Source: Bacteroidales bacterium (GTDB lineage: Bacteria > Bacteroidota > Bacteroidia > Bacteroidales > WCHB1-69). Taken from it: 51,445 bases of DNA. The DNA is taken from NCBI GenBank assembly GCA_024685175.1, contig JAIKWD010000020.1:1-51445 (forward strand). The letters run 5' to 3'. Below the pieces are notes generated by a model, which did no database searches, was not told where the DNA came from, and saw only the letters and a list, made by a program, of their open reading frames with translations. Below, in pieces: positions 1-51,445 of the stretch (positions are counted from its first letter, which is position 1; each line of letters opens with the position of its first letter). The position numbers and the translations under genes are program-made.

Positions 1-361
1 TGTCAACATCGACAAAAAGAACCGTCTGCATCCCTTCTATATCGTTTACCTTCGCAACGACGGCTCAGTGGTGGTCAACCACCTTTCGCCCAAGGAGCTG
101 CTCGACAAGTTCCGCAGCCTCTGCAAGGGAAAGAACATGCCGCAGACCTCGCTCTGTCGTGAGTTCAATAAGGAAACTCGTGACGGCTTCAAGATGGCGC
201 ACTACTCCAAGCTGCTGGGCGATGCCATCAACAGCATCATCACTGTGAAGGAAAACAGCGACATCGACAGCTTCCTCGAAGGCGTTCAGGGTGAGCTGTT
301 CACAAAGGAAATCAAAGGCTTGGATGACTTTGAACTAATCGACTTCTTGGTTGTAAAATAG
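1..361 (+). CDS. C-terminal end of an SNF2/helicase-type protein (5' end outside window)
   Basis: An open frame runs in from the left edge (codons in phase from base 2) and ends at TAG 359-361, giving about 119 residues. It reads as the tail of a large SNF2-like 'helicase-related protein': the stretch FYIVYLRNDGSVVVNHLSP followed by a helical segment and the ending FELIDFLVVK matches what I remember of that family's C-terminus. The ATPase motifs themselves lie outside the window, so the helicase call is recall, not something seen here. The DUF4391 gene follows after 9 bases. Helicase plus DUF4391 upstream of mod and res is a gene order I associate with type III R-M or helicase-methylase-ATPase defence loci. 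Codon use is GC-rich, like DUF4391, Res and the ends of Mod. Confidence 0.6.
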   Translation, partial: VNIDKKNRLHPFYIVYLRNDGSVVVNHLSPKELLDKFRSLCKGKNMPQTSLCREFNKETRDGFKMAHYSKLLGDAINSIITVKENSDIDSFLEGVQGELFTKEIKGLDDFELIDFLVVK

Positions 362-370
362 GAGGTGCTT

Positions 371-979
371 ATGTTAGGACTGCCAAAGACCACCGAGATA
401 GCGAAACAACTTCCCAAGAAGGCCATCTTCACGAAGTTTGAGTTGAAGCCCGCCCAACGCGACCGCTTCGATGCCGACATCAGCCGTATCGACATCGTGA
501 ACATGGTTTCGTCCAACACGGTGCCCGGCTTAAAGGAAGGTGAGCGCGTCAAGGAGTTCTATGTGTTGCTCGTGTCGTTGAAGCAAGAGGAGTATGATGA
601 GAAAAACATCATGCTGCTCGCCAAGCTAATCAAGCAGCACATGGTTTTCGCTTTGGTTTATCAGGACAGGGTACGTCTGGCAGTCGTGCACGAAAAGCTC
701 TTTGCCACCGACTGGGAGCCACTGGCCAATGCCGTTCTGCCTCTAATGGGCTTCGACATGGATAAGGTCTGGGAAAACATAGTAATGGCCATCGGCCATT
801 TTGAAGTGATGGAAGGCGTAACCATCGAGGAGCAAATTACCATCGACGGTGAAAAACATAAAATCATCAAGCAGATTGAAACGCTTGAAAAGAAGGCGAG
901 ATTGGAGAAACAGCCTAGAAGGAAACTGGAGCTATTTGAACAACTGAAGGAGTTGAAATCATCAATTGGTGAAGAGTAA
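371..979 (+). CDS. DUF4391 domain protein of defence locus
   Basis: A protein of 202 residues starting MLGLPKTTEIAKQLPKK. ATG 371 is preferred over the upstream GTG 365 because GGAGG at 361-365 sits at ideal spacing before 371 and overlaps the GTG. The fold appears mixed alpha/beta for about 150 residues and then a charged, helical, probably coiled-coil tail (EKKARLEKQPRRKLELFEQLKELK). I recognise the family as DUF4391, whose biochemical role is unknown to me. It is repeatedly found beside SNF2-type helicases and type III-like methylases, so it may be a structural or adaptor subunit. It starts 9 bases after the helicase stop and is surely co-transcribed with it. After its stop the composition becomes strongly AT-rich, marking the start of the RloAB insertion. 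Confidence 0.72.
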   Translation: MLGLPKTTEIAKQLPKKAIFTKFELKPAQRDRFDADISRIDIVNMVSSNTVPGLKEGERVKEFYVLLVSLKQEEYDEKNIMLLAKLIKQHMVFALVYQDRVRLAVVHEKLFATDWEPLANAVLPLMGFDMDKVWENIVMAIGHFEVMEGVTIEEQITIDGEKHKIIKQIETLEKKARLEKQPRRKLELFEQLKELKSSIGEE

Positions 980-1004
980 AACGAGTAGACGATTTAATGA
1001 ATGA

Positions 1005-1032
1005 ATTACAATATTTTGACTAAAATTGTAAT
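1005..1032. promoter_or_regulatory. Dyad upstream of rloAB promoter, possible operator
   Basis: ATTACAAT (1005-1012) and ATTGTAAT (1025-1032) are perfect inverted 8-mers separated by 12 bases. They lie about 27 bases upstream of the -33 element of the rloA promoter. The position and symmetry suit a dimeric regulator, but no regulator is encoded next to it, so the function is inferred only. Confidence 0.35.
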
Positions 1033-1058
1033 TTTATTACAAATATTGATTAAATTTA

Positions 1059-1088
1059 TTGAAAGAATAGATTTTTTGCTTATTTTTG
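1059..1088 (+). promoter_or_regulatory. Bacteroidota-type promoter for the RloA/RloB pair
   Basis: TTG at 1059-1061, 19 bases, then TATTTTTG at 1081-1088: a full match to the -33/-7 promoter pattern of this phylum. It sits 22 bases before the ATG of the AAA ATPase gene. This means the AT-rich pair, and possibly the mod operon after it, can be expressed independently of the helicase-DUF4391 transcript. Confidence 0.72.
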
Positions 1089-1110
1089 CACCGAATTAAT
1101 ACTATAATGC

Positions 1111-2322
1111 ATGATACGAGAATTTTGGGCAGAGAATTATCTCTCGATTAAAAACAGGCAAACTTTGAACTTTGAGTCCAAAACAAGCGATGACGAATGG
1201 GCTTCTGTTGATTTTGGAGGAGGGAAACGCATTAATAAGCTTGCGGTCATTTATGGCGCAAATGCAGCGGGAAAGTCAAACATCTTGACCGCACTTCTAA
1301 ACGTGTTTGAATTATTGTTTTCTCCGTGGGAAAACAAAACCGAACTAGTCAGAACAAGACGGCCATTTGCGTTATGTGCAGACAAACCCACCAAAATGCA
1401 CGTCTCGTTTTATGCTAATCGTATCCGTTACGACTATACAATTTCCTATACATCAGAGCATATTATTGACGAGCTTATGGAATGGTTTCCTAATGGTTCG
1501 AAATCACTTTTCTACGAACGTAGATTTGTGTCGGACGATTCACAAGCCTTTATGAAATTCGGTCAAAGCGTGGGCTTGTCTGCCAAAACAAAAGACATTT
1601 TTCTTCAAAACACGCTAAACAACCACACGGTTCTTTCCTGTTTTGGTAAAAGATCCTTTGAGGCTGATTCCAAACCCATTGCCAATCTGTATAATTGGAT
1701 AGGACGTTACATACATCGACTCGACAATCCACAGTTCACCTTGGAGAAATCACTTAAGCAGGTGTTGGAGAACGGAAAAGCCAAACAGTTTTACATCCAA
1801 ATGTTGGAAAAGGCTGATTTTAATATCGTGGACTTTCATGCTCAAACCGCTGTCGAGGATGAAGAACAGACAAAGATTTACTTTGATTGTAAGGCAGGAA
1901 CTGAGACCTTTAGTCTCGGTTTGGATGAACAATCTCAGGGAACCAAGAAGTTCTTAAGCAACTTGTCAACGCTTTATTCAGCAATTTCAAATCATCACAT
2001 TTATTTCATTGATGAAATAGATTCGGAACTACACGACGACTTGTTGCTGTATTTCTTGAATGCCTTCCTGATGAACTCCTCTGAATCGCAGTTGATTTTC
2101 ACCAGTCAAGAAACCTCTTTGTTGAATGAAGACTTGCTGAACAACCATCGCGATTTTGTGTTCTTTGCGGAGAAAAATCGCGATGGGGCATATTCTGAAT
2201 ACATGCGTGCCGATGAATTTGGATTGCACAAGAACTTGTCACTCTATAAGTCGTACCGAAACGGCCGTTTGGGAGCCGTTCCACAATTGGGTTCACCTTT
2301 AATGTATCTGGACCATGAATAA
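1111..2322 (+). CDS. AAA15-family ATPase, RloA/AbiLi-like
   Basis: A cytoplasmic ABC/SMC-type ATPase of 403 residues, predicted sensor or motor half of a two-gene anti-phage module. The N-terminus FWAENYLSIKNRQTLNF is the typical beta-strand opening of the AAA15/OLD-like class. Walker A is GANAAGKSN near residue 49, the signature-like QSQGTKKFL near 274, and Walker B IYFIDEIDSELHD near 297, followed by an H-loop-type region (IFTSQE). The stop overlaps the start of the next gene by 8 bases, so the two are translationally coupled. The partner has a RloB-type TOPRIM fold, which makes this the RloA/RloB (AbiLi/AbiLii) architecture as I know it. The gene is markedly more AT-rich than DUF4391 and has its own promoter, suggesting acquisition as a unit. 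PARIS AriA is related but pairs with a DUF4435 protein, which this is not. Confidence 0.8.
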   Translation: MIREFWAENYLSIKNRQTLNFESKTSDDEWASVDFGGGKRINKLAVIYGANAAGKSNILTALLNVFELLFSPWENKTELVRTRRPFALCADKPTKMHVSFYANRIRYDYTISYTSEHIIDELMEWFPNGSKSLFYERRFVSDDSQAFMKFGQSVGLSAKTKDIFLQNTLNNHTVLSCFGKRSFEADSKPIANLYNWIGRYIHRLDNPQFTLEKSLKQVLENGKAKQFYIQMLEKADFNIVDFHAQTAVEDEEQTKIYFDCKAGTETFSLGLDEQSQGTKKFLSNLSTLYSAISNHHIYFIDEIDSELHDDLLLYFLNAFLMNSSESQLIFTSQETSLLNEDLLNNHRDFVFFAEKNRDGAYSEYMRADEFGLHKNLSLYKSYRNGRLGAVPQLGSPLMYLDHE

Positions 2323-2929
2323 GAGAATGAAAGAGGCTATTGCCGTCATCGGCGAAGGCATCACGGAATACTATTTCTTCAATTCCATTAAGGATGAGTA
2401 CAGGCAGTTCAATCTAAAGCCTTCCTATCCCAAACACTCTTCCAGCCAGAAAGACCTTGAGAAAGAAATAAATAAGGCTATCGAAATGGAGTATTCGCAG
2501 ATATTCTGTGTGATTGACATGGACAACAAGAAAGAAGGCAAGGAACGACAAACGTATGAAAACCTAAAACGCCGATTGCAAGGGAAGCACACCGTCAAAC
2601 GAACTGGGTATCAATATGAAATACACTTCATTGAAACGGAACGATGCACCGAGCTCTTTTTCTTGTTCTATTTTGCCTACACCACGAAATGTTATGGCAA
2701 CCAAACGGAACTGTTGAATGAGCTTAACAAACATTGTCCTTACGACAAAAGCGAAAAATTCTTCCGCAGCCATGCCTTACACCAATACTTTCAGCAGAAT
2801 GGAGGAAACTTTATGCAAGCCTTGCGCAATGCCGCCAAATCGATGAAGGAAAAAGAAAAATCAGGCAGAGACTACACATATTCTCAAATGGCAGAATTAT
2901 TTGAAGCATTAGGAATTAAAGCAGAATAA
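2315..2929 (+). CDS. RloB-like TOPRIM nuclease, partner of the AAA15 ATPase
   Basis: A protein of 204 residues with a TOPRIM-like core: AVIGEGITEYYFF (residues about 9-21) holds the conserved glutamate, and FCVIDMDNKKEG (about 67-78) holds the DxD pair that binds metal in this fold. The C-terminal half is helical and basic (MKEKEKSGRDYTYSQMAEL). RloB-type proteins are the presumed toxic nuclease of the RloA/RloB or AbiL systems, released or activated by the ATPase on phage infection; that role is family knowledge, not shown here. The start overlaps the ATPase stop (ATGAATAA). Its own stop is 2 bases before the mod start, so all three genes can form one transcript. A DUF4435-type TOPRIM is a less likely alternative. 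Confidence 0.75.
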   Translation: MNKRMKEAIAVIGEGITEYYFFNSIKDEYRQFNLKPSYPKHSSSQKDLEKEINKAIEMEYSQIFCVIDMDNKKEGKERQTYENLKRRLQGKHTVKRTGYQYEIHFIETERCTELFFLFYFAYTTKCYGNQTELLNELNKHCPYDKSEKFFRSHALHQYFQQNGGNFMQALRNAAKSMKEKEKSGRDYTYSQMAELFEALGIKAE

Positions 2930-2931
2930 TT

Positions 2932-4869
2932 ATGGACAAACTCAATCTCCAAACCCACAACATCGTGGATGAAAACATAAAGAAAATTGCCGAACTCTTC
3001 CCCGACTGCCTCACCGAGCGCCTCGACGAGAACGGGAAGCCGGAAGTGGCGATAGACTTTGACCAGCTCCGGCAGGAGCTCTCAAAGGATATCATTGAAG
3101 GTCCCGAGGAACGCTACCAGTTCACCTGGCCCGACAAGCGCAACGCCATACGGTTGGCCAACGCGCCGACCACCGACACGCTGCGCCCCTGCCGCGAGGA
3201 AAGCGTCGATTTCGACAACACGCAGAACCTCTACATTGAGGGCGACAATCTCGAAGTGCTGAAACTGCTGCGCGAGAACTACTTGGGCAAGGTGAAGATG
3301 ATCTACATTGACCCGCCCTACAACACGGGCAACGATTTCGTGTATAACGACGACTTCGCCCAGACCACCAGCGACTATGTCCACAACAGCGGGCAGGAGG
3401 ACGAGGAGGGCAACCGCCTCGTGGTCAATACCGAGAGCAACGGCCGCTTCCACACCGATTGGCTCAACATGATTTATCCACGTTTGAAAGTGGCCAAGGA
3501 CTTACTGAGTGAGGATGGGGTGATTTTTATTTCGATTGATGATAATGAACTAAAGAACTTGGAGAATGTTTGCAATGAGATATTTGGAGAGGCTAATTTT
3601 GTCGCTAATATGATTTGGCAATCCACAGCAGGTTCTAATACGGGAACTGATATCGTTACGGTTACTGAAAATATACTTGTCTATACGAAATGCCGAAGCA
3701 AATTTGAATTTGATGGGAAAATTACAGACGATGAAACATTCTCGCTAGTTGATGAATATGTTGATGTAAGAGGAAAATATGCATTAGACAAGATGGACAG
3801 ACGTAGGGTTGCTGGACATTATTCAGAAGCACTCAATTTCCCAATAGAAATGCCTGATGGTTCTAGCAGATGGCCTGGTGGAACAAGTGAAAGAAATTCT
3901 GAAGGTTGGAATTATTTATGGAGTAAAACTAAAGTAAAATGGGGATTAGATAATGGTTATATTGTATTCAAAAAGTCTGGTTCAGAATGGAATGTATACA
4001 ATAAGAGATATGCGAGGGTTGACAATGAAGGTAAACCTTGTGAAAGATCTATTCCCTTTCGAAATTTAATTACATCTGACCAAAGCAATACAGCGCAAGG
4101 TACTGCTGAACAACGTTTGCTGTTTGATTTCAGACCTTTCGATTTTCCCAAGCCTACTACATTATTAAATCAACTGTTGCTAACCGCAGTTAGGCGCAAT
4201 AAAAACTCTCTTATCCTTGACTTTTTCTCTGGTTCTGCTACCACGGCTCACGCTGTCATGCAACTTAATGCAGAAGACGGTGGAAATCGAAAGTTTATCC
4301 TGGTGCAACTTCCAGAAGAAACGGTGGAAGATAGCGAAGCCTACAAGGCTGGCTACAAGAACATCTGCGAAATCGGCAAAGAGCGCATCCGTCGTGCGGG
4401 GAAGAAAATCGTTGAAGAGCAGAAAGCCAAACAAACCGATTTGTTCAGCGGCGAGAAAAAGCCCTTGGACATCGGATTCCGCGTGCTGAAACTCGACAGC
4501 TCCAACATGCAGGATGTGTATTACTCGCCCGAGCAGTTCAACGAGAGCCTGCTCTTCGAAGACAACATCAAGCACGACCGCACCGACGAGGATCTGCTCT
4601 TCCAAGCCATGATAGAGCTCGGCATCGAGCTTTCGGCCAAGATTGAGAAACGCGAAATCGCGGGTAAGACCGTCTGGAGCGTCGCCGAAGGCTACCTCAT
4701 GGCCTGCTTCGACAAGGACGTGAACGAGACCGCCATCACCGAAATCGCCCGCCAGCATCCCTACTACTTCGTCCTCCGCGACAGCAGCCTCGCCACGGAC
4801 AACGTAGCGGACAATTTTGAGCAGATTTGGGAGGAGTATAGTAAGGAGACGGTAAGGAGAATTATATAA
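2932..4869 (+). CDS. mod: Type III R-M DNA methyltransferase (Mod)
   Basis: A 645-residue site-specific DNA methyltransferase, probably adenine-N6, which recognises the target for both modification and restriction. The catalytic motif DPPYNTG lies near residue 127 and the AdoMet-binding motif DFFSGSATTAHAV near 430. Motif IV before motif I is the beta-class order of type III Mods. Residues between about 190 and 430 form the target recognition domain. A conserved C-terminal Mod domain follows (DIGFRVLKLDSSNMQDV). Base use changes sharply: the first about 180 codons and the last about 180 are GC-rich, while roughly 3480-4260 is AT-rich, so the specificity region looks exchanged. It starts 2 bases after rloB and is followed 8 bases later by the PIN gene; the matching Res is 3.5 kb downstream. 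Confidence 0.93.
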   Translation: MDKLNLQTHNIVDENIKKIAELFPDCLTERLDENGKPEVAIDFDQLRQELSKDIIEGPEERYQFTWPDKRNAIRLANAPTTDTLRPCREESVDFDNTQNLYIEGDNLEVLKLLRENYLGKVKMIYIDPPYNTGNDFVYNDDFAQTTSDYVHNSGQEDEEGNRLVVNTESNGRFHTDWLNMIYPRLKVAKDLLSEDGVIFISIDDNELKNLENVCNEIFGEANFVANMIWQSTAGSNTGTDIVTVTENILVYTKCRSKFEFDGKITDDETFSLVDEYVDVRGKYALDKMDRRRVAGHYSEALNFPIEMPDGSSRWPGGTSERNSEGWNYLWSKTKVKWGLDNGYIVFKKSGSEWNVYNKRYARVDNEGKPCERSIPFRNLITSDQSNTAQGTAEQRLLFDFRPFDFPKPTTLLNQLLLTAVRRNKNSLILDFFSGSATTAHAVMQLNAEDGGNRKFILVQLPEETVEDSEAYKAGYKNICEIGKERIRRAGKKIVEEQKAKQTDLFSGEKKPLDIGFRVLKLDSSNMQDVYYSPEQFNESLLFEDNIKHDRTDEDLLFQAMIELGIELSAKIEKREIAGKTVWSVAEGYLMACFDKDVNETAITEIARQHPYYFVLRDSSLATDNVADNFEQIWEEYSKETVRRII

Positions 4870-4877
4870 TAGGTTGT

Positions 4878-6650
4878 ATGATGAAATTTCCGAGAAAAAC
4901 ATTAGACATCACACAATACCTCCAGCAGGTAAAGTCACTTTTGAGTGATGATGAATGTGCAATTTTCATAGATACAAATGTTATCTCACAGTTGTATCGT
5001 TTGAATGATGCTGCTCGACAAGATTTTTATAATTGGATAGAACAATGCGGTAATCGATTCCATGTGCCAATTTGGGTGATTCATGAGTATTCAAATAAAG
5101 TTTACTCTCAAAAAACAAAAGAGTATTTGTCAGAATTGGATAGAATAAAAAAACAAGCGACAGAATTCAATAGCATTAGTGATTTTGTTAAAGGTTATGT
5201 AGGTGATTCATTGTTGCAAGGTTCAATGTACGAAGGAAAAATAGATGATTTAAAAAGGGATGTTGATAATATCAAAAATCTTTTGAATAAAATTGGTCGT
5301 ACAATTAACCAAAATTTGGAAGAACATCAACGCAAGGTTCATGACGAAATTGAGCTCAAATTGTCGCCAAAGTCGTTGACTTCAAATATCTATTCATTAA
5401 TTCCCGATCTCGATGTAGCGTATCGTCAACGATATGAAAACCAAATTCCGCCTGGCTATAAAGACGCTTCGAAAGAAGATAATAGAATAGGAGACCTCAT
5501 AATCTGGAAAGAGATTTTGGAATATTGTAAAACTAACTCTGTAAATAAGGCAATCTTGTTGTCTCGTGATAGCAAACAAGATATCGTTTATTCTCCAGAA
5601 ACACAAACCATCGAAGATGGTAGAAAAGCTGGAGAGTCTGAGAGGATTAAAATAGCCAAAGAGAGTCTGGTTTATGAATATATATCCATAACCGGAGGAA
5701 CAAATTTCTGCATAATAGATTTTAAAACTTTTGTGCGGATATTTGCTTCTGAGTACAGAGAATTAGCGAAGTCATTTCAGTTGGCGACCGCAGAAGAAGT
5801 GCAGGATGTTGATGGTATTTCTATTATTGCCACAGATATCCCTCGGACTTCTTCTTGTGAACAAGGAGACAACAGCGATACTGAAATAAGCGAAGGTGAT
5901 CCAGAATTGCCATTGTATTCGGGAACTGCTTTGCGGGATGGGCAATATGATTTAGATAATCCCCAGGGTTGTATGGATTCATATATAGAACAGTTGAAGT
6001 CGTATAATTGGTATATTCAAAATCCTGCTATCAATAATTTAATGGAACTAAACGAAGTGGGAGTGCCAGATACGGAAGTAAACAGAAGTTCCGTTTTTGT
6101 GTTAGGTAGGAATATTCTTCAAAGTGCCGAAGGATCATCAGCTAGTGCAATCTCTTTTATTGAAAATTTTTCATCTTACATTAAAAAATGGGAACTTTAT
6201 TTCAAGAAAGCATTGATAGATGGTATACTTTTTGAGATGTTTTTCAATCATAATGGTGAGATTCGACCTTTAGGTTTTAAATCAACCTTTTACGAAGAAA
6301 TAATAGAAAACATTAATAATTTACGGATAGACAATCCATTTTCTTTTATTAATAAATATTTATCCAAAGTGAAAAGTCGTTTCGTACCTAGGGTTGGCAC
6401 TAATGAAATCTATATATTCAAATTTACGATAGATTCAAATGGAAATACAAAATCATTAGTGTGCAATGGTTCAGACATCAGTGAAACTTTTACACAAGGA
6501 TTAGGACAACGGTTTTCTTTTCCAACCCAAGTCGATGATGCATTAATGAATTATTATGCAATTTTCAAGAATCAAATTAAAGTTGAAGGAATTTCATCTG
6601 ATGTCACAACCATCAATTTCATTGACGACCCTACGGAATTACCTTTTTAG
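4878..6650 (+). CDS. PIN-like domain protein (DUF4935/PIN_8 type) with large unknown C-terminal region
   Basis: A 590-residue protein. Residues 1-270 form a PIN-like ribonuclease domain: ECAIFIDTNVIS (first Asp), PIWVIHEYSNKV (Glu), PPGYKDASKEDNRIGDLIIW (Asp/Glu cluster and the GDLI helix), and AILLSRDSKQDIVY (last acidic positions). This is the layout of the PIN_8 family found beside R-M and other defence genes. Between the second and third motifs lies a long helical insert (about residues 70-190). The C-terminal 300 residues start with an acidic linker, then show no domain I recognise. The gene is strongly AT-rich and has only a weak AGG before its start at 4878 (ATG 4881 also possible). 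It sits between mod and res, which suggests a nucleolytic effector added to the system. The C-terminal half is the least understood part. Confidence 0.72.
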   Translation: MMKFPRKTLDITQYLQQVKSLLSDDECAIFIDTNVISQLYRLNDAARQDFYNWIEQCGNRFHVPIWVIHEYSNKVYSQKTKEYLSELDRIKKQATEFNSISDFVKGYVGDSLLQGSMYEGKIDDLKRDVDNIKNLLNKIGRTINQNLEEHQRKVHDEIELKLSPKSLTSNIYSLIPDLDVAYRQRYENQIPPGYKDASKEDNRIGDLIIWKEILEYCKTNSVNKAILLSRDSKQDIVYSPETQTIEDGRKAGESERIKIAKESLVYEYISITGGTNFCIIDFKTFVRIFASEYRELAKSFQLATAEEVQDVDGISIIATDIPRTSSCEQGDNSDTEISEGDPELPLYSGTALRDGQYDLDNPQGCMDSYIEQLKSYNWYIQNPAINNLMELNEVGVPDTEVNRSSVFVLGRNILQSAEGSSASAISFIENFSSYIKKWELYFKKALIDGILFEMFFNHNGEIRPLGFKSTFYEEIIENINNLRIDNPFSFINKYLSKVKSRFVPRVGTNEIYIFKFTIDSNGNTKSLVCNGSDISETFTQGLGQRFSFPTQVDDALMNYYAIFKNQIKVEGISSDVTTINFIDDPTELPF

Positions 6651-6753
6651 AGTTTAAAATCAGTCTATGTACACACAAACAAGCAACTGACCACATCGTT
6701 TAACATATTTAGGCTTAAGACAATAGAGTAATAATAATAGTGTTTCATTAACT

Positions 6754-7782
6754 ATGAAATTTAGAACCATTGAAGATTTGCAATCGTTGATTGACAACGA
6801 AATAGAGGAGTCCACCGAGTTGGAATACAAGAGCTCTTTTGCCACAGAAAATCAAAAATGGAAAAATGAATTGGCAAAGGATGTTAGTGCCATGGCCAAT
6901 GCAAATGGTGGAACTATTGTTTATGGAATTAGGGAAAAAGAAGGGAATAATGGTCATGCTATTCCTAATGAATTATTGCCAATTCAATACGATATCATGT
7001 CAAAGGACAGGTTGTCTCTTTTGTTGTCGTCAAGTATTCAACCAAAAATTGAAAATATAAAAATAAACACAATCTCTTTTGATGATAGGAGTGGATTCTT
7101 TGTTATTGAAATTCCACAAAGTGATACTGCACATCAAAACAAATTGACTCATTTGTATTACAAGCGTAGCAATGCTACCGTTTTAGAAATGGAGGATTAT
7201 GAAATTCGTGATGTGATGAACAGAACAAAGCATCCTATCGTCGAACTTGAATTCGAATTGCACAAAACGATATTACACATAACTGAAAAGCAGTTGCCTT
7301 TATTAAATTACAATGGAAGAAAGGAGAACACCTATTCTACAAAAACTGTATTTGATTTAAAATATAGATTAATCAACAAAGGCAGAGTATTCGCCAAGTA
7401 CATCAATTATTTCATTCACATTCCATTGGAATTATTACACGATGAGGAAAAAGATTATGTCGATGTTGATGGCGCGAATAATTGTTTTGATGTTATTGGA
7501 GATAACACAGTTAGAGATATAACCGCAGTCAAAGGATTAAGTAAAGAATACGGTCCTGCCAGATACGACCCTTTGTTGCCGAATGTAAAAGGAAGACGTA
7601 AAAGCGTTGAATTGAATTGTTGCAATGTTGATGACTTACTTACACTGCCGCCACTATGGTATTCAGTATTAGCAGATAATGCTCCTGAACGGAGAATCAT
7701 AGTTGAATGGAAGGATATTAAAGTTGTTGAAAAAGACAAGTCTGTAACAAAAGACCCTTTTAGTATACCACAAATATATTAG
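6754..7782 (+). CDS. AlbA_2 (Schlafen AlbA-like) domain protein
   Basis: 342 residues, AT-rich. The N-terminal about 150 residues are an AlbA_2 (divergent AAA-4) domain: ESTELEYKSSFA, then AKDVSAMANANGGTIVYGI, then FFVIEIPQSDTAH and YYKRSNATVLEMEDYEIR. These match the conserved core of that family, which binds nucleic acid and is fused to regulators or, in Schlafen relatives, has nuclease activity. The C-terminal about 190 residues look beta-rich and are not a domain I can name; there is no HATPase_c_4 or winged helix as in the usual long regulators. It lies 103 bases after the PIN gene with no clear promoter between. Its TAG is 2 bases before a relict res start. It could be a transcriptional regulator of the locus or an effector. 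Confidence 0.68.
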   Translation: MKFRTIEDLQSLIDNEIEESTELEYKSSFATENQKWKNELAKDVSAMANANGGTIVYGIREKEGNNGHAIPNELLPIQYDIMSKDRLSLLLSSSIQPKIENIKINTISFDDRSGFFVIEIPQSDTAHQNKLTHLYYKRSNATVLEMEDYEIRDVMNRTKHPIVELEFELHKTILHITEKQLPLLNYNGRKENTYSTKTVFDLKYRLINKGRVFAKYINYFIHIPLELLHDEEKDYVDVDGANNCFDVIGDNTVRDITAVKGLSKEYGPARYDPLLPNVKGRRKSVELNCCNVDDLLTLPPLWYSVLADNAPERRIIVEWKDIKVVEKDKSVTKDPFSIPQIY

Positions 7783-7784
7783 AT

Positions 7785-7880
7785 ATGAGATTCAAACTAC
7801 AACAACACCAGTCCGGTGCAGTGGAAAACGCTATAGCACCGCCATCAAATTTAGTATTTTCGCACTATGAAAACGCCTGA
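7785..7880 (+). pseudogene. Fossil 5' end of a second type III res gene
   Basis: ATG 7785 opens a 31-codon frame beginning MRFKLQQHQSGAVENA and ending in TGA at 7878-7880. The true Res at 8418 begins MKFKFKIQQYQTDAVES. The two align over the first about 16 residues (MxFKxQQxQxxAVE), after which similarity is lost. It sits directly after the AlbA gene stop, where a res gene would be expected in a mod-X-Y-res operon. The simplest reading is a donor res start left at a recombination junction. Chance similarity is possible but unlikely given both sequence and position. Confidence 0.6.
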
Positions 7881-8421
7881 CTATTATTTGAATCAGCCCG
7901 AGGGGCAGACCTACGACAAGAAAAGCGGTCGTATCTTGCCCGGGCGTGTCCGCCTCAACAACATGCGAACCACCCATTTTTCCCGCAACCCCAAGATTGC
8001 CGCTTTCATGAAAGAATATGAGTTCATCCGTGAGTTCGGTGAGGGCGTTGACCGGATGTATAGAGAGTTAGAGGAAGGAGGATGGCCAAAGCCTGTATTC
8101 AAGCAGGACGATTTTATGCTTCGTGCAAGTTTGAGCGCAATCGCCATTGCATCGAAAAAGCCGATTGAGTTTACTGAAAATGCACTGAAAAATGCACTGA
8201 AAAATGCACCCAAAACAGAGGCAGAAATTCTTTCACTTATTATGGAAAAGCCATCGATTTCCTTGGATGATATGGCATCCGCCATAAAGGTATCCCGAAG
8301 GACCGTTGCTAATAAGATTAAAGCTCTCCAGGAGCAAAGAATTGTTATTAGAATCGGACCGGCAAAAGGTGGTCAATGGTCGATTGACAAAGAAAATCTC
8401 ATACATTATTTTGCGAAATGA
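7867..8421 (+). pseudogene. C-terminal fragment of AlbA_2/HATPase_c_4 winged-helix regulator
   Basis: 184 residues at most, with no upstream start because TAG at 7852 closes the frame. From about residue 24, PGRVRLNNMRTTHFSRNPKIAAF and FIREFGEGVDRMYRELEEGGWPKP are the end of the HATPase_c_4 (RecG C-terminal-like) domain. After a linker comes a winged-helix segment (ISLDDMASAIKVSRRTVANKIKALQ). The normal AlbA_2 domain and first half of HATPase_c_4 are missing, so this is a 5'-truncated regulator. It is GC-richer than the AlbA gene upstream, with the change near 7885. Its TGA overlaps the res ATG (ATGA), so if translated it would couple Res expression. A 12-base unit (ACTGAAAAATGC) is repeated about three times near 8172-8210, coding for LKNA repeats. 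It may still act as a small DNA-binding protein. Confidence 0.65.
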
Positions 8422-11400
8422 AATTCAAATTCAAAATCCAGCAATACCAGACCGATGCGGTGGAAAGTACGGTGAGTGTGTTCGCGGGACAACCCTCGAA
8501 GACCAACGCACAGTACCGCCGCGACATGGGCAAGCAGAAACAGCAGTTGAAAGCTGAGTTTGAGGAGGAGTATGTGGGTTACCGCAATGCCGATGTGGAA
8601 CTCAACACCAATCAGTTGTTGGAAAACATCCACCATCAGCAGGTGCAGAACGACATCCCGCTGAGCAAGTCCTTAACGGCCACCAACGGCCTCGGTGCCT
8701 GCTCGTTGGATGTGGAGATGGAGACGGGTACGGGCAAGACCTACGTCTATATCAAGACCATGTTCGAGATGAACAAGCGCTTTGGCTGGTCGAAGTTCAT
8801 CGTGGTGGTGCCCAGCATCGCCATCCGAGAGGGCGTCTATAAGAGCTTCACCATGCTGGAGGAGCATTTTATGGAACTCTACGGAAAAAAAGCCCGCTAT
8901 TTCATCTACAACAGCGCCAACCTCACCCAAATCGACTCGTTCAGCAGCGACGCCAGCATCAACGTGATGATCATTAACGTGCAGGCGTTCAACACCTCGT
9001 TTAAGGAAGGCGCGGCCAACAAGGAGGCGCGTATCATTTACTCCAAGCGCGACGATTTCCAAAGCCGTCGTCCCATCGATGTGATTGCCGCCAACCGTCC
9101 CATCATCATCATGGACGAGCCGCAGAAGATGGAGGGCGAAGCCACGCAAAAGGCCTTGCGCAACTTCAAGCCGCTGTTTGTGCTCAACTATTCCGCCACC
9201 CACAAAACCTCGCACAACTGCATCTATGCGCTTGATGCCTACGATGCCTATAAGCAACGCTTGGTGAAGAAAATCCAGGTAAAGGGCATTACGGTGCAAA
9301 ACCTGTTGGGTACACAAAGCTACATCTATTTCGACAGCATTATTCTTTCGAAGAACCATGCTCCAGTGGTCAGACTTGAAATCGAGGTGAAAGGCGCCGC
9401 TGCCACCCGACGGCAACTCTGCAAGCTTGAGCAAGGTGATTCGCTGTTTGCCGTTTCGCAACTTCCTGCCTACAAGGATTTTGTCATCACGGAAATCAAC
9501 CCCTTGACGAACTCCGTCTATTTCCAAAACGGCAAACAACTGCGTCAAGGCGAGGTGATGGGCGATGTCAGCGAAAAAGCCATTCAACAGATTCAGATTC
9601 GGGAAACCATCAAATCCCACTTCGAAAAAGAACGGGCATTGTTCCAGCAAGGCATAAAGACCCTTTCGCTGTTCTTCATCGACGAGGTGGCCAACTACAA
9701 GAGCTATGATGCGGATGGAAACGAGGTGCAAGGTCCGCTGTGGAAGATGTTTGAGGACGAATACAACCGCTATCTGAACGAAAACTTGACTTTGTTTGAG
9801 GACGATTATCAGAAATACCTGCGCCGTTTTACCGCTGCACAAGTACATAACGGCTATTTCTCCATCGACAAGAAAGGCCATTCAATTGATAGTGAGGTGA
9901 AACGCGGGAAGGACACATCGGACGACATTTCTGCTTACGACTTGATTTTGAAAAACAAGGAACGCCTGTTGAGTTTTGATGAGCCAACACGATTCATTTT
10001 CTCCCACTCCGCCTTGCGCGAAGGTTGGGACAATCCCAATGTGTTCCAAATCTGCACGTTGCGTCACGCCAACTCCAGCACCGCCAAACGTCAGGAAGTG
10101 GGTCGTGGTTTGCGCATCTGCGTTGATAACGACGGCAACCGCATGGACAAGGAACGCTTGGGCGATGCCGTACACGACACCAACAAACTGACCGTCATCG
10201 CCAACGAGAACTACAGTTCTTTTGTTGATGCTTTGCAGAAAGAGACCAAAGACACTTTGCGCGAACGTCCGACACAGGCCACGGTCGATTACTTCAAAGG
10301 GGTAACCGTCAAAGTGGGTGTGGAGAAACATACCATCTCGGAGCAGGAGGCTGCCAGTATCGTCAGTTATTTGTACGACAACGACTATATCGACGAAAAG
10401 GGCAACATTCTGCAAGACTATCATACCGATATGGAGAAGGGTACTTTGGCTCCGATGAGCAAAAAACTGCAACCCATTGAAGAGCAGGTGCACAAACTGA
10501 TTCAGAGTATCTTTGATCCTGCCGCTTTGGAAGACATGGTGGAAGATGCCAACGGCAAGGCAGAAGTGGTGAACGAGCGTTTGAACGACAATGCAGATAA
10601 GAAGGAATTCAAAGCCTTGTGGAATGAAATCAACCACCGCTATGTCTATACGGTGCATTACGACAGCGAAGAACTGATTCAGAAAGCCATCGCCGCCATC
10701 AACAGCGAGTTGAATGTCACGCAGCTGAAGTATGTGGTGACCACAGGCACGCAAGGCGATGACGAGTTGGATTTCACTGGTGAACAAAGCACCCGTACAA
10801 AAGAGATGCGCGATGTGTCAACCAGCAATGTGCCTTACGATTTGGTGGGCGACATCGCCAAAGCAGCCACGCTGACCCGCCGCACGGTCACCCGCATTTT
10901 GAAAGGGATTCAGCGGTCGAAGCTGTACATGTTCAAGAACAACCCCGAAGAGTTCATCCGCAAGGTTAGCCATATCATCCGCGAACAGAAAGCCACGATG
11001 ATTGTGGAGCACATCAGCTACAACCGCACGGAAAACCAATACGATTCCGACATCTTCACCAAGGAGAAAAGTCGTCAAACGGTGGATAAAGCCTACGAAG
11101 CCAAGAAGCACATTTTGGATTATGTATTCCCCGACAGCCAAGGCGAACGAGACTTTGCTGAAGACCTGGACAAAGCGGAAGAAGTGTGCGTCTATGCCAA
11201 ATTGCCGAGGTCGTTCCAAATCCCGACGCCAGTGGGCAATTACGCTCCCGATTGGGCTATCGCTTTCAACGACAACATGGGCATCAAGCATGTGTTCTTC
11301 ATAGCCGAAACCAAAGGCTCGATGGATTCCATGCAGCTGAAAGGCGTGGAAAAAGCGAAGATAGATTGCGCAAAGAAGTTGTTCAACAACATATCCACTT

Positions 11401-11468
11401 CTAATGTCCGTTACCACGAAGTGGGAGACTTTCAGACGATGCTGAATGTGATAAAAGCAATAGAGTAA
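8418..11468 (+). CDS. res: Type III R-M restriction subunit (Res)
   Basis: A 1016-residue SF2 helicase-nuclease that translocates or signals along DNA and cuts when two unmodified sites are met, in complex with Mod. Motif I is METGTGKTYVYIK near residue 102, motif II MDEPQKMEGEA near 233, motif III NYSATH, and motif VI QEVGRGLRICVD near 560. The C-terminal PD-(D/E)xK endonuclease is visible as ERDFAEDL near 910, APDWAIAF near 943 and IAETKGSMD near 964. Length suits the family. All catalytic elements are intact, so this copy should be functional. It is translationally coupled to the preceding fragment. The next gene begins 4 bases after its stop. Its separation from mod by more than 3.5 kb of unrelated genes is unusual. 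Confidence 0.93.
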   Translation: MKFKFKIQQYQTDAVESTVSVFAGQPSKTNAQYRRDMGKQKQQLKAEFEEEYVGYRNADVELNTNQLLENIHHQQVQNDIPLSKSLTATNGLGACSLDVEMETGTGKTYVYIKTMFEMNKRFGWSKFIVVVPSIAIREGVYKSFTMLEEHFMELYGKKARYFIYNSANLTQIDSFSSDASINVMIINVQAFNTSFKEGAANKEARIIYSKRDDFQSRRPIDVIAANRPIIIMDEPQKMEGEATQKALRNFKPLFVLNYSATHKTSHNCIYALDAYDAYKQRLVKKIQVKGITVQNLLGTQSYIYFDSIILSKNHAPVVRLEIEVKGAAATRRQLCKLEQGDSLFAVSQLPAYKDFVITEINPLTNSVYFQNGKQLRQGEVMGDVSEKAIQQIQIRETIKSHFEKERALFQQGIKTLSLFFIDEVANYKSYDADGNEVQGPLWKMFEDEYNRYLNENLTLFEDDYQKYLRRFTAAQVHNGYFSIDKKGHSIDSEVKRGKDTSDDISAYDLILKNKERLLSFDEPTRFIFSHSALREGWDNPNVFQICTLRHANSSTAKRQEVGRGLRICVDNDGNRMDKERLGDAVHDTNKLTVIANENYSSFVDALQKETKDTLRERPTQATVDYFKGVTVKVGVEKHTISEQEAASIVSYLYDNDYIDEKGNILQDYHTDMEKGTLAPMSKKLQPIEEQVHKLIQSIFDPAALEDMVEDANGKAEVVNERLNDNADKKEFKALWNEINHRYVYTVHYDSEELIQKAIAAINSELNVTQLKYVVTTGTQGDDELDFTGEQSTRTKEMRDVSTSNVPYDLVGDIAKAATLTRRTVTRILKGIQRSKLYMFKNNPEEFIRKVSHIIREQKATMIVEHISYNRTENQYDSDIFTKEKSRQTVDKAYEAKKHILDYVFPDSQGERDFAEDLDKAEEVCVYAKLPRSFQIPTPVGNYAPDWAIAFNDNMGIKHVFFIAETKGSMDSMQLKGVEKAKIDCAKKLFNNISTSNVRYHEVGDFQTMLNVIKAIE

Positions 11469-11472
11469 AACA

Positions 11473-14361
11473 ATGTTGCCATCAAGCCCCATACTCGTCA
11501 TATTTAGCTTTGCTATCATCATCGCCGCAATAATAGCCATCTACTGCTTTGTTTCCAAACGGAAATTCAAGCAAAAGGTAGATGCCGTTGCAACCAAAAC
11601 AAGACTGCTGTCCGCTGCCTTGGATGAGCTTTTCAAGCCAGTGAAGAGAACCACCCAAGAAGATGTCGACCATTTCCTTGCCGATAATCACGATGCCATC
11701 AATGCCGCAAAAGAGATTTCCGAAACCCACAGCAGGTTCAAAGACCTGCTTAAACCCTCTGGCTTATACGAGTTCCTGGCAAAAGTCCAACCCGACGCCC
11801 TGCAATCAAGCCTTGCCGAAAACCACACCGTTTACGATGCCATCGATGAGTTGACCAATCTGTGCATTGAGCCACAGCAGAGGTTTAATGCCCTCATGGC
11901 ACCCGACCATTATTTTGCCTACTCCGAAATGGAACGCTTCAAAGACTCCCTCGCAGCGGTCGAAGCCTGCGAAAAGAAAGTCTTTCCCAAGTACGCCCAA
12001 TTCGTTACCAACCCTGCTGTAAAACAGCTACTCAGCATCAAGAAAGACATCGACCGCCTACGCGAGACCCACAACAAAGAGTTTGTCACAAAAGAGTTGG
12101 AAGCCAACCAAACCTACTTTGATACGGTTTTGGGCAAATACCCGCTCGACCCTCAGCAACGCGATTCCATCGTTAAGCTTGAAGACAACTGTCTGGTCAT
12201 TGCCAGCGCTGGCAGCGGCAAAACCTCAACCATCCTTGGCAAAGCCAAGTACATGGTCGAGAAGCGCAACATCGACCCCTCAAAGGTGCTGCTCATTACC
12301 TTCACCCGTAAAGCTGCCAACGAACTCCATGAACGCATGAAAATAGAAGGTGTTACCTGCTGCACTTTCCACGCCTTGGCCTATCATATTATCTCTCAGG
12401 TGACAGGACAAGCACCGTCCATCTGTGATACCGATGTGCCGCTCAATGTATTTAAGAATCTCATCCTCAACAATCCCCAGTTCCTGCATTCGGTAAACGA
12501 CTACATCGTCAACCAGCAGTCCCTTATGCGCTTGGAACACGACTACACCGATGCCTTTTCCTACTATGAGGACAGGAAAAAATACGGCATCCAAGCCCTG
12601 TTCCCTGATGCCGATGGCAAAATGATTTTCACCCGAAGCGAGGAAGAGAAACGCCTTGTATCACTCCTCACCAAATGGGGAGTTTCCTTCAGATATGAAA
12701 GCCCTTACCAGTTTAACACGGCAACCAACGAAAAACGACAATACAAACCTGATTTCACCATCTATTACCAAGACACACAACGCCAGTGGAAATGGGTCTA
12801 TCTGGAACATTTCGGTATTGACTCCAGTGGCAATGTGCCGCTTTGGTTCGGCGAAGGCACACGTGGCGGTTGGAAAGCGGCCAACGACAAATACAAAGAG
12901 GGCATTGCATGGAAACGTGCCACACATCGCCAATATGGCACCACGCTCATCGAAACCACCAGTGCCGATTTCCGCAATGGCACTGTCGAGGAAAAACTGC
13001 TGAACCAACTCCGTCGCGCTGGCGTCCCCATCAAAGAACGCTCCGACCAAGAGCTATATGATCTTTTGATCCAGCGCAACCGCAAGCTGGAAAAGTCGGT
13101 CTATACTTTGATTCTTTCCTTCATCACGCTGATGAAGGCCAATGAGAAAACCATTGACAGCCTGCTGGACGACTTGCGCGACCATCCCGACAACCGTAAC
13201 AAGAGCGTCCTTGTAAACATCGTCAAGCCCTTCTATGAAGAGTACGAAAAAACATTGCGCGAAAGCTATGAAATGGACTTCACCGATGCCATCATACAGG
13301 CCACAGACCTTTGCAGGGAAGGCTTGTGGAAACACTACGACTGCATCTTGGTTGACGAGTTCCAGGACATATCTGTTGACCGCTACAAATTCCTACAGGC
13401 CTTGCGCAGCGATGAACCGCGAACTAAACTGTATTGCGTCGGCGACGACTGGCAATCCATCTTCCGTTTCACTGGCTCAGATATGTCGCTTTTCTATGAG
13501 TTTGAGAAATACTTTGGCCACACTGAGCTGTGCAAGATTGAAACCACCCACCGTTTCCATCAGCCGCTCATAGACAGGTCTTCTGAGTTCATCATCAAGA
13601 ACACCGAGCAAAAGGTCAAGACTATAAAAACGCCCAAGGATGACAAATACAGCACATATCTCACATTCGAGAAATGCGATGGCGAAGATAAAGATGGCGT
13701 GCTGAAGAAAGTGGAAGAGCTGGTCGCCAAATTGCCGCCCAACCAATCCATTTTGCTATTGGGCAGATACAACTATGATGCAATGTCCGTGGGCTTCACT
13801 GGCAAGCTCGACATGAAAGACATGCGTATTATGGTGAAGATAGGGGGAAGGGAGATTCCCTTCCTGACGGTTCATTCAGCCAAAGGCCTCGAAGCCGACA
13901 ACGTCATTTTGGTCAACTGCAACCAAGGCGCATACGGATTCCCTTCACTCATCGAGGACGATCCCATCTTGGACTTTGTGCTGAGCAAGAAAGAGTCCTA
14001 TCCTTTTGCTGAGGAACGTCGTCTATTCTATGTTGCCATGACCCGTGCAAGGATGCACATGTATGTTCTCTATGACCAAAGAAAGCCTTCGCCATTCATC
14101 AGCGAGTTCCTCTTGAAGATAGAGCGAGGCTCCTATCTCTGCCCGAAATGTCTGGAAGGAAAGATAATTGGAGTAAAAGACGGTTTGGCTTCCAATGGAG
14201 CCAAATATCGTTGCTACAAATGCACCAACAAGGAAAGCGGCTGCGACTTCTTTGAAATAAAATATGGCGATCTGACACCACCGGGAATAAAAGTCACAGA
14301 TGATATGACCGTACAGGATGTAGAGAGACTAAGAGAAGTAAGAAGGAGAGTTAAAAAGTGA
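11473..14361 (+). CDS. Membrane-anchored UvrD/HelD-like helicase with nuclease insertion and zinc ribbon
   Basis: 962 residues. A single membrane segment occupies residues about 6-26 (ILVIFSFAIIIAAIIAIYCF), then helical coils to about 215. Walker A ASAGSGKTST is near 244, followed by LITFTRKAANELHERM. An inserted domain near 400-500 contains QYKPDFTIYY and YLEHFGID, a PD-(D/E)xK-like arrangement with an RGGWKAANDKY helix. Walker B is ILVDEFQDIS, then GDDWQSIFRFTGSD, HSAKGLEADNVI and FYVAMTRARMHMY complete an SF1A helicase. The C-terminus has a zinc ribbon with two CxxC pairs (CPKC, CYKC) and a further Cys. The resemblance is to helicase IV (HelD) proteins. It starts 4 bases after res, so it belongs to the same operon and probably unwinds or degrades DNA for the defence locus. 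Whether it is required for restriction is unknown. Confidence 0.82.
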   Translation: MLPSSPILVIFSFAIIIAAIIAIYCFVSKRKFKQKVDAVATKTRLLSAALDELFKPVKRTTQEDVDHFLADNHDAINAAKEISETHSRFKDLLKPSGLYEFLAKVQPDALQSSLAENHTVYDAIDELTNLCIEPQQRFNALMAPDHYFAYSEMERFKDSLAAVEACEKKVFPKYAQFVTNPAVKQLLSIKKDIDRLRETHNKEFVTKELEANQTYFDTVLGKYPLDPQQRDSIVKLEDNCLVIASAGSGKTSTILGKAKYMVEKRNIDPSKVLLITFTRKAANELHERMKIEGVTCCTFHALAYHIISQVTGQAPSICDTDVPLNVFKNLILNNPQFLHSVNDYIVNQQSLMRLEHDYTDAFSYYEDRKKYGIQALFPDADGKMIFTRSEEEKRLVSLLTKWGVSFRYESPYQFNTATNEKRQYKPDFTIYYQDTQRQWKWVYLEHFGIDSSGNVPLWFGEGTRGGWKAANDKYKEGIAWKRATHRQYGTTLIETTSADFRNGTVEEKLLNQLRRAGVPIKERSDQELYDLLIQRNRKLEKSVYTLILSFITLMKANEKTIDSLLDDLRDHPDNRNKSVLVNIVKPFYEEYEKTLRESYEMDFTDAIIQATDLCREGLWKHYDCILVDEFQDISVDRYKFLQALRSDEPRTKLYCVGDDWQSIFRFTGSDMSLFYEFEKYFGHTELCKIETTHRFHQPLIDRSSEFIIKNTEQKVKTIKTPKDDKYSTYLTFEKCDGEDKDGVLKKVEELVAKLPPNQSILLLGRYNYDAMSVGFTGKLDMKDMRIMVKIGGREIPFLTVHSAKGLEADNVILVNCNQGAYGFPSLIEDDPILDFVLSKKESYPFAEERRLFYVAMTRARMHMYVLYDQRKPSPFISEFLLKIERGSYLCPKCLEGKIIGVKDGLASNGAKYRCYKCTNKESGCDFFEIKYGDLTPPGIKVTDDMTVQDVERLREVRRRVKK

Positions 14362-14498
14362 GTCTGTATTTTCGTAGATTAGTATTTAGTGTCAGTTTAC
14401 TACCGTTAGTGAGGCAGAAAAGGTGTATTAAATCCAAAGGAGATGGTGATATCTTATGAATGTTTGATCAGAAAAAACAGCAAACAATCGAAAATTTA

Positions 14499-14537
14499 AT
14501 AGGTTCACTATCCCTGAACCTATCCGTTGTATCTTTG
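14499..14537 (+). promoter_or_regulatory. Orphan operator-promoter with no gene behind it
   Basis: ATAGGTTCA (14499-14507) and TGAACCTAT (14515-14523) form a perfect 9-bp dyad with a 7-base centre. It is followed by TATCTTTG at 14530-14537, a good -7 element. The dyad covers the expected -33 region, as an autorepressor site would. The only downstream frame is a few codons long (ATG about 14579), so the regulated gene appears to have been lost. A toxin-antitoxin or regulator gene would be typical of such a site, but that is inference. Confidence 0.45.
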
Positions 14538-14608
14538 CCATCGGAAAACAGCAGTAATAATCAGAGCCAAAACCTCTTATGTGTAAATAACCACATAAAA
14601 GTTTACCA

Positions 14609-14664
14609 CTTGATCATCGTTATCATTAGCAAATAATGATAGGGAAAAGTAAAAAATGATCAAG
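14609..14664. repeat. Nested inverted repeats
   Basis: CTTGATCAT (14609-14617) pairs with ATGATCAAG (14656-14664), enclosing TATCATTA (14621-14628) and TAATGATA (14634-14641). Both arms are perfect. There is no T-tract, so it is not a standard terminator. It could be an element end or a protein binding site. Confidence 0.55.
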
Positions 14665-14701
14665 ATGCTAGAGAAACAAAAAATCATCCACATGTTAGCA
14701 C

Positions 14702-14734
14702 AAAAAAAGAACCCAACGATTGCTCATTGAGTTC
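14702..14734 (-). terminator. Intrinsic terminator of tRNA-Ser
   Basis: On the reverse strand, GAACTCAA and TTGGGTTC form an 8-bp stem with one G-U pair around a 10-base loop, followed directly by seven T residues. It lies a few bases past the tRNA 3' end. Confidence 0.75.
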
Positions 14735-14739
14735 CTTCT

Positions 14740-14827
<88 letters not shown>

Positions 14828-14838
14828 AAAACAGGGCG

Positions 14839-14846
14839 CAAAAATA
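14839..14846 (-). promoter_or_regulatory. -7 element for tRNA-Ser
   Basis: TATTTTTG on the reverse strand, 11 bases before the tRNA 5' end. No clear TTG is found at the -33 distance, so the assignment rests on the -7 box and position. Confidence 0.55.
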
Positions 14847-14907
14847 ACATTTTTTTCTTTTTGGAAGAAACAACCCCGACAAAACCAGCCAAATCGCTGC
14901 TTAACAA

Positions 14908-15678
14908 CTACTTGCCGTGGGCTTTGCGAATATGTCCATCTTCCGAAATCTCGAATTCCGCGCCCAGGTCGAAGCAACTCCGAATATTTTCGGGTGTGAG
15001 CACCTTGCTCTTCATGTCGTGGTGCACGATTGCCCCTTTTTTCATCAGCAACGCGTGGGTGGCGTACTCAATGGCCATCGGGAAGTCGTGGATGATGATC
15101 ACGATCATCACACCCTGGCGGTTCAGGTTGGAGAGGATGTCCATAATCTCATAGCGATGCGACACGTCGAGGTTGGACAGTGGCTCGTCCAACAGCATTA
15201 TGGGAGTCTGCTGCGCCATCGCACGAGCGATGAGAGACCGCTGCAGTTCGCCACCACTCAATTCCCGCAACAGCCGATCCTGCAGGTGGGTGAGATGGCA
15301 TCTATCTAACATCTTGCGCACCACCGCATCATCCTCCGGCGTGGACATCTGCCATTTTTTCTGATAGGGATACAACCCCATCATCACGAGGTCGTAGACG
15401 GTGATATCAAACACATTGTCTTGATGTTGTGGCACATACGACACCAACTTAGCCAACTCCGTGGTGCCATAGTCTGCGATAGGACGGCCGTTCACGCGGA
15501 TGCTGCCCGACGAGAGCGGCAGGAGGCCGCAGATGCACTTCAGCAGGGTGGTCTTGCCCGACCCGTTTGGGCCCATCAACGCACAAAATTCGCTATCGGC
15601 AATGGTTGCCGAGAGGTTCTGGAAGAACGGCGTCTTGTCGTAGGCAAAGGTGATATTTTCTATTTCAATGCTATTCAT
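14908..15678 (-). CDS. ABC transporter ATPase, FecE/BtuD type
   Basis: 256 residues from ATG 15678; a TTG twelve bases upstream would add four residues inside mutL and is unlikely. It energises uptake of an iron-siderophore, haem or cobalamin type substrate at the inner membrane. Walker A is GPNGSGKTTL near residue 35, the Q-loop YVPQHQDN, signature LSGGELQR, Walker B IMLLDEPLSNLD and the switch His in VIIIHD. The class is the iron(III)/B12 importer ATPase. Its start is 4 bases after the mutL stop, so it is the distal gene of the mutL transcript. No permease or binding protein is adjacent; the only FecCD permease in this window is 29 kb away, and pairing of the two is a guess. Substrate cannot be read from sequence. 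Confidence 0.88.
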   Translation of the reverse strand: MNSIEIENITFAYDKTPFFQNLSATIADSEFCALMGPNGSGKTTLLKCICGLLPLSSGSIRVNGRPIADYGTTELAKLVSYVPQHQDNVFDITVYDLVMMGLYPYQKKWQMSTPEDDAVVRKMLDRCHLTHLQDRLLRELSGGELQRSLIARAMAQQTPIMLLDEPLSNLDVSHRYEIMDILSNLNRQGVMIVIIIHDFPMAIEYATHALLMKKGAIVHHDMKSKVLTPENIRSCFDLGAEFEISEDGHIRKAHGK

Positions 15679-15682
15679 AGGA

Positions 15683-17554
15683 TCAGCCAAAATAGCGGTT
15701 CAGCTCGTCGTTGCCGACGATATGCAGGATGTTTTTCTCGGAAGGCGAGGTGCCGGGGCAGGCGCACGCAAACAGGTCCTGCAGGAAAGCCCTCACCTCC
15801 GTCTCGCTCTTGGGCACATCATAGCGGCCTTTTTTCTGGCGGGCCATACTGATGGCCATATTGCGATGCTTGTCGGCACGATAGAGGAACTGGTTGGTCT
15901 TGAAGGCCTCCACGGCATTCTCGATGATGGCCTGCGTATTGCTCTCCTCTCCGTCGCCCGGGGTGCCGTTGACGGCAAAGTGGGTGTTGTCGATCTTCTC
16001 CAGGTCGTAGCCAAGCTTGTGGAAGTCGTCCTTGAGCGAATCCACCAGGTCGGCCTGCGCCGGCGTGAGCGTGATGGTCTCGGGGAAGAGACTCTGCTGC
16101 ACATTGACGGGCGCATTGTCCAAAGCCAGCATATAGCGATCGTAGAGGATGCGCTCGCGGGCGTTCGGGATGTCGACGATAAAGGCCTGGTCGTTGATTT
16201 TGAAGAAGATGTATTTGTTTTGTGCCACGAAGAACTCCAACGTCTCCGGCACCTCCAGTTTCGTGTCCATCTCGTGGACAGGCTGTGCGGGACAGGTCTC
16301 CAGTTGCAAGCCTTCGCAATGTTCCGTCGTCTCTGTATTGAGGCCTTTGAGGAAATCCTCCCAGCCGCCCATCTGGCCGCGGTCTTTCCATGAGCCGTTG
16401 TTCCCGCCGAAACCTGACGAGCCGTGCGACGAGCGTGCGGGCACCGAATCAAAGGGGTTGTAGTTGGGGTTTATCTTGATGGCCGGAGCCACCACCGTGT
16501 GGTCGGCGGGCATAGGCGGCGGGGGCGCGAGGGCGCCTTCCACGTCGAAGTCCAACTGCGGAGTGAGCGACATCGTGCCCAGCGATTTCTTCACCGCCGC
16601 GTTCAAGAAGCCGAACATCAGCTTCTCGTCCTGCAACTTGACCTCCACTTTGGTGGGGCTCACATTGACATCTATGGCAGATGGATCAATCTCAATCTCA
16701 ATAAAATAAGCGGGGCGATAGCCTTGGGGTATCAACTCCGAATAGGCGGTCTCCACCGCATAGTTGAGCAGGTTGTGCCGCACATAGCGATGGTTGATGA
16801 ACATATACTGTTCGCTCTTACGCTTCTTGGCGTTCTCGGGCTTGGCGATGTAGCCCGTTATCTTCATAAACTCGGTATCTTGTTCAATGGGATAGAGTTT
16901 CTCCTTGAAATGATTGCCGAAGATATGGATGATGCGCTGCTTGAAGTTGGTGGGGTCGAGTTGAAGCAGGGCCTTGCCATTGTGATAGAGCGTGAAGGCC
17001 AGGTCGTGGTGGATGAGTGCCACGCGATAGAACTCCTCTTCGATGTGGGTCATCTCGACATTGTCGGACTTGAGGAAGTTGCGGCGGGCGGGCACGTTGA
17101 AAAAGAGGTTCTTGACGGACACGCTGGTGCCGTCTTGTGTGGGCACCACTTCGTGGGCCTTCACCTGGGAGCCTTCCACGAGCACGAGCGTGCCGTTGGG
17201 CTCTTCCGCGCGCTTGGTCTTGAGTTCCACGTGGGCGATAGCGGCGATGGAAGCCATAGCCTCGCCGCGGAAGCCCTTGGTGGTGAGGCGGGTCAGGTCG
17301 TCGGCACTCTGCAGTTTGGAAGTGGCGTGCCGCTCGAAGCACATCCGCGCGTCGTTGAAGGACATACCCTTGCCGTTGTCGATGACCTGGATCAACGTAC
17401 GGCCCGCATCCTTGACGATGAGCTGGATGTTGGTGGCACCTGCATCCACCGAGTTCTCAAGCAGCTCCTTCACCACGGAGGCGGGGCGCTGCACCACCTC
17501 GCCGGCCGCTATCTGGTTGGCTACGGCGTCGGATAGTAATTTGATGATGTCCAT
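15683..17554 (-). CDS. mutL: DNA mismatch repair protein MutL
   Basis: A 623-residue mismatch-repair matchmaker. The N-terminal GHKL ATPase is intact: NSVDAGATNIQL near residue 33, IDNGKGM, and TKGFRGEAMASIAAI near 92; the transducer domain follows with YMFINHRYVRH. A low-complexity linker (about 330-420) leads to the C-terminal dimerisation domain. There the segment that in endonuclease-type MutL reads DQHAxxExxxE is instead DIPNARERILYDRY (near 455). The CPHGRP-type motif near the end is replaced by CPGTSPSEKNILHIV. The nicking endonuclease therefore appears absent. I recall that MutL proteins of this phylum often diverge here, so this may be a clade trait. It begins 38 bases after the small membrane protein stop, in the same direction. 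Confidence 0.95.
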   Translation of the reverse strand: MDIIKLLSDAVANQIAAGEVVQRPASVVKELLENSVDAGATNIQLIVKDAGRTLIQVIDNGKGMSFNDARMCFERHATSKLQSADDLTRLTTKGFRGEAMASIAAIAHVELKTKRAEEPNGTLVLVEGSQVKAHEVVPTQDGTSVSVKNLFFNVPARRNFLKSDNVEMTHIEEEFYRVALIHHDLAFTLYHNGKALLQLDPTNFKQRIIHIFGNHFKEKLYPIEQDTEFMKITGYIAKPENAKKRKSEQYMFINHRYVRHNLLNYAVETAYSELIPQGYRPAYFIEIEIDPSAIDVNVSPTKVEVKLQDEKLMFGFLNAAVKKSLGTMSLTPQLDFDVEGALAPPPPMPADHTVVAPAIKINPNYNPFDSVPARSSHGSSGFGGNNGSWKDRGQMGGWEDFLKGLNTETTEHCEGLQLETCPAQPVHEMDTKLEVPETLEFFVAQNKYIFFKINDQAFIVDIPNARERILYDRYMLALDNAPVNVQQSLFPETITLTPAQADLVDSLKDDFHKLGYDLEKIDNTHFAVNGTPGDGEESNTQAIIENAVEAFKTNQFLYRADKHRNMAISMARQKKGRYDVPKSETEVRAFLQDLFACACPGTSPSEKNILHIVGNDELNRYFG

Positions 17555-17592
17555 TGTCTTTCAGGTTGACGGTTTGAATTGAACGAGTTCTA

Positions 17593-17838
17593 TTATTTGA
17601 AGAACTTGAAGAAGATAATGGCGATGATGACGGCGAAGAAGAGCATCGTGACGATGGTCAGCCACGGGATGTGCTTATCGTTCTTGTCGTGCCGCCGCTT
17701 GCTGCTCCACTCGCGGTGCAGTTCGTTGGCAAAATCCCTGCGATGGTCGTCTGTAGGTTTTTGTTCGTCAGGGGTATAGAAGCGAGGTTTGTATTTGAAC
17801 TCTCTGGGCTCGGGTTTTTCAAAATTAAAGAGTGCCAT
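17593..17838 (-). CDS. Small membrane protein upstream of mutL
   Basis: 81 residues from ATG 17838 (MALFNFEKPEPREFKYKPRF); longer forms upstream run through promoter sequence and are rejected. A charged cytoplasmic part containing KPRFYTPDEQKP and a basic stretch (SSKRRHDKNDKH) is followed by one C-terminal membrane segment (WLTIVTMLFFAVIIAIIFF). I recognise it as a conserved small protein of the phylum found near mutL, but know no function. A -7 element lies 22 bases upstream, so this gene probably leads the transcript with mutL and the ABC ATPase. Confidence 0.7.
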   Translation of the reverse strand: MALFNFEKPEPREFKYKPRFYTPDEQKPTDDHRRDFANELHREWSSKRRHDKNDKHIPWLTIVTMLFFAVIIAIIFFKFFK

Positions 17839-17859
17839 AATGGTGGGTTTTATTCGTGG

Positions 17860-17867
17860 CAAAGATA
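17860..17867 (-). promoter_or_regulatory. -7 element for the small protein-mutL-ABC ATPase transcript
   Basis: TATCTTTG on the reverse strand, preceded by a T-rich run, 22 bases before the ATG at 17838. It matches the phylum -7 consensus TAnnTTTG. Confidence 0.6.
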
Positions 17868-17966
17868 CAAAAAAAATAGGCGGACACTCAGAATTCAAAA
17901 TCCTGAATTCAAAATCCAAAGTATAGAGCTGCCGATAAACTTGGTTCTTCGGTTTATTGAATCATT

Positions 17967-17998
17967 CTATCCGCTAACTGCTATCGGCTAATCGCTAA
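17967..17998. repeat. Heptameric TAGCNNN tandem repeat
   Basis: Read on the reverse strand: TAGCGAT, TAGCCGA, TAGCAGT, TAGCGGA, TAGA. Four 7-base units begin with TAGC. The same type of array occurs at 22513, 26707 and 46568. Confidence 0.65.
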
Positions 17999-18004
17999 AA
18001 ATAC

Positions 18005-18012
18005 TATCTTTG
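18005..18012 (+). promoter_or_regulatory. -7 element for gltX
   Basis: TATCTTTG, 20 bases before the gltX ATG. The expected -33 region lies within the heptamer repeat and contains no clear TTG. Confidence 0.6.
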
Positions 18013-18032
18013 CAGCCTTAAAAAACAACCCT

Positions 18033-19547
18033 ATGAATCCGAGAGTCAGATTTGCGCCAAGTCCTACGGGACCGTTACACATCGGCGGCGTGCGCACCGC
18101 CTTATACAACTATCTGTTCGCCAAGAAGAACAATGGCACTTTATTGTTGAGAATAGAGGACACTGACCAGACCCGTTTCGTGGAGGGTGCCGAGGCCTAC
18201 ATCATCGAGGCCTTCCAGTGGTTAGGCATTACCTTCGACGAGGGCGTGGGGATCGGCGGCGAGTACGGTCCGTACCGCCAGTCGGAGCGCAAGGCCCTGT
18301 ACAAGCCCTATGCTGAGCAACTTGTGCGCGATGGCTGGGCCTACTACGCCTTTGACACGCCAGAAGAGCTCGACGCCAAGCGCAAAGAGGCCGAGAGCCA
18401 AAAGAAGACATTCCAATACGACGCCAACACCCGCTCCGAGATGGTCAACTCGCTGACCCTTCCCGCCGAAGAGGTCAAGCGTCGCCTCGAAGCCGGCGAC
18501 CACTTCGTTGTCCGCTTCAAATATCCCGCCAACACGGACATCCACGTACAAGACCTCATCCGCGGCGAGGTGGTCATCAACTCCAACCTACTGGACGACA
18601 AGGTCTTGTACAAATCCGACGGTATGCCCACCTACCATCTGGCCAACATTGTGGACGACCATCTGATGAAGATCACGCACGTCATCCGTGGCGAGGAGTG
18701 GTTGCCATCGGCACCGCTGCACGTGATGCTCTACAAGGCCTTCGGCTGGGACGCCCCTCAGTTCGCCCACCTGCCCTTGTTGCTCAAACCCGACGGCAAC
18801 GGCAAGTTGAGCAAGCGCGACGGCGACCGTCTCGGCTTCCCCGTATTCCCCTTGCAGTGGCACGACCCCAAGAGCGGCGAGACCTCCTCGGGCTACCGCG
18901 AATCGGGCTACCTGCCCGAAGCCGTGGTCAATATGCTGGTCCTGCTGGGTTGGAATCCCGGCAACGACCAGGAGCTGATGACGATGAACGAGCTCATCAA
19001 CCTGTTCTCCATTGACAAGATCAGCAAGGCGGGAGCCAAGTTCTCCTTGGATAAGGCCAAGTGGTTCAACCACGAGTACATTCTCGGCAAGAGTGCTGCC
19101 GAGCTGCATCCTTACTTCACCCCGGCGCTCGAGGCGCACGGAGTGCACTGCTCCGATGAATATGTCGAGAAGGTCATCGATCTGGTCAAGGACCGTCTGA
19201 ACTTCACGGGCGACTTTTGGGAGCAGGCCTGCTATTTCTTCGAGGCCCCGACCGAGTATGACCCGCAGGCGCTGAAGAAACGTTGGAAAGAGGGCACGGG
19301 CGAGAAACTGCGCGTCATCGACCAGATGCTGCAAGACATCAAGCCGTTCGACAAAGACAAGGCCCACGACAACGTGATGAAGTACATCCAAGACAACGAA
19401 CTCAATATGGGACAGGTGCTCAACAGTCTGCGCATCGCATTGGTCGGCACCGCCAGAGGTCCCGAATTGTTCAGCATCATCGAGTTGATGGGCGTGGACG
19501 AGGTCCATCGTCGCGTGGAACGTGCTGTGGAGGTTGTCAATCTTTAA
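18033..19547 (+). CDS. gltX: Glutamyl-tRNA synthetase
   Basis: 504 residues, class I synthetase that charges tRNA-Glu with glutamate (and tRNA-Gln in organisms using the amidotransferase route). The N-terminal [14 protein letters not shown] holds the HIGH motif near residue 15, then [12 protein letters not shown] and [10 protein letters not shown]; the KMSKS equivalent is KLSKRDGDR near residue 258. The anticodon-binding C-terminal half is full length. The start is the first ATG after a promoter box. tex follows after 9 bases on the same strand, so the two are probably co-transcribed. Confidence 0.97.
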
Positions 19548-19556
19548 TCTTTAGGA

Positions 19557-21692
19557 ATGAAAAACTACGCTAAACTCATCGCCGACGAGTTGCATCTCAC
19601 CGAGGAACAGGTCAAGAACACCTTGGATTTGCTGGCCGGCGGTGCCACCATACCTTTTGTCGCCCGTTACCGCAAGGAGGCCACGGGCAGTTTGGACGAG
19701 GTACAGATCGGTCAGATCAAGGAGTTGCACACCCGATGGATGGAGTTGGACAAGCGGCGTGCCGCCATTTTGGAATCCATCCGCGAGCAGGACAAGTTGA
19801 CGCCCGCCTTGGAGGCCCAGATCAACGAAGCCGCCACGATGGGTGAGTTGGAGGACCTGTACCTCCCCTACCGGCCCAAGCGCAAGACCCGCGCGAGTGT
19901 GGCCGCCGAGAAGGGGCTGGAGCCGTTGGCCAAGGCCATCGCCGCGCAGCAGCCCGCCGACTTGGAGAAACTGGCACGGCCCTTCGTCAACGCAGACAAA
20001 GGCATTGGGAATGTGGAGGAGGCCTTGGCCGGCGCGCGCGACATCATCGCCGAGCGCATCAGTGAGAGCCTCTCCGTTCGCGCGCGCCTGCGCAACACCT
20101 TCCGCAAACACAGCCGCATCTACAGCAAGCGTGTCAAGGACAAGGTGGACGAAGGCGAGAAATACAAGATCTACTATGATGCCGACGAGTACCTGCCCAA
20201 GGCCCCGTCGCACCGCATCCTCGCGATGTTCCGCGGCGAGGAAGAGGGCATCCTGCGGCTCACCATCGAGCCGGACGAGGATAAGACCCTCGATATGCTG
20301 AAACATGCGCTCATCCGCAACAACAGCAACTGCGCCCAACAGGTCTGGATGGCCGCCTCCGACGCCTACAAGCGCCTGTTGCAGCCGCAACTCGAGACCG
20401 AGATGCGCAAACTATACAAGGAGAAAGCCGACACCGAGGCCATCGACGTGTTCACACAGAACGCACGGCAACTGCTGATGGCCGCCCCACTGGGTCAGGT
20501 CACCACGTTGGCCATCGACCCGGGATTCCGCACCGGCTGCAAGGTGGTGATACTCGACCCGCAGGGCCGACTTCTGCACAACGAGACCATCTACCCGCAT
20601 CCGCCCGTTGGCCAATACAAGTTGGCCTCCGACAAGCTCAAGCGGCTGGTGTTGCAATACAAGGTGGACGCCATCGCTATCGGCAATGGCACCGCCGGGC
20701 GGGAGACGGAGAAGTTCGTCCGTTACATCCCCTTCGAGCGCGATGTCAAGGCCTATATGGTCAACGAGAGCGGCGCGTCCGTCTATTCGGCGTCCGCAGT
20801 GGCGAGGGAGGAGTTCCCCGACTATGACGTGACCGTGCGCGGCGCCGTTTCCATCGGTCGGCGACTGATGGACCCGCTGGCGGAGTTGGTCAAGATCGAC
20901 CCCAAGTCCATCGGTGTGGGCCAATACCAGCACGACGTCAACCAGAAGCGTTTGCAGGAGAGTCTGCAAGCGACCGTGGAGAGTTGCGTCAACCGCGTGG
21001 GTGTGGAGCTGAACACCGCCAGCAAGGAGTTGCTGTCATACGTCTCCGGCGTGGGCCCTGCGCTGGCTCAGAACATCATTGACTACCGCAACGAGCACGG
21101 CGCCTTCGCCTCGCGCGCGAGTCTGATGAACGTGCCACGCTTCGGCGCCAAGGCCTTCGAACAGGCCGCGGGCTTCCTCCGCATCAGAGATGCCGAGAAC
21201 CCGCTCGACCGCAGCGCCGTGCACCCCGAGAGCTACCCCGTGGTCCAAAAGATGGCCGATGACCTGCACTGCTCCGTGACCGACCTCATACAGAAAGAGG
21301 AACTGCGCAAAAGTATTGACCTTCAGCACTATGTAACCAGCACAACGGGTATGCCCACCCTCAAGGACATAATGCAGGAACTGGCCAAGCCCGGCCGCGA
21401 CCCGAGAAGCCACTACGAGATGTTCGAGTTCGACAAGCATGTCCAGAAGATGGAAGACCTTACTCCCGGTATGGTGCTGCCCGGCATCGTCACCAACATC
21501 ACCAACTTCGGCTGCTTTGTGGACATCGGCATACATCAGGACGGACTCGTGCACATCAGCAACCTGTCCGACAGGCGTGTCGAGTCGCCCAACGAGGTGG
21601 TGCGCCTCAACCAAAAGGTGATGGTCAAGGTCATCGGCGTGGAACCCGAGCGCAAGCGCATCAGTCTCTCGATGCGAGGGGTGGAACAATAA
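19557..21692 (+). CDS. tex: Tex-family transcription accessory protein (S1 RNA-binding)
   Basis: 711 residues, the usual Tex length. Order: N-terminal Tex domain with the YRKEATGSLDEVQI motif (about 40-60), a YqgF/RNase H-like core (TLAIDPGFRTGCKVVIL near 318, AIGNGTAGRETEKF), helix-hairpin-helix segments (ELLSYVSGVGPALAQNII, MNVPRFGAKAFEQAAGFLRI) and a C-terminal S1 domain (LTPGMVLPGIVTNITNFGCFVDIG, DGLVHISNLSDR). Tex proteins are nucleic-acid binding factors linked to transcription and RNA metabolism; the precise role in this phylum is unclear. It starts 9 bases after gltX. The nuclease gene follows after 12 bases. Confidence 0.95.
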   Translation: MKNYAKLIADELHLTEEQVKNTLDLLAGGATIPFVARYRKEATGSLDEVQIGQIKELHTRWMELDKRRAAILESIREQDKLTPALEAQINEAATMGELEDLYLPYRPKRKTRASVAAEKGLEPLAKAIAAQQPADLEKLARPFVNADKGIGNVEEALAGARDIIAERISESLSVRARLRNTFRKHSRIYSKRVKDKVDEGEKYKIYYDADEYLPKAPSHRILAMFRGEEEGILRLTIEPDEDKTLDMLKHALIRNNSNCAQQVWMAASDAYKRLLQPQLETEMRKLYKEKADTEAIDVFTQNARQLLMAAPLGQVTTLAIDPGFRTGCKVVILDPQGRLLHNETIYPHPPVGQYKLASDKLKRLVLQYKVDAIAIGNGTAGRETEKFVRYIPFERDVKAYMVNESGASVYSASAVAREEFPDYDVTVRGAVSIGRRLMDPLAELVKIDPKSIGVGQYQHDVNQKRLQESLQATVESCVNRVGVELNTASKELLSYVSGVGPALAQNIIDYRNEHGAFASRASLMNVPRFGAKAFEQAAGFLRIRDAENPLDRSAVHPESYPVVQKMADDLHCSVTDLIQKEELRKSIDLQHYVTSTTGMPTLKDIMQELAKPGRDPRSHYEMFEFDKHVQKMEDLTPGMVLPGIVTNITNFGCFVDIGIHQDGLVHISNLSDRRVESPNEVVRLNQKVMVKVIGVEPERKRISLSMRGVEQ

Positions 21693-21704
21693 TCGTCGAA
21701 AGCT

Positions 21705-22517
21705 ATGGCCAAGAGTTCCATCAGAAAAGTCATCATCCCCTTACTCTGCATCGTCATCGTCAGCGGATTGTGGGTCTTGTACACCCACAAGTCCAAGGAA
21801 AAGGGCTCCGCGGAGGATGTCTCTGCTATGCCCGACTTGTTGGAGATTCCCGTCTCCGGCAACGGACAGCCAGAGCAAATCATCGAGCACACGGGGTTCA
21901 CGGTCAGCTACAACTCCAAATGGCGGGAGCCCAACTGGGTGGCCTACGAGTTGACGCGCGACGAGAGTTACGGCAGGGTGGAACGTTACGACCATTTCGA
22001 CCCGGATCCTGATGTCGTGGGCGTGTGTCCCGAGTACTGGGACTACTCCGACTCTCCGTACGACCGTGGGCATATGGCCCCTGCGGGCGATATGAAATGG
22101 GACAAGAACGCGATGCGGGAGAGTTTCTATATGTCCAACATCTGTCCGCAGAACCACAACCTCAACGACGGCGACTGGAAGCTGTTGGAGCAGCAGATAT
22201 GGGAGTATGCGCGCCAAAACGGGCACGTCTATGTGGTGTGTGGTCCCATAGTGTCCGACCATCCCAAGACCATCGGCAAGCACCGCGTGGCCGTGCCCGA
22301 CGCCTTTTTCAAGGTATTGTTATGCAAGATCGGTGGCCAATGGCAAGCCATCGGCTTCTATTTCAAAAACAGGGCGGGCAGCAAGCCGCTCGGCACCTAT
22401 TGCAAGAGCATCGACCAGATCGAACAGATGACGGGCATCGATTTCTTCCCGAAGTTGGAAGACAGCCTTGAAGACAGGATTGAGGCGCAATACGACCGCT
22501 CCGCGTGGGGGATTTAG
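21705..22517 (+). CDS. DNA/RNA non-specific endonuclease (NucA/EndoG type), exported
   Basis: 270 residues. An N-terminal hydrophobic segment (VIIPLLCIVIVSGLWVLYT, residues about 9-27) without a clear cleavage site suggests a membrane-anchored periplasmic or surface nuclease. The beta-beta-alpha-metal active site is visible as DRGHMAPAGDM (His general base) followed by MSNICPQNHNLNDGDW, whose Asn residues bind Mg. The later segment HVYVVCGPIV and FFKVLL is typical of the family. It probably digests extracellular nucleic acid for nutrition. It follows tex by 12 bases and may be co-transcribed with gltX-tex. Confidence 0.9.
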   Translation: MAKSSIRKVIIPLLCIVIVSGLWVLYTHKSKEKGSAEDVSAMPDLLEIPVSGNGQPEQIIEHTGFTVSYNSKWREPNWVAYELTRDESYGRVERYDHFDPDPDVVGVCPEYWDYSDSPYDRGHMAPAGDMKWDKNAMRESFYMSNICPQNHNLNDGDWKLLEQQIWEYARQNGHVYVVCGPIVSDHPKTIGKHRVAVPDAFFKVLLCKIGGQWQAIGFYFKNRAGSKPLGTYCKSIDQIEQMTGIDFFPKLEDSLEDRIEAQYDRSAWGI

Positions 22518-22530
22518 CGGATAGCGATTG
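22513..22530. repeat. Short TAGCGGA heptamer array
   Basis: TTTAGCGGATAGCGATTG, overlapping the nuclease stop codon: two TAGCNNN units of the family seen at 17967, 26707 and 46568. Confidence 0.5.
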
Positions 22531-22602
22531 AAGAGACATTGTGATTTTTTATGAGCTTATGTTTTTCAGGATCGATGAGCTGTACGCTTCCCATGTTCGG
22601 GG

Positions 22603-23472
22603 TTATCGTATTCCGAAAATATTTTGGAAAAACTCCACCGTAAGGGCCACCACCTCCTTGCGATGGCGGGTAATGGTATGGTTTTCGCCTTTCACCACCT
22701 GCAAGGTCGCGTGGTCGCCGTAGGTCGCCTTGAAGCGTTCGCTGCACCACATCGGCACGATGCCGTCGTGGTCGCCGTGCAGCAGGAGGACAGGTCCTGT
22801 GTAGGCCGCCGCCGTACCGTAGATGTCCAACTGCTGTGTGGTTAGAAGATACTCACGGCCCAACTTCAGCGCGCCCCAACAGCGGATGAACGCTGGCGGG
22901 TCGGCCGGGTCGAACGTGGCGTTGAAAAACCTGCCACCTTGGCACGCCTCTTTGATGACGGAACCCGGAGCAATCAGCACTACGCCATCGGGGACGGGGA
23001 TTTCGGTCGCCAAACGGCCGGCGGTCATCGAGGCGATTACACCGCCCTGAGAATGTCCCAAGAGACCGATGCCCTCCACATACTTCAGCTGTCGCACATA
23101 GGCCCATACGGCCTTTGCATCGGCCAGTTCTTTCTCGATAGTCATATCCTGCAAGCGTCCAGCGCTTTTGCCATGGCCGTCGAAGTCGAATCGAATGGAG
23201 GCAATACCCGCTTTGGCCAATCCCTTGGCAAGCGCGGGTATCGGGTTGTAGTCCTTGCTGGAAAAGATCCCGTGCATCAGGATGACCATCGGACAGCGAT
23301 CCGTCTCTGGGTTAAAGTCTTTCGGCAAGGTTACTTTGAACGCGATTTCCCCTTCGGGACCCTTTATCGGGCCCTTTGCGGGACACCTCTGGCCGTAAGC
23401 CCCATACGCGAAAAGGCAAAGACAGCCCGACAGGGCAAAAAGCAAGATTAGAGGCAACAATTTTATTTTCAT
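22603..23472 (-). CDS. Secreted/lipoprotein alpha/beta hydrolase (esterase-like)
   Basis: 289 residues from ATG 23472 (MKIKLLPLILLFALSGC). Two upstream ATGs are possible but would place extra residues before the signal sequence. The lipobox LSGC suggests a lipoprotein on the cell envelope. Catalytic elements: oxyanion loop VILMHGIFSSKDYNP, nucleophile GHSQGG near residue 145, an acid in LHGDHDGIVP, and His in GENHTI near the end. The fold resembles feruloyl/cinnamoyl esterases and related acyl hydrolases, so a role in polysaccharide side-chain cleavage is plausible but not shown. It converges on the nuclease gene. Confidence 0.8.
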   Translation of the reverse strand: MKIKLLPLILLFALSGCLCLFAYGAYGQRCPAKGPIKGPEGEIAFKVTLPKDFNPETDRCPMVILMHGIFSSKDYNPIPALAKGLAKAGIASIRFDFDGHGKSAGRLQDMTIEKELADAKAVWAYVRQLKYVEGIGLLGHSQGGVIASMTAGRLATEIPVPDGVVLIAPGSVIKEACQGGRFFNATFDPADPPAFIRCWGALKLGREYLLTTQQLDIYGTAAAYTGPVLLLHGDHDGIVPMWCSERFKATYGDHATLQVVKGENHTITRHRKEVVALTVEFFQNIFGIR

Positions 23473-23540
23473 AATGAAGAGTTTATTCATCATATTATCC
23501 GAAAGGAATCGGATGGGGTGCGACACAGCATGGGTTGCTT

Positions 23541-24596
23541 TTACCGCAACGCCTGCACTATACTCGTGGCCGCGTGTCCGTCGCCGTACAAGTCATCGAT
23601 GAAGATGGGCGGCATCTCGAGGAAGTTACGGGCAGTGGTCACGATGTCCAGATGGTTGTGGCCGAGCAGATGGTTGTAGCCGCGGGCGCACAACTCCATC
23701 CATTCCGTCTCCTCGCGCAAGGTGAGGCAATATTTGTGGGCAAAGTAGGCCTCCTTCTGCACACCGCCGCTGTCAGTGAGCACTAGCCGGCAATGATTCA
23801 GCAGATACAGCATCTCCAGGTAGCCGACGGGGTCGATGAAGGTGATGGGCGAATTGTCAATAGGATACTCGATCTCCTGCATCTTGAGACGGGTGCGCGG
23901 GTGCAAGGGCATCACCACGGGCACGAACCGGGTGATGAGTTCCAGTGACAGCAACAACTCCCTCAAAATCTCGGGGTCGTCGGTATTCTCGGCGCGGTGC
24001 ATCGTGGTCAGCACAAAGCGGTCGGGCAACTCGGCGTGCGGTTTTCTGGCCTTTGGGGCAAAATAGAGCGCGGCATCTTTCATCACATCGCCGGTATAGA
24101 TAATTTTGGTCGGATCGATTCCTTCGTTCAGCAGGTTCCGCATCGCGGTGTCGGTAGGCACGAAGAGAATGTCGCTGAGTTTGTCCGTTTCCATACGGTT
24201 GTACTCCTCCTGCATTTTCATGTTGAAAGAGCGGAGTCCGGCCTCCACGTGACAGAGTCTCACTCCACACTGGTGGGCGGCCTGTGCGCCGGCCAACGTC
24301 GAGTCCGTGTCGCCGTAGACCAGCAACGCGTCGGGACCTTCCTTTTCGATGACCGCCGCAATCTGTTCTTGCATCCGCAACACCATCTCTCGGTGCGAAA
24401 GACTGTGCACACCCAAGTTGTAGTCGGGCTCACGCAGACCCATCTCCTCGAAGAAAAGTTGCGACATATTGGCGTCGAAGTGTTGTCCAGTATGGACCAG
24501 CACCTCGCTCATATTGGGGGTGCGTGCCAACTCGGCACTCACCATCGCGGCTTTCACAAACTGGGGGCGCGCCCCTATCACGTTGAGTATCTTCAT
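23541..24596 (-). CDS. wecB: UDP-N-acetylglucosamine 2-epimerase (non-hydrolysing)
   Basis: 351 residues. Converts UDP-GlcNAc to UDP-ManNAc in the cytoplasm for cell-surface polysaccharide synthesis. It opens with IGARPQFVKAAMVSAEL, has VHTGQHFDANMS, DALLVYGDTDSTLAGA, HVEAGLRSFN, and the nucleotide-binding LTDSGGVQKEAYF near residue 270. All are family hallmarks. Its ATG is 1 base after the ispD stop, so it is tightly coupled to ispD; the M20 peptidase gene lies upstream of both. It is not in a polysaccharide cluster here, which suggests a general rather than locus-specific supply of ManNAc. Confidence 0.93.
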   Translation of the reverse strand: MKILNVIGARPQFVKAAMVSAELARTPNMSEVLVHTGQHFDANMSQLFFEEMGLREPDYNLGVHSLSHREMVLRMQEQIAAVIEKEGPDALLVYGDTDSTLAGAQAAHQCGVRLCHVEAGLRSFNMKMQEEYNRMETDKLSDILFVPTDTAMRNLLNEGIDPTKIIYTGDVMKDAALYFAPKARKPHAELPDRFVLTTMHRAENTDDPEILRELLLSLELITRFVPVVMPLHPRTRLKMQEIEYPIDNSPITFIDPVGYLEMLYLLNHCRLVLTDSGGVQKEAYFAHKYCLTLREETEWMELCARGYNHLLGHNHLDIVTTARNFLEMPPIFIDDLYGDGHAATSIVQALR

Positions 24597-24597
24597 T

Positions 24598-25281
24598 CTA
24601 AATTCTATCCATCAGGTTATCGAAATCATCGGCGTAGGTCACCTTGAAATTCTTGGGGTCGCCCAGTACCAAGCGGACGGGCACCTCCGGCGCATAGCGC
24701 GTCACCAAGCCGCTCTCGTCTGTCGGGGCAAAGTCGCCGTCGGACCACAGGTTCTCGAAGCAGGCGACCAGCAAGCGGGCGCGGAAGGCCTGCGGTGTCT
24801 GGGCATAATATAGTCCCGCACGGTCAAGAGTCTCCACCAGCGAGCCATCCGCCGAGCCGCGCAACACCGTGTCGGTGGCGGGCAGCGCCGTGACCGCCGC
24901 CTGGTTGGTCGCCAAGGCGTCCAGCAAGTCATCGACAATGCGGACGGTCAATCCGGGACGGGCGGCATCGTGCAACAGGAGGATGTCATCGGGACGCTGG
25001 GCGAAGAGACGCGTCGCGTTCCACGACGACTGAAAACGCTCCGTCCCACCCCCCACCAGACGCGTGATCTTGGGGTATGTGGCTACCAGATGTTGGCGAA
25101 TCCCATCGGGGTAGTCCGCGGGCAACACGACGACTATCTCGTCGATGCGAGGGTGCTGCTGGAATGTCGTCAAGGCGTACTCCATCAGCATCTTTCCGTT
25201 GACCGGAACGAACTGTTTGGGAATGTCCCCGCCCGTGCGGAGGCCCTTGCCCGCCGCCATCAAAATTGCCACATTGCTCAT
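24598..25281 (-). CDS. ispD: 2-C-methyl-D-erythritol 4-phosphate cytidylyltransferase
   Basis: 227 residues. Transfers CMP to MEP in the non-mevalonate isoprenoid pathway. The nucleotide-binding N-terminus AILMAAGKGLRTGGDIPKQF and the segment LLHDAARPGLT, then QTPQAFRA and TDESGLVTRYAPEVPVRLVLGDPKNFKVTYADD, are diagnostic. Full length for the family. It starts 15 bases after the M20 peptidase stop and is followed at once by wecB. Confidence 0.95.
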   Translation of the reverse strand: MSNVAILMAAGKGLRTGGDIPKQFVPVNGKMLMEYALTTFQQHPRIDEIVVVLPADYPDGIRQHLVATYPKITRLVGGGTERFQSSWNATRLFAQRPDDILLLHDAARPGLTVRIVDDLLDALATNQAAVTALPATDTVLRGSADGSLVETLDRAGLYYAQTPQAFRARLLVACFENLWSDGDFAPTDESGLVTRYAPEVPVRLVLGDPKNFKVTYADDFDNLMDRI

Positions 25282-25296
25282 AGAATCGCTTCTGCT

Positions 25297-26655
25297 CTAT
25301 TTTGCAAAATGCTGGTAGAATTGGATGATCGTCTCAATGCCTTTGTAGAAGTGGTCCAAACGATAATTCTCGTTGGGTGAATGGATGGCATCCTCACCTA
25401 GGCCGAAGCCCATGAGAATGGACTTGATACCGAGCACTTTTTCAAAAGTCGAGATAATGGGAATACTACCACCGCTACGCATTGGGATAGGCAATTTGCC
25501 ATATGTATCCATATAGGCGGCCTCAGCAGCCTTGTAGGCAGGATGGTCCGTCGGGCAGCCGTAGGCCTGGCCGCCGTGCAACGGCGTAACCTTTACGGTA
25601 ACGTATTCGGGGGCGTTTTGTTCGAAATAGTCCTTTACCAGTTGGGCAATCTTCTCGTGATCTTGGTTGGGCACCAACCGGCAGGAGAGCTTGGCGTATG
25701 CCTTGGATGGCAAGACCGTCTTGGAGCCTTCGGCGGTGTAGCCGCCCCAGATGCCACAAAGATCAAACGTAGGACGAATTCCGACGTGCTCAATCTTGGT
25801 ATAGCCTTTTTCTCCACGCAACGCCTTCACGCCCAGCGATTTTTTGTACTCTTCTTCATTATAAGGAGCCATGTTGAGCAACTCGCGCTCGCGAGCGGAG
25901 CATTCCACAACGTCATCATAGAAATGAGGAATAGTGATATGATTGTTCTCGTCCATACAGCCGGCAATCATCTCGCACAGCGTATTGAGCGGGTTGGCTA
26001 CGGAGCCACCAAAGATGCCGGAATGCAAGTCGGCATTAGGACCGGTAACCTCGATTTCCCAATAAGAAAGGCCACGCAAACCAGAGGTGATGGAAGGCAC
26101 GTCGGTGGCGATCATGCTCGTATCAGACACAAGGATGACATCGGCTTTGACGAGGTCCTTGTATTCCACAATCCATTTGGACAGACTGGGTGAGCCGATT
26201 TCCTCCTCACCCTCAAGCATAAACTTCACGTTGCAGGGCAGCGTATGCGTTTGCATCATCGTCTCGAAAGCCTTGGCGTGCATAAAAGACTGGCCTTTGT
26301 CGTCGTCGGAGCCGCGGCCCCAAATCTTGCCGTCCTTGATGACCGGCTCGAAAGGCTCGGTGTTCCACAATTCCACAGGATCAACGGGCATCACGTCATA
26401 GTGGCCGTAAACGAGAATGGTCTTGGCCTTGGGGTCGATGATTTTCTCGCCATAGACGATGGGATTTCCCTCGGCGGGCATCACCTCGCACTTGTCGGCG
26501 CCGGCGGCGAGGATCAGCTCACGCCAACGCTCGGCACAACGTACCATATCGCCCTTATGCTCGCTTTCGGAGCTAATGGACGGGATACGCAACAATGTGA
26601 ACAGTTCTTCCAAAAAACGGGCTTGGTTTTCTTCGATGTATTTCTTGATTTCCAT
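25297..26655 (-). CDS. M20-family dipeptidase
   Basis: 452 residues, zinc metallopeptidase of the M20 (carnosinase/CNDP-like) group, no signal peptide. Metal and catalytic residues are seen in LVYGHYDVMPVD (His, Asp near 95), WGRGSDDDKGQ, the EGEEEIGSPS glutamates, VILVSDTSM, and the final FGLGEDAIHSPNENY. The lid/dimerisation insert (SYWEIEVTGPNADLHSGIFGG) is intact. It likely hydrolyses dipeptides in the cytoplasm. It is first in a transcript with ispD and wecB. A -7 element lies 35 bases upstream. Confidence 0.93.
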   Translation of the reverse strand: MEIKKYIEENQARFLEELFTLLRIPSISSESEHKGDMVRCAERWRELILAAGADKCEVMPAEGNPIVYGEKIIDPKAKTILVYGHYDVMPVDPVELWNTEPFEPVIKDGKIWGRGSDDDKGQSFMHAKAFETMMQTHTLPCNVKFMLEGEEEIGSPSLSKWIVEYKDLVKADVILVSDTSMIATDVPSITSGLRGLSYWEIEVTGPNADLHSGIFGGSVANPLNTLCEMIAGCMDENNHITIPHFYDDVVECSARERELLNMAPYNEEEYKKSLGVKALRGEKGYTKIEHVGIRPTFDLCGIWGGYTAEGSKTVLPSKAYAKLSCRLVPNQDHEKIAQLVKDYFEQNAPEYVTVKVTPLHGGQAYGCPTDHPAYKAAEAAYMDTYGKLPIPMRSGGSIPIISTFEKVLGIKSILMGFGLGEDAIHSPNENYRLDHFYKGIETIIQFYQHFAK

Positions 26656-26689
26656 AATATTTTAGGTTTATTTGTTTCAAAAAAGCGGG

Positions 26690-26697
26690 CAAAGATA
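26690..26697 (-). promoter_or_regulatory. -7 element for M20-ispD-wecB
   Basis: TATCTTTG on the reverse strand after a T-rich run, 35 bases before the ATG at 26655. The heptamer array occupies the region around its expected -33. Confidence 0.55.
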
Positions 26698-26706
26698 CAA
26701 AAAAAG

Positions 26707-26740
26707 CAGTTAGCGGATAGCGGATAGCAGTTAGCTATTA
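26707..26740. repeat. Heptameric TAGCGGA tandem repeat
   Basis: Reads TAGCGGA, TAGCGGA, TAGCAGT, TAGCTAT: four 7-base units, the clearest example in the window. Confidence 0.7.
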
Positions 26741-26742
26741 TA

Positions 26743-26800
26743 GAGACGCGGCATGCTGCGCCTCGGGGTGAGGGGTGAAAAGATTTATGCCGTTAGGCAT
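26743..26800. repeat. Composite two-hairpin repeat, left of mmd operon
   Basis: GAGaCGC ... GCGcCTC forms a hairpin (26743-26764) with one mismatch. It is followed by ATGCC-GTTA-GGCAT (26787-26800). The same two modules occur in inverted orientation at 31283-31322, on the other side of the operon. Confidence 0.5.
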
Positions 26801-26859
26801 TACCGCCAGATAACGCCGCATCGAGCGGACGATAAAAGGGTACAATCGTTTGAAACCCC

Positions 26860-26889
26860 TTGATTATGTGCAAAAAAATCTTAATTTTG
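26860..26889 (+). promoter_or_regulatory. Promoter of the mmd decarboxylase operon
   Basis: TTG 26860-26862, 19 bases, TAATTTTG 26882-26889: a full match to the phylum promoter. The leader before the ATG at 26956 is about 60 bases. Confidence 0.72.
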
Positions 26890-26955
26890 CATTTTTTTAA
26901 TCCAATTCGGAATTTTTCGTTTTATAAAATATAAATCTCAAAATATCAATAGTTT

Positions 26956-28515
26956 ATGACAATGCAAGATAAAATCAACGAGTTGCTCGCCCTGCGCGAG
27001 AAGGCTCGTTTAGGCGGAGGTCAGGACCGTATCGAGAAGCAGCACGCCAAAGGCAAGTATTCTGCTCGCGAGCGCATCCTGATGTTCCTCGACGAAGGCA
27101 GCTTCGAAGAATTTGATATGTTCGTGCAGCACCGCTGCCAGAACTTCGGTCTGGAGAAAGAGAAATACCTCTCCGACGGTGTGGTCACCGGCTACGGCAC
27201 AGTAAACGGCCGCTTGGTCTATGTGTTCTCCCAAGACTTTACGGTATTCGGCGGTTCGCTGTCCGAGACCTTCGCTCTCAAAATATGCAAGGTGATGGAT
27301 CAGGCCATGAAAGTCGGTGCTCCCGTTGTCGGCTTCAACGACTCCGGCGGCGCTCGTATCCAAGAGGGTGTCAACAGTTTGGCAGGCTATGCCGAGATTT
27401 TCCAACGCAACATCTTGGCCTCTGGCGTGATCCCGCAGATCTCCGCCATCTTCGGTCCCTGCGCTGGTGGTGCCGTCTACTCCCCTGCCCTCACCGACTT
27501 CATTATGATGACCAAGAACACGAGCTATATGTTCGTCACCGGCCCTAAGGTCGTGAAGACGGTCACCAACGAGGACGTGACCACCGAAGACCTCGGCGGC
27601 GCTTCCGTCCACTCCAAGAAGTCCGGCGTGGCTCATTTCGCCGTCGACAACGAAGAGGAGGGTATCGCTATGCTTCGTGAACTCATGGGCTACATTCCTT
27701 CCAACAACATGGAGGAGCCTCCTTTCGAGCCCACCGAAGATCCCATCAACCGTTTGGAGGACACGCTCAACGCCATCATCCCCGACAACCCCAATATGCC
27801 TTACGATGTCAAGGACGTCATCAACGGTATTGTGGACGACGGCAAGTTCTTGGAGATCCAGCCGCTCTACGCTCCCAACATCGTCATCGGTTTCGCCCGT
27901 TTCAACGGTATGTCCGTGGGTATCGTGGCCAACCAGCCCAAATACTTGGCCGGTGTGCTCGACATCAACGCTTCCCGCAAGGGTGCCCGTTTCGTGCGTT
28001 TCTGCGACGCCTTCAACATTCCGTTGGTCACGTTGGTTGACGTGCCCGGCTTCTTGCCCGGCACTGGCCAAGAGTATGGCGGCATCATCCTGCACGGCGC
28101 CAAGTTGCTTTACGCTTACGGCGAGTGCACGGTGCCCAAGGTCACCGTCATCCTCCGCAAGGACTACGGCGGCGCTTACTGCGTGATGAGCTCCAAGCAT
28201 CTGCGCGGCGATATCAACTACGCTTGGCCTACCGCCGAAATCGCCGTCATGGGTGGCAGCGGTGCAGCCGAGATCCTCTATGGCTCCCAGATGAAGAAGA
28301 TCGAGAACCCCGAAGAGAAGGCCGCCTTCCTCAACGAAAAGGTGGAAGACTACCGCAACAAGTTCTCCAACCCTTATGTGGCCGCCCAATACGGCTACAT
28401 CGACGACGTCATCGAGCCGCGTAACACTCGTTTCAGAGTCATCCGAGCCCTTGAGTCACTCAAGAACAAACGTCTGGAGAACCCGGCCAAGAAGCACGAC
28501 AACCTTCCTTTGTAA
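26956..28515 (+). CDS. mmdA: Methylmalonyl-CoA decarboxylase / acyl-CoA carboxyltransferase subunit
   Basis: 519 residues, carboxyltransferase subunit that moves CO2 from methylmalonyl-CoA to biotin on the carrier protein. Family marks: [69 protein letters not shown], and in the second half [13 protein letters not shown] and [16 protein letters not shown]. The following genes encode OadG-, biotin- and OadB-type subunits, which shows that this is the Na+-translocating decarboxylase rather than a propionyl-CoA carboxylase with a separate AccC. The pathway is succinate-to-propionate fermentation, coupling decarboxylation to a sodium gradient. MTMQDK at 26956 or ATG 26962 may be the start. Confidence 0.92.
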
Positions 28516-28544
28516 TCTAATATCGCCTAAACAGATAGAGAATT

Positions 28545-29519
28545 ATGAAATATTTGAATAAGATTCTGGTCTTGTTGGTCGCCGTGCTCGCCATCGGCAC
28601 TGTCTCCGCACAGTCGGTGCGCGACCTGCGCTTCAACGAGATCTTGATAAAGAACACCGACAACTTCGACGACGAGTACGGTCGCCATGTGCCTTGGATT
28701 GAGGTCTTCAACACGGCCTACAACACTGTGAACATGGCGGGTTGTTACATCACCGACGACACCACTGGATTCGCGGCAGGCAAGAAGAAAGGCGGAAGTG
28801 CCCCGGAACATTGGTACCGTATTCCCAAGACCGACGTCCACACCAATATGCCTCAACGTTCATACTTGGTGTTCTACCTCGATGCCCAGCCGCTCTACGG
28901 CACTTTCCACGTCAACTTCGACCCGCGCACGTCCAAGACCAACTACATCGCCTTGATCTCCGCCGACGGCAAGGACCTCATCGACCTGATGTACTATCCC
29001 AAGCAAGTGTTGATGGACAGCGTGGTTTCGTTCGGCTACGAGATGGACGGCATCAACACCGAGAAAGGCCACATCCTGGATCAGTTCACTCCTGGTGCCA
29101 GCAATGAAATCAAGGCCACCGTCTCCAAGCAAGAGCGCCTGAAACGTGACGACCCCTACGGTCTTGGCTTGGCCATCATCTCCATGTCCGTGGTCTTCAC
29201 GGCATTGATACTCATCTATTGTATGTTGAAGCTCTTTGGCCACGCCTCAAAGAAGATTGCCCAACGCAATGTGAAGAAGAGCGAAGGTGAAAGTGCTGCG
29301 AAGGCTCAGCTGGCCGCCACTGACGGGAAAGAAGACGAAGAGGATTTGATCAGCGGTGAGCAAGTGGCTGCCATCGCCACGGCGTTGCATCTGCATTTCA
29401 ACAGCATGCACGACGAGGAGAGCGAGGTCATCACCATTGACATGCCTTCCGCACACTATTCCCCGTGGGCCCAAAAAGAGCTCGCCATGAAGAAAACACC
29501 GACGTTAAGAAGAAAATAA
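28545..29519 (+). CDS. OadG-family subunit with N-terminal extracytoplasmic domain
   Basis: 324 residues. A signal-like N-terminus (ILVLLVAVLAIGTVSAQS) leads to about 170 residues resembling a lamin-tail-type beta-sandwich: RDLRFNEILIKN, PWIEVFNTAYNTVNMAGCYITDD, LVFYLDAQPLY, YIALISADGKDLIDLMYYP. Then comes one membrane helix (GLAIISMSVVFTALILIYCML, about 207-227) followed by a charged cytoplasmic tail, which is the OadG/MmdD-type part. This gamma/delta subunit anchors and stabilises the decarboxylase. The large exported domain is absent from classical OadG. I recall it as a variant seen in this phylum; its role is unknown. It sits 29 bases after mmdA. Confidence 0.78.
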   Translation: MKYLNKILVLLVAVLAIGTVSAQSVRDLRFNEILIKNTDNFDDEYGRHVPWIEVFNTAYNTVNMAGCYITDDTTGFAAGKKKGGSAPEHWYRIPKTDVHTNMPQRSYLVFYLDAQPLYGTFHVNFDPRTSKTNYIALISADGKDLIDLMYYPKQVLMDSVVSFGYEMDGINTEKGHILDQFTPGASNEIKATVSKQERLKRDDPYGLGLAIISMSVVFTALILIYCMLKLFGHASKKIAQRNVKKSEGESAAKAQLAATDGKEDEEDLISGEQVAAIATALHLHFNSMHDEESEVITIDMPSAHYSPWAQKELAMKKTPTLRRK

Positions 29520-29537
29520 TTAAAAAGATATTGAAGT

Positions 29538-29993
29538 ATGAAAAACTATAAATTCACGATCAACGGCAACAAATATTCCGTAGAAGTAGGCGACATCAAC
29601 GAGAATGTCGTCAACGTAGAGGTCAACGGTTCTGAATACAAAGTTGAGTTGGACACCGAGCTTCAGGCACCCGTACGGGTGAAGCCCGTGGTGCACGTCA
29701 ACACCTCTTCTAACAGGGCCGCCTCCCCTGCAGCCGCCACGGCCAATGTCAAGAACGCACCCGCCGCGGCCACCGCAGCCGGCGCCACCCTCAAGTCACC
29801 GCTACCCGGCACCATTCTTGACGTGTTCTGCAAGCCCGGCGACGCCGTGAAGGCAGGCCAACGTCTGTTCCTCCTCGAAGCCATGAAGATGGAGAACAAC
29901 ATCGACGCCGAAAAAGACGGTGTCGTCAAGGAAGTGAGAGTCAACCGCAGCGACTCCGTAATGGAAGGCGACGTGCTCGTGGTGTTCGAATAA
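29538..29993 (+). CDS. Biotin carboxyl-carrier subunit of the decarboxylase
   Basis: 151 residues. The C-terminal biotinyl domain has the biotinylation site EAMKMENN (Lys near 118) inside LKSPLPGTILDVFCKPGDAVKAGQ and ending VNRSDSVMEGDVLVVFE. It is preceded by a Pro/Ala-rich flexible linker (about 60-80), which lets biotin shuttle between the carboxyltransferase and the membrane subunit. The N-terminal about 55 residues form a small beta domain common to these carriers. Gene order (after OadG, before OadB) fits MmdC. Confidence 0.93.
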   Translation: MKNYKFTINGNKYSVEVGDINENVVNVEVNGSEYKVELDTELQAPVRVKPVVHVNTSSNRAASPAAATANVKNAPAAATAAGATLKSPLPGTILDVFCKPGDAVKAGQRLFLLEAMKMENNIDAEKDGVVKEVRVNRSDSVMEGDVLVVFE

Positions 29994-30039
29994 CCCCATC
30001 TATAACCAACTGTATCAATAATTAAATTGTCAGAGAGAA

Positions 30040-31185
30040 ATGTTTGATTTTTTTAAAGAAGGTCTTCTTCAGTTCTTTAGCTATTCCGGCTTTGGCAACT
30101 GTACGTGGGGCCACATCATAATGATATGCGTCGGCTTGTTCTTCATAACCCTCGGTATCGTGAAGGAATTCGAGCCTATGTTGCTCGTACCCATCGGCTT
30201 CGGTATGATCGTGGGCAACATCCCATTCACCGACGGTCTGCAGATTGGCGTGTATGAGAACGGAGCCGTGCTCAACTACCTCTATTTCGGCGTCATCAAG
30301 GGTTTTTACCCGCCGTTGATATTCCTGGGCATCGGGGCAATGACCGACTTCTCGGCGTTGATATCGAATCCCAAGTTGATTTTGGTGGGTGCTGCGGCGC
30401 AGTTCGGCATCTTCGCCGCCTACGCCATCGCCCTCTTGCTCGGCTTCACGCCTATGGAAGCCGGTGCTATCGGCATCATCGGCGGCGCCGACGGTCCTAC
30501 CGCCATCTTCCTGTCGTCCAAGTTGGCCCCCAGCTTGATGGGTGCCATCGCCGTGTCGGCATACTCCTACATGGCCTTGGTGCCGGTGATCCAACCGCCC
30601 ATTATGCGCCTGTTCACCAACGAGAAGGAACGTCTCATCCGTATGAGACCGCCCAGAGCCGTCTCCCACAGAGAAAAAGTGCTCTTCCCGTTGTTCTGTA
30701 TCCTCCTCACCGCCTTCCTCGTGCCTTCCGGCATCCCGTTGTTGGGTATGCTGTTCTTCGGCAACCTGCTTAAGGAATGCGGCGTGACCAAGCGTTTGGC
30801 CAACACGGCCTCCGGTCCGCTGATCGACATCGTGACGATCCTCATCGGCCTCACCGTCGGCGCCTCCACGCAGGCCACCAACTTCCTGACGCCGAAGTCC
30901 ATCCTCATCTTCGTGCTCGGCGCCTTCTCCTTCGTCGTGGCCACCGCCACGGGCGTGCTCTTCGTGAAGTTCTTGAACCTCTTCCTGAAGGAGGGCAACA
31001 AGATCAACCCGTTGATCGGCAACGCCGGCGTATCCGCCGTGCCCGACGCCGCGCGCGTCTCGTACGTGGAAGGCATGAAGTACGACAAGACCAACTACCT
31101 GCTGATGCATGCTATGGGCCCGAACGTGGCCGGCGTCATCGGCAGCGCAGTGGCCGCCGGTATCCTGCTGAGCTTCTTGTACTAG
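30040..31185 (+). CDS. Na+-translocating decarboxylase beta subunit
   Basis: 381 residues, polytopic membrane protein that couples carboxybiotin decarboxylation to Na+ export. Motifs typical of OadB/MmdB/GcdB: FLGIGAMTDFSALISNPK, the IGIIGGADGPTAIF loop with the essential Asp, GNLLKECGVTKRLANTASGP, and the C-terminal PLIGNAGVSAVPDAARVS and HAMGPNVAGVIGSAVAAG. Full length. It is the last gene of the operon, followed by an intrinsic terminator. Confidence 0.95.
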   Translation: MFDFFKEGLLQFFSYSGFGNCTWGHIIMICVGLFFITLGIVKEFEPMLLVPIGFGMIVGNIPFTDGLQIGVYENGAVLNYLYFGVIKGFYPPLIFLGIGAMTDFSALISNPKLILVGAAAQFGIFAAYAIALLLGFTPMEAGAIGIIGGADGPTAIFLSSKLAPSLMGAIAVSAYSYMALVPVIQPPIMRLFTNEKERLIRMRPPRAVSHREKVLFPLFCILLTAFLVPSGIPLLGMLFFGNLLKECGVTKRLANTASGPLIDIVTILIGLTVGASTQATNFLTPKSILIFVLGAFSFVVATATGVLFVKFLNLFLKEGNKINPLIGNAGVSAVPDAARVSYVEGMKYDKTNYLLMHAMGPNVAGVIGSAVAAGILLSFLY

Positions 31186-31207
31186 AAAAATTCAAAAATC
31201 AAAAATC

Positions 31208-31246
31208 AAAGTGGAGGGGCATAAACGTCCGCCTCCACTTTTTTTT
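31208..31246 (+). terminator. Terminator of the mmd operon
   Basis: AAAGTGGAGG (31208-31217) pairs perfectly with CCTCCACTTT (31232-31241) and is followed by a T run. It lies 22 bases after the last stop codon. Confidence 0.8.
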
Positions 31247-31282
31247 GTGCATCCATTTTGTGTTTTTATTGTCGACTGTTAA

Positions 31283-31322
31283 ATGCCTACGGCATAAAGG
31301 TGAGACGTGCAATCGCGCGTCT
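31283..31322. repeat. Composite two-hairpin repeat, right of mmd operon
   Basis: ATGCC-TAC-GGCAT (31283-31295), then AGACGTGC-AATC-GCGCGTCT (31303-31322, one G-U). The modules match those at 26743-26800 but in reverse order and orientation. Confidence 0.5.
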
Positions 31323-31339
31323 ACATTCCTAATTAACAA

Positions 31340-31990
31340 CTACCGCATATCGTTGACCTCGACGCCGGGGTATTTGGCCTTGTCGAAAACGAAATAACTG
31401 TCGGGCAACGCGACGTTGGACTTGAACTGCTCGATATGGTAGGTATAGATCGTGTTGTCCTTCTCGTACAGGGCGATGCGCAGAATCTGGTTGTTGGCCT
31501 TGTTGATGAACACCCGGATACGATAATAAGATTGCGTGGTCTTGGGGGTCAGGTCGATGATGGCCGTGGAAATATTGTTGTTGAACTCGTCGCGGATGTA
31601 TTTGGCTCGGAACTGTTTCTCCCAGTTCTTGAGCAATTTCTGCGGGTTCATCATATTGTCGTCGTCCTCAGGATCGTACTCGTAAACTGACACTTCGTTG
31701 GTGGACTTTTGGTAGTTCCATACGGACTCGCCGTCGCAGAAAAACGACTGTCCGCCGTAAGACGTACGGTACTTGGCGCCTTTCAGTGCGAAGTCGCCCT
31801 GACTGGTGCTTAAGGTTTTGCTATCTTTGGTGGCCTTGAGGGTATAGTGAAACTGCATCGAGGTATAGGCCTGATATTTGGCAGACACCTTGCGCAAGAG
31901 CTCGGTTGCGCCGCCGTCCGTGTTTTGGGCCTGCACCGAAAGACTGCAGACCAAGATTGCAAGCGCTAATATTAGGTTACGTGTTCTCAT
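31340..31990 (-). CDS. LolA-like outer-membrane lipoprotein carrier family protein
   Basis: 216 residues with a signal peptide (MRTRNLILALAILVCSLSVQAQ). The mature part has the LolA-type half-barrel pattern: LLRKVSAKYQAYTSMQFHYTL, a strand with QSFFCDGESVWNYQ, VSVYEYDPEDDD, and PDSYFVFDKAKYPGVEV near the end. LolA chaperones lipoproteins across the periplasm; proteins of this shape in the phylum usually follow ftsK, as here (83-base gap). The exact cargo role is family inference. Confidence 0.82.
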   Translation of the reverse strand: MRTRNLILALAILVCSLSVQAQNTDGGATELLRKVSAKYQAYTSMQFHYTLKATKDSKTLSTSQGDFALKGAKYRTSYGGQSFFCDGESVWNYQKSTNEVSVYEYDPEDDDNMMNPQKLLKNWEKQFRAKYIRDEFNNNISTAIIDLTPKTTQSYYRIRVFINKANNQILRIALYEKDNTIYTYHIEQFKSNVALPDSYFVFDKAKYPGVEVNDMR

Positions 31991-32073
31991 TTCAACAATT
32001 TTTCAATTAATATTTTTCAGCTCTGAAAAAACACTGAATAAGATAACCCTTACGGGCGAAAGTTTAACGGGCG

Positions 32074-34674
32074 CTACAGCAGTCCTTTGCTGGCAAGCAG
32101 TTCACGTAGTTGGGCATCGCTCTTGACGAGCACTTCGCGGGGTTTGCTGCCATTGGCCTGGCCCACGATGTTGAAGTCGGCTAACTGGTCCATAATGCGG
32201 CCGGCACGGTTGTAGCCCAGTTTCATACGCCGCTGGATGAAAGATGTGGAGCCCTGCTGGCTTTGCACGACCAACACGGCGGCATCCACGAACAACGGAT
32301 CGATCTCGTCGGAGTTGCCGAAGTCGTCGTCGGAATCCATACTGTCGCCAGCACCCGGCTCCGGCGCATCGGGCAGTTCGTAGGGCTCCAAGAGTGGCGT
32401 GACCTCCGACTGGGCCTCGATGAACTCGGCAATCTTCTCCACTTCGGGCGTGTCCACCAGGGCACACTGCAAGCGCACGATGTCGCTGCCCGTGGAGATG
32501 AGCATATCGCCCTTGCCGATAAGTTGGTTGGCGCCGGTGGTGTCGAGGATGGTGCGCGAGTCCACGCTGGACTGCACGCGGAACGCGATACGTGCGGGGA
32601 AGTTGGCCTTGATACTACCCGTGATGATGTTGACTGAAGGCCTTTGCGTGGCGATGACCAAGTGAATGCCGATGGCGCGGGCCAACTGGGCTAAACGGGC
32701 GAGGGGCTGTTCCACCTCGCGACCCGCCGTCATAATGAGGTCGCCGAACTCGTCGATGACCAACACGATGTAGGGCAGGTAACGATGTCCCATCGCCGGC
32801 GACAGCTCGCGAGCGCAGAACTTGGCATTGTACTCCTTGATATTGCGCATCTTGGCCAACTTGAGCAAATCGTAACGGTCGTCCATCTCCTTGCAAAGGG
32901 AGTTGAGCGTGTGCACCACCTTCTTGGTGTCCGTGATGATCGGTTCGATATTGTCGGGCACTTTGGCCAAATAGTAATTCTCGATGGCCGAGTAGAGGGT
33001 GAACTCCACCTTCTTGGGGTCGATGAGCACTAACTTCATCTCACACGGATGCTTGGTATAGAGCAACGATGTGATGATGGCGTTGAGACCCACGGACTTG
33101 CCCTGGCCCGTGGCGCCGGCCACGAGCAGGTGCGGCATCTTGGACAAGTCGACCACAAATGGCTCGTTGCTGATGGTGCGGCCCAAGCCGATGGGAAGCG
33201 CGAAGTTGTTGTTCTGGAACTTGTCGGAGGTGATGATTTCCTTCATCGACACGATGTTGGCGTTCTTGTTGGGCACCTCGATGCCGATGGTGCCGCGTCC
33301 CGGGATGGGGGCGATGATACGGATGCCCAGGGCGGCGAGACTCAGGGCAATGTCATCCTCCAAGTTCTTAATCTTACTGATGCGGACGCCTTCGGCGGGC
33401 ACGATCTCGTAGAGCGTGACCGTCGGGCCCACGGTGGCGCTGATCTTGCGAATGGGGATACCGAAACTGTTGAGGGTGGACTCTATGCGTTTCTTGTTGT
33501 CGAGCAGTTCGCTCTTCATCAACTCCTCGTTAGCCTCTTTGGCGGGATAGTCCAGAAGCAGGTCAACAGACGGGAACTTGTAGTGCGAGAGTTCGGCGCG
33601 CGGGTCGAAGGGCGGCAGGTTGCGTACATCTTCGGGCGTGAGAGCTTGTTGTTCTTCTTCCGGCTCTTCTTCGGTATCCTCGCCGGGTAATTGTTCCGAA
33701 TCCGTTTGGCTTACCGCGTTGACCAATTCAAAGGGCACCTCGACAGGCTCGGGTTTTGGAGTCTCAGAAACAGATGGAAAGTTTGAGGCATCCTCGGTTG
33801 ATGGTTGCGGTTCTATTTCCCACGTGGCGGTTGTGGTGCCATACTCTTTGGAAAGGCAGCCGTGGTCGGAGATATAGAGGTCGTCCAGATCTTCGTGACC
33901 CGGAGCACTTTTCTCGGTTTCCTCACGCTTGGCCGCCTTGCGGCGTGCCTTGCGTTCCTGTCTGCTCGTGCGGCTCTCGTAGGCGTCTTGGGCGCGCGCA
34001 GCCAGCGAACTCAACGGAAAATCGTAGCAGAGGATAAGGATGACAACGAAGAGTATGATGACGATGACTGCCGCCACCAACTTGCCCAAGGTAAGCAATG
34101 CGCTACCTGTCAAGTCTCCAAAATAGCCACAAACAAAAGTATTCTCCCCACCTTCAAAGAAGAGTCCGAGGGTCACGGAGAGCCAGGCCATGGTGAGAAA
34201 AGTGGTCACTGTAGTACGTCCCAACGGCAATAGGGTCTTACCGGTGAGGACACGCAGACCATAGAGAAACAAGAGGAAAGGAATACCAATAGAGGCGACG
34301 CCGAAAGTGCCTTGTACAAAGAAGTAAGAGATATGGGCGCCCACGCTGCGGGCAATATTGTGTGCAGTGGTTTCTTTCCCGGCCACGAAATATAGGTTGT
34401 TGTGGGCGTGGAAATAAAAGGATACAATCGAAATAAAAGTGAGCAAAGCAAGAGCAATCAGGACAACACCATACACTTGTATCATTCCTTTGCTTGCAAA
34501 AAAGGAGAAGAAGTTGCCAGACTTACCCGATTTGGATTTGGCCTTGGCTTCATTCTTTTTTTTGGCGGTCTCCTTGCGGGACTTCGTTTTAGCTGCCTTA
34601 GCATGTCGGGTTAACGTGGTAGTCCGCGATGTGGATTTATGGGATGTCGTGGAAACGTGATTGACAATTTTCAT
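32074..34674 (-). CDS. ftsK: DNA translocase FtsK/SpoIIIE
   Basis: 866 residues. A very basic N-terminal tail (about 1-55, rich in Lys/Thr/Ser) precedes four membrane helices (about 65-235), then an acidic/proline linker. The motor domain has Walker A AGATGQGKSVGLN near 530, Walker B IVLVIDEFGDL near 645, and QRPSVNIITGSIKANFP. The C-terminal gamma winged helix (GSTSFIQRRMKLGYNRAGRIMDQL) recognises polar DNA motifs. It pumps chromosomal DNA at the septum and links division to dimer resolution. The start ATG 34674 gives a complete N-terminus, and a reverse-strand promoter box lies 43 bases upstream. Confidence 0.96.
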   Translation of the reverse strand: MKIVNHVSTTSHKSTSRTTTLTRHAKAAKTKSRKETAKKKNEAKAKSKSGKSGNFFSFFASKGMIQVYGVVLIALALLTFISIVSFYFHAHNNLYFVAGKETTAHNIARSVGAHISYFFVQGTFGVASIGIPFLLFLYGLRVLTGKTLLPLGRTTVTTFLTMAWLSVTLGLFFEGGENTFVCGYFGDLTGSALLTLGKLVAAVIVIILFVVILILCYDFPLSSLAARAQDAYESRTSRQERKARRKAAKREETEKSAPGHEDLDDLYISDHGCLSKEYGTTTATWEIEPQPSTEDASNFPSVSETPKPEPVEVPFELVNAVSQTDSEQLPGEDTEEEPEEEQQALTPEDVRNLPPFDPRAELSHYKFPSVDLLLDYPAKEANEELMKSELLDNKKRIESTLNSFGIPIRKISATVGPTVTLYEIVPAEGVRISKIKNLEDDIALSLAALGIRIIAPIPGRGTIGIEVPNKNANIVSMKEIITSDKFQNNNFALPIGLGRTISNEPFVVDLSKMPHLLVAGATGQGKSVGLNAIITSLLYTKHPCEMKLVLIDPKKVEFTLYSAIENYYLAKVPDNIEPIITDTKKVVHTLNSLCKEMDDRYDLLKLAKMRNIKEYNAKFCARELSPAMGHRYLPYIVLVIDEFGDLIMTAGREVEQPLARLAQLARAIGIHLVIATQRPSVNIITGSIKANFPARIAFRVQSSVDSRTILDTTGANQLIGKGDMLISTGSDIVRLQCALVDTPEVEKIAEFIEAQSEVTPLLEPYELPDAPEPGAGDSMDSDDDFGNSDEIDPLFVDAAVLVVQSQQGSTSFIQRRMKLGYNRAGRIMDQLADFNIVGQANGSKPREVLVKSDAQLRELLASKGLL

Positions 34675-34716
34675 TACTGAAGGTTAATTGATTAAGCGTA
34701 ATTCGCATCAGAACGA

Positions 34717-34724
34717 CAAAAATA
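34717..34724 (-). promoter_or_regulatory. -7 element for ftsK-lolA
   Basis: TATTTTTG on the reverse strand, 43 bases before the ftsK ATG. No clear TTG at the -33 distance. Confidence 0.5.
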
Positions 34725-34800
34725 GTATAATTTTACAGGTCGTTTTTCGTTAATCCAAAAGAATATGAACAACTCCATGTTAGAAAAAACACTCTCTTCG

Positions 34801-34833
34801 TTGGATAAAATCTTCTCATAGATAGTATTTTTG
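34801..34833 (+). promoter_or_regulatory. Promoter of exbB-exbD-tonB
   Basis: TTG 34801-34803 and TATTTTTG 34826-34833, spaced 22 bases (slightly longer than the usual 19-20). The -7 box is 18 bases before the exbB ATG. Confidence 0.55.
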
Positions 34834-34850
34834 CTAAAATTTTTTAAAAC

Positions 34851-35543
34851 ATGAAATATTTATTGTTATTGCAGGCGGCAAACGCCCAAGCGACGGCCTC
34901 CGCAGCGCCCCAAGTGCAGGAGACCTCTTACTTCAAATTGGTATTTGCTACCAACAGTTTGTGGATCATGATTCCGCTGTTCTTGATGTTGGGATTTGCC
35001 ATTTACCTCTTCGTCAAGAAGTTGATGGTTCTCAACCGCGCCTCCAAGGAGGAGTATAATTTTATGAACAACATCCGCGACTTCATCCACGACGGCAAAT
35101 TGGACTCCGCCAAGGATTTGTGCAAGGGCACGGACAACCCGTCAGCACGTCTGATTGACAAAGGTCTGTCGCGCATCGGCCGCCCGTTGGACGACATCCG
35201 CACCGCAGTGGAAAACGAGGGCAACATCGAGGTGGGCCGTCTGGAAAAGGGCGTCTCCGCGTTGGCCACCATTGCAGCCATCTCCCCGATGCTCGGTTTC
35301 CTCGGCACAGTCGTGGGTATGGTCTCCGCCTTCCATAATATGGCCGCCGACCCGAACAATTTCAACATCGGAACGCTGTCTTCCGGCATCTACACGGCAA
35401 TGATCACCACCGTGGCCGGCCTCATCGTGGGCGTCATCGCCCTGGTGTTCCACAACATCATCGTCTCTAAGATTTCCAACGTGGTCTACCAACTCGAGGT
35501 GCGCACCACAGAGTTTATGGATCTGCTGCACGAAAACGTCTAA
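34851..35543 (+). CDS. exbB: MotA/TolQ/ExbB proton channel protein
   Basis: 230 residues. Three membrane segments: about 30-52 (LWIMIPLFLMLGFAIYLFV), 140-162 (LATIAAISPMLGFLGTVVGMV) and 175-200 (IYTAMITTVAGLIVGVIALVF). The conserved MLGFLGTVVGM and AMITTVAGL stretches line the proton path. With ExbD it forms the inner-membrane motor that energises TonB. Located 12 bases before exbD. The N-terminus (AANAQATASAAP) looks signal-like, as often in this phylum. Confidence 0.92.
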   Translation: MKYLLLLQAANAQATASAAPQVQETSYFKLVFATNSLWIMIPLFLMLGFAIYLFVKKLMVLNRASKEEYNFMNNIRDFIHDGKLDSAKDLCKGTDNPSARLIDKGLSRIGRPLDDIRTAVENEGNIEVGRLEKGVSALATIAAISPMLGFLGTVVGMVSAFHNMAADPNNFNIGTLSSGIYTAMITTVAGLIVGVIALVFHNIIVSKISNVVYQLEVRTTEFMDLLHENV

Positions 35544-35555
35544 AAGTCCCGCGCT

Positions 35556-35996
35556 ATGGCAATCAAAATGCAAAACAAGATTGATACGACATTCAGCGCC
35601 ACGTCAATGTCCGACTTGGTGTTCTTGTTGTTGATTTTCTTTATGCTGACTTCTACAATGGTATCGCCCAACGCCATCAACCTGGTGCTACCCAAGAGCG
35701 AATCCGACAAGCAGTTGGTCTCCAAGAACGTGGAGGTCTACATCAACGAAGACCTGCAATACTTCGTCAATCCCGACGGTTCCAACGCGATGCCCGTGGC
35801 ATACGAAGAGTTGCTGCCCGCCTTGCAGGATGCTGTGTCTCACGACGACTCCGGAATGCAGTCCATTATTCTGCGCGCCGACAAGAGCGTGCCCGTGGAG
35901 AACGTGGTCGCCTTAATGGACGTGCTCAATCAACTGAACGAGCCCCTACCCGAAGAAGAACGCTATAAAATGGTGTTAGCCACCGAAGGAAAATGA
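35556..35996 (+). CDS. exbD: ExbD/TolR biopolymer transport protein
   Basis: 146 residues. A short cytoplasmic start, one membrane helix (SDLVFLLLIFFMLTSTM, about 20-36) carrying the conserved Asp of the ExbD/TolR proton relay, then a periplasmic domain (LVSKNVEVYINEDLQYFV; IILRADKSVPVENVVALMDVL). Its TGA overlaps the next ATG (ATGA), so translation is coupled to the TonB-like protein. Confidence 0.92.
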   Translation: MAIKMQNKIDTTFSATSMSDLVFLLLIFFMLTSTMVSPNAINLVLPKSESDKQLVSKNVEVYINEDLQYFVNPDGSNAMPVAYEELLPALQDAVSHDDSGMQSIILRADKSVPVENVVALMDVLNQLNEPLPEEERYKMVLATEGK

Positions 35997-36694
35997 GAAC
36001 GACAAAAGAACCAACAAAAGACAAGGTCATTTCTTGGTGCGCCGCCATCGGCAGTATGGCGCTCATCCTGATATTGCTGGCCTCTTTCGGCCTGAAGTCT
36101 CAGATTCCGCCTCCACCTCCGAAGAAGACCTTCTATGTGGAACTTGAATCGCCCACGGGCGGCGGCGGTGGCGGCGGCATGGACGCCCCTACCAACAGCA
36201 AGACACCTGCCACTTCTGCGCCCAACTACGCCACACAGAATGCCCAGGATGCCCCATCCGTAACCCACTCCGACAAGACCGACCCCAACGCGAAACCCGC
36301 ACCCGTACAACCTAAGGTTAACGAAGGCGCCCTCTTCAAAGGTGGCAAAGGCGGCAGCGGCTCCGGCGGCGGCTCCGGCTCTGGCATTGGAACTGGCACA
36401 GGTTCCGGCCTCGGTCCTGGTGAGGGCGGCGGCTCCGGCGGCGGCATCGGCTACGGCACCGGCTCCCGAGGGATGATCAACAACATCAACACTACCGTCA
36501 ACGAGGAGGGACAGGTCTGCGTGGAGGTCCACGTCACCGCCGAGGGCAACGTCATCATCGCCCGTGTTATCAACACCTCCAAATTCAAGACCACCATTAC
36601 CAACCGGAATATCCAGCAGCAGTGCGTAGCCCGTGCCAAACAAGCCAAATATAAGCCCGGCAAGGAGGAACTGCGCGTCATCGTGTTCAAATAA
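35993..36694 (+). CDS. TonB/TolA-like energy transducer with glycine-rich spacer
   Basis: 233 residues. One N-terminal membrane helix (GSMALILILLASFGLKSQ, about 20-37), a PPPPPKK stretch, then a low-complexity periplasmic spacer of Pro and especially Gly/Ser repeats (about 115-155, GSGSG/GIGTGTG pattern). The C-terminal about 75 residues form a TonB-type domain (VCVEVHVTAEGNVIIARVINTSKF; CVARAKQAKYKPGKEE). It should carry motor energy from ExbB/ExbD to outer-membrane partners. The glycine-rich spacer replaces the usual Pro-Lys spacer. Coupled to exbD; folC follows 21 bases later. Confidence 0.85.
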   Translation: MRTTKEPTKDKVISWCAAIGSMALILILLASFGLKSQIPPPPPKKTFYVELESPTGGGGGGGMDAPTNSKTPATSAPNYATQNAQDAPSVTHSDKTDPNAKPAPVQPKVNEGALFKGGKGGSGSGGGSGSGIGTGTGSGLGPGEGGGSGGGIGYGTGSRGMINNINTTVNEEGQVCVEVHVTAEGNVIIARVINTSKFKTTITNRNIQQQCVARAKQAKYKPGKEELRVIVFK

Positions 36695-36715
36695 CCACAT
36701 TCTCCGCTTTTTATC

Positions 36716-38005
36716 ATGAAAACTTACAAAGAAATCCTGGAGAATATCTTCTCCGCGTATCCGATGTACCATAAAGTGGGCACTTCCGCCTACAAGGAGG
36801 GTCTGGAGAACATCGAGGCCCTGCTTGACATCGTGGGCAATCCGCAACGCATGTTAAAGTGCGTCCACGTGGCCGGCACCAACGGCAAGGGATCTGTGTC
36901 CAGTCTCCTCTCCTCCTATTTCCAGGAACTGGGTTACAAGACCGGTCTCTACACCTCGCCACATCTCGTGGACTTCCGCGAGCGCATCCGCATCGACGGG
37001 ACGATGATCACGGAGAAAGAGGTCATCGACTTCTTTGCGCAATACCAGGAGCAGTTCGACAAGATCGAGCCCTCCTTCTTTGAGATAGCCACGGCGCTGG
37101 CCTTTTGGCATTTCGCCAAGGAGAAGGTGGACTACGCCGTTGTCGAGGTTGGTCTCGGCGGCCGTCTCGACGCCACCAACGTCATCACTCCCCTACTCTC
37201 CGTCATTACCAATATCTCATTGGAACACACGCAGTTGCTAGGTGACACCATCGCCAAGATCGCCTTCGAGAAGGCGGGCATCATCAAGGACAAAACGCCC
37301 ATCGTCATCGGCGAGTTCCATCCCGATAGTTTTCCCGTCTTCGAGGACGTGGCCGTCAAGCACAACGCTCCGCTCTTCCTCGCCGACGCCAACTACAAAA
37401 CCTTCGGCAATCTGGACCGGCTATCCATCGAGGATAGCGACGGCAACAAGCTATACACCAACATCCTCAACCCGCTCGATGGGGCATACCAGCGGATGAA
37501 CATCGTCACCTTCGTGCAGGCGGCCAAGCTGCTCGACCTGCAACTGCACGCCGAGAAGGACGTCATCGGCACGGCCATCGAGAATGTGGTGAGAAACACC
37601 GGCATTATGGGCCGCTGGCAACTCGTTTCCGAGCGCCCGCACATCATCTGCGACGTGGGGCACAACGTGGCCGGACTGACCTATACGATGCAGTCGGCCA
37701 ATATGATGTCGACAGGACGGACTGTGCACATAGTGTTCGGAATGGTGAACGACAAGGACATCGACAACGTGGCGAAGTTGCTTCCCAAGCACTTCCGCTA
37801 CTACGTCTGCCGTGCCGCTGTGGAGCGCGCCCTGAAGCCCGAGATCCTGGCCGAGAAACTGCAGCGCAACGGGAACGCCTGCGACATCTACCCTACCGTC
37901 GTGGACGCCATTCAGAGCGCCAAGGCCCATTGCGAGCCGAACGACCTCATCATTATTACGGGAAGCTGTTTCGTAGTAGGCGAGGCGTTGGAATTTTTAC
38001 AATAA
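36716..38005 (+). CDS. folC: Folylpolyglutamate synthase / dihydrofolate synthase
   Basis: 429 residues, Mur-ligase-like enzyme that joins glutamate to dihydropteroate and folates with ATP. Motifs: VHVAGTNGKGSVSSLL (P-loop near 47), YTSPHLVDFRERI, VVEVGLGGRLDATNV, ISLEHTQLLGDT and, in the C-terminal domain, ICDVGHNVAGL and GSCFVVGEAL. Complete. It follows the exbB-exbD-tonB genes by 21 bases and is probably transcribed with them, an arrangement without an obvious functional link. Confidence 0.95.
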   Translation: MKTYKEILENIFSAYPMYHKVGTSAYKEGLENIEALLDIVGNPQRMLKCVHVAGTNGKGSVSSLLSSYFQELGYKTGLYTSPHLVDFRERIRIDGTMITEKEVIDFFAQYQEQFDKIEPSFFEIATALAFWHFAKEKVDYAVVEVGLGGRLDATNVITPLLSVITNISLEHTQLLGDTIAKIAFEKAGIIKDKTPIVIGEFHPDSFPVFEDVAVKHNAPLFLADANYKTFGNLDRLSIEDSDGNKLYTNILNPLDGAYQRMNIVTFVQAAKLLDLQLHAEKDVIGTAIENVVRNTGIMGRWQLVSERPHIICDVGHNVAGLTYTMQSANMMSTGRTVHIVFGMVNDKDIDNVAKLLPKHFRYYVCRAAVERALKPEILAEKLQRNGNACDIYPTVVDAIQSAKAHCEPNDLIIITGSCFVVGEALEFLQ

Positions 38006-38050
38006 TTATAAAAAACCGAATAAAAAAGGTTTTCTTTCCGTATTGTTTTT

Positions 38051-38058
38051 TATATTTG
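38051..38058 (+). promoter_or_regulatory. -7 element for the fused flavoprotein gene
   Basis: TATATTTG, 66 bases before the ATG at 38125, with a T-rich segment at the -33 distance. No Shine-Dalgarno is seen. Confidence 0.5.
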
Positions 38059-38124
38059 CAAGCTTTTTCCACGTTTTGCGCGAGAAGAACGTAACTGCCT
38101 ATCTATCAATTAAAACGAGTGATT

Positions 38125-41100
38125 ATGTATAAAATCCAACATCATCCCATCCTCGATATACCGCAAGGTGATACCGTAAAGTTCACATACAAAGGACAAA
38201 CTGTGCAGGCCCAGAAGGGTTACACCATTGCCGCCGCCCTGCATCAGGCCGGTTTCCCCATCCACAGTCACAGCTTAACGGGCCGCGAGCGCAGTATGGA
38301 CTGCGGCATCGGCAAGTGCGGTGCCTGCGAGATGCTCGTGGACGGTGTAGTCAGGAGAATATGCGTCACCAAGGTGGATGGCGTGAAAAACGTGGAAGAG
38401 ATTGCCCACGACTATCTGCCCGAGGGCGGTGGTCCTAAGAAGACAGACGCCCCGAAGGTCTACAAGACGCAGGTGGTCATCATTGGCGCCGGCCCTGCCG
38501 GCCTCGCCTGCCGTGAGCAACTCAACAAGTTGAACATACCCAATCTCGTCATCGACAACAACGACCGCATCGGCGGCCAGTTCACGATGCAGACCCACCA
38601 GTTCTTCTTCTTCGAGAAAGAGCAGAAGTATGGTGGAATGCGTGGCTTCGACATCGCCAAGACATTGGCTGGTGACGACCACTCCGGCATCCTGCTCAAC
38701 AGCACGGTGTGGGACATCCTCGAAGGCAAGCGTGTCGCCGCCAAGAACATGGAAGACGGCTCGTTGTTCTTCGTCGATGCCAACTATCTCGTGGTGGCCA
38801 CGGGAGCGTTCCCGTTTATGCCCACCTTCGAAAACGACGACCTGCCTGGCGTCTATACGGCCGCCGTGGTGCAAAAGATGATGAACTTGCAGCACACGTT
38901 GTTGGGCAAGCGCATCCTGACCATCGGTGCCGGCAACATCGGCTACCTCACCTCCTACCAGGCGATGCAGGCTGGTGCGCAGGTGGTGGCCATCGTGGAG
39001 GCGATGGACCACGAGGGCGGTTTCCCCGTGCAGGCCAACCGTGTTCGCCGGCTCGGCATCCCCATCATCACCTCGCACACGCTCCTCAGGGCCATCCCCA
39101 ACGAGGACCACACGGGCGTGGTGGGCGCCGTCATCGCCGAATGCAAGAACTTCAAGCCCGTGCCTGGCACGGAACAGATAATCAAGGACATCGACCTCAT
39201 CAACATCTGTACGGGTCTTAAGCCCGACAACCTGATTTTGGAGAAGGGCAAGGTCACCTTCGGCCTCAACACGTACGGCGTGGGTGACGCCACGCGCGTG
39301 GGCGAGGGCACGTGCGCCGTGCTCCGCGGCAAACAAGCCGCTCTCGAGATCGCCCAACAGATGGGTGTCCGTTTCAACTACGACGAGTACTTGGCCATCT
39401 CCAAGGACTACGCCGACTCGCAGCAACATCCCGTGCGCGTGCTTGACAAGCCCAACCGCCCTGCCGGCGAGCGGCTCAACAAGCCGTTCGTGATGGCCGA
39501 CTGCCTGTTCGGTTTCGCCTGCAATCCTTGCTCTTTCGCCTGCCCGCAGGGTGCCATCACCAAATCGGCCACCAACTGCGTGCCGCAAATCGACTATGAC
39601 AAGTGTATCGGCTGCATGAAATGCGTCAACCACTGTCCAGGTCTGGCCCTGTTCGGCTACAACCTGCCCAAGAACTGGCTCTTCCTGCCGTTCGAATACG
39701 ACGCGGAGGAGAATGCCGAGGTGGTGCTCGTGAACGATGCCGGCCAGAACATCGGCGAGGGCGTCATTGAGAAGATCACCCGCGGCGAGAACAAGACCAA
39801 CGTTGCCCGCGTGCGTTCGCTGACGCTCACGGGCGAGGCTCTGCTGGAGGTCACGGGATTCGTTCTGAAGGAACGTTATCCCAAGCCGTTGCAGTGGGAG
39901 CCGCAAACCGACAAAAAAGACGATCCGGCATTCGTGTGCCACTGCGACGATGTCCAGATTGACACGTTGCTCAAGGCCGTTGAGGGCAAGAAGATCATAT
40001 CCGTGGACGAGTTGAAGCACATCACGCGTATCGGTATGGGTCCGTGCCGCGGCAAGCGCTGCATCCCACGCGTGAAGCAGCTGTTAGCCGGCTACGGCGT
40101 AGAAGTCGTCGGCGACGCCACCCCACGCGGTCCGCTCTCTTCGCAACTCAACATCGGCGAGTTGTGCCCCAGCGACAAGCCCGCCACCTTCATCACCAAC
40201 GTCAACGGCAACCCCACCCGCAAGGTGGAGTGCGATGTATTCGTAGCTGGTGGCGGCATTACGGGTAGCGGCCTGTTCCGCTATTTCGCCGAAGCAGGCA
40301 AGAAGGTGGTGATGTGCAACGCTGAGCGCGGCTCCTCGTGGCGCTGCATCGGCGGCGGTCGCCCCAGCTTCTCCGTCCCCGAGATTGCCGACATCGCCGA
40401 ACACAACCGCGTCATCTTCGAAGATATCCAGAAAGTCACCAACATCCACTACAAGCCAACCCGTTACGTGAGTTTCGCACACGACGAAGCCAACTACAAG
40501 GCCTTAGAGAAATCCCTCGAGTGGTCGGACGGCTATATGGTCGACAAGAAAGATTTTGTCAAGGAAGTCTCCCCATACTTCAACCCGAATCTCGATACCT
40601 ATCAGGCAGCGTGCATCACCAACGCCTGCTGGCAGGCTACTCCCGGCCCGACCATCCACTACATCCGCAACATCGCCATCCAACACGGCGGCACCTTGTT
40701 GGAAGACTGCCGTTTGGTGGAAGTGCAACGCACTGCCAAGGGCTTTATGGCCTTGGTGTTCACGCACGACAAGGAATATGTGGAGTACCACTGCGAGCAC
40801 TTCGTCAACGCGTTGGGCTATCAGGCCAGCAAGTTCGCCGAGCAACTCGACATGCACATCGGGCTCTACCCCATCAAGCACCAGGCCTTCATCACGCATC
40901 GTCTGCCGATGTTAGGTAAGGACGGCGACTCGCTCGATATGCTCATCGACCGTCGGAAGTACAAAGGATTCTCTGCCGTCTACGGCCAACAGTTTGCCGA
41001 GACCGGCCAGATCATCGGTTGTGCTTCGCCGCAGTTCGAGAACCAGCAAGCCGGCAAAGAGTTGAAATACAACACGCAGGAGTTCCTGCAAGTGTGCGCC

Positions 41101-41355
41101 GAGATGTTCATCGACTGGATTCCGCAGTTGAAGAACGTCAGCTTCCAAGCCACCTGGGCCGGCTACTATACGGAACCTCGCTACATCGTGGATCCCGAGC
41201 ACGGACTCTTGGTCGGTATGCGTGGCCACGGCTTTATGTTAGGACAATATTTAGCCAAGATTTACGTTGACAAATATCTTGGCCGCGAGTACCCGTCCTA
41301 TATGGAGAGACTGGCCATCAGCGGAGACGGGCTGAGCGAGAACGCCTTCCAGTAG
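38125..41355 (+). CDS. Fused multi-cofactor FAD/iron-sulfur oxidoreductase (secondary-amine dehydrogenase-like)
   Basis: 1076 residues from ATG 38125 (GTG 38119 possible). Domains in order: a 2Fe-2S ferredoxin-like domain (C60, C65, C68, C80); an FAD/NAD(P) reductase (VVIIGAGPAG at about 119-126, TIGAGNIGYL later); Cys-rich CNPCSFACP (C466-C473) and a CIGCMKCVNHCP 4Fe-4S motif (C494-C504); a BFD-like 2Fe-2S site (C605, C607, C641, C646); and a second FAD domain of the DAO/glycine oxidase type (AGGGITGSGLFR near 706). In HcnABC, opine and hydroxyproline dehydrogenases and heterotetrameric sarcosine oxidase, these parts are separate subunits; here they are one chain. A cytoplasmic amino- or imino-acid dehydrogenase feeding electrons through Fe-S clusters is the likely role. 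The substrate is unknown. It stands alone between folC and the PPIase genes. Confidence 0.85.
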   Translation: MYKIQHHPILDIPQGDTVKFTYKGQTVQAQKGYTIAAALHQAGFPIHSHSLTGRERSMDCGIGKCGACEMLVDGVVRRICVTKVDGVKNVEEIAHDYLPEGGGPKKTDAPKVYKTQVVIIGAGPAGLACREQLNKLNIPNLVIDNNDRIGGQFTMQTHQFFFFEKEQKYGGMRGFDIAKTLAGDDHSGILLNSTVWDILEGKRVAAKNMEDGSLFFVDANYLVVATGAFPFMPTFENDDLPGVYTAAVVQKMMNLQHTLLGKRILTIGAGNIGYLTSYQAMQAGAQVVAIVEAMDHEGGFPVQANRVRRLGIPIITSHTLLRAIPNEDHTGVVGAVIAECKNFKPVPGTEQIIKDIDLINICTGLKPDNLILEKGKVTFGLNTYGVGDATRVGEGTCAVLRGKQAALEIAQQMGVRFNYDEYLAISKDYADSQQHPVRVLDKPNRPAGERLNKPFVMADCLFGFACNPCSFACPQGAITKSATNCVPQIDYDKCIGCMKCVNHCPGLALFGYNLPKNWLFLPFEYDAEENAEVVLVNDAGQNIGEGVIEKITRGENKTNVARVRSLTLTGEALLEVTGFVLKERYPKPLQWEPQTDKKDDPAFVCHCDDVQIDTLLKAVEGKKIISVDELKHITRIGMGPCRGKRCIPRVKQLLAGYGVEVVGDATPRGPLSSQLNIGELCPSDKPATFITNVNGNPTRKVECDVFVAGGGITGSGLFRYFAEAGKKVVMCNAERGSSWRCIGGGRPSFSVPEIADIAEHNRVIFEDIQKVTNIHYKPTRYVSFAHDEANYKALEKSLEWSDGYMVDKKDFVKEVSPYFNPNLDTYQAACITNACWQATPGPTIHYIRNIAIQHGGTLLEDCRLVEVQRTAKGFMALVFTHDKEYVEYHCEHFVNALGYQASKFAEQLDMHIGLYPIKHQAFITHRLPMLGKDGDSLDMLIDRRKYKGFSAVYGQQFAETGQIIGCASPQFENQQAGKELKYNTQEFLQVCAEMFIDWIPQLKNVSFQATWAGYYTEPRYIVDPEHGLLVGMRGHGFMLGQYLAKIYVDKYLGREYPSYMERLAISGDGLSENAFQ

Positions 41356-41411
41356 AATAATTATCGTTAAATAGAATAAAAACAACAACCCTAACACATT
41401 TCACTTAGCAA

Positions 41412-43157
41412 ATGAAACGTATCTCCTTCTTAATGATTGCCATGATGGCGACATGTACAATGTTCGCCCAAAATAATGACGCTGTGTTGCTTAAAGTGGG
41501 CAATGAGTCAATCACTAAAGGCACCTTTCTTAATGCTTATCAAAAGAATAACGATCTCAAGAGCGCTTCCGAGAAAGACTTGCGTGAATATTTAACCCTT
41601 TACGCAAAATATCGGATGAAAGTTCAAGAGGCTGAATCTTTGAAAATGGACACTTCAGAAGCCTTCCAGCATGAGTTGAAGTCCTACAAAGACCAATCCG
41701 CCCAGCAGTATCTGATAGACACTGATGTAAGCGACCGACTGCTGAACGAAGCTTTTGAACGTGCCAAAAGTCAGGTCAGGGCTTCCCATATCATGATCAA
41801 GTGTGAACAGAATGCATCTCCGAAGGACACCTTGGCTGCTTACAACAAGATCATGTCCATCCGCGAAAAGATCATGAATGGCATGGATTTTAATGAGGCT
41901 GCCGTCCAGTATTCAGAAGATCCATCAGCACGTGACTATGTCAACCCTCAAAATGGACGTTTGCACCATGGAAACAGTGGTGACTTAGGCTATTTTTCCG
42001 TATTGGACATGATTTATCCTTTCGAATGCGCAGCGTTCAACACTCCAGTGGGAAAGATATCCATGCCCGTACACACCAAGTTCGGCTATCACATCGTCTA
42101 TGTACAGGACAAGATTCCTGCCATTGCCGGCATGTATGTCTCCCAGATATTCGTGAAAGACACATTGGCTCTCTCCGATGTGGCCAATCCAGAAGTCAAC
42201 GCTAAGTTACGTGAGATCATCCGCCGCCTCAACAACGGATCGGCCTCATTTGAGCAGTTGGTTACTGAATTTTCCGAGGATAATGCTTCCAAGGAAAAAG
42301 GTGGCGCCATGCTGCCTTTCGCCCCCAACAAGCGTCCCGGCAACTATGTGGCTGCCGCTCTCAATCTTGAGCCCGGACAAGTTTCCGAGCCTGTGCCTTC
42401 ATCTATGGGCTGGCATATCCTCCGTCTAGACTCCATCCGCTACGTCCGCATCAACGATGAGCTTCGTTATGCCTTGAAGAATCGTCTATCCCGTGATCCT
42501 CGCTCACACAATAGTCAAAATGCTTTCATTGAAAGACTTAAGAAAGAATACAATTACGAGGAAAGCGGGAAGAAAGCTGCTATGAAATTCTTTAAAAAGA
42601 ATGTTCCGGACAGCTATTTCTCTTCTATGAAGGGCAATCTTAGCGACATGCCCGGCATTGAAAAATTAAAGCCCATGTTCACCTATGCCGACAGACAAGT
42701 ATCCGCTGCAGATTTCGCCATCTTCTTCTCCCGTTATAAAGGCATAACTCTGAAGGAGCCCGTAGTGGATTTTCTGAATCATATATTTCCTTCTTTCGTT
42801 GCAGAAGATATAGTACTCTATGAAAGAGAACATCTGGAAAGCAAGTACCCTGAGTATAAGGATTTGGTCAACGAATTCCACGACGGTATGCTTTTGTACG
42901 AAATAAACTCCAAGAAAGTGTGGAACGCCTCTGCAGAAGATTCTGTAGGTCTGCAAAAGTTTTACGAGTCTATCAAGACCCAGTTTGCCACCACCGATTC
43001 CACTGGCGCTCCTACCTTCAAACCGCTGGAAGAGGTACGCGCCACCGTCATCAACCAATATCAAGAATATCTTGAAAAAGCATGGCTCATGGATTTACAG
43101 GCCAAGTATCCTGTCGTTATCGATGAAAAAGTGTTTCAATCCATTTTGAAAAGATAA
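41412..43157 (+). CDS. Periplasmic peptidyl-prolyl isomerase, two parvulin domains
   Basis: 581 residues with a signal peptide (MKRISFLMIAMMATCTMFAQ). A SurA-like helical N-terminus is followed by two PPIC-type rotamase domains: VRASHIMIKCEQNAS through KFGYHIVYVQDK (about 125-235) and YVSQIFVKDTLAL through MGWHILRLDSI (about 240-340). A long helical C-terminal region follows (to 581) with no catalytic motif. It should fold or escort outer-membrane proteins in the periplasm. The next gene begins 1 base after its stop. Confidence 0.88.
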   Translation: MKRISFLMIAMMATCTMFAQNNDAVLLKVGNESITKGTFLNAYQKNNDLKSASEKDLREYLTLYAKYRMKVQEAESLKMDTSEAFQHELKSYKDQSAQQYLIDTDVSDRLLNEAFERAKSQVRASHIMIKCEQNASPKDTLAAYNKIMSIREKIMNGMDFNEAAVQYSEDPSARDYVNPQNGRLHHGNSGDLGYFSVLDMIYPFECAAFNTPVGKISMPVHTKFGYHIVYVQDKIPAIAGMYVSQIFVKDTLALSDVANPEVNAKLREIIRRLNNGSASFEQLVTEFSEDNASKEKGGAMLPFAPNKRPGNYVAAALNLEPGQVSEPVPSSMGWHILRLDSIRYVRINDELRYALKNRLSRDPRSHNSQNAFIERLKKEYNYEESGKKAAMKFFKKNVPDSYFSSMKGNLSDMPGIEKLKPMFTYADRQVSAADFAIFFSRYKGITLKEPVVDFLNHIFPSFVAEDIVLYEREHLESKYPEYKDLVNEFHDGMLLYEINSKKVWNASAEDSVGLQKFYESIKTQFATTDSTGAPTFKPLEEVRATVINQYQEYLEKAWLMDLQAKYPVVIDEKVFQSILKR

Positions 43158-43158
43158 C

Positions 43159-43989
43159 GTGAAAAAGCTATTGCTCTTCTTCCTTATTCTTTTGAGCTTC
43201 GCTTCTTGTAAAAACAAACGCGACAAGGTCGTGGCGCAGGTGTATTATCACAAATTATACCTGTCGGAAGTACTGGAGAACACTCCTTCCGGACTATCTC
43301 CCGAAGACAGTGTGGCATTAGCCCATGAATATATGGACAACTGGGTAAAAGAGAATTTGGTTCTCCACGAAGCAGAAAAAAAACTTTCCGTACGCGAAAA
43401 GAACTTCGACAAGAAAATGGAGGAGTACCGCAACAGCTTGCTTATCAATGCTTATTTTGACAAACTCGTATCCGACACCAGCAATTTCAAAATAAGCCAA
43501 GAAGAGTTGGATGCCTTCACCAAGAACTTTGACAAACGCTATACCGTTGACAAAGACATAGTAAAACTTAACTACGTGAAATTATCCAAGAACTCCAAAC
43601 TCATCGCTCCTGTCAAAGCCATCTTATTCGACGAAAGCCGACGCCAGGGAGAACGGGAGGCTTTGACTAAAATGCTAGGCGACTCCGTGGAATACCTTTT
43701 GGACGACGATACGTGGTTGTACTTGGACGATATTCGCAACGAGGTGCCTTTCGAAGTCAAAGAAAGCGACCTGAAGAGCCATAACCAATATGTTGACAAG
43801 ACGATAGAAGGCAACCGTTATTTACTGGTTATTTTGGACTACAAGAATCAACGTTCGGTAAGCGAAACCCAGGAAGAGATGGCCGCCGCCCGTATGATGT
43901 TGGTCAACCAGCGCAAACGCCAATTCATCGAGCAACACGTCAACCAGCTCTACGAAAAAGCGCTGAAAGAGGGAGCCATTACGCAGTAA
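43159..43989 (+). CDS. SurA-like chaperone lipoprotein
   Basis: 276 residues from a GTG start right after the previous stop. The signal with lipobox (FLILLSFASC) marks a lipoprotein. The body is helical and charged, with the SurA/PPIase N-terminal pattern (VVAQVYYHKLYLSEVLENTP; YMDNWVKENLVLHEAEKKL) but no parvulin domain. It is probably a non-catalytic partner of the upstream isomerase. In many relatives a third PPIase gene follows; here the strand changes instead and a FecCD permease gene ends close by. Confidence 0.78.
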   Translation: MKKLLLFFLILLSFASCKNKRDKVVAQVYYHKLYLSEVLENTPSGLSPEDSVALAHEYMDNWVKENLVLHEAEKKLSVREKNFDKKMEEYRNSLLINAYFDKLVSDTSNFKISQEELDAFTKNFDKRYTVDKDIVKLNYVKLSKNSKLIAPVKAILFDESRRQGEREALTKMLGDSVEYLLDDDTWLYLDDIRNEVPFEVKESDLKSHNQYVDKTIEGNRYLLVILDYKNQRSVSETQEEMAAARMMLVNQRKRQFIEQHVNQLYEKALKEGAITQ

Positions 43990-44090
43990 ATTAGGAATGA
44001 CTTGAGGCTTTCGAGGTTTTTGTGATTGAGCTAAGTATTCTAAAGAGTTCGTGGCAATCTTCATAAATGCTGTTGAATTGTTCCTCAGTC

Positions 44091-45122
44091 CTAATTCCTA
44101 ATCCTAGCAGCGTTTTTCCTTCTCAGCAGCAGGTAGATGAAGTACGGGGCGCCGGCGAGGGCGGTGATGCTACCCACAGGAAGTTCGGACGGGGCGGCGA
44201 TGGTGCGCGCAAGCGTGTCGGCCACCAAGAGGAAAAAAGCCCCGAAGAAGATAGAATAGGCGAACAACTTACGGTTGTCGCTGCCGAACATCAACCTAAT
44301 GATATTGGGGATGATCAGTCCTATGAAGCCGATGACGCCGCAGAAGGAGACCACCACGCCTATCAAGATGGAGGAAGCAATCAGGACCACATAAGTCGTT
44401 TTCTGCGTATCCACGCCGATGCTTTGGGCGGACTCGACGCCCATCTGCATTATATTCAAGTCTTTGGCATAATAAAACAGCACCACAAACACGGCTATCA
44501 TCACAGGGATAAGCCACGCGATCTCGCCCCACGAGACTGTGGCCAGACTGCCCATCGTCCAGAAGTAGATTTTCTGCATTGACTGTTGGTTGATGACCAC
44601 CAGCAGCGTGATAACGGAGGATATGAGGAAGTTGAGGGCGATGCCGGTAAGCAGAAGTGTCTGCGTGGACTTTTGACCCGAGATGCGCCCTACGGCCATA
44701 ATGAACACCAATGTGAGCAAGGCGGTGAAGAGTGCGGGCAGGGTGATGCCGAGCAGGGCCACGTCCCAACCCAATATGATAGCGATGGCGGCGCCAAGGG
44801 ACGCGCCCGACGAGATGCCGAGGACATAGGGGTCGCAGATAGGGTTGCGGAAGATACTCTGGAACACGCAGCCGCAGACGGCCAACGAGGCACCCGCCAC
44901 CAAACTCATCACGATACGGGGCAGTCGCAACTGCCAAATGGCCGTGTCATAGAAGGCTGGCACGCTGATGTCGCTGGAGATGTGTAGACGATGCAAGAAA
45001 CTACCCCACACCATATTGGCCGGGATATCGATGGCACCGATGAAAACAGCCCCGACCGCGGATGCCAGCAGGACAATGCCAAACAAGATGGGATATAATA
45101 TATGCTTGCCTTGAAGCTTCAT
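44091..45122 (-). CDS. FecCD-type ABC permease (iron/haem/B12 importer)
   Basis: 343 residues from ATG 45122 (MKLQGKHILYP); longer frames upstream overlap the opposite NfuA gene and are rejected. About nine to ten membrane segments. Characteristic segments: LRLPRIVMSLVAGASLAVCGCVFQSIFRNPICDPYVLGISSGASLGAA, read in parts, and the cytoplasmic coupling loop FCGVIGFIGLIIPNIIRLMFG. It forms the channel for siderophore, haem or cobalamin import. No binding protein or ATPase is next to it. The ABC ATPase at 14908 is of the matching class, but that link is only suggestive. Confidence 0.9.
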   Translation of the reverse strand: MKLQGKHILYPILFGIVLLASAVGAVFIGAIDIPANMVWGSFLHRLHISSDISVPAFYDTAIWQLRLPRIVMSLVAGASLAVCGCVFQSIFRNPICDPYVLGISSGASLGAAIAIILGWDVALLGITLPALFTALLTLVFIMAVGRISGQKSTQTLLLTGIALNFLISSVITLLVVINQQSMQKIYFWTMGSLATVSWGEIAWLIPVMIAVFVVLFYYAKDLNIMQMGVESAQSIGVDTQKTTYVVLIASSILIGVVVSFCGVIGFIGLIIPNIIRLMFGSDNRKLFAYSIFFGAFFLLVADTLARTIAAPSELPVGSITALAGAPYFIYLLLRRKNAARIRN

Positions 45123-45152
45123 ATTCTCAGACTGCAAAAATAATAAAAAGGG

Positions 45153-45183
45153 TTGAGGGTACCAATCTTTTTTTGTACCTTTG
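45153..45183 (+). promoter_or_regulatory. Promoter of the nfuA-like/ychF transcript
   Basis: TTG 45153-45155, 20 bases, TACCTTTG 45176-45183, followed 26 bases later by the ATG at 45210. It matches the phylum consensus and supports the chosen start. Confidence 0.7.
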
Positions 45184-45209
45184 CCGCCGCAACGACAAAC
45201 GTAGTAACA

Positions 45210-45458
45210 ATGGAAAATCCCACTCTCGAACAAAAAGTTAGATCCATCATAGAACAAATCCGTCCCTACCTCCAGCAAGATGGTGGAGACGTCGAATTCA
45301 CGGAACTCACCCCGGACAATGTGGTCAAGGTGCGCTTGCAGGGCGCTTGCGGCTCCTGCCCGCACGCCAAGATGACCCTCAAGAACGGTGTTGAACAGAC
45401 CATCAAGCACTATCTTCCCGAAATCGACCACGTGGAAGATGTTGTATTAGGATTTTAA
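45210..45458 (+). CDS. NifU C-terminal domain (NfuA-like) Fe-S carrier
   Basis: 82 residues. The compact domain IIEQIRPYLQQDGGDVEF and GACGSCPHAKMTLKNGVEQTI, with the CxxC pair near residues 52-55, binds a 4Fe-4S cluster at a dimer interface and delivers it to target proteins. The start at 45210 is chosen because upstream codons run through the promoter. The HesB-like degenerate domain of longer NfuA proteins is absent. ychF begins 11 bases after its stop. Confidence 0.92.
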   Translation: MENPTLEQKVRSIIEQIRPYLQQDGGDVEFTELTPDNVVKVRLQGACGSCPHAKMTLKNGVEQTIKHYLPEIDHVEDVVLGF

Positions 45459-45469
45459 ATCTGATTACT

Positions 45470-46567
45470 ATGGGTTTGAAATGTGGAATCGTCGGACTGA
45501 CGAACTCGGGTAAGACAACGATGTTCAACTGCATCTCCAACACGAAGGCTGCGGTTACGGAGTTTGCGTACAGTACAAACAAGTCCAACATCGGCGTGTG
45601 TGCCGTGCCAGACGAGCGGCTCGCCAACATCAACACGTTCATCCAGGCCGACAAGTTGGTCTATGCCAACTTGGACGTGGTGGACATCCCAGGCTTGGCC
45701 AAGGGCGCCAGTCAGGGAGAAGGCATCGGCAACAGCTTCTTGGCCGACGTCCGCCTTTGCGACGCGCTCATCCACGTGTTGCGCTGCTTTGACAACCCTG
45801 CCCTGCCCCACGTGGAGGGCTCCGTCAACCCTGTGCGCGACATCGAGATCGTGGACTTCGAATTGCAATGCAAAGACCTTGAGCAAATCGACCGGAAGAT
45901 TGCCAAGGTGGAGAAGGCCGCCAAGATCGGCGACAAGACCGCCAAGCACGACTATGAGGTGTTGAAGAAATACAAGGAGCATCTCGAGAAGTTCCAGAAC
46001 GTGCGCACTCTTGAAGTCACGGACGACGAGCGCGCCGTGGTTTCCGATATGATGTTGCTCACCGAGAAACCGATGTTGTTCGTTTGCAACGTCAACGACG
46101 AAGATGCCGTTAACGGCAACGCCTATTCCGAGTCGGTCAAAAAGTACGTGGAGGAGAACGGTGGCGAGATGCTGGTCATTGCAGCCAAGATTGAATCCGA
46201 GATTGCCGAGTTGGAGAGCGAAGAGGACCGCAAGGTCTTTTTGGAGGATGTGGGCTTGACTGAGCCGGGTGTAAACAAGGTGATTCGGGCGGCGTACAAG
46301 ATGCTGGACCTCATCTCCTTCTTCACCGTGGGAGGCAAGGAAAACAGGGCGTGGACCATCAAGCGTGGTATGTTGGCCCCACAGGCGGCCAGCGTCATCC
46401 ACAGCGACCTTGAACGCGGCTTCATCCGCGCTGAAGTCATCAAATACGACGATCTCGTAAAACTCGGCTCCGAGCTGAAATGCAAGGAGGCGGGCAAACT
46501 GGCCGTCGAAGGCAAGAACTACGAAGTACAGGACGGAGACATCCTGCACATACGGTTCAATGTATAA
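45470..46567 (+). CDS. ychF: Redox-regulated P-loop ATPase YchF/Obg-like
   Basis: 365 residues, the normal size. P-loop GLTNSGKTTMFNC near residue 9, switch region VVDIPGLAKGASQGEGIGN, the NVNDED position that replaces the GTPase NKxD and favours ATP, and the C-terminal TGS domain (FFTVGGKENRAWTIKRG; HSDLERGFIRAEVIKYDD). YchF binds ribosomes and acts in stress and redox responses. It is probably co-transcribed with the NfuA-like gene. Confidence 0.96.
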   Translation: MGLKCGIVGLTNSGKTTMFNCISNTKAAVTEFAYSTNKSNIGVCAVPDERLANINTFIQADKLVYANLDVVDIPGLAKGASQGEGIGNSFLADVRLCDALIHVLRCFDNPALPHVEGSVNPVRDIEIVDFELQCKDLEQIDRKIAKVEKAAKIGDKTAKHDYEVLKKYKEHLEKFQNVRTLEVTDDERAVVSDMMLLTEKPMLFVCNVNDEDAVNGNAYSESVKKYVEENGGEMLVIAAKIESEIAELESEEDRKVFLEDVGLTEPGVNKVIRAAYKMLDLISFFTVGGKENRAWTIKRGMLAPQAASVIHSDLERGFIRAEVIKYDDLVKLGSELKCKEAGKLAVEGKNYEVQDGDILHIRFNV

Positions 46568-46602
46568 ACACTAACAGCTATTTGCTATCTGCTAATAGCT
46601 AA
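46568..46602. repeat. Heptameric TAGCNNN tandem repeat
   Basis: Reverse strand: TAGCTAT, TAGCAGA, TAGCAAA, TAGCTGT, TAG. Same family as at 17967 and 26707. It sits directly before the tRNA-Gly gene. Confidence 0.65.
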
Positions 46603-46605
46603 TGT

Positions 46606-46678
46606 GCGGTAGTAGCTCAGTTGGTAGAGCGGCGGCTTCCCAAGCCGCAGGTCGCGGGTTCGAACCCCGTCTACCGCT
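46606..46678 (+). tRNA. tRNA-Gly(CCC)
   Basis: GCGGTAG (46606-46612) pairs with CTACCGC (46671-46677), discriminator T at 46678. The anticodon stem GCGGC/GCCGC closes the loop TTCCCAA, anticodon CCC. T-loop GGTTCGAACCC is standard. CCA is not encoded. Its last 27 bases are duplicated at 48807, which identifies it as an integration site. Confidence 0.95.
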
Positions 46679-46766
46679 CAAACGTCTCCAAAACAATCAG
46701 TGTCAGCAACTTACAACGGTGGGTTGCTGACTTCTGTTTTAAAATCGGGACAGAAACGGGACAAAA
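46652..46766 (+). repeat. Left att-like direct repeat (tRNA-Gly 3' end and flank)
   Basis: 115 bases starting in the T-arm of tRNA-Gly and ending with ACAGAAACGGGACAAAA. The first 35 bases (46652-46686) are identical to 48807-48841; the whole copy differs at about 10 positions. It includes the hairpin at 46702-46731. Confidence 0.8.
46702..46731 (+). terminator. Hairpin after tRNA-Gly, likely terminator
   Basis: GTCAGCAAC pairs with GTTGCTGAC, followed by a short T-rich stretch (CTGTTTT). In the second att copy (48853-48890) the stem is extended to a perfect 13 bp. Confidence 0.6.
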
Positions 46767-46824
46767 TGTGGTTTTTCTTGGTAGATTTGATAAACACAAG
46801 TTGTTAAAAATCAGTATATTATAA

Positions 46825-46873
46825 ACAACTCGGTCCTCGAACCAAAAACAAGTTAGTTCGAGGACCGAGTTGT
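46825..46873. repeat. Perfect 18-bp hairpin
   Basis: ACAACTCGGTCCTCGAAC (46825-46842) and its exact complement at 46856-46873, loop of 13 bases. It lies downstream of the reverse-strand gene pair and could be its terminator, although no strong T-tract follows on either strand. Confidence 0.6.
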
Positions 46874-46925
46874 AGTATGTTATCGCGTTGACACAAGCAC
46901 TTCCTACCAAAAGTCCTTTACTATC

Positions 46926-47579
46926 TCAGAGAAAATTCGTCGCCAATCCTATTTCAACTCCGGTTATGCCAGCCTCTTCTATGGCATTCTTCAATCGTTC
47001 TGATATATAACAATTACAATCTAAAGGGAAAAGGTTAAACAAGTCTAATTCGTGGTCAAAAGATTCTGACAAGGCTATTTGATCAAGATGGTAGTCCATT
47101 TTGGCTTCCTTATCCAAACTCATAAGATATTTGTACTCTTCAAAATTTTGAAGAGTTATTGGCTTGCGGGTATTATTGTTTAGCCATTCGGTACTATAAA
47201 AAGTGGATTTCTGATAATCAACCAATTCTGGCAGACGCAAGTCCGAATTATGAAAGAAATAATAATTGTATGTGGTCTTTTTACGTCCAAATACGATAGA
47301 TTCAATGAACTGATGTCCCATTAAATGGTGCCTTTCTAACAAATCCTTGAATTTTGGAGAAACTAAAAAATTGTTGTAACCTGAAAGTCCAAAACAATAG
47401 AGAGAGTCTGTTAATTTTGCATTTCTCTCTAATTCGAATTTTTGAATATTTGGAGAGGAAAACAATCGCCAAGGGGTTCTTAAAATTCTCATTTGAAGTG
47501 GTGTCCAGCAAGAAACTTGGGTTTCCCTAACTTTTCCAATTACATTTAAATCTATTGATTGCGACAACTTGTAATACAT
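46926..47579 (-). CDS. Immunity-like protein (Imm11/DUF1629-like ending), uncertain
   Basis: 217 residues from ATG 47579; a TTG at 47594 abutting the upstream stop is an alternative. No signal peptide, cysteine-poor, soluble. The C-terminal motif CYISERLKNAIEEAGITGVEIG resembles the ending of Imm11/DUF1629-type immunity proteins of polymorphic toxin systems; the first two thirds (YCFGLSGYNNFLVSPKF, YNYYFFHNSDLRLPELVDY) are less recognisable. It directly follows the kinase-fold gene, as an immunity gene follows its toxin. A function as neutraliser of that protein is inferred from this order. It could equally be a conserved hypothetical of unrelated role. Confidence 0.5.
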   Translation of the reverse strand: MYYKLSQSIDLNVIGKVRETQVSCWTPLQMRILRTPWRLFSSPNIQKFELERNAKLTDSLYCFGLSGYNNFLVSPKFKDLLERHHLMGHQFIESIVFGRKKTTYNYYFFHNSDLRLPELVDYQKSTFYSTEWLNNNTRKPITLQNFEEYKYLMSLDKEAKMDYHLDQIALSESFDHELDLFNLFPLDCNCYISERLKNAIEEAGITGVEIGLATNFL

Positions 47580-47594
47580 AATAATAGGCAACAA

Positions 47595-48368
47595 TTATTT
47601 GACAAACTTGACAATACAGTCAATGCAAATGGCCCGTGAAGTAACTTCATCGATGAACACGTTGGCGGGGTGCATATCCTCCAACACCAAACGTTCAGAG
47701 ATATAATTCACACCTTGTCCAGACCAATTGTCACGGAAACCTTTCTCTGTAGCAAGTTCGTCAATCTCTTCCTTGGTCGCAAGACGCTTACAGCGGACAT
47801 ACGGCTGTGTGAGGATGACGCGAAACAGACCGTCGGAATCGCGAGTGAATCCTATAACATGCATAGCTGTTTCAGGGAAGAGATAATTGTGAAGTGCGAT
47901 TGCGTCAAGCGCCTTTTGCGTTGTTGAATAGATGGAAGCCCGCTCCTTTAGCACGGCGGGGGATCCATCCCTATAATACACTTTGGCTTCAGCACCTTGG
48001 GCAATCATCGGACCAAAGCCGTTGCGAATAATATCATCCGAAGCCTCCACCCACAAACGGGAGGCTTTCGCCCATTGTTCAATGAGCTTTTCTTGCAGCT
48101 CGTCTATTTCCCAGTTGCTTGGGACATTCTGGCCGCTTCCAGCATGGCCACCTGCTGTAAGGCTTCCTGCAGCGTAGCTCGCGACGACGGACGCCCCAAT
48201 AAGAGCCGAGCCTGCCTTGCAGAGTCCTGAATGCTCTTGTTGATTAAATCGAGGAAGGTCTGTTGATCCATTTTCTATATCGTTTACGAATTCATCAATA
48301 AGTTGAAGTGTTGACGCTGTGAAGCCTCCATTCTCAATTGCCTCATATATGTCTTGAATACACTTCAT
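47595..48368 (-). CDS. Polyvalent-protein-type kinase-fold protein
   Basis: 257 residues from ATG 48368, preceded by AAAGGAT; the longer frame upstream runs through promoter sequence. N-terminal 70 residues are helical (CIQDIYEAIENGGFTASTLQ), then a glycine/alanine-rich hydrophobic stretch (ALIGASVVASYAAGSLTAGG). From about 125 it is a compact kinase fold: QGAEAKVYYRDGSPAVLKE (nucleotide-binding Lys), HNYLFPETAMHVIGFTRD, TQPYV hinge, LEDMHPANVFIDE (catalytic-loop HxxN) and ICIDCI (metal Asp). I know this as the kinase domain of polyvalent proteins carried by mobile elements. The adjacent partner gene suggests a toxin with immunity or a kinase with modulator. Targets are unknown. Confidence 0.65.
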   Translation of the reverse strand: MKCIQDIYEAIENGGFTASTLQLIDEFVNDIENGSTDLPRFNQQEHSGLCKAGSALIGASVVASYAAGSLTAGGHAGSGQNVPSNWEIDELQEKLIEQWAKASRLWVEASDDIIRNGFGPMIAQGAEAKVYYRDGSPAVLKERASIYSTTQKALDAIALHNYLFPETAMHVIGFTRDSDGLFRVILTQPYVRCKRLATKEEIDELATEKGFRDNWSGQGVNYISERLVLEDMHPANVFIDEVTSRAICIDCIVKFVK

Positions 48369-48382
48369 ATCCTTTTTGTGTG

Positions 48383-48390
48383 CAAAAATA
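48383..48390 (-). promoter_or_regulatory. -7 element for the kinase/partner gene pair
   Basis: TATTTTTG on the reverse strand, 14 bases before the ATG at 48368, supporting that start. Confidence 0.6.
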
Positions 48391-48531
48391 CAAAAATTTC
48401 GGAACGGAAAATCATTGGCGACAAATATTTCCAAACGAATCATTTCTATCTGATTCGTTTGTCTATAATTACTTTTTCAAAATTGCACTGCATAGGGTAA
48501 TTTGGTTTACAATTTTTTGTTGGATTACACG

Positions 48532-48561
48532 CTTTTCGAGTCCAAAAAATGCATATTTTTG
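48532..48561 (+). promoter_or_regulatory. Orphan forward promoter in the element
   Basis: TTT 48532-48534, 19 bases, TATTTTTG 48554-48561. It points away from the gene pair into a stretch with no gene but with a terminator about 95 bases on. Confidence 0.5.
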
Positions 48562-48567
48562 CCGCAA

Positions 48568-48684
48568 ATTTTGTAGCAAAATTTTGCGCTCTTTGAGAAC
48601 ACACAAAAAAATGCACCTCTTTTTTCTTATCGGAAATGGAGCATCGAAACCTTCAATAACTGATTGAAAATCAGTTATTTTTAT
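48568..48684 (+). ncRNA. Candidate small RNA or leader transcript
   Basis: The interval from the expected start point of the orphan promoter to the hairpin-T tract at 48655. An imperfect inverted repeat (GCAAATTTTG/CAAAATTTTGC) lies at its 5' end. The only frame is 18 codons (MHLFFLIGNGASKPSITD, from 48612), overlapping the terminator stem. No known RNA family is recognised. Confidence 0.3.
48655..48684 (+). terminator. Intrinsic terminator, 11-bp stem
   Basis: AATAACTGATT (48655-48665), loop GAA, AATCAGTTATT (48669-48679), followed by T-rich TTTATTGCTTT. Confidence 0.7.
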
Positions 48685-48691
48685 TGCTTTG

Positions 48692-48741
48692 TACTGAGAC
48701 AGAAATGAGACAAAACACAATTAAAATTGGTTTTGTCAAAA
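48692..48741 (+). repeat. Third, degenerate att-flank copy
   Basis: GAGACAGAAATGAGACAAAA (about 48697-48716) parallels GGGACAGAAACGGGACAAAA at the end of both att repeats. As in those copies, it follows a hairpin. GGTTTTGTCAAAA at 48729-48741 recurs beyond the right att copy. Confidence 0.45.
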
Positions 48742-48806
48742 AACATAAGTTATTAACCTGTTGTGAGTTAAAAAAATCGAACGGCATTTGAGGCCGAGCC
48801 CTAAAA

Positions 48807-48921
48807 TCGCGGGTTCGAACCCCGTCTACCGCTCAAACGTCCACAAAACAATCAGTGTCAGCAACTTACAGCGGTAGGTTGCTGACACTGTCTTTAAAAT
48901 CGGGACAGAAACGGGACAAAA
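48807..48921 (+). repeat. Right att-like direct repeat
   Basis: Copy of 46652-46766. It holds the tRNA-Gly T-arm and 3' acceptor strand but nothing of the tRNA 5' part, so it is not a functional tRNA. Its hairpin CAGTGTCAGCAAC/GTTGCTGACACTG (48853-48890) is perfect over 13 bp. Confidence 0.8.
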
Positions 48922-48990
48922 CGAGGGCTTGTCCGGAAAACACATCGGTTGTGAATCCCTAAGATTCAGTGTCATAAAGTGTTGATCGAG

Positions 48991-49045
48991 ATTCGTCTCG
49001 GTTTTATCAAAAACTTTGTGTTTATTCGTCTCGGTTTTGTCAAAA
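48991..49045. repeat. Two direct repeats with 33-base period, possible integrase arm sites
   Basis: ATTCGTCTCGGTTTTATCAA at 48991 and ATTCGTCTCGGTTTTGTCAA at 49024, differing at one base. The core GGTTTTRTCAAAA also occurs at 48729-48741. Arm-type recombinase sites are a possible reading; no recombinase gene is in the window. Confidence 0.5.
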
Positions 49046-49173
49046 TTTATTATTCAAGTTTCGTATGTTTGTTTTTTTGCAATAACTACTTTTCAGTTAG
49101 AATCGTGGATTATTCCTGCCGTGTGCGGATATGAGAGGTCAATCCGTTCGCGAAGCAGCCCGATAGGGCTGAA

Positions 49174-49388
49174 GGGCTCGGTAGCAAATGGGATTTCCAT
49201 GCGCGAGTTTCGCAGGCCGTCAGGCCTGCGGGCAAAAAAACATTAAACCATTAGAGCCTGCGTGTTGTAATGAATATGGATTCCATTGGGATTGTCAAAC
49301 GCGAAACCATCCCCCGCACACCTGACGGCGTGCGTATCCCGTCGCGACCGTCCATTCCTACCGAGCCCGGCAGACCTAACGGCCTGCC
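49174..49388. repeat. REP-like palindromic module in two inverted copies
   Basis: Forward copy: GGGCTCGGTAGCAAATGG (49174-49191) then CGCAGGCC-GTCA-GGCCTGCG (49211-49230). Reverse copy: on the reverse strand GGGCTCGGTAGGAATGG (49352-49368) and CGCACGCCGTCAGGTGTGCGGG (49313-49334, read as two halves), with an extra palindrome GGCAGRCC..GGCCTGCC at 49369-49388. The shared motifs and spacing mark one repeat family. Confidence 0.6.
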
Positions 49389-49934
49389 AGCGCTGCCAGG
49401 TAGTCAGTGATTTGGCGGAACTAGTTGGGCTGGCCGAGGAAAACGTGATGTCAACATCAACGATAAAAAACAGAAATGTATATTGAAAGGCTGGGATAAG
49501 CATAACGACTAAAGGGACAACGGTGCGCTACGGCACGTGAAAATACTGCCGCTATTTGCAATCTCCAATCTGTACGACGAAACTGAAAACACAGCTATGT
49601 ATGCCGAAAAGGCACAACAGGATATAGACCAAATGTAGAAAAACGACACCCCTTTATTTCACATTCCTGAAACTGGTCTTGGTGTCAAAGCCAGCTGACA
49701 GGATCTTCTCCGTGTTTGTGCGACGGTCCTGAACGGGCTCATCCTTGGTCGCCACCAAATAGTTATAGACATTGGTCCAAACGCTCTCGGACGAAAGCAC
49801 CTTTGTGAGCCAAATCATAATAATCGCGGTGTGAATCTTCAATTTGCATACGTAACAATAATGACACTCTATTGTCATACTATCTCACGAATATCAATGA
49901 CCTCGCAAAGATACATTTTTTATAATGGTACTGG

Positions 49935-50104
49935 CTCTGCTCCTTGATTTTCTTGGCGTGGGCGATGTACTCGTCCGAGCCGATGACCATGCGGTTCTGC
50001 TCGTTCACGAGCTTGTTCATCTCGGAACGTATCTGCTTGACGGAGGCCTCCACCTCCTTGCCGTTGATAAAGATGGTGACTCTTCGTGTGCTGCTCTTTG
50101 ACAT
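49935..50104 (-). pseudogene. Truncated phage tail tape-measure protein fragment
   Basis: From ATG 50104: MSKSSTRRVTIFINGKEVE, then SVKQIRSEMNKLVNEQNRM and GSDEYIAHAKKIKE. This is the opening of tape-measure proteins of prophages in this phylum as I remember them. Similarity stops after KKIKEQ near 49935 and the frame ends soon after, whereas the real protein is many hundreds of residues. It is therefore the 5' stub of a lost prophage gene. Confidence 0.6.
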
Positions 50105-50162
50105 AAACTGATGTTTTGGCAAAGTTGGCACAAATGCCCGTCACAGGTTGGGACGGTATAAG

Positions 50163-50195
50163 AAAACCGCAGTCGTGCTGGTTGACTGCGGTTTT
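50163..50195. terminator. Strong 12-bp hairpin, bidirectional terminator
   Basis: AAAACCGCAGTC (50163-50174), loop of 9, GACTGCGGTTTT (50184-50195). A and T runs at both ends suit termination on either strand. It lies just upstream of the tape-measure stub. Confidence 0.75.
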
Positions 50196-50295
50196 GTTTG
50201 CCTTGTTGATGCGACAACGATAGGAACGGTTATGAGGACGTTAGGACGAAATTTGAGTGGATAGCGTGCCCGGTCGCCCAAAAAGAGAAAGCATA

Positions 50296-50319
50296 AAAAA
50301 GAGGACTCAAAAGCCCTCC
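50296..50319 (-). terminator. Terminator of the SUMF1-domain gene
   Basis: Reverse strand: GAGGGCT, loop TTTG, AGTCCTC (one G-U pair), then six T residues. It is about 30-40 bases past the gene end. Confidence 0.7.
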
Positions 50320-50349
50320 TTTCATTTCTCATAGCGTATTGCAATCATG

Positions 50350-51210
50350 TCATCGCCTTACTTCTTCCTTACCGCAATCACCCTGAAGCCGACCAACGGG
50401 GACGGGGCCGTCATAGGGTTTCTCACTGTCGATGCGGATGTCGTAGCCGGGGTCGAGGTAGCTGCCGCCGTATGCGATGCCGCGCTCAGCAACCATCTCT
50501 GCCACGTTGCCGCTCATATTGTACAGGCCATAATTATTGGGGTGACGCGACTTGGCTGGGTCCGGAAGGTTATCGATAAGATGAAAAGGATCTTTGTTTA
50601 TGACGACAACATACTTTCCATCCTGCTTGGTGATACTTTCATCACCGACCCTTAAAAAGTTGTATAAAAGTTCCCCATTACGATTGGTGAGATATGGTCC
50701 TCCTATCGGGTATGTGTTGTAGATTAGCCCGCCATGGGCGGCATGTTTCCACTGGTCTGTGGTAGGCAGGGTGTATTCCCACTCGTCGCCGCCTATTTTT
50801 TCTGTAAGCCAACGGCAAAACAGCATCGCGCCCTCATGACTGATGCAGGACACGGGATATGGAGGATATGGCGGAAACGCTGGATGGGTGCCGTAATGAG
50901 TTACCAAAATCGCCCGGGTAGTGTCAATTTGAGCTTTCTCGTAGTCGGCCATACGTCCCTGCGCCTTCAGGTCGTCAAGGAAGAGGTTGTAAGACGCGTT
51001 GGTCACCTCTGTCTCCAACATGCGGAACGGTGCGAGGGTCACCCGCATCGTGTCCCCTTTGGCGTTACGAGTCAGGAAATGGGAGCCCGGGATTTCCACG
51101 AAAGTCCCCACGAGCCGTTTCTCCAATTTCACGGTTTTCCTGTCGGGCTTCTGCGCCCAGGTCGCCACCACTGCGGCGATAAAAAGGATGGTCAGGGTCA
51201 GTTTTTTCAT
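50350..51210 (-). CDS. SUMF1/formylglycine-generating-enzyme-like secreted protein, C-terminal frameshift
   Basis: 286 residues as read, from ATG 51210 with signal peptide MKKLTLTILFIAAVVATWAQ. The SUMF1 (sulfatase-modifying factor) fold is seen in GTFVEIPGSHFLTR, FRMLETEVTNASYNLFLDDL, PVSCISHEGAMLFCRWLTEK, YTLPTTDQWKHAAHGG and NNYGLYNMSGNVAEMV. In this phylum such proteins are often gliding/secretion-type or surface lipoproteins (GldJ/GldK-like) rather than enzymes. The ending is altered: the read frame gives GRLQGDCGKEEVRR, while skipping one base at 50391 gives GFRVIAVRKK and a TAA at 50358-50360, the normal family ending. So there is a recent one-base insertion or a sequencing error. Only the last strand is affected. 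Confidence 0.82.
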   Translation of the reverse strand: MKKLTLTILFIAAVVATWAQKPDRKTVKLEKRLVGTFVEIPGSHFLTRNAKGDTMRVTLAPFRMLETEVTNASYNLFLDDLKAQGRMADYEKAQIDTTRAILVTHYGTHPAFPPYPPYPVSCISHEGAMLFCRWLTEKIGGDEWEYTLPTTDQWKHAAHGGLIYNTYPIGGPYLTNRNGELLYNFLRVGDESITKQDGKYVVVINKDPFHLIDNLPDPAKSRHPNNYGLYNMSGNVAEMVAERGIAYGGSYLDPGYDIRIDSEKPYDGPVPVGRLQGDCGKEEVRR

Positions 51211-51318
51211 AATGGTTAAGGTTTTGGATAGGTTTCTATATGTAATAACGAGATTTATGGGGAGAATCTTGGGTGGTTGTATGTTTTTTTTCATCGGGGC
51301 GTATGCGTTTATTTCATC

Positions 51319-51337
51319 GGGCGTATGCGATGCGCCC
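51319..51337. repeat. GGGCGTAT-GCG-ATGCGCCC hairpin repeat
   Basis: 8-bp stem with one G-U pair. The motif CATCGGGGCGTATGCG just upstream (51292-51307) repeats its left half, so the hairpin belongs to a small direct-repeat pair. Confidence 0.5.
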
Positions 51338-51369
51338 CCACGCTGTCATGTGTATGGCATCCTACATCC

Positions 51370-51445
51370 TCAGTGTAAAAACCGAATATCCCGATCCAGT
51401 TCGTAAATCTTGAGTCCCGTCGTGTCCATCGGAGGCAGCAGCATG
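51370..51445 (-). CDS. C-terminal tail of a reverse-strand protein (rest outside window)
   Basis: The reverse strand is open from the right edge to TGA at 51370-51372, giving about 24 residues ending DTTGLKIYELDRDIRFLH. Too short to identify. The position, 160 bases upstream of the SUMF1-domain gene and on the same strand, makes an upstream neighbour gene plausible. Confidence 0.35.
   Translation of the reverse strand, partial: MLLPPMDTTGLKIYELDRDIRFLH

What the first reader, a model, noticed from the sequence alone, without database searches (positions are those of the whole stretch)
1..14361. Type III R-M locus used as a nested insertion site for other defence modules
Reading one strand: helicase tail, DUF4391, RloA, RloB, Mod, PIN, AlbA, fossil res start, regulator fragment, Res, HelD-like helicase. 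GC-rich backbone genes (helicase, DUF4391, ends of Mod, Res, HelD) alternate with AT-rich blocks (RloAB; Mod specificity region; PIN-AlbA). mod and res stay in one direction but are 3.5 kb apart. This suggests a composite system in which PIN and AlbA proteins may act with Mod/Res. I do not know this exact gene set as a named system.
Basis: partly seen in the sequence, partly recalled or inferred. Interest (0 to 1): 0.78.

Follow-up and report, generated by a model that had tools for sequence, protein, structure and literature searches.

The report
Restriction operon that stacks defence genes
A bacterial restriction operon against foreign DNA has two built-in gaps that are filled, from genome to genome, with different likely anti-virus genes, and scars left between the inserted genes suggest that they pile up when two copies of the same operon merge.

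Summary
Window 1-14361 is a Type III R-M operon (helicase tail, DUF4391, Mod, Res) with extra genes in two gaps: AbiL-like RloA/RloB between DUF4391 and mod; PIN_8, SLFN_AlbA_2 and a truncated AlbA_2/HATPase-type gene between mod and res. A UvrD-like gene follows. The fossil res start (from 7785) is real. The layout recurs in several phyla: mod|res gaps hold co-directional cargo in 40 of 90 slots (set 1; one contig twice) and 22 of 66 (IMG/VR); DUF4391|mod gaps in 21 of 49 and 18 of 40. Cargo is diverse: Fic, Abi, TIR, YhcG, AAA+DUF4276, TPR, AlbA_2. Seven loci with 81-92% identical res show six cargo combinations. Ends of core genes lie inside the gaps: 10 of 206 end queries versus 0 of 2202 interior controls. 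Four scars are composite (5' end of the downstream core gene, then 3' end of the upstream one), as expected if two operon copies merge and redundant core genes are deleted. PIN+AlbA as one unit with Mod/Res is not supported: PIN is 1 of 108 cargo genes; AlbA_2-type genes recur (18 of 108). Embedding in immune operons is known; these Type III gaps and scars I found nowhere in the papers searched.

The parts
2..361 (+). C-terminal part of HKD/Snf2-type helicase, first core gene, cut by contig start
   Evidence: PADLOC C3a139 E 3e-6; longer homologues in L038 and others
365..979 (+). DUF4391, core gene
   Evidence: Pfam E 1e-29
1111..2929 (+). DUF4391|mod gap cargo: RloA-like AAA ATPase (1111-2322) and RloB (2315-2929), an AbiL-like pair
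   Evidence: same gap in L053 and L059
2932..4869 (+). mod, Type III DNA methyltransferase, core gene with AT-rich centre
4878..6650 (+). mod|res gap cargo 1: PIN_8 nuclease-like protein; acidic residues D32, E70, D196, D206, D235 shared with its PIN-domain relatives
6754..7782 (+). mod|res gap cargo 2: SLFN_AlbA_2 protein
   Evidence: homologues in the same gap of L060 and L061
7785..7835 (+). Scar: fossil 5' end of a res gene (to about res nt 48)
   Evidence: like junctions in L046 14060 and L060 8328
7867..8421 (+). mod|res gap cargo 3: internally deleted AlbA_2/HATPase_c_4/HTH-type gene (HATPase C-terminal part and HTH left)
8418..11468 (+). res, Type III restriction endonuclease/helicase, core gene
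11473..14361 (+). UvrD-like helicase gene 4 bp after res; possible further cargo after res
   Evidence: no like-sized ORF directly after res in the maps, except that homology was not tested for each
14740..14827 (-). tRNA-Ser(tga) at the right border of the lower-GC block

Best explanation
The locus is one allele of a widespread Type III R-M operon (helicase, DUF4391, mod, res) with two preferred cargo gaps, DUF4391|mod and mod|res. Shown: unrelated co-directional genes, many matching known anti-phage families, sit there at coupling distance from the core genes, and the cargo turns over much faster than res. Shown: fossil 5' ends of the downstream core gene and/or 3' ends of the upstream core gene lie in the gaps, nearly always beside stacked cargo. 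Inferred: modules stack when two copies of the same operon, with different cargo in the same gap, come together (uptake plus partly illegitimate recombination) and the redundant stretch from early res (or mod) to late mod (or DUF4391) is deleted, leaving X1-scar-X2. Long repeats would recombine and lose a module again, which would explain why surviving scars are short. Inferred: cargo is co-expressed with R-M and adds other, often abortive, defences, some perhaps acting when restriction fails. In the window the PIN and AlbA_2 genes are two such modules, not subunits of Mod/Res.
For: Occupancy and direction, core-gene copies left out: set 1 mod|res 40 of 90 slots, 63 cargo genes with and 3 against the operon; DUF4391|mod 21 of 49, 33 vs 4; IMG/VR 22 of 66, 23 vs 1, and 18 of 40, 24 vs 1. 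Without the doubled contig and the four loci of another Res type: 36 of 85, 55 vs 2. Median distance from mod stop to first cargo ORF 5 bp and from last cargo stop to res -1 bp (62 slots). Seven loci with res 81-92% identical in DNA show six cargo-family combinations in mod|res; L053 and L170 share two families, but at 63% and 38% protein identity. Gap GC 0.34-0.39, mod and res 0.44-0.50. Cargo families: Pfam; PADLOC: SoFic, AbiD, AbiJ, PDC-S02, PDC-S04, PDC-S66. Scars: 10 of 206 core-end queries score >=22 in the gap, 0 of 2202 interior controls. Composite scars in L059, L115 and twice in L089. Scarred slots: 8 of 30 with two or more cargo genes, 1 of 65 with one, Fisher p 3e-4. Four slots with a second whole mod in the DUF4391|mod gap look like undeleted intermediates (L123; L234, L235, L266). 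Complete plasmid records show the same gaps filled.
Against: Most multi-cargo slots (22 of 30) show no scar at this sensitivity, so stacking without scars, or by other routes, is common. The score cut of 22 was set after seeing the scores: at 20 it is 10 ends vs 1 control, at 18 it is 12 vs 13. The window's scar and those of L035 (mod|res) and L046 show only the 5' fossil; L112, L206, L226 and L056 only 3' fossils. L206 has a scar but one called cargo gene; in L056 the scar lies after the last cargo gene, next to mod. The two weakest scores are 24 (window, L226); the window's is backed by L046 and L060. None of 6 occupied plasmid slots has a scar. Six scar loci are titled MAG. L133 has a res-start remnant with no res after it, so remnants also arise by plain decay. 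No intermediate was caught in the act and no experiment was run. The defence role of most cargo rests on family names.
Confidence: 0.77

Rival explanations
1. Site-specific insertion: cargo modules integrate at a fixed site near nt 50 of res (or in mod) and carry a replacement 5' end, like integrative elements in tRNA genes.
For: Several res fossils start exactly at ATG and end near nt 48-65 (window, L035, L059, L060, L046).
Against: No recombinase among the window genes or the 30 cargo-type proteins scanned; composite scars contain the 3' end of the upstream core gene (L059, L115, L089), which this model does not predict; res codons 1-20 are not unusually conserved at synonymous sites (6th lowest of 50 windows); mod fossils run to nt 88.
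Confidence: 0.1
2. Fixed composite system: PIN and AlbA proteins are working parts of this Mod/Res complex.
For: Tight co-directional packing; AlbA_2-type genes recur in the gap in several phyla.
Against: PIN is 1 of 108 cargo genes; AlbA occurs in the gap without PIN (L060, L061); a fossil res start follows AlbA; loci with closely related res mostly have other cargo.
Confidence: 0.1
3. Ordinary defence-island crowding with no special role for the operon's gaps.
For: Defence-type genes also flank several plasmid loci.
Against: Cargo inside the operon is nearly all co-directional and at coupling distance, the helicase|DUF4391 gap is seldom used (8 of 47), and scars consist of core-gene ends, not interiors.
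Confidence: 0.07
4. Assembly artefact: chimeric joins in metagenome assemblies create the fossils.
For: Six scar loci (L056, L059, L060, L089, L112, L115) are titled MAG; 0 of 6 occupied plasmid slots have a scar.
Against: Like fossil-AlbA_2 junctions, with sequence divergence, are in three assemblies (window, L046, L060); filled gaps also occur in complete plasmid records.
Confidence: 0.05

Closest known systems
Type III R-M systems with an extra helicase gene 5' of mod (Murray et al. 2021, PMC8259958; abstract and passages seen)
   Same: Helicase-like gene upstream of mod and res; widespread
   Different: The passages seen describe no cargo between the genes and no scars; DUF4391 was not among the terms I looked for there
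Defence genes embedded in immune operons ('guilt by embedding', Payne et al. 2024 preprint; not held, known here only through PMC12988326 and PMC12629846, passages seen)
   Same: Unrelated defence genes inside another system's genes; several cargo proteins here match PADLOC PDC models
   Different: Here the host operon is Type III with two preferred gaps, and core-gene fossils record stacking; whether the preprint covers Type III could not be checked
Type I R-M operons with inserts: DarTG2 between hsdS and hsdR (PMC12255303, passages seen), PrrC in EcoprrI (PMC12707154, passages seen)
   Same: Effector gene inside an R-M operon; the hsdS-hsdR site was called a potential recombination hotspot
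   Different: Type I, not III; no fossil start or stop scars in the passages seen
AbiL (RloA/RloB) pair
   Same: PADLOC AbiLi and AbiLii hits for window 1111-2929
   Different: Here a cargo module in the DUF4391|mod gap
Integron cassette arrays (recalled)
   Same: Serial stacking of modules at fixed positions with repeats between them
   Different: No integrase found in the window block, no specially conserved site; repeats are remnants of core genes

Membership tests
Type III R-M system | Mod with N6/N4 methyltransferase domain beside Res with SF2 helicase and endonuclease domains | tested here: met
   N6_N4_Mtase; ResIII, RE_endonuc; MTase_III, REase_III
Type III R-M system | Restriction and methylation activity | not testable with these tools
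   needs experiment
Helicase-containing Type III subgroup (Murray 2021) | Helicase-like gene 5' of mod | tested here: met
   tail only in the window (contig cut), whole in many relatives
Helicase-containing Type III subgroup (Murray 2021) | m4C modification in the characterised members | not testable with these tools
   -
Embedded defence genes in an immune operon | Unrelated, co-directional, variable genes between core genes of one system | tested here: met
Embedded defence genes in an immune operon | Cargo protects against phage | not testable with these tools
   family matches only
AbiL | AAA ATPase plus RloB-type partner, adjacent | tested here: met
   AbiLi E 2.7e-63, AbiLii E 1.7e-12; overlapping ORFs
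PrrC-type guard of R-M | Effector activated when the host R-M enzyme is inhibited | not testable with these tools
   no PrrC model among the hits listed (list for the UvrD gene capped at 25 of 47)
Integron-like cassette system or integrative element | Recombinase and conserved attachment site | tested here: not met
   no recombinase among the window 1-14361 genes; no extra synonymous conservation at the res 5' end

The most novel reading that the evidence does not exclude
The ends of mod, res and DUF4391 act as shared homology arms, so that this Type III operon is a recombination platform: incoming alleles of the same operon donate whole gap contents across species, modules accumulate by operon merging, and the short scars date and delimit each module. 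Embedded modules may be guards that fire when a phage blocks Mod/Res. The scars would then be a general marker for finding new defence modules and their exact boundaries.
Probability: 0.3. Interest if true: 0.75.

Novelty: new variant of a known kind. Interest (0 to 1): 0.62.

Why it matters
How defence genes come to sit inside other immune operons is, as far as the papers I saw go, inferred from gene order. Here the DNA keeps a physical record of steps: fossil starts and ends of the host operon's core genes between modules. That makes the assembly route of a layered defence locus testable, marks module borders without annotation, and points to many unstudied genes in the gaps of a common but little-studied R-M operon (one held paper mentions DUF4391).

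Tried and rejected
PIN as a recurrent partner: 3 other genomes of 103 in the family search and 9 others of 392 in the order search have a match, mostly over one domain; no core gene in the stretches around these 12 places (15 loci, three of them longer stretches of the same places); four plasmid contexts without R-M (4 of 24 matching records looked at). A specially conserved site at the res start: codons 1-20 rank 6th lowest of 50 windows for synonymous change among 7 close loci and 9th among 12. Res-start pattern in 393 order genomes: 7 genomes match; besides the window, five places are starts of full res matches, and the sixth (G037, L133) is a res-start remnant of about 80 nt after a 378-aa ATPase ORF and running into another gene, with no res: decay, not a stacked gap. 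A res fossil in L112: none (score 10). E. coli: 10 of 5426 genomes match the plasmid query at megablast level, and none of the 10 places has a large insertion between mod and res. Plasmid scars: 0 of 6 slots. In some searches the interior controls that passed (3 of 377, 9 of 205) all lie in four slots holding a second mod gene; those slots were left out and the scar table of 96. In one search two of 12 interior controls passed the looser criterion (scores 17 and 20), hence the raw cut of 22, chosen after seeing the scores. HD slots were not used. Two whole-plus-fragment mod or res genes first counted as cargo (L078, L123, L186) were removed; the 108 cargo genes still include these three. L036 and L052 were dropped as duplicates; L069 and L175 are one contig and both stay in set 1 except where stated. 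Structure prediction of DUF4391 was not available.
Full report
What is there. The window is contig C19 of a 2.1 Mb genome, from its first base. On one strand lie a helicase tail, DUF4391, an RloA/RloB (AbiL-like) pair, Mod, a PIN_8 protein, an SLFN_AlbA_2 protein, a remnant of a res start, a HATPase_c_4/HTH fragment, Res and a UvrD-like helicase; six of the nine joints between these genes are overlaps or gaps of 8 bp or less. A tRNA-Ser and chromosomal genes follow.

The host operon is a common one. Maps of these and of 38 stretches from unnamed related genomes show the backbone helicase, DUF4391, mod, res again and again. Complete plasmid records carry it too. Murray et al. 2021 (PMC8259958; abstract and passages) described the extra helicase in Type III systems. 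One held paper mentions DUF4391 (listing only).

Two gaps take cargo. Counting co-directional genes of 90 aa or more that are not core genes, set 1 has 40 of 90 mod|res gaps and 21 of 49 DUF4391|mod gaps filled, against 8 of 47 helicase|DUF4391 gaps. Without the contig present twice and the four loci L041-L044, which have another Res type and a similar pair of extra genes, mod|res is 36 of 85. In the 78 IMG/VR loci the figures are 22 of 66 and 18 of 40. In these two gaps, over both sets, 143 cargo ORFs run with the operon and 9 ORFs of that size against it. Distances to core genes are those of coupled genes. In 12 plasmid records 4 mod|res gaps are filled: AAA+DUF4276 in Aeromonas media, an 'RNA-binding domain' protein in Phaeobacter and Sulfitobacter, and a 453-aa ORF in Acinetobacter gerneri.

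What the cargo is. The 108 cargo genes of set 1 (three of them core-gene copies or pieces) fall into 61 clusters. The largest, by single-linkage similarity, is AlbA_2-type (18 genes in 15 loci; of six members scanned five hit SLFN_AlbA_2 and the window fragment hits HATPase_c_4). Of 30 cargo-type proteins scanned against Pfam, 26 matched something at E 0.001 (two only below the curated cut-off) and 4 nothing (three of the 30 are from L046 and L115, outside the slot set). Families include TPR, YhcG nuclease, Abi_C, Abi_2, Fic, SIR2_2, TIR, AAA+DUF4276, DUF2971 and DUF4365. Of 10 scanned against PADLOC at 1e-10, 8 matched, among them SoFic, AbiD, AbiJ, PDC-S02, PDC-S04 and PDC-S66; one AlbA_2 protein matched part of a pAgo model.

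Turnover. Seven loci whose res genes are 81-92% identical in DNA (window, L035, L053, L059, L061, L170, L171) all have filled mod|res gaps, with six combinations of cargo families. L053 and L170 share an Abi_C-type plus TPR pair, at 63% and 38% protein identity though their res genes are 89% identical in DNA; TPR proteins occur in four of the seven, and the window's AlbA is 66% identical to that of L061. The gap is 8-16 points poorer in GC than res. All seven have, by size, an AAA-plus-200-aa pair upstream of mod; homology to the window's RloA/RloB was seen for some of them.

Scars. A copy of roughly the first 48-65 nt of res, starting at the ATG just after a cargo gene and followed by another cargo gene, is present in the window, L035, L059, L060 and twice in L046. 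Window, L060 and the first L046 scar have related downstream genes and are probably one old event. Self-comparison of loci and local alignment found mod starts in L089 and L035, mod ends in L112 and L206, and DUF4391 ends in L089, L056 and L226. With a raw score of 22 or more, 10 of 206 core-end queries hit the gap interior against 0 of 2202 interior queries, over 103 slots and leaving out four slots with a second whole mod gene; the cut was chosen afterwards (10 vs 1 at score 20, 12 vs 13 at score 18). Scarred slots: 8 of 30 with two or more cargo genes, 1 of 65 with one (Fisher p 3e-4).

Composite scars tell the order of events. L059 has res 1-50 directly followed by mod -22..-1. L115 (contig start, outside the slot survey) has a res start followed by the last 22 codons of a mod, 95% identical in protein to the L126 Mod C-terminus (E 4.5e-10). 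L089 has two scars of mod 1-88 followed by DUF4391 3' sequence. Downstream-core 5' end, then upstream-core 3' end, is what remains if two copies of the operon stand head to tail and the stretch between is lost. L123, L234, L235 and L266, with a second mod in the gap, could be the stage before. Short scars may be survivors, since long repeats would recombine out the module (general knowledge of recombination, not tested).

The window by this reading. RloA/RloB fill the first gap. In the second, PIN, AlbA and a decayed AlbA_2/HATPase/HTH-type gene are stacked, with a scar between the last two. The decayed gene has lost its AlbA_2 domain by an in-frame internal deletion relative to L046. PIN keeps the acidic residues shared by its PIN-domain relatives, so it may be an active nuclease.

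PIN and AlbA as partners. PIN is a single case in 108; relatives looked at have no R-M genes beside them. AlbA relatives of 465 and 469 bits sit in the mod|res gap of L060 and L061, without PIN; a family search found one close copy, the same G080 locus as L061, and one distant one whose context I did not check. So AlbA has a weak case for a link to this operon, PIN none.

Function. Most likely (inferred) Mod/Res give restriction and the modules add other defences under shared transcription. Guards of R-M are known for Type I (PrrC, PMC12707154, passages); nothing here shows that for this cargo.

Novelty. Embedded defence genes in Type I operons and 'guilt by embedding' are in print (PMC12255303, PMC12629846, PMC12988326; passages). 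My searches for genes between mod and res of Type III operons, or for embedded defence in R-M operons, returned no report of these gaps or scars in the listings and passages I saw. The library lacks preprints and most subscription journals.

Noticed in passing
window 11473-14361: UvrD-like helicase gene begins 4 bp after the res stop, with partial PADLOC similarity to RTasHel and GajB. Plasmid loci L284 and L285 have AAA ATPase genes 67 and 16 bp after res, so a third cargo position after res is possible.
   Followed up: partly
window 14740-14827: tRNA-Ser(tga) marks the border between the lower-GC defence block and the chromosome (GC 0.53 beyond 14900).
   Followed up: no
L107 3020, 6847, 7655, 9821, 15731: Repeats of about 160 bp lie near the junctions of the operon in an Akkermansiaceae genome; nature unknown.
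   Followed up: no
L123, L234, L235, L266: A second mod gene lies in the DUF4391|mod gap, so one operon may carry two specificities.
   Followed up: partly
L046 12417-15834: Decayed relative: mod reduced to its two ends, the second res start cut after about 65 nt and followed by the start of another AlbA_2-like gene at the contig end; Abi_C gene open.
   Followed up: partly
L133 1501-1580: Res-start remnant of about 80 nt after a 378-aa ATPase ORF, running into another gene, no res: a decayed operon end in another family of the order.
   Followed up: partly
L095 6780, 7521, 9026, 9543: Repeats of 28-61 bp (and longer imperfect ones) at and near gene borders of the operon.
   Followed up: no
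L288 4612-5838: IS256 transposase gene interrupts the mod region in a Sulfitobacter plasmid.
   Followed up: no
L041-L044: A different Res (about 840-890 aa) goes with two extra genes between mod and res (about 1015 aa, shorter in L044, and 200-230 aa) in four family loci; looks like a fixed set rather than variable cargo.
   Followed up: no
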